Positions 1-64,000 of a stretch of DNA of 64,000 nucleotides are shown here, piece after piece. Under the pieces are notes generated by a model. That model saw only the letters and a program-made list of their open reading frames with translations, did not search any database and was not told the origin of the DNA. This DNA is from Branchiostoma floridae. Taxonomy: Eukaryota > Chordata > Leptocardii > Amphioxiformes > Branchiostomatidae. Position 1 is the stretch's first letter. Every line of letters begins with the position of its first letter. Both the position numbers and the translations under genes were made by a program. The stretch is taken from assembly GCF_000003815.2 (NCBI RefSeq), contig NC_049980.1, forward strand, positions 5,708,461 to 5,772,460. Reading direction: 5' to 3'.

Positions 1-32
1 CGCATATTCGACTTATCGGGCGACTTTATAAT

Positions 33-860
33 ATTCAAGTGTTGAAAGTAACGCACATTTTGTTTGAAATTTCGGTAGTCCGATCGTAAGGGGTCGCTTT
101 TTTGCGGTTACCGAAGGGTTCGCTTAGCGGTTAGCGGTTATCCCCCAGGTGAGCCTTCATTCGTATGTAGAAAAGTTACAAAGTAATTTTGGGTACTCAA
201 ATCACTTTTTACCTTTTGCCCACGGGTTTAACTATGATATTAAAGTGTTGAAAATAACGCACATTTTGTTTGAAATTTCGGAAGTCCGATTGTAAGGGGT
301 CGCTTTTTTGCGGTTACCGAAGGGTTCGCTTAGCGGTTAGCGGTTATCCCCCAGGTGAGCCTTCATTCGTATGTAGAAAAGTTACAAAGTAATTTTGGGT
401 ACTCAAATCACTTTTTACCTTTTGCCCACGGGTTTTACTATGATATTCAAGTGTTGAAAGTAACGCACATTTTGTTTGAAATTTCGGAAGTCCGATTGTA
501 AGGGGTCGCTTTTTTGCGGTTACCGAAGGGTTCGCTTAGCGGTTAGCGGTTATCCCCCAGGTGAGCCTCCATTCGTATGTAGAAAAGTTACAAAGTAATT
601 TTGGGTACTCAAATCACTTTTTACCTTTTGCCTACGGGTTTTACTATGATATTCAAGTGTTGAAAGTAACGCACATTTTGTTTGAAATTTCGGAAGTCCG
701 ATTGTAAGGGGTCGCTTTTTTGCGGTTACCGAATGGGTCGCTTAGCGGTTAGCGGTTATCCCCCAGGTGAGCCTTCATTCGTATGTAGAAAAGTTACAGA
801 GTAATTTTGGGTACTCAAATCACTTTTTACCCACGGGTATTTTCGGGTTTTACTATGATT
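33..860. repeat. 206-bp tandem repeat, about four copies
   Basis: The motif GTGTTGAAA recurs at 39, 245, 451 and 657, an exact 206-bp period. Copies are nearly identical, differing by a few substitutions and a short deletion in the last copy near 830. Each copy carries a GCGGTTACCGAAGGG block followed by AGCGGTTAGCGGTTATCCCCC. No coding potential is seen. The array may extend left of the window. Confidence 0.93.
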
Positions 861-966
861 TGCGTCTTATATTCACGGATTACTTATTTGTGCGCATTCA
901 AAGTGCGTTTCGAAGGTAGATATATTTATTACCTTTGCTAGAATGGCAAGGTTATGTTTTAGGCTT

Positions 967-970
967 GTAC

Positions 971-1002
<32 letters not shown>

Positions 1003-1042
1003 TTCTGTCTGCCTTTCTGTCTGTCTTTCTGTCTGTCTGTGA
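967..1042. repeat. (CTGT)n microsatellite
   Basis: A run of CTGT units with occasional CTTT and GCCT interruptions. The antisense reading gives an artefactual DRQTDRQ-type peptide. Confidence 0.95.
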
Positions 1043-1346
1043 ACAGTATCACTCGAAAAGCGCCTTTGATTGATCCTGATGATATTTGGTAGGTGGATAT
1101 AGGGGTCGTAATCCCCATACTACTTCTCTTGCCCTCGCATGTTCTAAGTTTATGACCTTTGTGTCCTTTGTCCTGTTCAGACTTTTTTTGTCAATTTAAC
1201 CCTCCTAAGCTGGTTGTTTAATCTAATCAGTAAAACGTGACCTATTCTGTGCTGCTGCTGCAGACTTCCTGATCAATGCGGTTTCCTGTGGTAAGAAATG
1301 CCACAAACCTGTATTCACTGGACCCACCTACAGGAATCATATATGT

Positions 1347-1905
1347 NNNNNNNNNNNNNNNNNNNNNNNNNNNNNNNNNNNNNNNNNNNNNNNNNNNNNN
1401 NNNNNNNNNNNNNNNNNNNNNNNNNNNNNNNNNNNNNNNNNNNNNNNNNNNNNNNNNNNNNNNNNNNNNNNNNNNNNNNNNNNNNNNNNNNNNNNNNNNN
1501 NNNNNNNNNNNNNNNNNNNNNNNNNNNNNNNNNNNNNNNNNNNNNNNNNNNNNNNNNNNNNNNNNNNNNNNNNNNNNNNNNNNNNNNNNNNNNNNNNNNN
1601 NNNNNNNNNNNNNNNNNNNNNNNNNNNNNNNNNNNNNNNNNNNNNNNNNNNNNNNNNNNNNNNNNNNNNNNNNNNNNNNNNNNNNNNNNNNNNNNNNNNN
1701 NNNNNNNNNNNNNNNNNNNNNNNNNNNNNNNNNNNNNNNNNNNNNNNNNNNNNNNNNNNNNNNNNNNNNNNNNNNNNNNNNNNNNNNNNNNNNNNNNNNN
1801 NNNNNNNNNNNNNNNNNNNNNNNNNNNNNNNNNNNNNNNNNNNNNNNNNNNNNNNNNNNNNNNNNNNNNNNNNNNNNNNNNNNNNNNNNNNNNNNNNNNN
1901 NNNNN
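1347..1905. other. assembly gap (559 N)
   Basis: Unresolved bases. Upstream exons of the Patched-domain gene could lie here or left of the window. Open frames running through the Ns are meaningless. Confidence 0.99.
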
Positions 1906-3580
1906 TTGCAGCTAGTGCGTCATATGGGAAGTAGCAATCTTTCTTTCTATGACACATAATGTTTGTAAAGGATGTAATGTATCAATGCTATTGGAACATT
2001 CGTGAACAATGTGGCGAGTCATGATGCCACTTCGCTGGAAGACTAAGTGTGTGGCATCCATGCGGTGAAGAGGGCTATATGCTGTGATTCCGATGGCAAA
2101 AATTAGCATGAGGCACTAGGCACATTAGCGTGAGGCACAAGACTGGAATTCCATAGGATGGGGCTTGATAAAACAGACTAGGATATCACATTGGATAAAA
2201 TATGGTTGAATAACACGGAGCATAACAAGTTATAGCTCAACACATGATTTATGTTTGATGGAAGCAGGTTTATTGTAACTGCGCACATTGATGCAATGAG
2301 AAAATCGTTAGGCTCGACTGTTATGCAGCTGTGGAGTAGAATGGACTGGGGATGATCCTGGTTTTTGATGCAGAAAAACGTTAGGGGCTCAAGTCGCGCT
2401 TTTATGACACGTCACATCAATTATCTAAAACATAACTTTGTCTTTCCTTCACACAGTGACTCGCAAAAAAAACCCGTCAGATAACCGTAAGATAATCATA
2501 CTGACTTACTTGATACTTGATAAGGTCTCTTCATCGTTGTGTCAAGTGGTCTGCATCAAGGCGACGTCTCTTGTGGACCATCCTGCGCCATTCCATGCAA
2601 TTCTGGGCCGTCACTTCTACGTCTCTGGGATAATCATACGAACCCAGATTGTAATAGAATGTTACAACTTCCGCTGTCTATACGTGTTGCTCATCTTCTA
2701 AGGTTGTGCCCCTTTGTTAATAATGTCTATGGTTCTATTTTATTAATGAGGTTCAAACGTTGATTCAAAGAATAAAGCTTCTGCAACTGTTAACATATGG
2801 ATTGTAGTTTTACATGAATAGATTGATACTCTAAAGAGGGCGTATTTTCAACTAAAAATAAACTTGGATTATAGCAATTAGTAGGGATATCATCAAGTTA
2901 ATTTGACTCTTCAGACAATAACGATGTTACCTGATTTGGATACGCCTTCTCGTCATTGCAGAGTGGACCGTGAAGCAGCATCAAGATTGCTTCGCCACGG
3001 GAGTGCATCCTATGGCAAAGACAAGAAAAGCGCCGCCCTACGGTTAGAATTATCATTGCAGGAAAACCCGCATCCGTCATGGTCAAAACTAACTTGGATG
3101 GTATCACATCAAACAGGCCATACAAGATCGATGCACAAAGTCTGGAAGACTGGTATCATTCACCAACTTGACTACTACATGTACATCGAACTAGTTTCCC
3201 TTCTACAACTACGGTCATGGCTACATGTTTAAAATTAATGATGTCGTCATCCATGAAACTTACCTGCCGTGGACTTGCTGACATTTTATTTCCATGTCCC
3301 ATGAACAGCAGTACAGAAGAGGTTGGTGCTCATCATAAGCTGTGGTGTTAGAAACTACTGCACGAGTCTCCCAACAAGACGATGTGTCAGCTCTGGCCTG
3401 TGGGTCTACCTGGACAAGCTCAGCCAGTGGTGACCAGAACTGCATGCAAAGAGACAGAATAATCTTTGTGTACTATTCACAGCGTCACACCTGCCCCCGC
3501 ACGCCAGAGACAGGTGGTCAGTTAACTCAATTTTGGAGGGTAACCAATCAGAGGAGTTATGCAAACGTACACGTATGCTA
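1906..3580. other. unassigned DNA
   Basis: Nothing recognisable was found. Open frames near 2438-2763 and 2898-3232 have no family motif and no convincing splice context. Confidence 0.5.
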
Positions 3581-3617
3581 ATGAGTGCAGGGGTATAAAA
3601 GGGAAAGATATTATCAC

Positions 3618-3960
3618 AAAAAGGCGCACAGTTTGTCTTTAGCAAGACACCATAAAGTAGCCCTACCGGTCGAAACTCATCTAAAGCCTGTACCGCGCCA
3701 ATCGCGACACTCAAACCCAAATTCTTACAAGGCTCTACCTTTTCACAAAGACTGCTACAAACATTCCTTCTTCCCACAAACCGTGAGAGATTGGAACTCT
3801 CTACCGTACGAGGTCACGGAGATCACAGACGCTCCAAAGTTCAAGGAGGCAGTTCTCCGACGCCTCAGGGGACATTAAGGCGCAGCACTCCCCCTGGACG
3901 CTTTGCCCCAACTGAGGGGCGTTGTCCAGTACCCAATCAAGATCAAGATCAAGAAGACTT
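3618..3960 (+). mobile_element. LINE 3' fragment (RT C-terminus plus tail)
   Basis: The frame ending at 3878 encodes the C-terminal signature of CR1/Jockey-like LINE polyproteins: a basic stretch, then HSFFPQTVRDWNSLP and a closing KFKEAVLRRLRGH before a TAA. About 70 bp of 3' UTR follow and end in a short GATCAA tandem (about 3938-3956), the kind of simple-repeat tail that LINEs copy by target-primed reverse transcription. It is a 5'-truncated dead copy. The exact clade cannot be called from this piece. Confidence 0.8.
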
Positions 3961-5404
3961 TGGGGAGGAAATTAAAAAGGTGGTTGGCAGAAACAGGCGA
4001 AAATTAAAGTCGGGTCAATTAGGGACAGTAGGAAGGGTATGAGGGTGTTGAGATATAAAGAAGAAGGTATCTTTACCCTAAACACACAACCATCCTCTCT
4101 AATTTCTTATGGCTTGGGAAAAGTACTCGCCTCGCTCTCTGCTCAGGGATGGAGACTTTCCGCACTCCTTATCCCTCCATCACCTGTCTGGGGCGCGGGG
4201 TATGGGTGTGGTGGTATGAATCTTCCACTATATCAATCTAACCATGGCAGAATTATAGTTGACCAGCGTTTGATGTCCAATTAAACTTAAGGTTAGCAAG
4301 GAGGTTGAAAACCTTCTTGAGGTTAGTTATATACCCTGTTACAAAGAAAACCTTCCTGTGGATGCGGGTTTACCTGCAATGATGATTTCAGCCGTTTAAC
4401 GGCGCTTTTCTTCTTAAGATACACCAGCCTAAAGGATACACAAAACTTTCTTGTTCCTAGATCCTCATTCTTGCGACAAAAAGGCTTGTCCAAACAAGAA
4501 ATACATCTTTATGTACAAAATTCGTCTTTGAATACAAAAGAAAAGAAAGACATAGAAAAGAAATATTCTAATGAATAAAGACGCACTTACTCCCTGCAAA
4601 TCAGAGTTGCTTGGAGTGTATTGACTCAAGACAGATGCTAAAAATGCCCGCAAAGATCCGGCCAGCACAGTGTCACACTGTGTACGACTTGAAGGACATG
4701 TTGCAATACCAACCAGTGTAGATAGGTGGCGCTGTGAGACCTGTAAAGTCATGTCCAAACTTTGTAATGTTTACACATTTATTCCAGCCATGTAACTTTC
4801 CTCTTACGCTACTTGTTTGTTCTAATTGTGTTTCATCTACAAATGAAAAGAAGTTACGAATGTGTGCCTTGTATGTCAGGAAGGTGGAAATCGGGTTCTT
4901 GGTCCCTTAGCATAAAGGCCCCCTCTCACTTGACGTGCGGCACGCTTGCGGCATTGCTGCGTTCGTTCACTGAGGCACTGTTGTGTTAATTTCGCCGATT
5001 TTGTCTTGCACTCACACTGACGTGCGGCACTGTTGCGTTTCTAGACTAAATGAACAGCTGTGGAGTTCATCAATCCACGAAGCTTGGATATACCTCTGAC
5101 ATTTTGTGTATTTTTATGTCTTTTATATAATTCTTTTTGCTCCCGAAAGCTACCCGACCGGGTCACGGTTTGGAAATGTGACCTTAGCCATAGCGTTGGT
5201 AGAAACGTTACCAAAAAAACAACTGATTTTTGAGCACATGTAAAGTATTCTTAAAGCTTACGTAAAATCATACTTGCATAAAAAATGCGCCTTTACGCAT
5301 GCTTTTCGTGCAGTAAAATCTTGACTGTTGATCAGAAGTCTTATGTAGCAATCACCACCGTAACGGTAGTAACGACTGGTTCCCTCCTTTCTTCATCCTT
5401 TCAG
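3961..5404. other. intergenic or intronic DNA before the Patched-like exon
   Basis: No supported gene. At 4925-5045 there is a short direct repeat of a GACGTGCGGCAC motif. A minus-strand frame at 4591-4758 ends at a GTAAGT donor-like site but has no partner exon or homology. This is probably intron of the Patched-domain gene that resumes at 5405. Confidence 0.45.
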
Positions 5405-7630
5405 GTGTCGGTGTGGACAACATGTTCATCCTGCTAGCGGCGTGGAGGAAGACCAACCCGTTGGACAGCGTGCAGGACCGGTCAGCCAACACCTACGCCG
5501 AGGCCGGAGTGTCCATCACCATCACGTCATTGACCAACGCCTTAGCTTTCGCCGTGGGCGCCATCACAAGCTTCCCGGGCGTCCGCGTGTTCTGTATGTA
5601 CAGCGGCATAGCTATCGTGTTTGCGTACTTGTTTCAGCTTAATTTCTTTGGGGCCTGCATGATATATGACGGTTACAGAGAAAAACAGAATCGACATTTC
5701 CTGACATGTATGAAGGTCCCAATAATTTCAAAAGATGACCAGACCAGTTGTTGTCAGCAATCTTGCTGTAGGGGCGACCCAAATAAGGCAGGGGTCGGAC
5801 AGGACGGCAAAGATCACAATGACCACCTCATTATGTTATTCTTTAAAAAGTACTACGGGCCTTTCTTGACAAATGTGTGGGTAAAAGTCGTAGTTATGAT
5901 TGTGTTTCTGGGGTACCTGGGCGTCGCGATTTGGGGGTGCGTCCAGCTGATGGAGGGTGTCCAGCTCAGTAAGCTTGCCGGCGACGCCTCGTACGTTGCC
6001 CGCTTCCTCGAGCAGGACGACCGCTATTTCAGCGAGTATGACGTCAGAGTCGCTGTGGTCGTAACAGAAAAATTAGACTACTGGGACCCTGACGTGCAGG
6101 ATCGAGTTGAGAACATGTTAGCGGAGTTTGAGGACACTGCGTTCACGTATGGAAAGAACGTGTCCGAGTCATGGCTACGCGATTACTTGGCATATATAGA
6201 CCGGATCTGCTCCAACCCCATGCTACCACCTTCGCAACAGTTGAACCTTACTGATAAAGATTCCTTCATAGAGTGCCTCAGAGACCGCTTTCTTAACGTG
6301 CAAGGGTTTACCAAATATGGTCATGACATATTGTTCAATGAAGACGGTACTGAAATCATAGCCAGTCGGTTCTTCGTACAGACAAAGGAAATTGACGGCA
6401 CTCTGAAGGAGAAAAACATGATGACAAAGATGAGAGAATTAGCCTCTGGGGCATCTGTAGAGGCGATTGTTTACCACCCAGCGTTCGTGTATTACGATCA
6501 GTACATCGCCATTCTACCCAACACCTTGCAAAACTTAGGTATCGCCACAGGAGCCATGTTGGTTGTTTCTCTCTTCCTCATGCCCCACGTAGTTAACGCC
6601 GTCTGGGTCACTCTCGCCATTGCGTCTATCTGCACGGGGGTGCTCGGGTTCATGACGCTCTGGTCCGTCAATCTAGACAGCGTTTCCATGATACATATCA
6701 TCATGTGCATCGGCTTTTCCGTCGACTTTTCGGCTCACATCGTATACTCCTTTGTCACGGCTAAGGAAAGTAATCGTGACGCCATAGTTGTGCATGCGCT
6801 GTACAGTCTGGGTGTGCCGATCCTTCAGGGGTCAATATCAACCATTCTGGGTGTAGCTGCGCTAAGCATGGCCCCCTCGTACGGTTTCCGGACCTTCTTC
6901 AAAACTGTGTTCTTAGTAGGGCTGGGTATCGGTACAGCGTACCGGTACAAAACCGGTTTTTCTTATTGGACCGGTCCAGAAAAACCGGACCTGAAAAAAT
7001 TAGGTGGACCGGATGTTGGACCTATTAGAAAATTAGCAGATTACTTGATCAGGTATTCACACGTTTTGGTGCTTGCAGGTGGAAGAAAATAACAAGAGTG
7101 AAGTAGAAAAGTTTTATAGTCATTTCTACCAAGTTTTACAGTCAATCGTACAGGCGCAGTTAGCGTTGTAGGATTTTAAGACGCCAGTGTAAGTCTAATA
7201 CTCCACCAAACAGATTTCTTTGTAGTGAAATGGACCATTAGAATGAGTCATACTGAATCAGGTACAGGTTCAGGTCCGGACCTGGACCTGATCCTCTGGA
7301 CCTGAACCGGACCTGGACCTGAATTTCTGTACCGGTACCCACCCCTAGTTCTTAGTCATCGTGTTCGGCCTGGTGCACGGTATTGTCTTCCTGCCTGTCA
7401 TGCTCTCCTGTTGGGGCCCGCAAGGGGGCGCGGTAAAGGTGAATGGAAACAGGCTGAGTGACGTGGCAAGAGCACAGAACAGAAACGAAAACCCGTTGAT
7501 GACCGTTAGTATGAAACTCTGGCTCGACCATTTAAAAGAAGACAATAGACAAAGAAACAAGGGGACAACTGAAAGTCAACAAAATCTGACTGCGAACCCG
7601 GAAATGGGTTTTTCATTGAAGCCGATCTAA
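5405..7630 (+). CDS. Patched domain-containing protein, PTCHD3-like (3' exons; interrupted by a MITE)
   Basis: This is the C-terminal part of an RND/Patched-family polytopic membrane protein with a sterol-sensing domain. A CTTTCAG acceptor opens the exon at 5405 in phase 1, reading GVGVDNMFILLAAWRK, the SSD signature. Two membrane segments follow, then a Cys-rich loop (SCCQQSCC), a TM (VWVKVVVMIVFLGYLGVAIWG), the second large extracellular domain (RYFSEYDVRVAVVVT) and the final TM cluster, ending SYGFRTFFKTVFL at 6915. The frame resumes at 7349 with FLVIVFGLVHGIVFLPVMLS, a typical Patched ending, to the TAA at 7628-7630. Upstream exons are not visible. The family includes PTCHD3 and nematode PTR proteins, with transport or sterol-related roles; the substrate is unknown. 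The split at 6917-7347 is a hAT-type MITE, so the allele is broken unless the insert is spliced out. Confidence 0.88.
6917..7347. mobile_element. hAT-type MITE inserted in the Patched-like coding exon
   Basis: The 431-bp insert has 21-bp terminal inverted repeats with two mismatches: it starts TAGGGCTGGGTATCGGTACAG, and the reverse complement of its end starts TAGGGGTGGGTACCGGTACAG. An 8-bp direct repeat, GTTCTTAG, flanks it at 6909-6916 and 7348-7355. The TSD length, its nTnnnnAn pattern and the TAGGG termini fit the hAT superfamily. The interior has subterminal GGACCTG/ACCGG repeats and no transposase, so it is non-autonomous. Removing the element plus one TSD restores an uninterrupted Patched frame. 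A diverged relative lies at about 34440-34737. Confidence 0.92.
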
Positions 7631-9589
7631 AACGTAGCCAAGCGAAGCTTTTTTAGGGCAGCCGCCAGGCAATTCCTGGCCAACTGAAATGTACGCAGAA
7701 AGACAGTGCCAATAACTCACCTTTCTGTCATACAAACTTACCCTCATATGAAAGTCCATCATCTCAACTGTGATAAAATCACACTAGAATTAGAATCATT
7801 ATTAGAAATCTTATGACATAATTTGCAGAAAAATACCCCAAAGCCCTCCCACCCCCTCAAACGCATAGGGCAAATGTCAGTATTTCCGGACTTGCGCAGA
7901 TGACCCAGTTTTAGTGCCCTCAGAATGCTTAGGTAGGCTTGTGAAAAGTGGCTGTAAAATTGTTTTTCTTGGGATATGTTTGGATTTTGGGGGTGCATCT
8001 TATAGGCAAGGGTTGTAGCTTCTATATTGTGTTGAAAAAACAGATTTTTAGTGATATTTGTGGTTGCAGTAGGCCTTAGAAGTTAGGTGTTTTGGTGTTG
8101 TTTACATGCAGTGAAAGGGGGTGAAAAGGTCTCCCACCTATGTTTCCATGGCGTATAATATAATTCCGCCGTAAATTTTTTCCCTTTTTTGTCGTTAAAT
8201 TACTCTTCAGAGGTCGGACAACCTTGCCAATGTGAGTTTTTCATGTTCTAAAAGTCAGGTAGGTGATTTTTGACAGCCTCTTTCTCCCATGATTCCCATT
8301 GTTAAGAATATGCATAGGAAATATTGAAATTTAGCCCATAACCACCAAGTGAAGAGAGACCCTTGCACAACCAAGAAATAGTCCCAACATTATGTCTCAT
8401 AGAAGCACCCCAAAAATCAAGATTTTCGGCCATAATCAGAAAGTAGAAACGCTCCCCTGTCACATCCACCTCAAAACTGCTAGAATTTCAACCCACTTTT
8501 CCAAGAAAAAATATGGAAGTTTTAGACCCCGAACTACATTCGAACACCACCAATTTGCATGGTGGATCCTCTTTAATCCTCGGCATCGGTAGGCCATGCT
8601 GCTAAACCACAGGACTATACGTTTAGTCCATTCATTCCCTGCTTAGTTTGTCTTATGTCCACTTCTAGTAAGACTGTAGGAGACAATCGTCACCGTTCCA
8701 ATAATGTTCATTAAAGGCGTTTTTCTTTAAAGAGGGGGACTGATTAAACCCCGTGCACATGCACATCTCCCACGCTCCCATGCACATGCACATGATAATT
8801 TGATCATTTGGGATGAAAATAAACGGACTATTGGCAGCTGTATTACATTAGGAACAAGTCGATATACACAAAGAGGAAGTGCTAAGCACAATACATGTAC
8901 GACATAGAAATCATGCCGCCGCCCAGGCGAAGATGACAGAATGACATAGACCCTACAATTTTGGAACAACTACCCGAACTTTAATTTCTAGCCAAAAGGA
9001 AATCAACCAGACATCTGTGCAGGATTCTATGTTCACGGTTCAACTGTTGCAAAGTACAAATGGAGCTTATATGCACGCGATACTTCATGTTCTCGTCTCA
9101 ACCATCAAAAACTGGGGAAAAAAAGTTTGGTCAAAATCGAGTTTAAATATCCTACATAATATTTTCTAAAAATGGGAAGCACATATTCTGCAGTATTTCA
9201 AGTTAGAGGGGCAAAACGTACCATTGAAGATGACCCACCTATAAAGTAATATAGGTCTTTCAACTAGGGACTAACAGATAACTACAGAATCGCTTTGATG
9301 CATGACCCCGGATGACCCAAAATGACCACCATATCTGTATCCTATCTGGAATATTGTCTATTGATAATCAGTGCCATGTTAGAAAATTTTAAGGTCTGAA
9401 TTTCGGAAATTCTGCATAACATATATTGTGTTTGTTCGGTTCAGTAGACGTATAGGATCGCCACATGTATAGTCAGGCTAGTATATTAGTTAATTCAAAA
9501 CACAACACCCAGCTACATTTGTAAGTGACTATCTTTAACGTAGCAACATTATAAGGCACAACGTTACCACTCTTGATCTTACTCACTCT
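7631..9589. other. intergenic DNA
   Basis: No gene, RNA or clear repeat is recognised between the Patched-like stop and the AT-rich array. An imperfect CACATGCACAT repeat lies at 8755-8795. Open frames are short and unlike proteins. Confidence 0.5.
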
Positions 9590-11130
9590 TGTGCATGCAG
9601 TACAAGTTCTACTGAAATGTGGTGACGTCTTCGAAAGCACTTTTCACATGAAGGATTATTTTTTTGCATGCGTATGCTACTTTATGGACAAAAGCAACGC
9701 AAACATATGATGAGCAAGGCAATATTAAAGCTATGTGTGCGTCACCTTTGCATAAGTATATAATCTGGAAGATGTAACTATCAATGCAACGTATTTTTTT
9801 GCATATTTTACAAGTGACCTAATCAAATAGTATTATTAGAGTAGATTTACTCAAGAAAATTTGATTACTTAAATCAGCGTAATCATTTTATCCTTATTTT
9901 GTGAGTACAATTGGTCCTTTGTTCATTGTATGTATGATTTTCGATTGCAAAATGTTCAATGCGTGCAGTGCAAGTTCTTCATGAAGACTATTAGGTCTAC
10001 GCCACATACACTATTCTACATGAATGATTATTTTTGTAAGTGCAAAAAGATACTTTATAAACAAAAACAGCCCCACAATTATGATGAGCACCGCATTGTC
10101 AATGCAAAGTTTATGTTTACGTTAAAGTTGTATATTATGTGGGAGATACAACTATCAATACATTTATTTTTATATCTTATGAATGTCCTAATCAAAAAGC
10201 GTGGTAAATTACTCAATAAAATTATTAGGTATCAGTGTAACCATGTTATCGGTTGTTACAAATGGCCTTTTGACGTCTACTCGAGCACTTTTTTATATAA
10301 ATGATTGTCTTTTATATAAGAAGATACATTATTGACATCAATGTATGCATTTACCATATTTCATATATAAATGTCCTAATTAATAATTATCATAATAGAA
10401 GATTTACTCAAGAAAATTAAGTTTTACTTACATCAGCTTAAGCATGTGTTCCTTTTTATGTGATTGCAAATGGTCCTTTCTTCATTGTATGTATGTTTTT
10501 TTTTATTAAGCAAGTTAACGTTACAACGTTACTACCCTCTGATCTAAGACTCGTGAGAATTGTTCAATGCATGGATATGCAATGAAAGTTCTTCGTGAAG
10601 ACGATTAGGTTGTACGCTACACCCACATGAATGGTTATTTTTGTAAGTATCAAAGATGCTCAATGGACAAAAGCAACCCCTAAAATATGATGAGTATGGC
10701 AGTATCAATGCAATGTTTGTTTTATATTTGCATATCATTTGGGAGATACAACTATCAATGCATTTTTGTAATATCATAAATGTACTAATCAAGAAGAACG
10801 GTAAATTACTCAAGAAAATTTAATTGTTAGGTAGATCAGTGTAACTATGATATACTTTGTGTGGTTACAAATGGTCTTTTGCAAGTTCTACATGAATACG
10901 ATTACGACTTTTCGAGTAATTTTTCACATGAATGATTATTGTTGTGTAAGAAGATACTTTATATGCAAAAGCAACTAAAGAAATTATGGTGAGCAAGGTG
11001 TTCAATGTAATTTGTGCATTTTATTTGAAAATGCATATAATGTAAAAGATGCAAGTTATCAATGCAATGAATTTTTGTATGTGTTACTAAGTGTAATTTC
11101 TAATCAAGAAGAATGGTGGATTTATACAAA
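9590..11130. repeat. degenerate AT-rich tandem repeat, about 300-370 bp units
   Basis: An ordered set of blocks recurs with drift: CATGAATGATTATTTTTGTAAG, then AAGATACTTTAT, then ACTATCAATGCA, CCTAATCAA, TTTACTCAAGAAAAT and TTACAAATGGTC. The ACTATCAATGCA block lies at about 9777, 10149, 10749 and 11054, so the unit is roughly 300-370 bp. The ORFs inside are by-products of the AT-rich repeat. Confidence 0.75.
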
Positions 11131-11552
11131 GAAATATCATTGTTATTCTCATCATTGTAGTCGTGTTTTACGTTTTTGCTTTGCAACGATAGCAAATTCA
11201 ACCCACCGGAAGGTAGTTTAAGACTGCGGAATTTCCAGCGTAAAAGCTATTTTAGCGGTTATTTAATTACACGTAATAAGTTAGGTGAACCTTTCAACGG
11301 AAATATATTCCATTTTCGTCCGTTTCCGTCCAGATGATAAAATTTCGATCATACTTTCAATCGTGTACAGCAGCTACAACATGAGGAAAAGTATGCCGTA
11401 CAGTGCAAATTATATCGTTGAATGCTACTCACAGAACGCCAAACTCGAACTTTCATGAAAGCTGATAGCGTCCCTGCAGTTCTGTCATGAGCTGCTAGAG
11501 GGAGCTCGTGAGCGGTGTGCATGCTAATCACATGACCGCATAGTCATCCAAC

Positions 11553-14500
11553 ATGGCAGACGATCGGGAGCCACCTCCTCTTTTCGACGACGAGAAACCC
11601 GACAAGAAAGAAGAGGAAGACGACCTGTTTGCGACTCCAAATGAGGTGGGAATACCTTGAACATACAAGGAAGCGTATAGCTGTTCTTAGAAGCCATTGC
11701 TGTTGATATAGTGGCGTTATCTTTATGCAAACATGGCAGTTTTTTTGGTGGTGCAGTGTTTGCTTTTGGGCGGAAGCTTAGTTAGTGGGACGGGTTCCCC
11801 ACAGTTTTGTCCGGATGTCCTTTTGCTCTGTCACCCGATAAGGTTAGGATGCTAGATCTAGTTAGGAAAGAAACACCTCAACGCCATGCTGTAGAAAAGA
11901 GAGTGCTCTGTGTGACATCAATCTAAATTATAGAAGTCGGAAGCAAAAATCTATGGTGTCCACGTTTCAACCCCCCTCCCACACAAATCAGTTATACCGT
12001 AAATCAGGTAACAGTAGTTACTGTAGTTTACAGAAATACGTATACTTCTCAGGGCACAAATAGCCCAGACAAGTTATATTAACTTTTAGAATGTGTTTAG
12101 TGGCAATGGAATTGTTTCCTGGTCTTTGGAAGACCGGTAGAAAGTATGAGCACCATATTTCTCTATTTGTGATCAGCAACCTGTTTGTAGATGTTTATTA
12201 ATATTACACAAAGATTGATATTGATTTTACAACAGTGTACAACATGTAAGATTGGTGAACAAAGATTAGAATGTAGTGGATTCTTTAGCCATTAAGGTCA
12301 TATTTGGGACTTAAACAGTCTTTTTGTAATTTATATAAACTTTCAGTTATTTGATCGCAAAATAATTGCTGCAGCCATCAATGATCTATGCAAAATTATA
12401 GACTAGATTTCAGACCACCAGCGCGATCTCGATATCTATCGTGCAGGATCTAACTCAGTTGACGTGTGTACTAGTAGGCCCTGGAAACAGTCTGCCATCC
12501 AGGCTACTACCAGTAATACTGTAAATGCAGAAATTTTAGCTGTGGCTTAATTATCGGGTTTTTGCGGTGGCCTCTTCACCGCAAACTTAAAAACACCTAG
12601 AACATTTTTCCATGGCAGTAAGAGACTACAGTGCTACCACGAACTTAAAAGAATACAGGGAAAAGTCCTTTTTCCTGCTAACGCGAAATAAAATCCACAC
12701 GAACTTAAATGCATTTACAGTACTATGCAAGGAATTAAAGTGAATAAACAAGGGTTACTCAGTAAATAAGAACAAACAAATTTGGGACTTTGAACATAAA
12801 TATTGACAAACTTTTGATGTTGTACCAACAGCAAGGTACTTGAACAATGTTGATCCCACGATGATTGTATTCTTTGTTTGTTTGTTTGCTTTTGTCCCCT
12901 TAAATAGTGCTTGAAAATGGGGTTTGTTTCAATCACTCTGCTTGGGTTAACAGTAATCATATGGAAAGATGCTAAGTAAGGCCCAATCTAGACACAGTTT
13001 TTACCGATATCTGTGGAGATGTCGGGAGGGATCTGGAACGTTGGCTGTAGGACACCCGTACGTGGCACTCGCAGTCATAAACAGCTACATAGCCTAATGA
13101 GCCTGCATTATATGCTAATGAGCCCTCCCGAAGTCTGGACGCATCTACACACACACGGAAGTTGTCGGGGACCCCTGCTAAGCTATCGGGGACCCCTGCT
13201 AAGCTATCGGGCAAATGTTCCAGACCTTTCGGGAGAAATTTTCCTGATATCTTTATGGCGATATTGCAGTTCCATCTAGACGCTGAAAAAAAAGCTGTCG
13301 GCACGAGGTTGTCGGCTCGCAGATATCGGGAGAAACTGTGTCTAGATTGTGCCTAAAACTGGGAATGGTTACTAGTAAACACCTCTAAACCAGCCCATGG
13401 AGAATGGTTACCAGGCTGATTCACATCATTGCTTAGATAATTAACAAGAAGATTTTTAACCCTCAGGCCCCTAAGGAAGAGGTAAAAGATGAGCCGGCCA
13501 GCCTGCCCACAGAACCAGCCCAGGACAAGGCCTCGGAGGATCTGTTCGCTGCAGACGATGACCTGTTTGGAGGTAGGGTGTATTACTGGAACGGTTGTTA
13601 GACCTTAGACTAGAGGTGCATGGGGCCCACTATGCATGTGGTGGAATCAACTTTATGGGCGTGTACAGGTGGTCACTATACAAGATGCTTAAAGTGTGTG
13701 TCATTGCAAAAAGCTATCTATAAGGACCACCAAAATGTTGTCATATTGGATTATCCGATAGGAGGTCCTTATGTGGAGGTAGTCACTACTTTGTATGTAG
13801 GTTTGATGATACAGTAGAAGCCGTTAAATTGCACACCCTGTAGCTATTTGGCAGTTTATTTCGTGCAATTATCAGAATGGCGCAACAAAGCGAAGTTATC
13901 CAACTGGACTGGACCAGTTTGGGACTTTTAAATCTTGTGCGATTAACAGAAGTGTGTGATAATCCGTTGTGCAATGAATTGGCTTCTACTGTACATGTAT
14001 CATATTTTTGGGACATGTGTCATATATTGGGTCAATGACATTTTTTCGATAGGTCATGTACAATATACTTTAAAAAGGCAGAAATTTCAAGACAAGTAGA
14101 TGTCAAATCAGCTATAGAACAAACCAAAAAGATTGTTTTCAACATAAAGATAACATGATGACATCGTGGTGATTGACAGATAAACAGGAAGGCCCGGTTG
14201 AGGTAGACACATCGAAGCTCCGTCGGAAACTTACAGAGGACGTAGACGACCTCTCACCCATAGAGGAACCAAAGCCTCTTATTCCGACAGCGGCAGATTC
14301 GGGCAAACCGCCCCAGAGTGATGCGGCTGCTAAAAAAGAACCTCCAAAAGAGAAAGAAAAGGCAAAGGAAGTCAAACCTGCTTATAAAGAAGAGCCAGCA
14401 AATGTTTCAACTGATCAGCCACTGCTCAAGCCAATGAAAGTGTCTGTAGACCTTCATACCCCAAAACCTGGTAACCAAGAATTTTTTCTCTCTATCTCTT

Positions 14501-17500
14501 CATGGAACAAGCAAGTTGGCATGTCTTCGGTTTTCCTTTTTCAGTCTTGATATCCAAAATACAAAATGTACATCTTGTTGCAAATTTGGATCTTGAAAAA
14601 ATTTTGTTTTTGTCACATCACTGGCAATGTCAAAGAGGATGATGAAAAAATGGACAAAGTAAATTGTAGACTAAATTTATCGTAGATCCAACTTGCTTGT
14701 TTCTAACACAGGTGGTGGCATGCTGTAGAACGGGTGCTGTTTTTTTCCTCGCACATTGAACAGTCCTCCAGGGTTGGACAATCCAAAATTTCACTAGCGC
14801 TAGTATAAGGCAACTACATGTACAATTTACATTGGTCATTCATACTTGTCCATTGACTAACTTTTTGCCGGCCCAAAATTTTAATAACGTTTTTCTGTTC
14901 ATTTTACTTGCAATGAAATACTGTTTTGTCTATTTTCAGTAAAAAAAAATCATAAAATCATACTAGCCCAGTTGGGTGATTAATAAGTAAAGCATGACAT
15001 GTGCTTGTCTGATAAGCACATTCACTTGCCTTGGGCAATTGGACCAGTGGACTTGTCCAACCCTGAAATTACTCTGAAATTGCATTGCTTCATAGAACCT
15101 ATACATAGCATTTCTAATTGCATTTATTTGGTTCTTTCTTTCCCTCAAATTCACGCATGTTACATACACATTGTGTAGGTAGCCCTATGCTATACTGATA
15201 TAAGCTGGTGTAATGTGTTTTCTGTTGTGTTTTTTTTAATACATTTTCAAAACAAATTTCAGGAGGTGGCATAATGTAGACTGCAGAAGACACTTTTACT
15301 GCTATACATAGCACGGAGACTCTTGCATTTTGACCTCTCAACTTTCGTTTCAATCTCATCTTAAGTTTCTTTCAAAATGGTCAAGATCTCGGTGTATCTT
15401 GGCGTCGTTGTCTTGACACAAATTTCTTACAGAGCCCTGGAACAAGGAAAAGTATTTAGCACAAAACCAACAGGAAGACACAACTGTGACTCCAGCTCAA
15501 GAGGCTCAAGAGGTGGAAGACCTCATGATGCCTCCTCAGACAAAATCGCCTGTTAAGCATGGTGAAGAACCAGCCGTTGAGACAAGTGAACAGCCACGAC
15601 TGAAACCTATGAAAGTGTCTGTTGATCTCTTTGGTCCCAAACCTGGTAACTCCAAAAATGTTTCTTTTTTCTTTTCTTCTCTTCTACATAAAGAAACAAG
15701 CCAGTCTTCTGACACTTAATTGTATTGAACGGAGTGATTTGAGTTTTTCTGCTGACCAAATATCTTACGAATGAACTTGAAGAAAAACTGTGAACAGCTT
15801 AGTTAGATTTGACTGGCTTGTTTCTTAAAGAAACAAGCCAGTCTTCTGACACTAAATTGTATTGAATAGAGTAATTTGAGTTTTTCTGCTGACCAAATAT
15901 CTTACGAATGAACTTGAAGAAAAACTATGAACAATTTGGTTAGATTTGACTGGCTTGTCTCTTGAAGATACAGGACTGGTGCAAAATCAGCTGGTGCAGT
16001 TTCTAAAAACTGTCATGTCTTAAGATTTCTGTGGCAGTGTCTTACTCCTTACAGATCTGTTGGTGGCACTGTACTGTAGAGACGCTGCTTGTATGTGCTT
16101 GTCATATATTTTTCCACTGCAAGAATGTTATACACATGCTTATAGTTACTAGTATATAGTGGCAAATAAATATCCTACAGTAGACCTGGTGTGGCATGTT
16201 TCTTATCATACTTAAAAATGGTACAACCACGTTAACAGCTTTCAATATTTTTTTGATAATGTTCCATTGAGTTGAAGATTACACAAAAATTTGTGTGCAT
16301 CTTCCTATTCATGAATATGTTTTCCTTTCATATCAAAATTTCTTATTATTTATAGGAGGAGGGGAAAGCTTAAAGGCTGCTGACACTGACTGCTTATCTT
16401 AACATGTACTTGATATTTCATTTTAGGGATAACCGTTTTACAATCTTTTCAAAATGCTAGCCTAAAGATTTCTGAATTTCATGAAGTTCTGGAGATGAAC
16501 AAGTCATGTTTTTTCGTGTGTGTGTTTAGCACAAAACATGCAGGAGGAATCGGCCGCCCCGCCCCAACTGGAAGTTGTGGATGAACCCCCTCCTGAGATG
16601 GACATCTCTGGTAACAACTCTGCAACTACTGTCTGTCTGTCTGTCTGTCTGTCTGTCCTTCTGTACTGTCTGTCTGTGTATACATTCATTGAAATGGCCT
16701 CATGGGATTATTCCTTGTTTTTTTAGGCCACAATTACTTTTTAAACTGTTTCATTGATTTAAAGTACTGTAAATGCAGAAATGTTCGCGGTGGATTAATG
16801 TTCGCGGTTTTCGCGGTGACCACTTCACCGCGAATTTAAAACCACCGCGAACATTTTTCTATTATAGTATTAGACTGCAGTCTATGGTGTTACCGCGAAA
16901 TTAAAACCACCGCGAAAAGTCCTTTTTCCCGTTATCGCGAAATTAAATCCCCGCGAACTTAAATGAATTTACAGTAACTAATTACAATGTAAGGTAGAAG
17001 ATTAGGCCATGTGAATTAAATTACATGGATGACATCTGTTTGTGCAACCGCGAAATTAAAACCACCGTGAAAAGTCCGTTTTCCTGCTATCGTGAAAAAT
17101 TAAATCTCTGCGAGCTTAAATGCAGTTACAGTACACGTATATCATACATTGCCCCCCAAAAAATATCGGTAAACGCATTATGTTGTAGAATGCCATTTTT
17201 AGTCAATTCCGAAGTCAAAATGTGGAAAATGTGTGCAAAAGTGGAAAATGTCTAGAATCTATTGTTTGCTTTACCATACCCTACATGTGTTAAGTCATTT
17301 GTTCAACCTTCCTAGCCACTTAGATTTTGTAATGAATTTGAAACTTTTTTCTTGCAAGATGTTTTTTTTCCACATGCTCGCATTAGTTTTGGGTTTCCCA
17401 GAGGACGTCATCCATTTATTATGAACATGGCCTAACACCTTTCTAATGTCCTCTCTGTCTGTCTTTCTGACTCTACTTCTTTACCTTCAGCTTTATCGAC

Positions 17501-18554
17501 AGGGCTAAATATTCCTTCAATTGAGTCTTAACTCATTGTTTGCTCTCAACTTGAACCCTAATCACAATGCCATGAATTTGAACTTAATCATCTTTATTGT
17601 TGATTTGCAGCCACGCAACTGACAGAAATCAGACAAATGAAAATGAAGAGATGTGCACCAATACAATATACAATTTTTACTTACCAACACACATAGAAAA
17701 TATATTGCAATGTCTTTCTGTTGATCTTGCTCATGATCAGTTACACATATACACTGTATATATATATTGCATTGCAGCAATTTTTAAGGGTAGACATCAG
17801 AGTTTGGCCTGCCCTTTGGAAATTAGAGCTTACCAGAAGAAACACTGAAACAAATCAACATTTAGGCATTATCTCAAATTTCAACCCGATTTTCAACGAT
17901 TTTGGTGACTTAATCATTAACCAATCTAAGCGTTCTACGGCCAAACGCAACTCTGACGTCCTTAGATTACACGGATTTTATCACTTTAATTATGTACACG
18001 TTTTCATGTCTGTATGTGTCTACTTCTCTTAATAAATTCAAGATGACAGTGTAAGCATGATTTCAATGATTGTGAATGACTGACATTGCTTATTTCCAAT
18101 AAGTCTATAGCCAACCCCACTTTGATGGTTAACTGGAAGAACTCAATATACTTCTGACTGTTGAAGATAAAATAAAAATTATGACAACATTAATTATCAT
18201 TTGCTGATGAACTAATGCCTTTTTTTTTATATTAGGTCTTGATTTTCCACTGAAAAAAACCCAGACATGATTGCATATTTTGATTGACATACCAATGAAC
18301 AGTTGATTTGAAAAATGATTGACACTTGTCCATGATTGACACCTGTCACAGGAGAAGGTGAGGAGGTAGACCTGGACTCCCCCGAGACAGAGGGCCCCTC
18401 CAGCCCGGCTAAGATGGAGCCAGACTCTGACTCCTCCCCCCTGGAGGCACCCCCCATGGCGGAGGTGCTCCCCCCTGCCAAACCTGTGACGGAGGAGAAG
18501 CCCAAGCCAACCCCCGCCCCCCGCAAACCCTCCATGGAGAAATCCAAGGAAGAG
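11553..18554 (+). CDS. SNX2: SNX1/2 N-terminal disordered region (exons 1-6)
   Basis: Exons 1-6 encode an acidic, Pro-rich, probably unstructured tail of about 329 residues. It holds three acidic-DLF motifs, EDDLFATP in exon 1 and SEDLFAAD and DDDLFGG in exon 2. In SNX1/2 such motifs bind the SNX27 FERM domain. Exons 3, 4 and 5 are all symmetric phase 1-1 exons. Exons 3 and 4 end in the same module, [19 protein letters not shown] (19 of 27 residues identical over the full module), and exon 5 opens with AQNMQEES, resembling AQNQQEDT inside exon 4. This indicates internal exon duplication and permits in-frame exon skipping. Exon 6 ([16 protein letters not shown] onward) is Ser/Pro/Glu-rich. Confidence 0.85.
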
Positions 18555-21500
18555 GTGAATAATTAAAAAAATTAAATAAGGCTCTGAACATGGTGTTACC
18601 TTGTATGTAAAGGGCATATCTCACTGGACTGAGGTACAGTGGCAGTACAGTAGCATCTGACACCACCAGGCATGCATATCACTACCAAAAAGGATTTTTT
18701 CTTATTTTGCTTACCCCATGGACAATTCTTATATGAAGAAAAATATTCTTGCAGGAAGAAAATTGAGAATAAAATTCAAGCAAAACGAGAAACCACAAAT
18801 TTTTTTTTTAGACATTTAAGCAAAATCTTCTTATTTTTTCTTATGATGCAAGAAAAAAATTCTACAAATTCTTGTTTTTTTCTTAGCAGGTTCAACTCGT
18901 AAGAAATACAAGAATTTTTTTCTTCCTGGAAGATAAATTTTCTGTTAGGAAGCAAAACAAGATAAACAAGAAAAAGCATTTTAAGAAATACAAGAAAACA
19001 AATCTCAAAGTTTCTCAAAAACTTGACAAGCAAAAATTTGCTTGCCCCATGGACAAGCACATTTTTCTAAGATTTCTTGGAGACAGAATAATTTTCTTCC
19101 TAGAAGAAAAATTTTCTGTGAAGAAGCAAAACAAGATAAACAAGAAAAAGCATTTTTGGTAGCATATAGGTCACGTATATGTGTGCCAGATACATTCGGG
19201 CGCGGCACATAGGTCACGTATATATCCGGTTGTGGCAGTTTAACAGAAAAAATAGTCGCTAAATGCCCCTAATGTATATTGGTGACAAAGGCAGAAAGGT
19301 GAAGTAAATAAATAGATGCCAACATACTGCAGTCCAGTGACATATCCCCTTTAGGTGTTGGTTTTCTTTTTGTCGTGATTTTGGTATCACCAGTAACTGT
19401 TTATTACTTTTCCTTTGCATCTTGCACTTATGAGGGAAAAAATAATTGTTATGTCTTTGTGGGACTGTCTGTGTCATTGGTTTCTTTACATTTATAAGAC
19501 AGGATCGTGTAGATGGAAGCCCTGTGTTATTTTTCTTCATGTCCAGATGTGTCATTTTTTGCTTGTTGGAGAAGGCAGTTATGAATGGTATTGGAAAAAT
19601 GATTTTCCCTATGACAATATCATTTACAAAGCCATCTTGCTCATTTTTTTTTCATTTCCTGCTTACAAAACTCAGATTTTTCTTTACTTTAACTGTTAGT
19701 GTTACAAGCCAAACTGATGTAACTTTGGTCCAAAGTTGAACCACTCAAACATGAAATGGTTTTCCCATTTTGTTACGTGTTAGTTGCCTCTAACTAGAGA
19801 AATCTGACTGATAATGTCCTCTTGTTGTGTGTTGTTACAGGTAGGGTACACCTCTTTTGCCCAGGTACCCTCTGCCCTTTCCTCACTGTACTGTAACGGT
19901 GTTTGTGATAAGGATACAAAATGTATACTGTAATAATATAAAGGTGCATGTGCATGGTTGGCACTTTTGGTCATCTTCAACTTTTTTTGTATAGCCTAAA
20001 TTTGCCTGTTTTTCTATTATGAGGATGCACGAGGGGGCATGTGTCGTTTTTTATTTTTGGTATCAAAATTAGATTATACAGTCAAAACTGTTCAAGAAGA
20101 CCACTCAGGACCGATAGAATCTTGTCTATGTGGACAGGTATTAAGGATTCTAAAAGACAGGTATTAAGGATTCTAAAAGACAGGTATTAAGGATTCTAAA
20201 AGACAGGTATTAAGGATTCTAAATGCTTGCCACATGGTTCTTATGGGAGGTCACTTGTACAGGTTTGACTGTACTTTTGCACTATACCTGGGCATTCAAT
20301 AGATAGGATTTAGTTTCAATTGTGTATTTTTATGTCAAGTACATTTGTAAGGTACATGGTAAATTTGGCTCACCTAGTTGCAAAAGGTTTAGAACAAGGA
20401 AATTTGTCATCTGACACGTTATCAACTTCTTTGCTTTTAAGTTGTATTAATCATAATGACATTATAATGTACTACATACATGTACCTACATTTAGTGTTT
20501 AACCATCATCAGCGTTTCAGTTTCTTGGGAATACATCGAGTATTTAGTTTACTACAGTTAGTTGTACATATATGTTCTATGTTCAACTTGCCATTCTACT
20601 GGTGGCATCTGTAAATAAGAGAAAGAGCTGATTCTTTTATTATAAAAGAGGGCAAGACTGCTAAGAATAAATGTATGTTGGGGGGGGGGCAGTCTTTAGA
20701 TGTCTAAAAGGTGTACAGTCAAACCTGTATTAGGGGCCACCTCTACAGAGGGGCCACCTGTCCATAGTGGCCACTTTTTGTCGGTCCCTTGGGTATTTTA
20801 TCTACAAGTTACCACCTCTATACAGAGGCCACCTGTCTATAGTGGCCACATTTGTCCAGTCCCTTGAGTGGCCGCTATAGACAGGTTTGACTGTACTATT
20901 TTGAAGTATGAAAATGAAGGTGGAGTCTTGTGCAATCATGTTCATTTTGTTTTCCGTTGTACAGCCGGTACATTTTGTTGTGAACTGGTTGCTTAACTTT
21001 GCCTAATCTATAACTTAATCTTTGGGAAAATATTGTGCTAGTGTCACTTTAACAGGCAAGTACACATGTTTGATCAGCCTCAGCCAGAAATAAGGTACAT
21101 AACTCAAATTTTGGGGCACAATAGTTATGAATCAGGTAATACTATGAATCCTTGTTTTATCGATTCATTATCCACCCAATTTTACATTATCAATTATAAA
21201 GTTGTTAGAAATGTACTTTTCAATAAACGTCTTCTTGAAAATCAGTATTGGTAAGTAAGTAGCAAGGAAACAATGATAAACTATGATCATGTGGATTGTG
21301 TCCCTCATATTAGGGGTGGCGCACGCCGGTTGAAACCCTTTACGAGGTCGAAAAACACTGAAAATGGGTCAACTTCACCGCCTTCAAACAGATATTTATC
21401 AAAGTAAATGTGTTTAAAATTTAGTATATAAGTTGAATAAAGTCTTTCTCTTACCATTTGTGCAATTTTTATTAAAATACCTTGAATAGTAAGCGAGAAA

Positions 21501-24500
21501 TGGCCCATCGGGCGACGCGAGTTTCGTCCGCGGGGCCTCGTGCACCCCGCGCCCGCGCGGACTTGCGCGGCGATCCGTCATCACTTGGAGCTCATTTCCC
21601 GATGACGTGTACACAACAGCCAAGAAAGCTAGCCACCAATTTGTAAGAGTCATATCATGAAATCTACAAACATTAAAAAAAAATATTTGATGCATATGAG
21701 GATACCCTTCGTATTTCAAAACTAGAAAGAAGCAGGTATCTGGCTTTCAGTGAAGCAAGTTGACCTGAGGTCACAGCTCTACTGTCCGAGTTTTTCATTT
21801 CTTTCTCTCGTACCAAACATTACTTGGTGTCCAGCAAAGTAACAAATTGACTGAATATAATCCCAACATTGATTTGAAAGTTTTGATAGATATTCCTAAA
21901 TGACTTCATTCTTTATAACTATTCCCCAAGACTTGAATTGTGCACCTTATTTGTGGTCGAGGCAGCAAACTTTCTCACCCCAAGTATGAAACTAACTTAG
22001 GCCAATAATAATTTTTAAAAGTGTGCTACATTGAGTTTTTATGCTGTTGTTTGTTCCAGATTGAAGAGGAGGAAAGTGGGGACCAGTTTGCCTTGGACAT
22101 CAAGGTGCATGATCCGGGCAAAATTGGTAAGTTTTACTGAGGTTAGCTGTCATACCAACAAAAATCTATACATTACAGTGTCACTGATCTTTTGGTAATG
22201 AAATTACATTTTATGATCGGCCTATGCGTACATTATGCAATGTACTGTAAATGCATTTAAGTTTGCGGGGATTTAATTTCGCGGTAGCGGGAAAAAGGAC
22301 TTTTCGCGGTGGTATTAATTTCGCGGTAGCACCATGCACTGTTGTCTCTTTAAGACTACCATGAAAAAATGTTCGCGGTGGTTTTAATTTCGCGGTAAAC
22401 GCGAACATTAATCCACCGCGAACATTTCTGCATTTACAGTATAGTATGTACATCTTTGTAATTCTTCAGTTTTCAGGGTTTAACAATAAATAACTTGTTT
22501 TTCTAAAATTCACTTGTCATATCAAGCAAATACCTGAAAAACTTACTTGCCTGAAACAATTGTTTTCACTTGCCCGTAATTGAAAAAAAAAATTCTATGT
22601 ATTTTCACTTCCTGCATTGCAATATTTTTATTATTGGCTCTATTTTTCTGTGTTGACCAATGCTTGATGCCATGACTGAAAAGTAACATGTCAAGTGCAT
22701 CAAAATCTCACCCATGGAAAAATCTTACTTGCCCGATCGGATAAGTTGAGTAGAACATTGGCTTACCCGATCAACACTTTCACTTGCCTGGGACAATTGG
22801 TCTAGTGGACTTCTCCAACCCTGGTTAAATATAGATTTTAAATACTTACATAATCTTTAAAAAATTGTGACAAAACATTAATCATCTTCCAGGTGATGGT
22901 ATGGGGGCCTACATGAGTTATAAAGTCACTACTCAGGTGAGCATTCATGCACATACAAGCACACATTTACGATTGCTGAGGATGTACCATGTATAATTGA
23001 GATAGGTATGTTATCTTATATGGTACGGTAGTGTACAAATGTAGTTCAGTGGATATTTTTTTTTTACAGTGTTTAAAAGAATAGAGTTGATGAAGATTCA
23101 ATGCAATGAAATGTACACAAGGTATATGTCATTGTGTATTTAATTTGTTACAACCAATGAAAGCCTGTGGTATGAATATATACAACAAGTTGCAGTGGAT
23201 ATGTCAAAGTTGTTGTCACATTTGTCGGATCGAAAGAAGTCAGAATACAAGACTTAGTGTTAAGATTGAGAGCTCCTTCAAAGTGAATATGCGTATCTAC
23301 ATTAAGTAATAAATCATATTAATCTTCACACAAGTGTCTCGATTTTGGAGAGGAAAAAAAGGTCAGTGCATACACACACTAGATATTTTCTTTCCCAAAC
23401 TTTCTGTACCTCCTAGTCCTACTTCTGCTTTCCTGATTTTTGTGGTATCTTTGTGATTTGTATAATGATCCTGTTTCTCTCTCTACTATATAGACCAGCA
23501 TTCCTGCCTTCAGGCGCCCCAGCATGACGGTCACGCGACGATTCAGCGACTTCCTCGGCCTTCACGAAAAGCTGTCGCAGAAACACGTCCACATTGGCCG
23601 CATCGTGCCCCCTGCTCCCGAGAAGAGTGTTGTTGGTGGGTGGTCCTTCTTTACTACACATTGTATTTATTTCATTGTAATTGTATCTCACTTTAAGATA
23701 GCCTGATTAAATCTCGCTTATAGCAGCCCGCCAATCATCTGCCGGCCCACTAGGAGGGGCCAGTTACAGCCCTGGACAGCGGAGTTTGTGTTACACAGAA
23801 TAACTTTAAGAGAGTCTTGTTACAGTATTGTTCAGGTTTGATTGTGTACCTTTGTCTATCTGAAAGACTGTGCTTAAATCCAGTTTCTTTTGTTCATTGT
23901 TTCTTGGCAGGCATGACCAAGATAAAGATGTCCAAGGAAGATACCAGCTCTACTGAGTTTGTGGAGAAGAGGAGGGCCCTCCTGGAAAGGTACAGAAGTG
24001 GGGATGGAATCTTATGATGTGAAGATAATTATCTATATCGTACAATGTAACAAGAAAGATACAGATTTACTCTGGTCAGGTAACATTTACACTCCCCTAA
24101 AAGGAGGATAAAGTATTCCAGGGTTTTCACCAGAAATTTAGAGTAGGGTATTGCTGTAGTTAAGAGGACAGTTAAAGATGCCTATAGGATAAGAACAAGT
24201 TATGAAAAATAGCTTGTATGATTCAACAGGACATTTATACGCAGTTGGTTGAATAGTATGGAAGCAGCGTATAACTACATGCATATGTAGCATGGCACCC
24301 AGGCTACTGAATTTATGCAAAATGACTTTTGAAAAAATTGCTGCAGCTTCTTTTTTGCATTGCTTAGGAAAAGGTTTGCATAACCCTGTAAATTTAGTTG
24401 TACTTTTTTGCCCAACATGCTGTAACACTTGTTTTGTTTTCCCTGTAGGTTCCTGCAGAGAATAAGTATCCACCCAGTCCTTCAGATGGACCCAGACTTC

Positions 24501-27500
24501 AGGGACTTTCTGGAGCAGGATGAGGTGTGTTAGTGCTTAATATACAAGTCTTGATCCTTCTTTGCAATGGATCTAAAACTAACTTGTACAGTTTCTAAGC
24601 CTTTTTAATGACTTATAGTGATTTATAGCTACATGGTCCATGTACAACAAAGTGCTCCTCAGCTAAGCGCTATGAGAAGGAGTATAGCAGCTATTATGAG
24701 AAAGAGTATGGCAGTTGAACTTGCTGTGCTATCCGTTGATCGACTAGCCGTCTTCTGTATAACGTACATGTAGGTCAATGTCCCTAACTGAAGCTAGGTA
24801 GTAATTTTCACCTAAGGCAAGTTAGGAATTAAGTGGGAAGGACTTGAACTTATTAATCATGAATCCTATATTGTACATGTACCATGTAGCTATAAATCAC
24901 TATAAGTCAATAAAAGGCTACTCTTCCATGGCCAGGGTGTCTTGCTTGAATGTAGGGCGTCCAATTTGTTATTATTTTGAGAATATGGCGTCCAAAAGAT
25001 GTATGGACGCATCCCTAACTAAAACCCTGTGACCTTTGACCCTCCAGCTGCCGCGTGCCACCAGCACCTCTGCGGTGAGCGGGGCGGGCGTGCTGCGTCT
25101 GATCAAGGGCGTGGGCGACACCCTGTCCAAGGTCACCATCAAGATGGACGAGTCTGACCAGTGGTTCGAGGAGAAACAGAACCAGGTGGAGGCTCTGGAC
25201 CAACAGCTGAAGAAACTACACGCCAGCGTGGAGGCACTGGTCACTTACAGGAAAGGTACATGTACAGTCACTTTGTTTTTGTTCTGCTTAAGGGAAAGGT
25301 ACAGTTTCTTTGTATTGTATAACGATAAACTGCTACACGGCAGCGTGAAGGCCTTGGTCACTTATAGGAAAGGTACAGTCTCTATTTTGTTTTTGTTTGT
25401 TTTGACATGACGATAAGCCACTGCACGCTAGTGTAAAGGCCATGGTCGCTTACAGGAAAGGTACAGTCTCAGTGTTTTTGTTGTTCCGCATATTTATTAG
25501 CCCATGTTGTATTAATTATGTAGATGCAGTGGATGACATCCTCTGGGTATCCCAAAACTGCTGTGAGGGAAAATGAAAATAAAAAGTTTGGCAGAAAAAA
25601 TGGCTTCAGTATGTCGAGGTCTAAGTGGTCAGGAATGCTGGATAATTCACTTAACACCAAAGTATGGTGTAGGCAAGAACAGATTCTTCATTTTCATTCC
25701 TTCACATCTTCTATAATTGTTTTCCAATATTAAAAAAAAGTGGTCAGGTTTGGCACATTTGGTCTCTTCAGTTATACACAAGATCTCTTCAGTTATACAG
25801 CTGATGTGTTCAGTACAAATGGGAAAGTCTCTTCAGTTATGTGGATCATGTATTTAGCACCAAGGACAGATGTATTCAGCTGTGTGAATGGTGTGTTCAG
25901 CACCAAGGACAGATCTCTTCAGCTGTGTGAATGGTGTGTTCATCACCAAGGACAGATCTCTTCAGCTGTGTGAATGGTGTGTTCATCACCAAGGACAGAT
26001 CTCTTCAGCTGTGTGATTGGTGTGTTCAGCACCAAGGACAGATCTCTTCAGCTGTGTGAATGGTGTGTTAATCACCAAGGACAGATCTCTTCAGCTGTGT
26101 GAATGGTGTGTTCAGTACCAAGGACAGATCTCTTCAGCTGTGTGATTGGTATGTTCAGCACCAAGGACAGATCGCTTCAGCTGTGTGAATGGTGTGTTCA
26201 GTACCAAGGACAGATCTCTTCAGCTGTGTGATTGGTGTGTTCAGTACCAAGGACAGATCTCTTCAGCTGTATGAATGGTGTGTTCAGCACCAAGGACAGA
26301 TCTCTTCAGCTGTGTGAATGGTGAGTTCATCACCAAGGACAGATCTCTTCAGCTGTGTGAATGGTGTGTTGAGCACCAAGGACAGATCTCTTCAGTTGTG
26401 TGATTGGTGTGTTCTGCACCAAGGACAGATCTCTTCAGCTGTGTGATTGGTGTGTTCAGCACCAAGGACAGATCTCTTCAGCTGTGTGAATGGTGTGTTC
26501 AGCACCAAGGACAGATCTCTTCAGCTGTGTGAATGGTGTGTTCAGCACCAAGGACAGATCTCTTCAGCTGTGTGAATGGTGTGTTCAGCGCCAAGGACAG
26601 ATCTCTTCAGCTGTGTGAATGGTCTGTTCAGCACCAAGGACAGATGTCTTCAGCTGTTTGAATGGTGTGTTCAGCACCAAGGACAGATCTCTTCAGCTGT
26701 TTGAATGGTGTGTTCAGCACCAAGGACAGATCTCTTCAGCTGTGTGAATGGTGTGTTCAGCGCCAAGGACAGATCTCTTCAGCTGTGTGAATGGTGTGTT
26801 CAGCACCAAGGACAGATCTCTTCAGCTGTTTGAATGGTGTGTTCAGCACCAAGGACAGATCTCTTCAGCTGTTTGAATGGTGTGTTCAGCACCAAGGACA
26901 GATCTCTTCAGCTGTGTGAATGGTGTGTTCAGCACCAAGGACAGATCTCTTCAGCTGTGTGAATGGTGTGTTCAGCGCCAAGGACAGATCTCTTCAGCTG
27001 TTTGAATGGTGTGTTCAGCACCAAGGACAGATCTCTTCAGCTGTTTGAATGGTGTGTTCAGCACCAAGGACAGATCTCTTCAGCTGTGTGAATGGTGTGT
27101 TCATCACCAAGGACAGATCTCTTCAGCTGTGTGAATGGTGTGTTCATCACCAAGGACAGATCTCTTCAGCTGTGTGATTGGTGTGTTCAGCACCAAGGAC
27201 AGATCTCTTCAGCTGTGTGAATGGTGTGTTAATCACCAAGGACAGATCTCTTCAGCTGTGTGAATGGTGTGTTCAGTACCAAGGACAGATCTCTTCAGCT
27301 GTGTGATTGGTATGTTCAGCACCAAGGACAGATCGCTTCAGCTGTGTGAATGGTGTGTTCAGTACCAAGGACAGATCTCTTCAGCTGTGTGAATGGTGTG
27401 TTCAGCACCAAGGACAGATGTCTTCAGCTGTTTGAATGGTGTGTTCAGCACCAAGGACAGATGTCTTCAGCTGTGTGAATGGTGTGTTCAGCACCAAGGA

Positions 27501-30500
27501 CAGATCTCTTCAGCTGTTTGAATGGTGTGTTCAGCACCAAGGACAGATCTCTTCAGCTGTGTGAATGGTGTGTTCAGCGCCAAGGACAGATCTCTTCAGC
27601 TGTTTGAATGGTGTGTTCAGCACCAAGGACAGATCTCTTCAGCTGTTTGAATGGTGTGTTCAGCACCAAGGACAGATCTCTTCAGCTGTGTGAATGGTGT
27701 GTTCAGCGCCAAGGACAGATCTCTTCAGCTGTGTGAATGGTGTTCTCAGCACCAAAAACAGATCTCTTCAGCTATGTGAATGGTGTGATCAGTACCAAGG
27801 ACAGATCTCTTCAGCTGTGTGAATGGTGTGTTCAGTACGAAGGACAGGTCTCTTCAGGTGTGTGATTGGTGTGTTCAGTACCAAGGACAGATCTCTTCAG
27901 CTGTGTAAATGGTGTGTTCAGTTAAAGACAGATCTCTTCAGCTGTGTGAATGGTGTGATCAGTACCAAGGACAGATCTCTTCAGCTGTGTAAATGTGTGT
28001 TCAGTACCAAGGACAGATCTCTTCAGCTGTGTAAATGGTGTGTTCAGTTAAGGACAGATCTCTTCAGCTGTGTGAATGGTGTGTTCAGTATAAAGGACAG
28101 ATCTCTTCAGCTGTGTGAATGGTGTGTTCAGCACCAAGGACAGATCTCTTCAGCTGTGTGGATAGTGTATTAATACTATAGTTAAGCAGAGCAATGAATT
28201 TTCTCTTGGTTTCTGCTCAATGTAGGAAAGTGACTTAAAAGTTTTTGTTCTTCTTTCCGCAGAGCTTGGCATCAGCACGGCAGCCTTTGCGAAAAGCACG
28301 GCTATGCTGAGTAACAGTGAGGAACACACGGCCCTGTCCCGCGCACTGTCTCAGCTGGCAGAGGTGGAGGAGAAGATTGAACAGGTCAGTCACAAAGGTT
28401 CCGTTCTGGGTTTACTTTAACATGTACAATCAAAAATTGCTACAGAAATTTTGAGAAAATGTTTATTATTAATTTTCTATAATATGGTCTTGCCTTTGCT
28501 TCTGTGATGCGAAAACGTTTGGAACGGGTGTTCCGGACTGTGTGATAAAACCTGTATCACACAGGCTCCAAAGTTGTATCACACAGGCCTAGTGAATAAT
28601 TCGAACATACTCTGAACACACTGAGTGTGGCGCAGTCAAAAATTTGAATACCTGATTCGGACGTTGGAACATTGCTGTTGCAGCAATTTTTGTTCGAGAT
28701 CACCACATTTTCTCAACTTTTGGCGCATTACTAATCAAAAGATGTGTTTTCTCAGGTGGGTATGACATAAATAGAATACAACACGGTGTGTTCCGCATCA
28801 CTTAGTCAGGAACACCCACTATCACAGGTATGACCTTAATGAACGTAAAAAAAACTTTGTATTACACAAATGTTATGTTTTCCTTTCTTCCCCAGGTTCA
28901 TCTGGAGCAAGCAGACAATGATTTCTTCCTGCTGTCTGAACTCCTGAAGGATTACATCGGAATCATCCAGGCCATACGGGTAAGAAGTGTCAAATTTATA
29001 TTTGTATATACAGTCAAACCTGCCCAAGACGACCACCCGGGGGACCGGGCAAAAGCGGTCGATTTGGACAGGTGGTCGGTTAGAAGAGTATCGACTCACA
29101 ACATGCCCGATGCAAATTTTAAATGTTTTCCGTTGTGTTTGATGGCATATAGCAAGCACACGCACATGCATCCGCCGCAATATTTTTCTTAAACATAACA
29201 TCGTAATGGTAGTCAAAATCCAACGCAAACTGGCCGAATTCGGCACAAAATCGCGCCAGTTATCATTGAAAATCGATTTCTGCATTTACATTATACGAAG
29301 CTGTGTGGCCCAGGGCTACAGAAATGGAGATGGGCGCTGGCCATTGCACCATTAATGGTTTCCATACCAAGGTGTAGAACTGCAACAGGGACTAGCCAGT
29401 GTGTTAATCACAGACCCTACCCCGCCATACTCTGGCACAGGGCTCTAGCCAGCTCAATTTTTTTTCCGTCAGCCAATTCCCACTGTCGCGAAAACACTAT
29501 TCCAGGAGTTAGAGAGACTGAACTGAGACCTTGAAAAACGGGTTTTCATGAGATTATCATATGCGAAAGGGCACCGACACACATTGTCAACAATCATAAC
29601 AATAGCAAAACAAACAGTGTGTGGCTTTTACGGCCGTGGACGGCGTCCCCAAGCAGCCTGTAGCTTCCACCAAGGACCTTTTATCAGATTTTTTACAGTC
29701 AAGGTTGACGGATTGGTTTTAAAATTTTTCCGTCACACGCAGCAAATTTCCATCAATTGACGGAAAAACGGATGCTGGCTAGAGCCCTGCTCTGGCAACT
29801 GAACTATTTGATCGTGTTATTCACACCTCCCCTCCTCTCCCCCCAGATTGTGTTCCATGAGCGTGTGAAGAGTTTCCACAACTGGCAGAACGCCCAGCAG
29901 ACCCTGGCCAAGAAGCGGGAGGCGGAGGCCAAGTTCAAGCAGACGGGGAAGACGGACAAGATCGCCCACGCACAGGAGGAGATCAGAGAGGTGCGTGGGA
30001 TGGAAAAATCTTCCTTCCGTTTTTGAGGCTACCAACTTCAATTTGCTGAAGACTCTTATAGCCTATATAGGAAAGTCGTGTAAAGTGCCTTTACCAAGGG
30101 CACAAGATCAGTGACACAGCGGGGTTTGAACTCAGGACCTTCTGGACCTGAGTCAAATGTGCTGCCAATTGCGCCACGCGGTCCCAAATCTTCCTGCGTT
30201 TGCAGAATATTCAGAAATTTTCATAAGATTTAAGCTTGGAAGGATGCATGACATTCTGAAACTGAAGTGCTGAACAACTTTTAACTGTCAAAGTCAAACT
30301 ACATTGTAGATACAAGGGCAGTCAAACCTGTGCTTGAAACCACCTCTAGTGCAGGTTTGACTGCCCATGTAAGTACAATATAGTTGAAGAGATGTTTGAC
30401 TTTGACAGTCAAAAGTTGTTCAGTAATTCAGAATATTGTTAGTATTGTTGGTCAGTAATTCACAACAGGAAGTGGGACCTTTTACATTGTATGTGTTCAA

Positions 30501-32144
30501 GTTTTGGCTCTCTTCAAACACAGAACCTCCATTTAACGTCCTATTCAAGGGACGTCTCTATATGACATATTGTCCTTATGTGACACTGTCCCTATGTGAC
30601 AGCTACGTAGTCATCTTCACCTGAGTGAAGTGAGGAAATTTGTGTTCAGTGGGATAGCACATCAGGGAACTCAAACCCAAGGCCTCTGAGCTTTGAGCAA
30701 CATGAGACCAGTTATAAACATTTAATTACAATAGAATTACTTCATTCTCTTTGCTAACTTGTGCTCACCTTTGCACTTGTCTTGTCCAGTGGGAAGGAAA
30801 GGTGGAGTAGGGGCGAGAAGACTTCGAGGAGATCTCCAAGACAATCCGCACGGAGATCAGGAGGTCTGAGGTCAGTGAACTCTTCTGTGATCCTGATGCT
30901 ATATTCATATCTAGTACAATACACAGTTTGTACAGTAGGTTAAAAATTCAGCTTTATAGCATGGGGGATTGGAACAAACTCTTTCCAAAAATAGGAATAT
31001 TGTCAGAGAAAATTTTTAATTCTTCTTCGAATTTGTTCATTTTTTTTTGTCATGACATGGGAAAGTCAAGACCATGTCCCTTATAATCAGTAACTGTATT
31101 TCTTGCTTGAAGTAGTGTGATGTCATTAATGTAACTGTGATGTCAGTAATGTTACAGTATCCAACTGTGATGTCAGTAATGTTACAGTATCCTCCTTTTC
31201 CCCGCAGACCAACCGTGTTAAAGATTTCCGTAACATCATCATCAAGTACATGGAAACACTCATGAACAGTCAGCAACAGGTCAGGAGACATCTACATTTT
31301 TTTTCTTTATTGTACATTTTTGCCAGGATGAAAAAGTTCTATTAGAGACTATTCTTAGTGGTTCTAAATAGTCTAAGTACAAGACTTTTGCATTTATTTT
31401 CAGCTAAAAGCCCATTCTAAAGCATTTGGGATCAAAAATTGCGAATAAAACAAAAATTGTTGAGAACAAAGCCTTCATGTGAATGATTTGCACAACCACT
31501 TTATAGCACATTTGCGTCATAAGGTCATATTTACCATGTTCGTGAACTGTATAAAACAGCTTTACAGTTTCTGAAACCATCTTAAACTCTGCATTTGGTT
31601 TTAATCAACAACATACAGTACACTTGTTTAAAACATCAGTTTGCAATTCAGTAGTATTGATCTCACTAAGGTAGGTTCACACGTGCGTATATATTTAAGT
31701 CCGCACGAGGCGCGCATGGGAGTATTTACCTCCACCAGGCCCCACAGATCGTTAGAAAAATAAAAGAAACTGGACAAACGTAAACAGGTAACATGTCAGA
31801 CGAGTTGGCTGGGTCGCTAACCATACTTCTCGATCAGCTAACTCATCTGGCATGTTATGTATCTTTATTTGTCCGATTTGTACTATTTTTCCCGCGACCT
31901 GTGGAGCCTGGTAGAGACTAAGAGCTTCATAGGCACCTCAAATGGACTTGAATATATATGCATGTGTGACCCCACCTTTACTATGTATTATTACTAAGAA
32001 ATGGTAGGAAAATCTACTTTGAAATTCTGTATTGTATGAATGTTACATAATGCACCTTTAAAACTAACTTCATCTTGTACCCATCTTCCACAGCTTATCA
32101 AGTACTGGGAAGGGTTCCTTCCCGAGGCCAAAGCCATCGCATAG
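11553..32144 (+). CDS. SNX2: sorting nexin 1/2 (SNX-BAR subunit of retromer/ESCPE-1), 18 exons
   Basis: A cytosolic/early-endosomal PX-BAR protein that binds phosphoinositides, dimerises and tubulates membrane in retromer/ESCPE-1 retrograde sorting. Coding exons: 11553-11645, 13467-13572, 14180-14470, 15433-15645, 16530-16610, 18352-18554, 22060-22126, 22893-22936, 23494-23635, 23911-23989, 24449-24524, 25048-25255, 28263-28384, 28896-28979, 29847-29990, 30790-30870, 31208-31279, 32094-32144. All have GT/AG borders and matching phases. They sum to 2157 nt (719 codons), about 200 residues longer than vertebrate SNX1/2, all in the N-terminus. The start [15 protein letters not shown] and the end [16 protein letters not shown] match the SNX1/SNX2 family closely. 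SNX1 versus SNX2 is not resolved; a pre-duplication single copy is likely. One in-frame TAG lies at 30808-30810. Confidence 0.95.
12517..12722. mobile_element. MITE, TACTGTAAATGCA family (diverged copy)
   Basis: Starts TACTGTAAATGCAG and ends GCATTTACAGTA, about 206 bp, with degenerate internal CACGAACTTAAA and AAAAGTCCTTTTTCC blocks shared with the copies at 16765, 22243 and 56058. Lies in SNX intron 1. Confidence 0.85.
12977..13355. mobile_element. MITE with AAGGCNCAATCTAGACACAG inverted ends
   Basis: The left end AAGGCCCAATCTAGACACAG is inverted at the right end as CTGTGTCTAGATTGTGCCT, about 20 bp with one mismatch. The interior contains a direct 21-bp repeat (GGGACCCCTGCTAAGCTATC) near 13169-13210 and several ATATC/CGGGAG motifs. 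Non-autonomous; SNX intron 1. Confidence 0.85.
13810..13993. mobile_element. MITE, TACAGTAGAAGCC family
   Basis: The ends TACAGTAGAAGCC and GGCTTCTACTGTA are inverted; 184 bp. The interior (GCACAACGGATTA-like and TTTGGGACTTTTAA) matches the opposite-orientation copy at 40454-40631. SNX intron 2. Confidence 0.9.
14769..15065. mobile_element. MITE, CAGGGTTGGACA family
   Basis: Starts CAGGGTTGGACAAT and ends TTGTCCAACCCTG. A related copy lies at 22474-22823 with the shared block GGNCNAGTGGACTT near the right end. The CAGGG termini suggest hAT-like ancestry. SNX intron 3. Confidence 0.75.
15690..15965. mobile_element. two palindromic 137-bp elements in tandem
   Basis: The unit AAGAAACAAGCCAGTC...GACTGGCTTGTTTCTT has inverted ends. 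A second, nearly identical unit follows 137 bp downstream (starts 15691 and 15828). The pair begins about 45 bp after the donor of SNX exon 4. Confidence 0.85.
16630..16678. repeat. (CTGT)n microsatellite
   Basis: CTGT units begin 20 bp after the donor of SNX exon 5. Length variation here could affect splicing of that small exon. Confidence 0.9.
16765..16976. mobile_element. MITE, TACTGTAAATGCA family (best copy)
   Basis: Starts TACTGTAAATGCAG and ends TTTACAGTA, 212 bp. The interior repeats CCACCGCGAA/TTCGCGGT in both orientations, forming an extended hairpin. SNX intron 5. Confidence 0.92.
17047..17133. mobile_element. partial MITE, TACTGTAAATGCA family
   Basis: The right half only: ACCGCGAAATTAAAACCACC, AAAAGTCC and CTTAAATGCAGTTACAGTA. 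It lies 70 bp after the full copy at 16765-16976. Confidence 0.85.
17140..17435 (-). repeat. dispersed repeat with GGATGACAT...GGCCATGTT end
   Basis: The block CCCAGAGGACGTCATCCAT followed by AACATGGCC recurs, in either orientation, at about 25495-25730, 33610-33850 and 43437-43734. Shared inner signals are TTTGACATTCTACAACA-like and CACATCTTCTTTGACTT-like runs. Non-coding; probably an old mobile element. Confidence 0.6.
18680..19160. repeat. low-complexity A/T-rich duplicated block
   Basis: AAGAAAAA-rich DNA. A block containing AGCAAAACAAGATAAACAAG occurs twice about 175 bp apart (about 18950 and 19125), as does a CCCCATGGACAA motif (18714 and 19043). SNX intron 6. Confidence 0.65.
20077..20274. 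mobile_element. MITE, ACAGTCAAACCTG family, with internal 23-bp tandem repeat
   Basis: The left end TACAGTCAAAACTG is inverted at the right end as CAGGTTTGACTGTA. Inside, a 23-bp unit (GACAGGTATTAAGGATTCTAAAA) is repeated about four times at 20136-20222. SNX intron 6. Confidence 0.85.
20714..20896. mobile_element. MITE, ACAGTCAAACCTG family
   Basis: The left end TACAGTCAAACCTGT and right end ACAGGTTTGACTGTA are perfect inverted repeats. The interior holds repeated GGCCACCTCTA and ATAGTGGCCAC blocks. A G run lies just upstream at about 20680-20690. SNX intron 6. Confidence 0.9.
22060..24524 (+). CDS. SNX2: SNX1/2 PX domain (exons 7-11)
   Basis: These exons encode the phosphoinositide-binding PX domain. 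Visible landmarks are the lead-in [20 protein letters not shown], the basic [15 protein letters not shown] (PX RRFxDF motif), the proline loop IVPPAPEKS, and [19 protein letters not shown] with the C-terminal helix [15 protein letters not shown]. All key elements of an SNX1/2 PX domain are present. Splice phases run 0-1, 1-0, 0-1, 1-2, 2-0 and fit across all junctions. The introns carry two MITEs (22243-22441 and 22474-22823). Confidence 0.95.
22243..22441. mobile_element. MITE, TACTGTAAATGCA family (opposite orientation)
   Basis: Starts TACTGTAAATGCATTTAAG and ends GCATTTACAGTA, 199 bp, with TTCGCGGTAG and CCACCGCGAACATT blocks. It lies about 115 bp after the exon 7 donor of SNX. Confidence 0.92.
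22474..22823. mobile_element. MITE, CAGGGTTGGACA family (diverged)
   Basis: The left end CAGGGTTTAACAA and right end TTCTCCAACCCTG are inverted with mismatches. CACTTGCCTGGGACAATTGG near the right end matches the copy at 14769-15065. SNX intron 7. Confidence 0.65.
25048..32144 (+). CDS. SNX2: SNX1/2 amphipathic helix and BAR domain (exons 12-18)
   Basis: Exon 12 carries the amphipathic helix ([19 protein letters not shown]) and the first BAR helix ([20 protein letters not shown]). Exons 13-17 continue the coiled BAR helices ([68 protein letters not shown]). Exon 18 closes the protein. Phases are consistent. Exon 16 reads [22 protein letters not shown]: vertebrate SNX2 has Gln at the stop position, so CAG to TAG is the likely change. 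Read literally, the protein would end after 656 residues and lose the last BAR helices. Confidence 0.93.
25321..25462 (+). repeat. two extra copies of the SNX exon 12 3' end and donor site
   Basis: The last ~45 nt of exon 12 plus its donor (CACTGGTCACTTACAGGAAAG|GTACA) recur at about 25329-25377 and 25420-25465. Donors thus lie at 25256, 25373 and 25461. The copies have substitutions (CTTATAGGAAAG, GCTTACAGGAAAG) but keep the GTACAGT donor. They look like tandem duplications of the exon-intron boundary rather than real exons: no acceptor is seen and the third copy contains an in-frame TAA. Confidence 0.8.
25495..25730 (+). repeat. dispersed repeat, GGATGACAT family copy
   Basis: GCCCATGTTGTATTAA, GTGGATGACATCCTCTGGG and CCTTCACATCTTCT align with the copies at 33610 and 43437. 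SNX intron 12. Confidence 0.55.
25760..28170. repeat. 43-bp minisatellite, about 55 units
   Basis: The unit is about CACCAAGGACAGATCTCTTC followed by AGCTGTGTGAATGGTGTGTTCAG. Phase points at 25944, 25987 and so on give a 43-bp period. Units vary at a few sites (CAGCAC/CATCAC/CAGTAC, GTGTGA/GTTTGA, GAATGG/GATTGG). A seven-unit variant pattern at 25944-26230 recurs at 27105 onward, exactly 1161 bp (27 units) later. The edges are more degenerate. It fills SNX intron 12. Since 43 is not a multiple of 3, it is not a coding repeat. Confidence 0.97.
28505..28805. mobile_element. dispersed element with GTGTGATAC and AATACAACACGG blocks
   Basis: Contains TATCACACAGGC, CTGAACACACTGAGTG, GATTCGGACGTTGGAACATTGC, TTTTCTCAGGTGGGTATGACAT and AATACAACACGGTG. 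The same ordered blocks occur inverted at 59300-59590 and in part at 35600-35800 and 47130-47165. No ORF. SNX intron 13. Confidence 0.75.
29010..29300. repeat. ACAGTCAAACCTG-related element
   Basis: Starts ACAGTCAAACCTGCCCAAGACGACCACC and continues with GGACAGGTGGTCGG, a diverged member of the same family as 20714-20896. The right end is not clear. SNX intron 14. Confidence 0.5.
30062..30185 (-). mobile_element. tRNA-derived SINE
   Basis: Read on the minus strand it begins GGGACCGCGTGGCGCAATTGG, with an A box (TGGCGCAATTGG, forward 30165-30176) and a B box (GAGTTCAAACCCC, forward 30121-30133). The family body TGCCCTTGGTAAAGGCACTT then TACACGACTTTCC follows. Similar bodies occur at 36602, 39085 and 42300. 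SNX intron 15. Confidence 0.88.
30317..30366. mobile_element. minimal ACAGTCAAACCTG hairpin
   Basis: GGCAGTCAAACCTG at 30319 is inverted as CAGGTTTGACTGCC at 30352-30365, with only ~20 bp between. It is a tiny internally deleted member of the same MITE family. Confidence 0.7.
30790..30870 (+). other. SNX2: SNX1/2 exon 16 with premature TAG
   Basis: The acceptor CTTGTCCAG and the donor GTCAGT are intact and the 81-nt exon aligns fully with the family, yet codon 7 of the exon is TAG (30808-30810). Everything around it, and exons 17-18, is conserved, arguing for a base-call error or a polymorphic or recent nonsense allele rather than an old pseudogene. Confidence 0.85.
31728..31918. mobile_element. 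MITE, CTCTACCAGGCTCCACAGG family (diverged)
   Basis: ACCTCCACCAGGCCCCACAG at the left is inverted as CTGTGGAGCCTGGTAGAGA at the right, about 190 bp. The interior TAACTCATCTGGCATGTTATG pairs with CTAACTCCTCTGGTGTGTT in the copy at 37027-37215. SNX intron 17. Confidence 0.8.
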
Positions 32145-32200
32145 AACTGCACACATCACGGTGGAAACATAGAACCAACAATTTAAGGAGAAAATCAACC

Positions 32201-32206
32201 AATAAA
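32201..32206 (+). terminator. polyadenylation signal AATAAA of the SNX1/2 gene
   Basis: A canonical AATAAA lies 57 nt after the stop codon at 32142-32144. It is the first such hexamer downstream and a plausible cleavage signal. Confidence 0.6.
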
Positions 32207-32763
32207 ATCTATAGCAGATCTACATTGTAGTATTAGAAGTGATATCTTGATTGATACTGTTAGCACTGAGGCTAAAGATGTGTATGAAAATATGTAGCGC
32301 TAGATAAATTTAGTGCCTGTTGATGGTTTTTCGAAGGAGGGGGTTGTGAGTACATACATCATCATGACAAATTGTCCATTATGATACAATTTTAAACCAT
32401 ATATCCGTGCACAGAATACAGCACTTACCAACAAGCTTTCGTTCAGTCCTCTGATCCTTATCAAGTTGAATTGACCCAAAGCCTAGGTCACACATCCAGA
32501 CCAAAAGCGTGATGTCAGCAAAGGGTCAAAGGTGCTTGGCAGTCGGTATCGGCCCCCGTCTCGGTTGAGGGAAGGTTGGTGGGCTCTGATGTAAATGGCC
32601 TCTTTCACTCCCCTGAGAAAGTTATCCTGTTCAGAATCAAGTTCACAAATTGTACATTGTACATGAACATAGTCATGTACATTGCTAACCTTGTAAGCAA
32701 AGCTTATGTGTTCGCGGAGAGGTACCCCAAGTATGTTAAAGGGAAAGGGCTAGGAACCTCACC
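32207..32763. other. SNX 3' flank, no gene seen
   Basis: Downstream flank with no recognised feature before the LINE fragment that ends at 32764. Confidence 0.5.
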
Positions 32764-33015
32764 TCACCGGTCCCATAGCCTCATCGGCCGTAGGGGCAGC
32801 GATGCCATCAACGTAAGTTTTCCATCTCCTTCTATCTTCAGCCAGGGTTTCTAGCTGATGTACTGTTTGTCCCGACCATTCTTTCAGGTCACTAGTCCAA
32901 GTCCGTCGTGGACGTCCCCTAGGTCTTACACCCTCCGCCCTGCCTTGCAGTATAGTGTGAGTTAGAGTGCCCTTTGCTCTTGTAGCATGGCCAAACCACT
33001 GTAGCTTCTTCTAGG
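32764..33015 (-). mobile_element. LINE 3' ORF fragment
   Basis: The minus-strand frame from about 33015 to a TGA at 32764-32766 reads KKLQWFGHATRAKGTLTHTI, then GVRPRGRPRRTWTSDLKEWS, and ends ADEAMGPVR. The WFGHA...RGRPRRTW...DLKEW pattern is the C-terminus of many LINE reverse-transcriptase polyproteins. No RT core is present, so it is a 5'-truncated relic. Confidence 0.85.
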
Positions 33016-34437
33016 AACCACTCCCTGTAAAAACATACCCTGCTACAGAAACAGCATGGAAACTTGCTGTTTTATGTGACACCATGCACTACGTACAAAG
33101 GTCCGAACAAACACAAAAACATCTCATAAAGTAGCAATGAGGGGACTCTACAAGCCGAATATGCATGTACTTTGTGTAACATTCTTTGGAAATGGTTGCT
33201 TCTACATTTCCGATGTACTCTTATACCCTCCTTCGAATTGGCCTCAACTTGTGGGTAACCAGTCAATATTCAAGCGTCTCTCGTCTCTTCAATGCTTTTC
33301 GACACGTTGATTTGAATTTCTATGCTCGATCAAAAGAGATGTTTGTATTTTGCATACATGTATGTCTATATGGCTGGCATCTTAATAATTGATACAGTTT
33401 AATACAAAGTAAGGTTTGAGTACAGTAGCATTCCATAAGGCTTCGTATGATTGAATATGTCATATAATGATTACTTGATAAGTGAAAACTAATACTTTGT
33501 GATTTTGGTATTGGTCAAAGTGAGGAAAAGAAGCTTCAGGCTCTTGCCATTTGGTACATGTATATGAATGAATTATAAGCTGAGTTTTCTTTCTTTTTTT
33601 TTTGTAATTATAAGGCCATGTTGATTTCTTTATATGGATGACATTTTTTGGCAACCCCATGCGAGCATGCGTAAAATTAACGTTAGAGAAAAGTTTGCAA
33701 AACTTACCATCAGTATGAAATCTAGATGGTCGTCAAGATTGAACAAATGACTTAACACACATGAGTATGGATTATTTTTCATTTTTGTTTATTCACATCT
33801 TCTTTGACTTTGGAATTGACTTTTGACATCCTACAACATATAGTATCCGTTTTTCATAATTTTTTGGACAATTTGCATCATATATTTGCTCATTTTACAG
33901 CTACTTTGTATGATTTACATTATAATCGAAAACTTTTTATTGGAAACGGATGAACATTGATGCGCGCATGTATGTCATCCATAGGATTGAATCAACTTAT
34001 GGATGAGACATAGATCAGAATGACATCTGTCTGTCACAGAAATCTAGTTCATGAATTGAGTGGTTGATTTCTCACCAAGTGTTTAATGTGTAACGGTAGT
34101 GAGATGTCACTCAGGTCTCCCTGTAGACCAAAATGCACGCTACAGTTATAGGTATCGTCACAGAATAAAGAGCTCAGCGGACAACTTTGTTTTGTGTTTC
34201 TTGTGGATTTCATTATACATTGTGCATCATTATATACAATTATGCATTCAACAGAATTTTTTTAGCCGTCTAAGAAGGAAGGGTGTCGAAACAGCACACG
34301 TTGCATACAGTTGCCCCTGTGAAACTTAGTGCTCCAGTAGACGAGAGGGTGGAGAAGGAATTGCACACCCCTCCTTCACCATAAAAAGTCATGTGCAGGT
34401 CAGGCAAACAGGCAAATAACCTGTATGCCTCCTCATC
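33016..34437. other. intergenic DNA with a dispersed repeat at about 33610-33850
   Basis: The segment 33610-33850 (AAGGCCATGTTGATTTC, ATGGATGACATTTTTTGG, TGACATCCTACAACAT) is a copy of the family also at 17140 and 43437. A trace of its far end, TGCGCGCATGTATGTCATCCAT, appears at 33960-33985. No gene was found in the rest. Confidence 0.5.
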
Positions 34438-34439
34438 TG

Positions 34440-34737
34440 TCCAATCGACAGGAGAAACCAGAAAAAAAATAAGTAGGTATATTGCTGAAGCTGCGGAATG
34501 TTGGTATTTTTACCAGGTTTTTACAGTCAAACTTGGTCAAAAACAGAGGCAGTTAGTGTTGTTTGCACGAAGGTAGTTTTTAAAACGCTAATGGACGTCG
34601 GATGCTCCACTGAACAGAATTCTTTGTACTTGTATCGAATTGGACAATTGGGTTGAGTATGAGCATCACAGATAATTAGGGTCCGTGCCTGGACTGTACC
34701 TGTAGCTGAATTTTCTGTACCGGTATACCCACCCCTA
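34440..34737. mobile_element. hAT-type MITE, diverged relative of the Patched-gene insert
   Basis: The right end, TTTTCTGTACCGGTATACCCACCCCTA, matches the right end of the element at 6917-7347. Internal blocks (TTTTACAGTCAA, GGCAGTTAG, CTCCAC...ACAGAATTCTTTGTA) align in the same order. The left terminus is not recognisable, so the copy is truncated or eroded. Confidence 0.7.
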
Positions 34738-34805
34738 CTGTGCAGCAGCTGGCGATAAACTGACAGACTGGTGTGATGGATGATGTGATAGCCTAGTTAG
34801 TGCGG

Positions 34806-35130
34806 TTACAGGTTGGCGTCAGGAAGGATATCCGGCCGTAAAAAACCCTATCCAAACCGAAATGGAAAGTTCTTCATACAGATAAAGGCACAGGCAGTGC
34901 CGGTAGCAGTCACGGACGAGCAGCCGGTAGTGTCGTGGGCTTGGCTAACTTGCGGGTGCGGAAGGTAGGGTCCGGCCATCGAGGCAAACCATGAAGTTGA
35001 AGCCCAGAGCTGGACTCACTGGACAGATCAGCCGCATGGAAGCACAGTGTGAAGACTATTCCGACTGCTGCCTACCCCTGTGACAGGGATCCCAGCAGCA
35101 GTATAATCAAAATGGATACGACGACGACTG
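34806..35130 (+). mobile_element. probable LINE 3' UTR remnant
   Basis: GGTTGGCGTCAGGAAGGATATCCGGCCGTAAAAA and the tail ATGGATACGACGACGACTG resemble 3' UTRs and short terminal repeats of invertebrate non-LTR elements. There is no coding remnant. The assignment rests on motif memory and is tentative. Confidence 0.4.
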
Positions 35131-35419
35131 TAAATCATACTTTTACATTGCATCATTATATACAATTATGCAATCAAGAGAAATTTTTAGCCGTCTAGAA
35201 GGAAGGGTGTCGAAAGAATAGCAATTTTTTTTTGGTTCAAATCATTATGAATTTGAAAGTGCAAAATACAATTAACAAAGATTTGCAAGGTGTACGAAAA
35301 TACTTTGAAAGTTGTGTTATTGCATGATTTGGGACAGACAAGACTACAAGAAGTGACAGCAAATATATATTATGTAAGGTTTTGTGGTATCAACCAATGA
35401 GACCATGTGCCTTCTTCTA

Positions 35420-35912
35420 ACGAACCACATGCACCATAGTTGGAACGTTCTGTTCGAAAAAATTCGACATATCTACAAATTTAGATATTTCGACCGTGGT
35501 ACTGTTCGATACACTCTTAACCGGACCAAGGTACTAGTAGTTGCCAATGGGTTACCACACGTAGGGTTTCTACTGTTTCACATAGGCTTTCATAGAACCA
35601 TTCGAACGCACGATCGAGTGCGCTGCTATCGAAAATTTGAATACGTAATTCGGACTTTAGAATTGCTGTTACCATTCTATGTTCGAGGACACCAAATTTT
35701 CTCAACTTCTGGCCCATTTCTCATTGAATCGAGTGTTTTCTCGGGTGAGTATGGCATAAATAAAATACAACACGGTGTATTCCGCATCACCCTCGGTCTC
35801 AGCCCTCCCGCGGGTCGGATCACATACCGGCCTTTGGGCGATCCGACCCGCGGTCGGGCTGTTACCTCGGGTGATATACTATTGAATAGACCGTGTTGTA
35901 TCCTATATAACG
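35420..35912. mobile_element. element with AATACAACACGGTGTATTCCGCATCAC inner hairpin
   Basis: Blocks shared with 28505-28805 and 59300-59590 run to AATACAACACGG at about 35767. A GC-rich palindrome follows (CGCGGGTCGGATC...GATCCGACCCGCG), and the end is ACCGTGTTGTAT, inverse of the AATACAACACGGT start. The open frame across 35384-35947 is fortuitous. Confidence 0.65.
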
Positions 35913-36600
35913 TTAGTTATAACATCATAATTATGACAGTCTGCTAGTTTTACATACGTTCACGTTTTGCTTTGCCATGTATATCTGATTAGACCAAAGG
36001 AGTTTACTGCATGTAGCTTTGACGTTTCTGAACATACCATAACGTTACATGTATAGCGAGACAGAAACTAGTATTGTATTCCGTACAACCGGTCCAACAG
36101 GTGCCCGACACAACAATCCAGTGACCTGCGTTCTATCTATAGCAGGTGGGCCTATACTTCGTTTGCGAGGCTGGATTATATACAAACTATGATCTTACTG
36201 CAATGTGACATAGTACAAGCGACTTGAGAACTGCCTATAGAAGCCAGTCAGCGACAAGTGTAAGGTAGGACTTCATTCACTTTCTGTGTAATTAATGTTG
36301 AACAATTGTTTTCGTAATTGGCTTCCTATGACTTTTCTATCAACATGATAGACCTCTTCAAATGAAGGAGATTTGTTTTGTTTGTTTTAACCTTTGTTTA
36401 TTCATGAAAGCTCAATTCGGCCGAGGTGCCATAAATACAAGTGGTTGTTCTCTCGTGGTGTTGAGGGTAAAGATTAAAGTAGTTCCTTTTTATGCCATAT
36501 GGGCAGTGAGTTGTTGTCCACTATCGTATGCCTCGTCCACAGTATTGGAAGGCGGAACCCATCCCTCTCCTTCCACTGCCTTTTACCTCCCCAACCGAGA
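35913..36600. other. intergenic DNA
   Basis: Nothing recognised before the SINE at 36602. Confidence 0.45.
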
Positions 36601-36601
36601 A

Positions 36602-36728
36602 GTCAGGTACCCATTTTTTTACACCTTCAAGGAGTTAGGAAAGTCGTGTAAAGTGCCTTTCAAAAGGACACAGGATAGGTTGTGTGACAGGATACAAACC
36701 TATGACCTCTGGGTCACACTCCGAAATA
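36602..36728 (-). mobile_element. tRNA-derived SINE, 5'-eroded
   Basis: The minus strand has a B-box-like TAGGTTTGTATCC, then CCTTTTGAAAGGCACTTTAC and ACGACTTTCCTAACTCC, the same body as the SINE at 30062-30185. The A box is not convincing. Confidence 0.75.
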
Positions 36729-36870
36729 AGGTAAACAATTCAAATTTCGGGGCACAGTTATCAACTATAAAGCCTTTTATGAATGTCTAAAATTGAAATT
36801 CAGATCATTGTGATGCATCACTTTAATTAATTTGCAGGTGACATTCTTTTGAAAATCAGTAACGTTACGT

Positions 36871-36897
36871 GAGAGAAAGAGAGAGAGAGAGAGAGAA
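36871..36897. repeat. (GA)n microsatellite
   Basis: GAGAGAAAGAGAGAGAG run. Confidence 0.9.
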
Positions 36898-37026
36898 CTA
36901 AGCTGCGAAGTGTGCACGTCAACTTTAGCTCTGCTGAAAATTATATACTACTAAGCACCGACTTCTTTCTATTTGAAGTAAGACGGGACTCCTTATCAAA
37001 ATTTTGAAAATCTTATAGATTTCATT

Positions 37027-37215
37027 AGCCTCTACCAGGCTCAACAGGACGCTGGAAAAATAGTAGAAATTAGCCAATAAGACCAAAAAAATATGGCCGA
37101 GAAGAGCAGCGTCGCAAACTGTACTCCTAGGCCATCTAACTCCTCTGGTGTGTTTTCTGTCTTATTTGACTACTTTCTACTATTGTCCAGCGACCTGTGG
37201 AGCCTGGTAGAGGCT
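37027..37215. mobile_element. MITE, AGCCTCTACCAGGCT family
   Basis: The ends AGCCTCTACCAGGCTCAACAGG and CCTGTGGAGCCTGGTAGAGGCT are inverted repeats. The interior arms GGCCGAGAAGAGCAG and CTAGGCCATCTAACTCC also fold. 189 bp, no ORF. Confidence 0.9.
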
Positions 37216-38310
37216 AGTATTTCATACCATTAGGAAAACAACCCACACAGCTCTGATGTTCACCTTGTTTTTTTTCTCAAAACTTACCAAAAGATTTTCA
37301 AAAAGGACGTCAACTGGACGGTAATGATCACAATGATTTGAAATTTAATGGACATATGGACATTAATTTTTTTTAAATTACATGACATTGCCAATTTGAG
37401 CTTGCACCTTATTTCTGGGACATAAAACGTCCTAAAACTATTTCACAGTTATATCTGAATAATAACTATATCTTTACCTAGCAGTTTGAACAAGGCCACA
37501 ATATAATGAAGCTATTGTTACACTGATGGAAATATGGCCCGGAAACATGTACAGACAAATAGCCTCCGGATACGGTAGTGTTTTGGGACAGACCCTAACC
37601 AAAATGTCTCGAAACACATAGAATTACACTAGCTGCAACATGATCTGTGGAAAGAACATACGAAATGAAGCATTTCGCAAACTAAGGAGAAAATTCAAAC
37701 TTCAAATAGTATTTTAAGATATTCTTGGTTGATTGTGCGCTTCTGGTTTGGACAGCTGTTTACTCAGTTCGAACTCCGAAAAATGTCAAATTTCCAATCC
37801 GACCAGTTTATCCGACTGTCATGCGTGGTTACCTGTATGTTTGTGTCTGTGTTAGCTCAACCATTCACTGACAGGTGCTTTCCTACGTATTATACATTAT
37901 TTTATTTTATTTCTAACTGCCTCTCTAATGACCAGGAAAGAAAAGAGTTATTTGAAGAGGCCTGCTAAACCCACAAAAATTTCCAAACGTTTACTGACGA
38001 AAACAAAACTATAACCCTGTTGATATGCTTTCTTTCTTTAATAGGTTAAAGATACTCTGACTAAAAGTAAAAATCTCAATCTATACCAAAATGTAATGAA
38101 ATATTTGGGAAATTTTTTAGGCTCTTTTTAAGTAATCTTCACCCGTTCTCCATGTAGATGCGTTTTTCTTTTAATTTGTAAAAAAAGGAAACAAAATAAG
38201 TCGTGCAACTTATGTACTACAGAAAAAGATCATAGTAATCAAGCAATTAATAAGTTGTTCAAAACTTTCCGAAACCAACCAAACCAACAACGATATGAAC
38301 AAACCGACAC
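37216..38310. other. intergenic DNA downstream of the transporter gene
   Basis: No supported gene. A 60-codon frame at 37783-37968 begins with a hydrophobic, signal-like stretch but has no homology or context that I recognise. Confidence 0.45.
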
Positions 38311-38317
38311 ACAGACA

Positions 38318-38318
38318 T

Positions 38319-38367
<49 letters not shown>

Positions 38368-38580
38368 CACTCAATCACACAAACTCATACATACACCCAC
38401 GCAAACATCTGTACAGACGTACATACACGCGCACGCACAGAAACACACACATGTACACACACACACACTCAGGCACAAAACACGTGTTCACATAGACACA
38501 CAAACAAACATGTTCACACACACGTACGTAACGCACAAACATGTTCACACACACGTACGTAACGCGCACACATACGTAAA
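38318..38580. repeat. (CA)n microsatellite and derived CA-rich DNA
   Basis: A pure CA run at about 38321-38365, then CA-rich imperfect repeats including a duplicated ACATGTTCACACACACGTACG block (38508 and 38539). All ORFs here are repeat artefacts. Confidence 0.95.
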
Positions 38581-38602
38581 CATACTGTGCTGAGTGGGTG
38601 CT

Positions 38603-41518
38603 TTAGGAAGTCTCAAAGATACGACTTCCATCATCATCATCTATCATATGTCTAAACATGCTTAGTTTTCCCATATCATCGAGGGAGACTGTCTCATCTC
38701 TATTCTGGTCGGGTACTCGGGTCCACCTGTCCGTTGAACAGCTGATAGGAACAAGCACGAGCACAGACAGAAAGATGAAGATACCGGCTGCGTAGAAAGA
38801 CATGTCGTACTTTCCTGTTGCGTCATACAGCCAACCTGGACGAGAGACAAAAAATATATAAGAGTGATTTCTGAAAAATTGATTACAGCAACAGCTACTG
38901 CGAAAAAAAAAGAACCTGCGTCATCGCGCGACCGAGTACAGACGACATGCCAAACGACATACGAATGCGGCAGACGGAATTCGAACATAGACGAGAGATA
39001 CGTGTATAGGTGCGAACACTCAACACATAGACTGTTCAAAAAACTCTGTCGACTGAGGTTACCTTCCAGTCACAGAGTAACAAACTAGGCACTTCACACG
39101 ACTTTCTTCACTTCAAACTTCACTCAGTTGAAAAGGAGTACCTAGGTTCGGTTAAGGGTATCCCTTAGATATGACGTTAAATGGTGGCCCAGTGTTTGAG
39201 GAGAGCCACACTTCTATCACGCAAAATAACCCATCGCACTTATCGAAAAGAGTTGGGGCCTGGTGCGTGTGAGTGCACGTGGATCAAACAAATCTGTCAG
39301 GATATAAAGCTTCAAAGTACTCTTCAGTACAATCTATGAGGCGTTTTATACCTGGATTTATTACGGTGACAAACAAATTATGTTTAATGACAAAAAAAAC
39401 TCTGGGCAAAAAAGCTGCTTACCTGCGACAGGTGCTCCCAGGAGAAAGGCGGCACCTTCGAAGACGAAGGCCCACCCAAGTCCACAGGAAATCCTGGAGG
39501 CTCCGACATACTTCCGCACCAACACGGCAATCAAGGCATAGAATATGCCCGAGAAAAATCCGTACAACACCGCGCACACCACTAGAACTGCGTAAGACCT
39601 TGCGAACGGTATGACAATGTTACATACGGCAAGTCCTGTCAGCCCAACCATGTAGTAGTAGACTTTGCTGATAATTTCTCTATCCGACAGCCAACCGTTA
39701 AGAACTCTTGACACCGCTTCTGAGATTCCGAGAATGGACAGTAAGAAAGCGGCTGGTGTCTTGTCCACCCCGAGATTTTGAGCATTGGCTACAAAATGTA
39801 CAAAAATCATGGAGTTGCCAAGAAGTGTTCCAAACAACGACACACAGTAAACAAGAAAGGGTCGGTGTTTCAGTAAGGTAACGTCGAACGTTTTCGTGAT
39901 CTTCTGACAGAAATGATGGATTTTTTTCGTCTGTTTTTGGTCAGTGTTACTTCGTATGTCTACTTCTTCTTCCTTTCGGTCCTCTTTGAGATGAATGGGT
40001 CTCAACAGGGCACCGAAAACGCATCCATTTAGTAGCAAACCAGAAACGATTAAAAGGGCCCCTCTCCAACCGAACTCATCGATAAGAAACTGGAAGAGTG
40101 GGGGGAGGGCAAAGACACCGACACCAGTTCCACAGACTGCGATCCCATTGGCTGTGGCGTGCCGCTTGCCGAAGTAGCGTCCAATCATAGCCAAACCCGG
40201 TGAGAACATCAAGGAGAGACCAAATCCTGAGAAAATTAAGAAAACGATAAACAAGTCGTTGAAGGTTAAACATCCAGGTAAAAAGATCCTTTCACAGGCA
40301 TTTTAAGAATTTAATTGACCAGAAAAGTTATTGGGCCACATGTGGCTGACAGGCGAAAATGAAAGCGCGCGCGGATGTCATCCATAAAATCTTTTCATGT
40401 TTAATACCTGCAATCAGCCCTCGGGCGATCGAGAATTTGCATGAACTATTACTTACAGTAGAAGCCAGATAATTGCACAACGGATTAACGCACACTTCTG
40501 TTAACTGCACGGAATCCCAAAATCCCAAACTGGTGCGGTCCAGCTAGATAACTTCGCATTATTGCACCAGCCGGTTAATTGCACGAAATTCACTGGCAAA
40601 TAGGCCGTGCAATTAAGCGGCTTCTACTGTATAACGTTAATATACTTATAACCTATTATAAAAAAAGCTTCTCGAGCTATATGCACATTCCTTCATGGCA
40701 AAACCGAAAACATAACCTTTTTGGCAAGGGTAAAAAAATTGTGACATTCAAGTACTGACCTGTTAGAATCCCCACACTGAAGAATAGGTGTATCATGGTC
40801 TGGGCAAAGTAGCTCACGACAAGTCCCGCGGCGGAAATAACGCCCCCTACCATCACTACCGTTCTGCAGCTGCACAAGTTGCACAGTGCACCGGCAAATA
40901 GAGCTGCAACGGTGCAATATTGGCGATAATTAAGGGTTAATGACCCCCCCCCCCTCCGGAGGTGTATACGGTCGCAGGGTACAGTATTTCTACGGACCCC
41001 CGGAGCCAATGACGTAGGGGTAAAAAGGTAGTGCGTCCGAAGTGTGGAAGCGTCTGTACTGTAAACACTGTAACGTGAAAGACGTGAACATTCTTATCAT
41101 AATAGAAATACCTGCCTCAGTTAAGAAAAAATAAGAGAAGGATTCTCTCTCTATGAAAGAATTGATAAACAGCGATCTTCTTATATACATATAAATGAAA
41201 ATATTTTTCTCCATAAGAAAACAAGAAACATAAGAACACCTATGTTGGTAGTGTAGGTATCATGTATTTTGTGCAGGTCATATACTCACAAAATAGTAGC
41301 ACAGCAGATCCCAGGATAGAACTGATGAAGGAAGTAATGCCGGCGCTCTCTTGGAAAACCTCCCGGAACTCTGCGTAGAACACCCCGAACGATTTCGTAG
41401 AGCCGACCACCACAACATGGAGGAGAAATGTACTGGCCACAATAACCCAGCCCCAACCGCCGTCTGGCGGCTTTTCAACGAAGTGCACCTTTGCCATTCT
41501 TTCTAGATGATTGTGCAC
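38603..41518 (-). CDS. monocarboxylate transporter (SLC16/MCT family), 4 exons
   Basis: A plasma-membrane MFS transporter, probably proton-linked import/export of monocarboxylates. Exons on the minus strand: 41518-41290, 40903-40760, 40226-39423, 38835-38603; all junctions are phase 1 with GT/AG borders, 1410 nt, 469 residues. The start holds the family signature PPDGGWGWVIVASTF. TKSFGVFY in TM1 keeps the Lys equivalent to the MCT1 proton/substrate Lys. GRYFGKRHATANGIAVCGTG is the TM4-5 signature. ILGISEAVSRVLNGW in TM8 keeps the essential Arg, with Glu where MCT1 has Asp. The last exon opens with the classic GWLYDATGKYDMSFY motif and ends in a short acidic tail (MIDDDDGSR). Start ATG 41516-41518 has a second in-frame ATG seven codons on (MAKVHF), equally plausible. 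The subtype (MCT9/12/14-like or other) is unresolved. Confidence 0.95.
39040..39240 (+). mobile_element. SINE fragment in transporter intron 3
   Basis: GGCACTTCACACGACTTTCTTCACTTC, a pentanucleotide-spaced CACTCAGTTG, and GACGTTAAATGGTGGCCCAG with TTGAGGAGAGCCACAC match the body and 3' half of the SINE family seen at 30062 and 42300. Confidence 0.6.
40454..40631. mobile_element. MITE, TACAGTAGAAGCC family
   Basis: The ends TACAGTAGAAGCC and GGCTTCTACTGTA are perfect inverted repeats; 178 bp. It is the reverse orientation of the copy at 13810-13993. Transporter intron 2. Confidence 0.92.
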
Positions 41519-42254
41519 AATGCGAGGTGTTGGATTCTCCTTTCCGCTTGAAAAAAAGACGTTTGAAACAACTTAAGTGCAAAGAGGAACCAAAGGATAT
41601 AATAACAATTCGGCGACAGGACAATTCGTCAACTTGCCGACCAGGACAGTTCGGTACGGTTCAGACCGGTTCGGAATGGGGTCAAGGTCGATTCGGCACA
41701 GCAGTTGTTCTAACACAATCATTATACCTTTAATCAATTGTTACAAAATGGCAGTCTCACCGCAGAAAAAAAAAAATCAAGCCTAAAACATAACCTTAGC
41801 CCTACTGGCAAAGGTAAACATATTAAACTGACACCGTAGCGTCTTAGTTCTCAAAATTAAACCGAAAATCAAACAAATGACGTAAACAAAAGAGCGAGTC
41901 GCATGAAAAAAGACATGCGTTTACCCATGATATATAGCTGGTGACAGACAGTCTAATGTTGTTACACGTCCGAATTCCAGGTTAAAAGTCCTTGTCACCC
42001 AGTGAAAATTTCAACATACAAAATGATAAACACTCCGAAAATATCCATACCTTACCTCAAACGTAAAACTTGGGTTGACGGGTCTGATCTTTGACCGGTT
42101 CTATTGAGACTTTTCAGAGATTCGCCTTGGCAAAAACCGGTTTCTGTAATGATGTCTGAACAGTGTGCATGATTTATAGGAAGTGTGCTAGATTGACACA
42201 TTTTATGCTGAAAGGCCAAAACAAACCGATAATTTGGTCTATGGTCAGCCAAAT

Positions 42255-42450
42255 GATGCAGTGACACATGTTATGTTATAAATCACCTTGTGGCGTTGGT
42301 GTTGTGTAGTAGCTGGTAGAGCGTTCGGCTCGGAATTGAATGGTCCCGACTTCGATACACACCATGCCCCGACGTTGTGCCCTTGGGAGAGGCACTTAAC
42401 GCAATTTTCCCTGACGGTGGAGTGACGCCCACCGAGCCTCTTCAATTCGG
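42255..42450 (+). mobile_element. tRNA-derived SINE
   Basis: The A box TAGCTGGTAGAGCG (42319-42332) and B box GACTTCGATAC (42348-42358) are clear. The body TGTGCCCTTGGGAGAGGCACTT follows, as in the copies at 30062 and 36602. It lies in the intergenic region between the two MFS genes. Confidence 0.85.
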
Positions 42451-42494
42451 CTAATCTGTCTACTTTTCTGCCCAAAAAACACACTGCGGATTTG

Positions 42495-42594
42495 NNNNNN
42501 NNNNNNNNNNNNNNNNNNNNNNNNNNNNNNNNNNNNNNNNNNNNNNNNNNNNNNNNNNNNNNNNNNNNNNNNNNNNNNNNNNNNNNNNNNNNNN
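42495..42594. other. assembly gap (100 N)
   Basis: Exactly 100 N, the usual scaffold spacer. The sequence just left (ACACTGCGGATTTG) is the inverse of sequence just right of the first palindrome arm, so the break lies inside an inverted duplication. Confidence 0.99.
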
Positions 42595-42778
42595 TCGTCC
42601 TTTATCTCTGAAATTCGTTGATTAATCTTTTGAACCCCGCAGTGCCGCACCCGTGCACCAAATCCGCAGTGTGTTTTTTTGACTTCCACCAAAAACCGCA
42701 TCCCACTGGACTTGGGGCACGGGTGCGGCACTGCGGGGTTCAAAAGATTAATCAACGAATTTCAGAGATAAAGGACGA
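42595..42778. repeat. palindromic element with 62-bp perfect arms
   Basis: The arms 42595-42656 and 42717-42778 are exact reverse complements (TCGTCCTTTATCTCTGAAAT at one outer end), with a ~60-bp spacer that includes AAATCCGCAGTGTG. A second inverted copy of the spacer abuts the gap at 42476-42494. Either a foldback MITE or an assembly-generated palindrome. Confidence 0.9.
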
Positions 42779-42841
42779 ACTTTCTTACTTCGTTTTTTTT
42801 ATTGTCTTCATACTTTTACGTATTACGCAATATCTAAATCT

Positions 42842-42847
42842 CTCTCT

Positions 42848-42905
<58 letters not shown>

Positions 42906-42927
42906 ACGCGTGCGTGCGTGCGTGCCT
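42842..42927. repeat. (CT)n(GT)n(TGCG)n microsatellite
   Basis: CTCTCTCT followed by about 26 GT units and GCGTGCGTGCG. Confidence 0.95.
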
Positions 42928-43132
42928 ATCTGTCTACCTGTCTAGTTTCCGGTCATATGTCTGCATAACTTTAGAGCTTTTTCTTGTATCTTATATCCTG
43001 TACACCATGTTATATATATAGCCTCCTTTATTTCAGAATTCGGAGTACGTAAGGTACACTCAACTGAGCAACTTTAATTTCTGGTCTCTCCCCTGTTTTG
43101 AACCCGAAGGAAGATCAGTGTTTTTCTTTTTT

Positions 43133-43147
43133 TGGGGGGGGGGGGGG
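43133..43147. repeat. G homopolymer
   Basis: A run of about 14 G just upstream of the MFSD2-like start region, which may be a sequencing weak point. Confidence 0.9.
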
Positions 43148-43228
43148 CTCCTGGTGGCCGACCTTGGTACTGAAGCAGAGTTTTTTCTGGTACATCATGC
43201 TATGGTCTTGTCTATTTCAGAATTCGAC

Positions 43229-46200
43229 ATGCATATGACGACGAAAGAACCACAGACAGTGTCCTTCTGTCAGAAGCTCATGTACGCTTCTGTATCGTTC
43301 TCTGTCGACGCCATCGTCAATATCGTGGCCATGTACGGGAACGTCTTCCTCCTGGAAGTAGCTCAGGTCAGTTTTCTTTTCGATCCAAACATTTATACGT
43401 CTCAAGTCAATTTGTGAAAGAATCGAGACATAGCCTGTAAGGTCATGTTGATTCGATGATATAGCGTTAGATGACATACTCTGGGGGCCCCAAATAAGAA
43501 AAAAAACTAATGCGAACGTACGAATAAAGATAAAATTTGTCAAAAAGACTTGCCTACATAATGAAATATATAAAGTTGTCACGAAGGTTGAACAGATATT
43601 GGTATAATGTTAATGAACGATAGATTGTCATTCTTGGTCTTACGCACCTTCTTCTTTGACCTTTGAATTATAGTCTTTTGCATTCTAGGATATTAGCAAC
43701 CGTTTTCTGATTCTTTTTAACTAACAGCATACATNNNNNNNNNNNNNNNNNNNNNNNNNNNNNNNNNNNNNNNNNNNNNNNNNNNNNNNNNNNNNNNNNN
43801 NNNNNNNNNNNNNNNNNNNNNNNNNNNNNNNNNNNNNNNNNNNNNNNNNNNNNNNNNNNNNNNNNNNNNNNNNNNNNNNNNNNNNNNNNNNNNNNNNNNN
43901 NNNNNNNNACGGACAAAATTTTATGCACAGTCGGATGCCACTTATAAGACCGAATCAACATGTATTGATGCTTATAATAAAACAAAATGATTCGGTGATT
44001 GCTAAGTTCTTGACATAAGCATTATAGTTCTTGTTGTTGCTGCTGATGTTGTTGTTGTTGTTGTTGTGAAACAGATTCTTAAACAAAAAAATTCTCTCGA
44101 CAACTTCCCTCAGCTGCCACCGCTGCAGACTTCAGGGATCATCTTCTCCAGCATGGTGTGCATGATCATGACGTCACCAGTTGCTGGGTACCTCATCGAC
44201 AGAACGGACACAAGATGGGGGAAGGTGAAACCATGGTAGGACATTGTGGGAGTTTTTATTTATTTATCTATTTATCAAGATTCTCCAAATACAGTGGAAG
44301 GTATGGCGGAACAGGTGTTTCTTGTTAGAGGACGTCTTTTCAAGACCGCCATACAAAAAAAACCGTTTATCTCATTCTTAGAGAAATTTCTTTAAGAAAA
44401 AACTTTTATTTCATTCTTAGCGAATGTTTATTAAGACATCTGCAAAATTTTACATTGCATTGAGGGCAGCTTGGATTTTAGGTGAGAAACCCGCTGATGT
44501 CCTATTTGCACCAGTGCCCGTAGGTGCCGTTGCCCCGGCCGGGCCCTTAAGTCACAAATTTGTCGCGGCGGACTGCCGGATACCGCGGGGGTACCTCGAT
44601 TAGCCTACGGCGTCTGTTTGCTACGGGTCCCGGGTTGGTTTTAATTCCGGGTAAAAATCAACGCAGGGCCCGGCCGTGCCCCAAAATTACCCGCTGGGGC
44701 CTCTTTTCCTTGAGAGACAATCAGTGCATCATGGTGACAGCTCTTCATAAGGAATCCATAGGTGAAAAACATAAAGTTTTCTGTAGTTGGCAAGGAAGTT
44801 TATCTGGTAAACAGCATTATTCTGAAGTTGCAAACTCGTCATGTTCGAAACAGTAGAGAGCTGTGCTGGAAACACATTTTACTTAATATAATAATCAATG
44901 GCAATATCTTGTGTTTTTTCTTACCCGGTTACAGTCTGTACTTACAGATGGCCTACTCGATACATGTTATTTGATGGCATATATCTATGTGTTTTAGGCT
45001 TTGGTGTACCTTACCCACGCAAATCGTTCTCTACTTCATGCGGTGGTACGTCCCAAACTTTTCCGATAACTGGCGGTTCGCCTACTACTTCCTGGTCTGG
45101 ACAAGTGCAGAGATTGTGCAGTGTGTGAGTATATGATATTGACATTCACTTTATTCACTTTCTTCATTCTAAAATGTGTATATGTACAGGGAAAACATAA
45201 GAATCAAGCTGAATGCAATGCAAAACATGTCTTTTCGATATTTCAACAACGGATGTCCCTGTAGCTCATGGTTAGCAGCCTCACAGGTTCAATTGGTAAC
45301 TGAAAGACCCTGGTTCAAATTTCAGGGCATCTCGGTTGAGTTGAACCTATCTTTCAGAAGGGACGTTCAATGGGTGTCCGATTTTCGTGGAGGTGTCTTT
45401 TAAGACACTTTAAAAGCACGTATACGTACTTAACACAGCCTCATTGCTCAGATGGGTACCTACTGGCTGGAATGATACAACAATGCCAACAAAAATTACA
45501 ACAATGTGTTCTTATATTCTCTGTTCTGTTTCTTTATAATATATTACAGAGTTATTCGGTGGCCAACAAGTGCAAAGTGATGTATATGACCACCGATACC
45601 AAAGAAAGGGACTCCATAACAGCATACAGTAAGTGTTCTCGTCTCTTTTCATGTAAGACCGATTTTGCACTATCAACCTTCTTTTGGAACGAACTTTCTC
45701 GGGAATAATCAAAGTTGCGACTATTAATATTTACATACACCGTAAGGATATATGATATGATATAATATGATATGATATGATAGGAGCAATTTGCATACCA
45801 TATGCAAATCAATTTGCATATGCATTGCATATCAATTTATAGGGTATAAAACCTGCTCTTCAACAAGTTTTCCTGTATTACAGTCGAAAGGTAGTGAATG
45901 CTACCTGAAACGTCCAAAATAATATCGAGTAACTGCTTTTTGGCTTATCTTATTACCTGGATGTCTACCCATCGACCGCCCTGCTGTGTTATGCCATAAG
46001 GCGTTTTACAGGGTACGTATACAAACAAAGAAACAAAAAAAAAAAAAAACAAATAAACAAACAAACCAGTGTTTGTCTGACAGGATCCGGTGCACAGTTG
46101 CTCGGACTAGTTGTAGGCGTGGCGTACCATGGACAGATCGTCGCTGCTTACGGACAGGAACTTCACTCCGAATGTTCCACCTCGTCCAACTCAACAGTGG

Positions 46201-49200
46201 ATCCAAACAGTCTTCAAAAACAGGTAAAGCTCTCAGATAATAATATAACATTCAGGTGAGGATTCACGTTATTGTGACGATGACTTGCACTTAGGTCTAA
46301 GAAAAACATGTTATGTCTGATTACTGTTGCATTTTTTTTTGGGTGATACACATTTATTTGTAAATTTCAGCGCGAGGGTTATTTGATCTCTGCGGGTGTG
46401 GCGGGTTGCCTACTTCTGGTCACCACATGCGCCAGCCTACTGGGAACTACCGATCGCCTCAGTGAGTGTTGTACTTCGTTGTAACGCTAGGTCACATTTA
46501 TTCTCGTCGCTGTATGTAGGTGGCGCTTTTGCAACGAGAACACAATCCCAAACGTTCACGCGGCTTAGTTTGTATCCCCCTCGTCCCGGTCCATCACTGG
46601 GGTAGTACTCCAATCAGAAGCTATGATGACGATGATGCCTGAGGCATCGAAACGTTCACAACAACTCCAATGTCCTATGTTCTACCAACTTGGTGAATCT
46701 ATTTCGGAACTAAAGTACACAAATTCAATGTTAACTCGTAATTCTCCCAGGCAGTGCAGCAGACGAGACAACAGAGAAACAGCCCATCTTCGAAAGCGTG
46801 CTGGACATCTTGAGTCACCGCCCGTTTCGATATCTACAGTGTATAGATCTGTTCCTTTGGATGGCGGTTTTCGTGAGTATTCTAATAGACATTCGTTTAT
46901 TGCAATCTCTCGAAAGTATATGCACTTTGTGTCACTGTGCTTTGTTCTGTTTTGAGCATGCATTTATATTTTGCGTGATATTCCAATTATGATGCCACTG
47001 ATCCTAAAAAAATCTATAGATGTGAAGCATGATGCTTTTTTTATTGTACTGCACTAAGGCTTCGCTGCGGATCGAGTTTTATTGGCCAAGCACACCATTT
47101 AACTATGTTGGTACGAGATCTACCAGGTTAATATATATACAATACAACACGTTGTATTCCGTATCNNNNNNNNNNNNNNNNNNNNNNNNNNNNNNNNNNN
47201 NNNNNNNNNNNNNNNNNNNNNNNNNNNNNNNNNNNNNNNNNNNNNNNNNNNNNNNNNNNNNNNNNNNNNNNNNNNNNNNNNNNNNNNNNNNNNNNNNNNN
47301 NNNNNNNNNNNNNNNNNNNNNNNNNNNNNNNNNNNNNNNNNNNNNNNNNNNNNNNNNNNNNNNNNNNNNNNNNNNNNNNNNNNNNNNNNNNNNNNNNNNN
47401 NNNNNNNNNNNNNNNNNNNNNNNNNNNNNNNNNNNNNNNNNNNNNNNNNNNNNNNNNNNNNNNNNNNNNNNNNNNNNNNNNNNNNNNNNNNNNNNNNNNN
47501 NNNNNNNNNNNNNNNNNNNNNNNNNNNNNNNNNNNNNNNNNNNNNNNNNNNNNNNNNNNNNNNNNNNNNNNNNNNNNNNNNNNNNNNNNNNNNNNNNNNN
47601 NNNNNNNNNNNNNNNNNNNNNNNNNNNNNNNNNNNNNNNNNNNNNNNNNNNNNNNNNNNNNNNNNNNNNNNNNNNNNNNNNNNNNNNNNNNNNNNNNNNN
47701 NNNNNNNNNNNNNNNNNNNNNNNNNNNNNNNNNNNNNNNNNNNNNNNNNNNNNNNNNNNNNNNNNNNNNNNNNNNNNNNNNNNNNNNNNNNNNNNNNNNN
47801 NNNNNNNNNNNNNNNNNNTCACTTAGAATTCTTCCTAACTACTAGCTAGAGCTTACATTTGATTTGTAGGATTAATGAGGAAAATTTAGACTTCAAGTGT
47901 GCTAAATGACAGGAACTTCATACTCAGTACATAACATGTAACTTGTTTTTTTTTATTTACTTAAAGTTCACCGCAAAACAAGGCTGTTGGAGCCACTTAG
48001 ACGTTTTGGGTTACAGTACTGTATAGTGAAGAAAGATGTGTGTTAGCCCTTGACTTAAACAGTTGTAGATTGTATCCCATGGGAAAGCAGGTCCGTGGAA
48101 GCTCATTCCATAGCGAAGTTGTTCTTGGAAAAAAGCCCTGAGCGTGGAACTTCCTCCTAGAAGGAGGATTGTGGAGGAAAAAAGGATGATTTGCTTCCGT
48201 GGAAGTGGCTAAACGGGTTCTTGCAGTGAAGGTTCGTATTGGAGGCACAGATGAGTGAAGTTCTGCCGAGCATTTACCATGGAAGTAGCGATAGAATAGT
48301 GCTAGGCTAGCTACATCACGCTTTCCCTATTCTTCACCACACTCCAGGTGGCTGCCTGTATCGGCGTGCCTGTGTGGCACTGTCTCATGACTCACTGGGG
48401 GAAGAAATCTACCCTGGGGCTAGCAGCAACGGTAGGATGTGATGTTCTTTCACATGTACATGTTTCAGACAATATTTCATCTGTTCTCCCATTTTTCTAA
48501 AAATGTTTATTATGATGATGCCGATGATGATGTTGATGATTGTGATGATGATATTGATGATGGTTTCGCTGATGATGTTGATACTGCTGTCTGATATGTT
48601 TAAAATGATGCTGTTGTTGATGATGATAATGTTGATTTGGATGAAGAAGATGACGTTGATGATGATGTTGACGGTGGCGGTGATGATGGTGATGACGATG
48701 CTGTTGATGATGGTGATGTTGGTGATGACGATGTGGATGATGATGATATGGATGTTGATGCTGCTGATGATGGTGATAATCGTGATGATGATGTTGTTGA
48801 TGATGTTGGTGTTGATAATGATCGATGATGATGTTGATGATGAGACACAGAAGACAAACACTCTGTTTTCCCTATAACTACAGCTGTTCCTGGGTTTCGC
48901 GCTGAGCCTTATGTTCCTACCGGGTCTCCTGTATGCTTTACTCCCGCTCTCTGCGTTTGGAGGACTTCTCTTCGCGCCGTTCATACTGATCCCCTGGTAC
49001 GTGTACAAAACGAAAAAGAAAACTTCCCCCAATGCTGCTAAACCATAGGATTAAACTTCCAGTCCAATCTTTCCAAGACCATGTTTTTCGAACATTTCAA
49101 TCATTCTTGTTTAAAGAGGGTCACACACCTTGACATGTGCCCCCTTATCCTGGAGAGTAGATTCTTTGGCAAGCATAAAATTCTGTTTGCTCAGGCATGC

Positions 49201-50598
49201 TGTTGTGTAAACATGTGGCGTGTAGAACAGGCGAAAATTAATGAACGCACGGATGTCATCCATACAATTAAGTATTGTGGCCTTAGAAGATACATAAACT
49301 TTTCCTTATCACTGACGATTCACTGATGATTCCACTTTCAGGAGTATGCTGCCTGACGTCATAGACGACTACACGTTAGAGCGAGGCGACAGCAAGGAGT
49401 CTCTGTTCTTCGGCGTCTTCTCGTTCTTCACTAACACGGGGAAAGCTGTTTCCCAGGGACTGACAGCGTTTGCACTCAAGTAAATACAAATTCTTATAAG
49501 ATGTATCAATGCACCCTGTTATACACACTATGGAGGGCAGTCTCTGTAGTTCAACCTGGTAGCAGTCTCACAATTGAGCTCCTGGTTCCGATTACTGTAG
49601 TTTATTCGTTGGTAGCTGAGAGATCCCGTCTCTCGGTTGGAGCTGCATCGTCTTTCGGACTGGGCGTCAATGGGAGTCCCGTGTTCGAGCAGGTGCCTCG
49701 GTCATATCAGAGGACGGGTTAGCAAACCCCTCTCCGTAATCCCTACAGCACATTTCCTACCGTGCTGTTTGCGGAAACAAAAGTTTATGGCAATAAACAT
49801 GCACAAGGCTTGCTGTTGAATTATTTTTGGTCCGTTTCGTGTTTTTGTTGTCTTTTAGATCGTGCTTTTTGTTCCCCCAAATTGTCCGGCCGGTCGGGCC
49901 CCTTTGTGGAAATGTGACGTAGGCCTAAAAAAATATGTGCCACAGGACACACACTATGTAAATGATTAATACTTTCTTCAGAGCTTCTCATTTACCAATG
50001 ATTTGAAACTCGATATCTTTAATTTGTATTTGACCCTCCTTGCGATGCAAGTGTAAAATACATGACATGGCATGGCAATCTCTATTCGACATCCGCAGTG
50101 CCACGGTAACCAACTCATATGCCTAAATTATACAATTGCGTAACAGTAAAAACATGGAGAAATTTTCATTCGTTACCGATGTTGATTGTCCGTGTCTGCT
50201 TACTAGGTTGTCACACTACAAGACGGGACGATGTAGCCAACCGGAGTCGGTCAGCCTGACCCTGCGGGTGCTGATCTCCATCTGCCCGGCCGTGTACTCC
50301 GCCTTCGGGCTACTGGCTCTGTGGCTGTACCCGATCACCGAGCACGGCAGGATCGCAACTAACAGGTTCTTAGAGAAAATACGGTAAGAAACGACGAACA
50401 TTGGTTTATTTCATTTCATTTCGGTTATACATTTATCCAGATACGTCATATCGTCACTGGGAAGGGTTACCTGACTGTATCTCACTTTTGTTCATTCTTA
50501 CCGCCAGGTTAAAGAAAAACAATAAAGAAGATGTCCCAACAAAAGATTCTTCGTCAAAAATGAAACCGGACCCGGGAACACCTTTACTTGACAAGTAG
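43229..50598 (+). CDS. MFSD2-like transporter (GPH-type MFS), 12 exons seen plus one probably in a gap
   Basis: Multi-pass plasma-membrane protein of the sodium-dependent lysophosphatidylcholine symporter family (MFSD2A/B). Coding exons: 43229-43366, 44114-44235, 44998-45124, 45550-45628, 46084-46223, 46371-46461, 46751-46872, 48348-48431, 48884-48996, 49342-49479, 50207-50383, 50508-50598; phases fit at every junction except across the 47166-47818 gap. Sum 1422 nt, 473 residues. Family landmarks are SFCQKLMYASVSFSVDA, PNFSDNWRFAYYFLVWTS, TTDTKERDSITAYR, SGAQLLGLVVGVAYHGQIVA, WSMLPDVIDDYTLE and GRCSQPESVSLTLRVL. About 28 residues (a TM7-8 segment) expected between WMAVF and VAACIG are missing and probably sit in the gap. 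TM2 reads MVCMIMTSPVAG, lacking both Asp that bind sodium in MFSD2A, so coupling or substrate may differ. Confidence 0.92.
43437..43734 (+). repeat. dispersed repeat, GGATGACAT family copy
   Basis: AAGGTCATGTTGATTCGATG, GATGACATACTCTGGGGGCCCC and CACCTTCTTCTTTGACCTTTG match the copies at 25495 and 33610. Runs into the next gap. Confidence 0.6.
43735..43908. other. assembly gap (174 N)
   Basis: Within intron 1 of the MFSD2-like gene. Reading phase across the flanking exons is intact, so no coding exon needs to lie here. Confidence 0.99.
44510..44710. other. GC-rich island in MFSD2-like intron 2
   Basis: Markedly GC-rich compared with its surroundings (GGCCGGGCCC, CCGCGGGGG, GGGCCCGGCC). No gene or known repeat is recognised; the frame across it lacks family motifs. 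Confidence 0.4.
45250..45420 (+). mobile_element. tRNA-derived SINE, second type
   Basis: A box TAGCTCATGGTTAGCAGC (45262-45279) and B box GGTTCAAATTTC (45312-45323), followed by GTTGAACCTATCTTTC, ACGTTCAATGGGTGTCC and GGAGGTGTCTTTTAAG. The body differs from the 30062 type but matches 49535-49725. Confidence 0.8.
45747..45784. repeat. (TATGA)n microsatellite
   Basis: Pentanucleotide ATATG/ATATA repeats in MFSD2-like intron 4. Confidence 0.9.
47130..47165. mobile_element. gap-truncated end of the AATACAACACGG element
   Basis: AATACAACACGTTGTATTCCGTATC directly abuts the gap and matches the inner end of the elements at 28505 and 35420. Confidence 0.6.
47166..47818. other. assembly gap (653 N)
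   Basis: Lies between MFSD2-like exons 46751-46872 and 48348-48431, where about 28 residues of the protein are missing. Confidence 0.99.
47997..48319 (-). mobile_element. LINE 3' fragment (RT C-terminus)
   Basis: The minus frame reads DVASLALFYRYFHGKCSAEL, a basic stretch (RTFTARTRLATS), then FHAQGFFPRTTSLWNELPRT and SRANTHLSS before the stop at 47997-47999. This is the conserved C-terminus of CR1/L2-like LINE polyproteins. The coding remnant begins about 28 bp from the acceptor of the MFSD2-like exon at 48348. Confidence 0.88.
48508..48845. repeat. (GAT)n-rich microsatellite
   Basis: Imperfect GATGATGAT/GTTGAT trinucleotide DNA filling the intron 48432-48883. All open frames across it are repeat artefacts (poly-M/D/H/S/I). 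Confidence 0.95.
49535..49725 (+). mobile_element. tRNA-derived SINE, second type (diverged)
   Basis: TCTGTAGTTCAACCTGGTAGCAG (A-box-like), CTGAGAGATCCCGTCTC, GGACTGGGCGTCAATGGGAG and GCAGGTGCCTCGG match the order of blocks in 45250-45420. Confidence 0.65.
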
Positions 50599-50635
50599 GT
50601 CTTGATTAAGAGATCTAAATGCTGGCATGTTTGTG

Positions 50636-50736
50636 TGTTTGTGTTTGTGTCAGCATGTGTGTGTGTGTGTGTGCGTGTGTGTGTGTGTGCGTGTATGTGT
50701 TTGTGTGTGTTTCTGTGTGTGTATGTGTTTCTGTGT

Positions 50737-50789
<53 letters not shown>

Positions 50790-50806
50790 GTGCGGTGCGC
50801 GCGTGC
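50636..50806. repeat. (GT)n microsatellite
   Basis: Long GT-rich run with GC and AT interruptions. It lies directly at the 3' end of the LINE at 50808-54420, and similar GT/GC-rich DNA lies at its 5' end (54410-54480). Confidence 0.95.
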
Positions 50807-50807
50807 A

Positions 50808-53800
50808 TTAATGAATGAAGACCTTTATTGTACATTCATACCCACTGGGTTTAGTACAGGTCACAACAAATGATACAACATGATATAATGATACAATGAA
50901 TCTACACTACTCAAGGATCGTATTCTACTGCGTACATTCGGCTTCTTCTCGTTTCTTTGTGATATTGAAAATGTAAGAACAGATATGCTTTATAAGTAAA
51001 GGCTTGTCTAGATTCATAAGGAATATAAATTTGTCTATATTACTTAGTTGTATGAAGTGGGGGAACATGGATTCTATTAGTCTGTAGAGTTCAGCTCTCT
51101 CTTTCTTGTACAAACTACATTCTACTACAAAATGATGTTCGTCTTCTAACTTATCTAGACTGCAGTATCTACATATTCGTTGTTCTAGAGGAGTGCGGTT
51201 ATGTCTTCCGGTTTCGATGTGTAATTTGTGGCAACTGACTCGTAGTTTTGTGACGGCCGTCCTGTGCCGAATATTGTCAATATCCAGGTATTGTTCCACA
51301 TTATAAGTGGACTTGAACAGTCTGTAAGACCTCAATTTGTTTTTAGCGGATCCACCTTTGTTGTCATTGTGTATCTCTCTTAGAAAAGTTTGAAAATAAA
51401 TGTCTTTCAGACGCTGATTGATAGAATTGATAATTTGAGACGAATTTGTAATGTGCTGTAGAGGACAATGCCATACATAACCATAGCCGCATTCCTCCAG
51501 TGACTGGCGAACTCCTGACGCCCAACACTTGGCTCCAGCCTTGTCTAAATCTATCTGGCAAGAAAGAGCGTCTGACTGGAAACTGTCTGCTGGTACTTTC
51601 TGGCGAAGTCTAATTAAGTGTTTAATAGCATTTAGGGATGCTTCCAAATGAATGGGGAACCTCCCTAACTCGGCTCTAGCGGCGAGGCCACTTGTGGATC
51701 TTGGCACGTGTAGGGTTTGCTTACAGAATTTTAGATGTATTGTTTCAATAGGACAGGATTTGGGGCTTTTAACAGAACCCCAGATTTCCGATCCATAGAG
51801 AATTATGGGCTTAACACATGTATCAAAAAGTTTGTTTCTGACAGACAAAGGAGCATCGGCTTTGTCTAGGGATTGATTTATCCCGAATAAAGCTTTCAGA
51901 CCCTTACTGTACAAGTGTTTGTTGTTCGCCTTGAAAGTACCCGCAGAATTGACAACAATACCTAAATAACAATAGTTTGTCACTATTTCAACAGGATTGT
52001 TCTTATACATGAAATACACATCTTTTGGTATACGACCACCCTTAGTGAAAACTATTATTTTTGTTTTCCTAAGGTTCACATTTAGGTGCCATGTTTGACA
52101 GTATTCTTCTAGTCTATTCAAAGAACATTGTAGACCTTGTTTGGATTCAGAGAAAAGAACTAAATCATCTGCATACAATAGACAAGAGACACGCTTACTG
52201 TACATAGTTGGGGGGTTACAAATATCATTATCAAAGACAGATGTAGTATCACTTAAAAATAAATTGAATAAAGTTGGGCTTAAATTACAACCCTGTCTGA
52301 CACCACAGTTTGTGACAAAAGGTTCAGTCAGACATTGACTGTATTTCACACGATTTGTAGTTTTTGAATACATGTCTTTGATAGTTCGAAGAAAGTTGCC
52401 CTGTATACCTAACTTGTTTAATTTGTAAAGGAGGCCATTTCTCCAGACGGAGTCGAACGCTTTACTAAAATCTACGAAACATGCAAAGAGACGGGAATTT
52501 TTACTTAGATACTTGCTAACTAATGTACTTAACACGAAAAGATTATCTGTAGTTCTAAAGTTCTTCCTAAACCCTGCCTGATGGGGTTTGAAAAGACTAT
52601 TGTTTTCGGCATAACTAACTAAGCGATTGTTTAATATAGAGGAGAATAGTTTACCTAAGCAGCTAATTATGGAAATTCCGCGGTAGTTGTCTGGGAGAGA
52701 TGGGTCGCCGGATTTGTGAATTGGAACAATGTGGCTAAGGGACCACTCTGTGGGTAATACCCGTTTTGCAGACAATTGTTAAAAAGTTGCAGGAGTGGCG
52801 TTTGAAGTACCGATTTACCAAATTTCAACATTTCATTTAAGATCAAATCATTTCCACTCGATTTATTGTTCTTGAGGTTTGAAATGGCATTATATAATTC
52901 TTCTGAAGTTATAGGGGAATCTAGAACAGATGGATTAGTAGCGGAGGACGACGGATTTAGTTGATCGTTTTCCGGAATTGGAGAGTCGTTTGTACCATTA
53001 TTAGGGAGTTTGTCTAAATTGCTAAAATGTTCAAACCACTCTTCTTCTGAGATTTGATTATTTTCTTGCGTTTTCGTCGGTTTTAGCTTATTAACTAAGT
53101 TCCAAAAGGCGCCTGGATTTTTGTCTTTGAGGGAAGACAATTGGGTCATGATTTGTTTGTGAAAGTCTGTTTTCTTCTTTTTTATCAGTTTTTTAAATTC
53201 TTTTTTTCTTTTGAAATATCTTCCCCTTATGTCGGAGTTAAATGGTTGTTTGGATAGTAAATATGCTAGGTTCTTTATTTCACGTTTTAGTTCGTTACAA
53301 CTCTTGTCAAACCATTGTTTATTTTGTCGTAGCTGCGGGTGTTTCTTATGTTTAGTTATCTGTACTGATAGGGATTTGAAACCAACGTCTCTCAGGATTG
53401 AACTAAATTCTGAAACAAAGGCTTCTATTTCTCCATTAGATTTTGTGTCCTTCGTATTTTGTGATGAGAGTGAATTCAGTCTATCGATAAAATGAGATTG
53501 AGAAAGGATGTGGTTGAATTTCTGTGCAGATTTATCATCCCAATGAAATCGTTTTGGAGCGGGATTTCTTTTACGCTTTTGTTGTTTTTCATGCTGGTTT
53601 TGATGGTCTGTGTTTGATTTAATGAAGACTGATATCAGGCAGTGATCTGAAAAGACAGCGGATGAATTTGAAATAATAAAATGTTTTGCAGAAACGATTG
53701 GCTGGAAATTATGTAGTCGACCGTGCTACTACCGTTTGGTTGGTGACAGGTATAGTTACCTTGCAGGTCCCCAGCCACCCTACCATTTAATATTCTGAGG

Positions 53801-54420
53801 TCTGCTTGTATGCAAAGCTCACTCAAAAGCCGACCAAACTTGTTTGGAGGTGACTTATCCATATATTGCCTATCACTAACTTGGTTCGAGGAGCTGGCGG
53901 GAAAACCGTCGATGTTAATTTCGCTATCCATGTAATCACGTAGGTTACCAATACGCGCATTTAGATCTCCCCCTAATAATACGAACCCCTCTGAACTATA
54001 TCTACTTATTTCCTCTTCTAGTATGTCTAATATATATGGTTATCGGCATTTTTATGAGTAGAAGAAGCGCTTGGGCTTAGGTAAACCGAACATATGAAAA
54101 GATCTTTCGTAAGTCCTAAGACGTTACGGTCTATCTTTACCCAGAGGGCATCAGTCGACTTAGAAGGTACTTTTTTGACATGATTTTTGAATTTGTTTTT
54201 ATAGAAAAATATAATTCCCCCTGATGAGCGTTTCGCTCGTTTGCTTTTTGTTCTGAATAGATGAAAATAACTATAGTTAGCGATGTTGATTTTTGTGTTT
54301 TGAGTGCTCCATGTTTCAAGTAACGAAAAGAAGTCGAATTTGCGAATTTCGTCTAAAAACTCTACATCTTCTAATTTAGAACCTAGGCCGTGATTAATGT
54401 GAATGTGTAAATTGTCCGTG
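50808..54420 (-). mobile_element. non-LTR retrotransposon (LINE) with APE endonuclease and RT, frameshifted
   Basis: Minus-strand ORF2-type polyprotein remnants in order. Endonuclease from about 54420 (GLGSKLEDVEFLDEIRKFDF, FSLLETWS, then GFVLLGGDLNARIGNLRDY and NGSSTVDYIISS). Linker (RQNKQWFDKSCNELKREIKN). RT with IVPIHKSGDPSLPDNYRGIS, SRLFACFVDFSKAFDSVWR, GVRQGCNLSPTLFNLFLSD and the catalytic LLYADDLVLFSE. A C-terminal Cys/His cluster (CRYCSLDKLEDEHHFVVECS) ends at the stop 50925-50927. The RT reading frame is open for over 600 codons, but frame changes near 54025, 53680 and 52760 break the whole. The 3' UTR has AATAAA (forward TTTATT, 50823-50828) and a short TTCATTCATTAATG end. No ORF1 is seen. 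The clade is probably CR1/Jockey-related; not resolved. Confidence 0.93.
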
Positions 54421-56057
54421 CGTGCGTGCGCGCGAGTGTACATGTTTGTGCGCATCCGTGTGTGCGCCTGTGCTGAGATATTTCTCTTTTTTGTCCAGTG
54501 CATCATATGATTTACACGTTAACCTGCATCTCCGGATTTCTTACAGATGAATGGCCACAACGATAGCGACGATCACAACATCAACGGCCATCAGCTTGAA
54601 CGTATAGGTATGCGACCGACAGGACATGTTATGTGACACGAAGAAATGGCCGAAATGGTTCTGATATAAAAACATTGGATAGGGTTGTAGGCGTGGTGGT
54701 CATTTCTTGACACTTACCAATATAATCGAGGATACTCCGCGCTATCAACCTGGACAAAACCTTGTGATGTCACCTCTCTCATGATGAACTGAACTGAACG
54801 TTTAACTGCTTGATACATAATGTTATATCCACCGTGCACTATCAAGCTCAAATATTCATTAATATATGATATTTGTAACGTATGAGCATAATTGTGTGAA
54901 GAAGAGATTTGATATCAGAACCTGTCATAAAACCGGATGTTAATTACGTATCAACGTATATATGGTGTATTGGGACGCACATAACTGACTGATAATGAAG
55001 TTAAGTGCAGAAAACCACAGCATTACTGTGCGGTACTTATACTCACTCTATATTCCATAGTGTAACGTTATGGTGGGGGTGCAGGAGAAAGAAGACGTGA
55101 TGAACTTACTTGCCACATTTATTTGTAAGCAAGAGACCAGTGTATCTATATTTTGTGCAAATATGTTATATAACGTTATGATCATTTATGGAAAAATGTA
55201 TTAAAAGTTATTGTACTTCTTGATGTTGTTTTTCTTATTAGCAACTATGATAATGTCAAAGTTAAAAGATGAGGTTTAATATTGTATTTGGAAAAGAAAT
55301 GTTCTTCATTAAAACTCGATGTTACGGACAAAATAACTATAGAGTTTGTAGTTACATCGGCAAATACTTTTTTCAGGAGTCGAGTCTGTTCACAAGTCGC
55401 TCTCCCTGTAGTTAATAAAAATACCGCTAGAGGTCGCCAATGCACTACCAGGTAAGTGCGCAGAATGCGCGGATCCGAATGTGTTACTGCCGTCTGTCCC
55501 GCGGACCGGTAGGAGGAACGTGACGAACATCTCGTCGCCTTTCCTGACATCATCGACTCAAAAATAACAGATCTGTGCTTTAGTCACGTCACGGACGTTA
55601 CTGACAGTTAGGTGTAGGCCTAAGGTAGGTCTTTGCTCTATAAATTATACTTGGAAATGGTTTACATTATCTGTATGAAGGTTTTCGTGCATGGGCAATG
55701 GTGGGGGAGGGGTGCAAGGCAAAGTGTGTTATGAAAAAGCATATCTCAAGGTGTGCACTTTCGCTTCTTTTGGACATGGTGTTAAATTTACCTTTCTATT
55801 ACTAATTTCAGTGCCTAAAATGGCATTCAGGTGATTTAAGAGTTTTAGAAGCAGCCAAAGTTTACGGAAATTAGAATATTTTCCTACCATACCAAAAGAA
55901 TGCTTTTTTTTTTAATCGTAAGATATTTTACTAGGTATGACTATTGAATAAATGTATTTTGAGCCCTGAATTGAATTCAGTGGAAGCTGGTTATATTGTA
56001 CTGACGACAAATCATGACACTTTTTTGTTAGCTGTATTTTTACGTGGCTTTGCTACA
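54421..56057. other. intergenic DNA before UBA6
   Basis: The first ~60 bp are GT/GC microsatellite. No gene is seen in the rest. Confidence 0.5.
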
Positions 56058-56270
56058 TACTGTAAAATGCAAAAACTTTCGCGGTGGATTAATGTTCGCG
56101 GTTTTCGCGGTTGCCACTTCACCGCGACTTTAAATCCACCATGAACATTATTCTATAGCAGTAAGAGACTACAGTGTATGGTGCTACCGCAAACTTAAAA
56201 CCGCCACGAAAAGTTCTTTTTCCCGCTTCCGCGAAATTAAATCCCCGCAAACTTAAATGCATTTACAGTA
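56058..56270. mobile_element. MITE, TACTGTAAATGCA family, upstream of UBA6
   Basis: Starts TACTGTAAAATGC and ends AATGCATTTACAGTA with the family's TTCGCGGT and CCACTTCACCGCGA blocks, 213 bp. Confidence 0.9.
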
Positions 56271-56481
56271 GTATACGGGTAGAGTATTTTTGCCAAGTCA
56301 CCCCTACTCTTCTTGATATTTAGGTTTGACGCTCGAGGCTTAAACCTGAAGCTCCCATGCACACGGGGCCACCGGCTTTATGTCACTATATAAATGATAA
56401 ATGCAATCCCTTACAACATGTCTGACCTGGGGATCAGACCCTAGGATCAAACTCCGTACCACGGATCCAAGGAATTTGATC

Positions 56482-56666
56482 TACTGTAAATGCATTTAAG
56501 GTTGCGGGGATTTAATTTTGCGTTAGCAGGAAAGTGGAGTGTTCGCGGTGGTTACATACTGTAATGGTAAAATGTTTGGATTGGTTTTAAGTTCACGGTA
56601 AGACTGCCACGCAAACACCACAAACATAAATGATAAAACCATCGCGAACATTTCTGCATTTACAAA
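56482..56666. mobile_element. MITE, TACTGTAAATGCA family, second copy upstream of UBA6
   Basis: Starts TACTGTAAATGCATTTAAG and ends GCGAACATTTCTGCATTTAC, in the opposite orientation to the copy at 56058. It is diverged inside and ends about 230 bp before the UBA6 ATG. Confidence 0.85.
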
Positions 56667-56899
56667 ATATGGCGAAGCAGAGGGTTCCATTACCGCTTGT
56701 GCCACTTGGTCATGTATAACACAGCACATGCCTGATGAACTTGAATTTTAAGGTCTGTCTTTACACAGTGTTTCTTCCCCAGACCCCAGATTTCTTGCTG
56801 TGAACCTCCCTTGTCAAATCCATCAACACGAGCTTCCCCAGTAAGAGGTGTAGGCTGAGCTGCCCCCTACCTGGATCTGACAGTACTGCAGCTAGCGCG

Positions 56900-59800
56900 A
56901 TGGACACCATGGAGATAGACGATGCCTTGTACAGGTAGGTTTATGATTAGGGCAAACATTAGTAGTAACTGCAAATACATGCGCTAGTAGTAGCCATAAA
57001 TACATATATTGTAGCAGTGATATGAATTTTCAGAAATGAGAAAATGGAGCGTTCGCAGTGGTTGGAACTAGTGATAACACTATAGTCATGTTAATCACTC
57101 AGTCATACAGCAATTGAAACTAGCACCTTTCTAACACCTACTGTGGACTCAACAAGGCTGCTACAGAGAATGGTCGCCTCCCACACATTATATATAATGT
57201 ACAATGCTTAATGTTCAATGACATTGGTCCACAACTTTTGCTATATGTACCAATACTTGAGCACCTTTGTCTAGATTGTTGATGAGACTCTATATCTATG
57301 CTGACATGAAATGTTCATATCTCCCCTTGCTCTCTCCCCCTCCCCCCAGTCGTCAGCGGTATGTGCTGGGAGACAGTGCCATGGTGCGGATGGCCAGGTC
57401 CTCTGTGTTCCTCAGTGGCTTAGGAGGACTGGGGGTGGAAGTAGGTCAGTATTGTTGTTGGCATCCATCTGTCTCAAACGGTTACTCACCGTCTGCCTGG
57501 CCTGCACGTGACTTTTTAATTAAAGTGAAGAAGGGTTGTGCACTTCCTTCCTCACCCTCTCGTCTACTGGCACACTTAGTCCCACAGGTTCAAGTATACT
57601 TGTAGGGAATGTAGCAGAAAATGTACATGCAGGGCTCGAAATACTGGGTGCACCCAAAATTAGAACTGTGCACCCAATTATTTTCTGTGGGTGCACAGGG
57701 TGCACCCAAATATTTTCTCAGGTTTATGTACATGTATGAAAAGATATCAAAGTATACTATTATACATCATATTGTTGACATCTAAGTGTTAGAAAGATAA
57801 TAAAAATGTCTGTCATGGTACTTGTTTAAGAATTTGATAGCTTGTAACTAAGTTTTATCATTAGGTTATTACATTTGTACTTAAATTTAAGTGGTACACC
57901 CAAAATTTTTTTGGTGCACCCAATTTTTTAAGCTGGGTGCACCAGGGCACCTAATGCCAAAAATGAATTTCGAGCCCTGAAATGTAAGACTACCTGTAAT
58001 GTATGTTTAAACTCATTTCATTACCTTCGCCAAGAAGGTTCTGTTTTTTTAACATTTATGTGTGTTAAAGCTATGGTCAGGAAGACTCAGACAATTAGCT
58101 TTGGGCCTTGTATACAGCTATAGCTGCAACTTTTCTTGGAACTGTAGAGGACGAGGTCGAGAAGAAGTTTGGGCCCTCTAGGTTACAACGTTTTCTACAA
58201 TGTAACAACAAAAACGTGTGTTTTAAAAAATTCTAAATAAAAAATTTCAACGAATTGAGAAAAAGTGCAAGGATGTTATGTCTCTGTAAGTATGTCTTCC
58301 GTAGTGAGCTTGAAGAACTTAATATGAAACATTTGGAAATCTCCATAATTTCTTCCCACTGAATGATTTGTGTTTTTTTCATCTTTCAGCCAAGAACATT
58401 GTGCTAGCAGGAATCAAGGTAAGGAATGTTTTTCCTTGTATTTGTGTAACATCAATGAAAGTTAGACATATCAAAAGGTAATAAGATAGGCAAGATGGCA
58501 GTTACACAAGCAACTAGAAAGTCTCAAAAATCTATCCACTGCAGTTGCTTGAGTAACAGTTACAAGCCTTGTTTTGGTGTAATGACCCCAGAAAATCCAA
58601 AATGGCTTCCATAACGAGAAACAGGCATATTCAGGGCTCGAAATACCCACTTGCCCACTTGAAAATGCAACCACATTTTGCTTGGTGCAACTTAATTTTA
58701 AACCCAGGTTACACACTTCAAGCTGAAGTTTTGCAGTTGTAACACCGCTTTTCTCCCACCTACGTGCATAAGCTTTTGTATTTATTTTTTGATAACATAA
58801 AAAATGTACATGTAACTGGAAGAAAAGATAATGGATAAGTAGCTGATTTGAAGAAAGTAACAACTTGAAAGTGGTGCAACCAGAAATGTTGATGGCGCAA
58901 CCTGGCTTTTGACTCAGGTTGCCACTTGGACAATCTGGCCGAAAAAAGGAATTTGGGCACTGCATATTGTATTTCCTTGTAACAACCTACAGGAATAAAC
59001 AATAAACAATAGACAGAGAGTTGGCTACTGGAAGTAGAACATTTTCGCTCTAACAGTTGTTGTCCTGTCATATATATATATATACTTTGTTTGTTAACAG
59101 TTACACTGTATTTGTTCCCACTCCCAGAGCCTAACTGTCCACGACACCAAGACGGCCACCGTAGCAGACCTGGGAACACAGTTCTTCCTCAGAGAGGGCG
59201 ACATTAAAGAGGGGAAGAACAGGTCAGTTTGTAGACAAATACATGTACACAGTCATGTCAGTGGACTACAAAATCTGCTAGCTTTATAGGGTGATTGCCT
59301 ATGTGATACATATAGAATAAACGTCCGTGTTGTATTTTATTTATCTCATGCCAACCTGAGAAAACACATCTTTCAATTAGAAATGCGCCAGAACAAAAAT
59401 TGCTGCATCAGCAATGTTCCAACGTCCGTATCAGGTAATATTCAAATTTTCAACCGCGCTACACTCGGCGTGTTCAGAGTATGTTCAAATTATTCAGTGA
59501 AAGCCTGTGTGATACAACTTCGAAGCCTGTGTGATATGGCTTTTTATCACACGGCCCGGAACACTTGTATGTATCAAACATTTTCGCATTACAGGTATGA
59601 TATAAGGAAAATTATCGCCCAGTCGTATCAAAGGTTATCGCGGCCCAGGTATGACATACATGTAATATTAGGTACAATAACAAAGCAACAGGATAATTTT
59701 TTTTTATTGGTCAGATGTTTCAGATAGCATCCACTGTCTTTCATCTAACAAAGGATAGTGGATGCTCTGCTAACATGTTAACATTGGGTAATACTGTTTT

Positions 59801-61158
59801 AATGGTTTCCCTTTACTTTTTGCAATGGAAAGTTAATTGTGGATATGCTTTATTTTCAGAGCTGAAGCCAGTGTAGGAAGACTGGCAGAGTTGAACCCAT
59901 ATGTGACTGTGAAGGCCTCAACATCACCACTAGGGGAGGACACTGACCTGGCTTTCCTGAAAGAATATCAGGTGAAAAAATTATCAATGGAAAGATTGAT
60001 GTTTAAGGGATGGAATGGGAAAGATAAGGTCTCATTGATGAGTTTTGTCTTCCCATAGACTTCTATGTTATAATTTGTGGTTTACATGGGCGCGTTCATA
60101 ATGAAGATACGTAAAATTTTAGCATATTTTTCATTCTATGTTGAGTGCATTTACCCTATATCGTGGGAAAAAATTGCCAACGTGAACTATACATAGGTTC
60201 TTTTTTTATAGTCAATCCCCAAAAAAGGCACTTTTTTGCTGTTAGTGTACAACCGCACCACTCAGAACCCGGGACTGTGTACCTCCGACCTAGCGCGCGG
60301 CTGCAAAACTTTACCTGCTAATTTCTTCAGTTACAAACAAGCTGTCACCAGTTTAACTTTTGAGATCAGTTCCTCTAGCTAAAAGGGAATTTCTCACCGC
60401 TAAAAACACGCGTCCATGCAGCCGTTTATTTTTTTGGCTCAGATCTATTTTAGGGTACCCACTTGGAGTAATACATCAATGAGACCATAATGGAAAGTGG
60501 GAAATGTGTGTATTGCAACTAACTATACAATGGTAGGGATCTGAATGTGTTTTTTTCTTTTTTAGTAAATCATAGATTTTGTGCTGTAAAGGTTTATGTG
60601 ATATGTGGTTTGTCCTTCTAAATTGTGTTATTGTCTTATTTTCAGTTATGGTCTATTGTCATGATGTAAAGCACATGATAAAACATAGCAAACCAGAAGG
60701 TAACATTTGCAAGCAAATACGTAATATTATATCATACTGTCATCAATTGGTGTAGCCTAATAAACTACTGCAGCTGTATTATTTTATTCTTCAACGTGAC
60801 TCAAGCACATTCATATATATTTGGTGACCAGCCCCTCCAGATCTGTCCTGCCACTTACTACATGTACATGTAATTGAACACCACAGGGTGTTTGCTACTT
60901 CACCAGTGACAGCCATCTGGGCCAAGTTTTTATTGACCTTTAGTTATTTGTTTGAAGTTTGGACGAAGTAGATAAAAGAAGAGGAGGAAAAAACTGAGCA
61001 AAAACGATATGTTTCCCTTTTGTGAGGGTAAACATAACAATCTAATTTTAATGATGTCCCTTTGTTTCTTGTTCCAGTGTGTTGTCCTGACGGAGGCCAG
61101 TCTGGACCTACAACTGAAGGTGAACTCCTTCTGTCGCACACAGGACCCTCCCATCAAG
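56900..61158 (+). CDS. UBA6: UBA6, ubiquitin/FAT10-activating E1 enzyme (5' six exons, continues past window)
   Basis: The E1 activates ubiquitin and FAT10 by ATP-dependent adenylation and thioester transfer, and charges USE1. Coding exons: 56900-56934, 57350-57444, 58390-58418, 59128-59222, 59860-59971, 61078-61158, phases 2,1,0,2,0,0 all consistent, 447 nt (149 residues). The protein starts MDTMEIDDALYSRQRYVLGD, runs through the Rossmann GLGGLGVEVAKNIVLAGIK and SLTVHDTK, then DLGTQFFLREGDI, RLAELNPYVTV and CVVLTEASLDLQLKVNSFCR. The pattern fits UBA6 better than UBA1 or UBA7 (short IDDALYSRQRYVLGD lead and SFCRTQDPPIK ending). It covers the N-terminal half of the inactive adenylation domain; the catalytic Cys and UFD lie beyond. 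The frame is open upstream of the chosen ATG for about 25 codons, so an earlier start or upstream exon is possible. Confidence 0.93.
57630..57979. mobile_element. MITE, CAGGGCTCGAAAT family
   Basis: The ends CAGGGCTCGAAAT and ATTTCGAGCCCTG are perfect inverted repeats. The interior repeats GGTGCACCCAAA in both orientations. UBA6 intron 2. Confidence 0.92.
58632..58962. mobile_element. MITE, CAGGGCTCGAAAT family (diverged)
   Basis: The left end CAGGGCTCGAAATACCCACT is intact. The right end GGAATTTGGGCACTG is a decayed inverse. The interior has paired GTGCAACC/GGTGCAA blocks. UBA6 intron 3. Confidence 0.75.
59298..59590. mobile_element. inverted copy of the GTGTGATAC/AATACAACACGG element
   Basis: Compared with 28505-28805 the blocks run in reverse: CCGTGTTGTATT, CTGAGAAAACACATCTTT, GCAGCAATGTTCCAACGTCCG, CTCGGCGTGTTCAGAGTATG and GCCTGTGTGATAC. 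UBA6 intron 4. Confidence 0.8.
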
Positions 61159-61237
61159 GTAACCTTAACTGTTAGGTCTTTGGTTTGGAAGTACATGTAC
61201 ATGTAGTAGATCTACATCATACATGACATTGTACCTA

Positions 61238-61975
61238 CAGTCAAACCTGCACAAGTGACCACTTCTACATAAGGACCACCTGGCCATGGATATACAGTAA
61301 AACCTGTACAAGTGACCACCTCTACATATTAGGGCCACATGGCCATTGATATAGTCAAACTTCCATTGATATAGTCAAACCTCCACTATTAGTGAACACC
61401 TAAGAATAAATAGATAAAGAAAGAAAGGTCGACTTGGTCATTGATATACAGTCAAACCTGTACAAGTGAACACCTCCCCATAAGGACCACCTGGCCATTG
61501 ATAATGTACAGTCAAACCTGTACTACTAGTGACCACCTCTTCACAAGGACCACCTGGCCATTGATATACAGTCAAACCTGTACACCTGTACAAGTGACCA
61601 CCTCTACATAAGGAGCACCTGGCCATTGACATACAGTCAAACCTGTACAAGTGACCACCTCTTCGTAAGGACCACCTGGCCATTAAAATACAGTCAAACC
61701 TGTACAAGTGACCACCTCTACATAAGGACCACCTGGCCATTGATATACATGTACAGTCAAACCTGTACAAGTGACCACCTCTACATAAGGACCACCTGGC
61801 CATTGATATACATGTACAGTCAAGCCTGTACAAGTGACCACCTCTACATAAGGACCACCTGGCCATTAAAATACAATCAAACCTGTACAAGTGATCACCT
61901 CTACATAAGGACCACCTGTCCATTGATGTACACTGTACAGTCAAGCCTGTACAAGTGACCACCTCTACAAAAGAA
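61238..61975. repeat. 57-65-bp tandem array built from the ACAGTCAAACCTG MITE end
   Basis: About eleven units of ACAGTCAAACCTGTACAAGT, GACCACCTCTACATAAGG and ACCACCTGGCCATTGATAT, with start points at 61449, 61509, 61569, 61634, 61691, 61754 and 61817. The unit is the left end of the MITE family at 20714-20896, amplified in tandem. It lies just after the last visible UBA6 exon. The frames on both strands are artefacts. Confidence 0.93.
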
Positions 61976-63820
61976 ACACTTTGTGATTGTGACCACTTTT
62001 TAGTGGTCCATTTGATAATTTTTAATAAAATGATTGACAACCCAAGCGGCAGTGGAAAATGTGCCTAATTTTTTATTTTATTTGTGAGTTTCACTGTGCA
62101 ACTTATGATGTAGGAAACTCTCAAATAAAATACTTCTTGGTTTTCTATCTTTGGTATTGTGTTTGTGGTGTTGATTTCTAGGTGTCGGAAAAGTGTTGAC
62201 ACAAGGTAGAAGTGGTGTAGGTTTGGGCGCCCCCTAGTAGGTTTCTGTGGAATTGCAGGATTCCTTTTTTTATACATCTATATAACCCCCTACTTTTGGT
62301 TGACCCCATGCAATGTCGACAGTATACTATTATAATATCAACCCTTTTCTCATACATCTTTTAAAAATGAAGTATTTGGGGCCATTTTGACTACAAATGT
62401 ATGTTTTTGACTCCTATGCCCTTGTATTAAACCAAATGACCTGAAATTTGGTATTAAGGCCATACCAATTTAATTGACTGTTTCACGGAAAATAAAATGA
62501 AAATAAAAATTACCACTCAGCAAATTTTCCCCATTAATGAATCCATTCACCAACTTTCTGGTGTAGCAAATTGGCCTTTATATTATAAGTTCCTTAAAAT
62601 GTGAGTATTATTATTGCAGTAACTGTTATATTTTCCATGGGACAATACTTTTGTAATTTTCATCGAACATGCAGGTGCTGTTACTGTACAGTAAAAGTGT
62701 TTTTGTACTTTTGTAAAGCTGAAAACTTTTTATTCTTCATGTTTTGGATTAGCCCTTATCTTTACCCCAACCATTTTACAATTTTTTTTTTCGCCCTGTC
62801 GCTCCATATTTTTTATGAAAAAATCCATGAACCAAGAAATTAAATCGGTGTGGCCTAAGGTGTGTATAGAACTTGAGTCCATAGTACCGTATTTTCTCGA
62901 AGAAAGTACGCACTTTTAAAACATTTCAAAATTAAAAGGCCGGCTACAAGTTGTTGCAAAAGTGGGGGTGCATGCTTTATTTTATGTTGTTGCACGGATG
63001 AATGGTTAAAGAGCATAAAATAAAGCAAGTTAGAGCTACAATTCTATGAAGGTTCAAAACATCCACATTGGTCTTGTCTTGGTGTTGTCTACCAAAAAAC
63101 TGTCTAAACATGATTTACATAAGAGTGACATTTGCATACAATCCTTTTGAGTGACTTTGACAATTGGTTTGTCCATTTAGATGTACCTGATTTCTTCTAC
63201 CAGTTCATTCTCAGTGGATTTTTAAAAATTATGAGATATAAATTATGCAAATTTGCATGATTAAGTAGGATTCTCTATATTTTAAGTGTTTTCCAGTCAC
63301 AAGACTTCAAAATATGTATTGTATATAATTAAAGATTGGCAAGATTAAGAGAAACGTATTATAAAGGTGTCATTTGCATATTTGATGCAAAATACCATAA
63401 TTCCTAATGACATATTATTTGTCATAATCAATGATGAACATTCAATTTGTGTAAGCTAGTTGTTAAATGGCCGTGTCACCAAGCATTGAGTATGTTAATG
63501 TGAAAATTTGAAAGACATTTGCATAATAATGCTCTAAATATTTCACTGAGGTGTAATATCTCTTAGCTTTATTTTTAAATTACAACCAACCACAAACTGT
63601 GGCTTAGGAGATTCAAAAAAATATTCATAGTCATAATCAAGGTGACAGTAAAACAACATTTTATTGTTCAAAATTGATGCAAACAATTTACAGTGCATTT
63701 TTTAATATCTATTTTTGATCAACAGTTGGTTGGCATAAAGAACTCATTTTCCATTATCTAACACCACAGATAAACCATAGAATACTGTATAACAGTTACA
63801 TTACTTGCCATTGTTGTAGA
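61976..63820. other. AT-rich intronic DNA, no gene seen
   Basis: Between UBA6 exon 6 and the window end. A loose motif ACATTTGCATA/CATTTGCATA recurs at 63130, 63369 and 63519. No UBA6 exon following PPIK is recognisable. Confidence 0.45.
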
Positions 63821-64000
63821 CTAATCAGTATGTACATTTTTTTCCGTGGTTCTAAAGTCAGTTCGTTTCAGTCTATGTCCACTATGGCAAGATGTTGTTT
63901 CCCACTTGCGGCTGACCATCTGGAGCCAGACCTGGTGTGTTTTGTCCCTCTCCATGTGCAGAACCTTGCTGTAGATTTGGGGGACCTCCTGTTCCAGCTT
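63821..64000 (-). CDS. possible terminal coding exon, unknown protein (partial)
   Basis: The minus-strand frame is open from the window edge for 59 codons to a TAG at 63821-63823: KLEQEVPQIYSKVLHMERDK, then a QVWLQMVSRKW stretch and a basic end (GHRLKRTDFRTT). The first ~33 codons have mostly C/G third positions, unlike the AT-rich surroundings, and look like a charged, possibly helical segment. I do not recognise the family. It would be antisense inside or next to UBA6. The opposite strand is also open over this stretch, so the strand is not certain. Confidence 0.35.
   Translation of the reverse strand, partial: KLEQEVPQIYSKVLHMERDKTHQVWLQMVSRKWETTSCHSGHRLKRTDFRTTEKNVHTD

Follow-up and report, generated by a model that had tools for sequence, protein, structure and literature searches.

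The window analysed here, a stretch of 64,000 nucleotides of the Branchiostoma floridae genome (C2:5708461-5772460; the genome searched comprises 513.4 Mb in 431 contigs), carries the second exon of a two-exon Patched/PTCHD-like gene. This last coding exon (5405-7630) is split by a hAT-type MITE. The features at the site are as follows, in window positions, with slashes marking splice junctions:

5405-6916, + strand: exon 2 of the Patched/PTCHD-like gene before the insertion, encoding the SSD and the C-terminal RND half to the middle of TM12
6909-6916, + strand: left target-site duplication (TSD), GTTCTTAG, whose final base supplies the G of the would-be GT donor (TTA/GTAGGG)
6916-7348, + strand: candidate intron of 433 nt by its geometry, if splicing falls exactly at the element ends
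6917-7347, + strand: hAT-type MITE of 431 bp, with 21-bp TIRs (TAGGG...CCCTA, 90% complementary) and no transposase
7053-7058, + strand: cryptic donor CAG/GTATTC in the element (4.7 bits; 28 copies aligned)
7077-7078, + strand: strongest cryptic acceptor in the element, TGCTTGCAG/GTG (7.1 bits)
7090-7092, + strand: TAA closing the frame when the element is retained
7189-7194, + strand: strongest cryptic donor in the element, AGT/GTAAGT (7.1 bits)
7348-7355, + strand: right TSD, GTTCTTAG, whose first G completes the would-be AG acceptor
7349-7630, + strand: exon 2 after the insertion, encoding the second half of TM12 and the tail (93 codons plus stop)

Exon 2 matches the Pfam families PF02460 (Patched; E 1.2e-28) and PF12349 (E 7e-27), and its protein also matches NPC1 and PTCH1 (PDB). 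Alignment with NPC1 places the insertion point near the C-terminal end of that protein, a place we take to be the last transmembrane helix, TM12. Exon 1 lies outside the window, at about -14207 to -13508 in window numbering, 18.9 kb upstream of exon 2, which it joins in phase. Its intact donor (TAG/GTACGT) scores 8.0 bits and the acceptor before exon 2 (TTTCAG at 5399-5404) 14.7 bits; like all splice scores given here, these come from metazoan matrices that were not trained on this species. Intron 1 contains assembly gaps (N) at -11040 to 0 (11 kb) and at 1347-1905 (0.56 kb), and an open reading frame at 3585-3875 resembles, by eye, the C-terminal end of a reverse transcriptase from a non-LTR retrotransposon.

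Short ends of the T/CAGGG type are a hallmark of hAT elements. The TSD of the window copy is 8 bp long and perfect, and its bases combine with those of the element to form dinucleotides typical of introns at either border, namely GT from G6916 and T6917, and AG from A7347 and G7348. Removal of 6916-7348 keeps 14 of the 16 TSD bases, adds 6 nt and leaves the frame open to 7630, with a gain of Phe-Leu that turns KTVFLVIVFG into KTVFLFLVIVFG. When the element is retained, 58 codons are read into it before the TAA is reached; two of the three phases are open at its left end, as read from the sequence. These results confirm most of what the first-pass annotation had described, namely a 431-bp hAT-type MITE with an 8-bp TSD in the last transmembrane region of a Patched-family gene, a GT donor and an AG acceptor made jointly by TSD and TIR bases with an in-frame gain of 6 nt, and an unspliced reading frame ending inside the element at 7092. 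The end sequence it had given, TAGGGGTGGGTACCGG, is correct for the right end and incorrect for the left, which reads TAGGGCTGGGTATCGG.

An empty site had been predicted for relatives of this locus, and the prediction is borne out by paralogs. The protein of the pre-insertion exon, used as query, gave 57 matches in the genome, from which 30 loci were taken; these include two that are the window gene itself and some that are second pieces of one gene, and those falling short of the site were left uncounted. In all 18 paralogous genes with an alignment across the site the exon is uninterrupted and the stretch matching FFKTVFLVIVFGLVHGIVFLPV is constant in length, which rules out an intron at the same place in these relatives; two extra residues in TM12 are absent from all 18. 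In L025, one of the 18, the match contains stops at other places. A further Patched-like locus, L027 (C16:7350189-7355481), fell short of the site in the search and is ungapped there when read by eye; about 3.7 kb, retrotransposon-like by eye, separates its pieces matching query residues 1-348 and 344-531. NPC1 has one extra residue at the matching place in TM12, so the spacing of this helix can vary within the superfamily. The genome matches listed for the exon protein include no allelic empty copy; the next matches either cover most of the exon at 89% or less or are fragments on C13 (95, 86 and 76%).

The element itself shows little divergence. Its nearest copy in the genome is 98% identical (among the best 40 of 3729 first-look candidates, which were scored), and among 28 aligned copies the window copy has private bases at 2 of 431 positions, a minimum in that changes of the source copy are not counted. 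Heterozygosity between amphioxus haplotypes has been reported as 3.2-4.2% (PMC12500494); set against this, 2 private positions in 431 would make the insertion younger than most allelic splits, so that it should be segregating. We therefore regard it as young and probably segregating. Exon 2 of the host gene was under purifying selection and the gene was functional until recently, with dN/dS for exon 2 of 0.16 and 0.18 against the near paralogs L012 and L019, and of 0.19 and 0.25 downstream of the insertion; comparison with L013 gave no ratio, there being too many synonymous differences.

Target preference of the MITE family

Genome-wide, 732 copies fit a degenerate pattern for both element ends. 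G is found on both flanks, on one or other strand, in 179 of these (84 and 95 on the two strands). The full GT...AG reading thus occurs in 12.2% of copies per strand, compared with the roughly 4% that base composition would give by itself (at an assumed GC of 0.41), an excess that fits the family's target preference. An AG at the end is present in 353 and 375 of the 732 copies on the two strands, giving an AG acceptor in 50% per strand. For an exonic insertion of this family, a GT...AG reading is a roughly 1-in-8 event and is unremarkable.

Flanking sequence was available for 86 copies with G on both sides (G...G copies), comprising the window copy, 80 fetched from the first 100 of the 179, and L004, L041, L048, L049 and L051. 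The sample therefore covers 85 of the 178 further G...G copies, which were compared with 20 other copies; L005 and L006 were left out, as their ends lie outside the pattern of the script. The 8-bp TSD is perfect in 73 of the 85 G...G copies. A boundary-fitting script found it perfect in 25 of the 28 best-matching copies and with one mismatch each in L003, L005 and L055, the right boundary of L055 being doubtful in this script. Because copies were picked for G at both ends of the TSD, positions 2 to 7 alone are informative: T occupies position 2 in 65, and A position 7 in 54, of the 80 G...G copies whose two TSDs differ at no more than one base, a count that leaves out 5 of the 85. A T2/A7 target bias has also been reported for the hAT element Hermes (PMC8721813).

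This bias has a consequence for the reading frame. Across the 73 copies with perfect TSDs, none of 182 open TSD frames acquires a new stop at the spliced junction, since the bias usually makes this junction A/T. It had been proposed that any G-N6-G target entered by an element with T...A ends would behave as the window copy does, and this general rule holds in a form slightly stronger than claimed, no new stops having arisen. The rule is robust for frame but not for splice strength: in the 73 copies the donor is preceded by A in 49 and by G in only 15.

As to a hAT transposase with matching ends that could mobilise the family, the genome contains 33 matches to PF05699, none of them linked to the TIRs of this MITE family. 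At C2:34823268-34823573, GTAGGGGTGGGTACCGG repeats at multiples of 17 bp, as if a MITE end had become a 17-bp minisatellite.

Splice sites at the window copy and at a second coding-exon insertion

With the metazoan matrices, the exact donor of the window copy (TTA/GTAGGG) reaches 2.0 bits, which places it at the 77th percentile among the GT dinucleotides of the window, and the exact acceptor (CCCCTAG/TTC) 0.95 bits, against 8.0 and 14.7 bits for the gene's own intron. In addition to the cryptic sites listed above, the element contains donors of 4.9 (7262), 4.5 (7079) and 4.2 bits (7274) and acceptors of 6.6 (7153), 6.3 (7141) and 6.0 bits (6979). The GT of the donor at 7053 arises solely from the substitution T7054, which is private to the window copy among the 28 aligned. 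The AG of the right TSD (7354-7355; 4.5 bits) is a further competing acceptor, the use of which would shift the frame. In favour of the exact acceptor, 7274-7346 contains no other AG, and the CTGAA at 7319 could serve as a branch site. Among the 85 G...G copies, 71 have a competing CAG acceptor six bases before the exact one, and its use would add 6 nt beyond the exact splice, 12 nt in all, in frame; the 14 copies without CAG, the window copy included, have CCCACCCCTA there. On balance the exact splice is unfavoured, and to judge by site strength efficient exact removal of the element is unlikely.

The first-pass annotation had suggested a search for other copies lying in coding exons with exact GT...AG junctions, and one such copy (L122) was found among the 105 sampled besides that in the window. 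Coding status was judged from the 200 bp to either side of a copy, by whether a frame stayed open and by codon usage, with 7 segments run against Pfam, so short exons could be missed. At C6:16589904-16590338, the MITE lies in a coding exon of a ZIP zinc-transporter gene (Pfam Zip, E 6.9e-15), reads GT...AG in sense and has GTTCATGG as its TSD. The spliced form would be open through 132 codons, with FM doubled to FMFM. The retained form is stopped inside the element, which is read in the same phase as in the window copy to give a near-identical peptide. Its donor (ATG/GTAGGG) scores 6.8 bits, better than the window donor. Six bases before the exact acceptor lies a CAG that scores 6.5 bits, as against -0.3 bits for the exact site, and use of this CAG gives CCC TAG, a stop in that phase. 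Of eight further ZIP-like loci in the genome, six have alignments that span the insertion site (at about residue 65 of the query) with no stop.

Coding-exon candidates therefore number two, the window copy and the ZIP insertion, among 106 copies including that of the window, their splicing geometry being predicted from sequence. Apart from the shadow of the ZIP insertion, none of the 86 G...G copies is clearly coding on the strand that does not read GT...AG, and no clear coding-exon insertion was found among the 20 other copies. These counts do not justify a claim that coding insertions are enriched for GT...AG in sense, as two sense against no antisense cases are not significant and the window copy was pre-selected. 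Six other copies were considered as coding cases and rejected: L058 has a coding-like score and lies 64 bp behind a GTAAGT donor, and so is probably in an intron; L092 has an RRM exon beside the site, not across it; L133 is coding-like on one side alone, with no Pfam match; L103 has no Pfam match; L114 is unconvincing by eye; and L107 resembles a retroelement ORF by eye.

Fate of the insertion allele

We consider it likely, from the features of the sequence, that this is a recent and mostly disruptive insertion with a latent intron geometry, that exact splicing is at most partial, and that the allele is segregating. On this reading, a young, non-autonomous hAT-type element has inserted itself into the final coding exon of a Patched-like gene that was functional, duplicating 8 bp, and the GT...AG borders are a by-product of a preference for GTNNNNAC-like targets combined with T...A ends. 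The splicing of maize Ds1 from exons, as described in the literature, speaks against this reading. Most transcripts of the insertion allele would then retain the element or use cryptic sites inside it, with the result that the protein is cut in TM12. Retention would add a 58-residue tail derived from the element, with a stop that falls within the last exon and may therefore spare the message from nonsense-mediated decay. Exact excision would occur in part at most, and the insertion would still be segregating, with the other haplotype empty.

It is rather unlikely that the insertion is instead a true newborn intron, with 6916-7348 removed exactly in most transcripts and a functional protein that has gained Phe-Leu in TM12. 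The exact GT...AG with its open frame speaks for this, as do the 6 nt added by construction and the freedom from new stops of all 182 open TSD frames in the 73 copies with perfect TSDs; the sites that would have to be used are nevertheless weak and their competitors stronger. Tolerance of a longer helix is suggested by the one extra residue of NPC1 at that place, yet two extra residues are absent from all 18 paralogous genes aligned across it. The ZIP insertion bears on the question in both directions, having a matching geometry but also the stronger CAG acceptor that leads to a stop. The competing CAG is likewise present in most G...G copies, although absent from the window copy.

Wider in scope, and decidedly unlikely, is the proposition that this hAT MITE family, with its many copies, is an introner in the making. 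Its preference for G1, T2 and A7, together with T...A ends, would turn roughly one exon insertion in eight into a GT...AG intron that preserves the frame, brings in no stop and adds exactly two codons, and at least two coding genes, the PTCHD-like and the ZIP gene, would carry newborn, segregating introns.

We regard as very improbable an alternative exon ending, in which the element provides a cryptic exon or a new 3′ end, so that a regulated, shorter isoform lacks the second half of TM12. The retained frame does run 58 codons into the element before the TAA, cryptic sites are present, and the ZIP case shares the phase and almost the peptide; however, with two of three phases open, two cases in one phase are unremarkable, and TM12 is uninterrupted in all 18 spanning paralogs. 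A gene copy that was already a pseudogene, or a junction that is an assembly error, is highly improbable, since, although there is a single assembly and the 11-kb gap in intron 1 adjoins the window, both exons are open, the donor and acceptor of intron 1 are intact, dN/dS is about 0.16, and a misjoin would not produce a perfect TSD and TIR at that point.

The origin of new introns in animals is an old question for which there are few fresh cases. The window and ZIP loci combine recent-looking insertions with an uninterrupted state known from paralogs and with 732 pattern-matched copies in the same genome, and retention, cryptic splicing and exact splicing are separable by ordinary RNA-seq at both. 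Even if both insertions are unspliced, a rate of 12% per strand, a gain of 6 nt and the absence of new stops provide a quantitative expectation for intron-making by hAT elements.

Relation to known transposon-derived introns

The ends of maize Ds elements are TAGGG-like TIRs. Insertions of Ds and Ds1 into maize exons have been described as intron-like and alternatively spliced, and as creating an intron de novo (Dennis 1988; Wessler 1991; Giroux 1994; PMC3260210), and Ds1 is reported to be a hAT element of about 400 bp. The window MITE resembles Ds1 in its hAT type, in its size of about 400 bp and in its position in a coding exon. It differs in that splicing is reported as observed for Ds1, whereas the window MITE is known from sequence, and in that the host is an animal and the element a different one.

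Introners have been described as non-autonomous DNA transposons that insert into exons and take their splice sites, by several different routes, from the element and the TSD (Gozashti et al. 2022, PMC9860276). In the introners reported from Aureococcus, 8 bp of TSD and 4 bp of element add 12 nt, so that codons are gained (PMC9860276); the CAG acceptor of 71 of the 85 G...G copies would likewise add 12 nt. In contrast to those confirmed intron families, in the present case a clear coding-exon position, as a candidate intron, was found for one of the 105 copies sampled in addition to that of the window. From other hAT MITEs, which share the 8-bp TSD, the TAGGG...CCCTA TIRs and the T2/A7 bias reported for Hermes (PMC8721813), we found no difference save the exon location of the window copy.

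No report of a spliced hAT MITE in amphioxus was found among the matches listed in the CC-licensed PMC literature. The geometry on which the first-pass annotation based a possible route to new introns is real and general, and the idea is not new in kind in view of the published accounts of Ds1 and introners. The transposon-to-intron mechanism is thus known in kind; an animal hAT MITE family that makes introns in this way would be a new instance of it.
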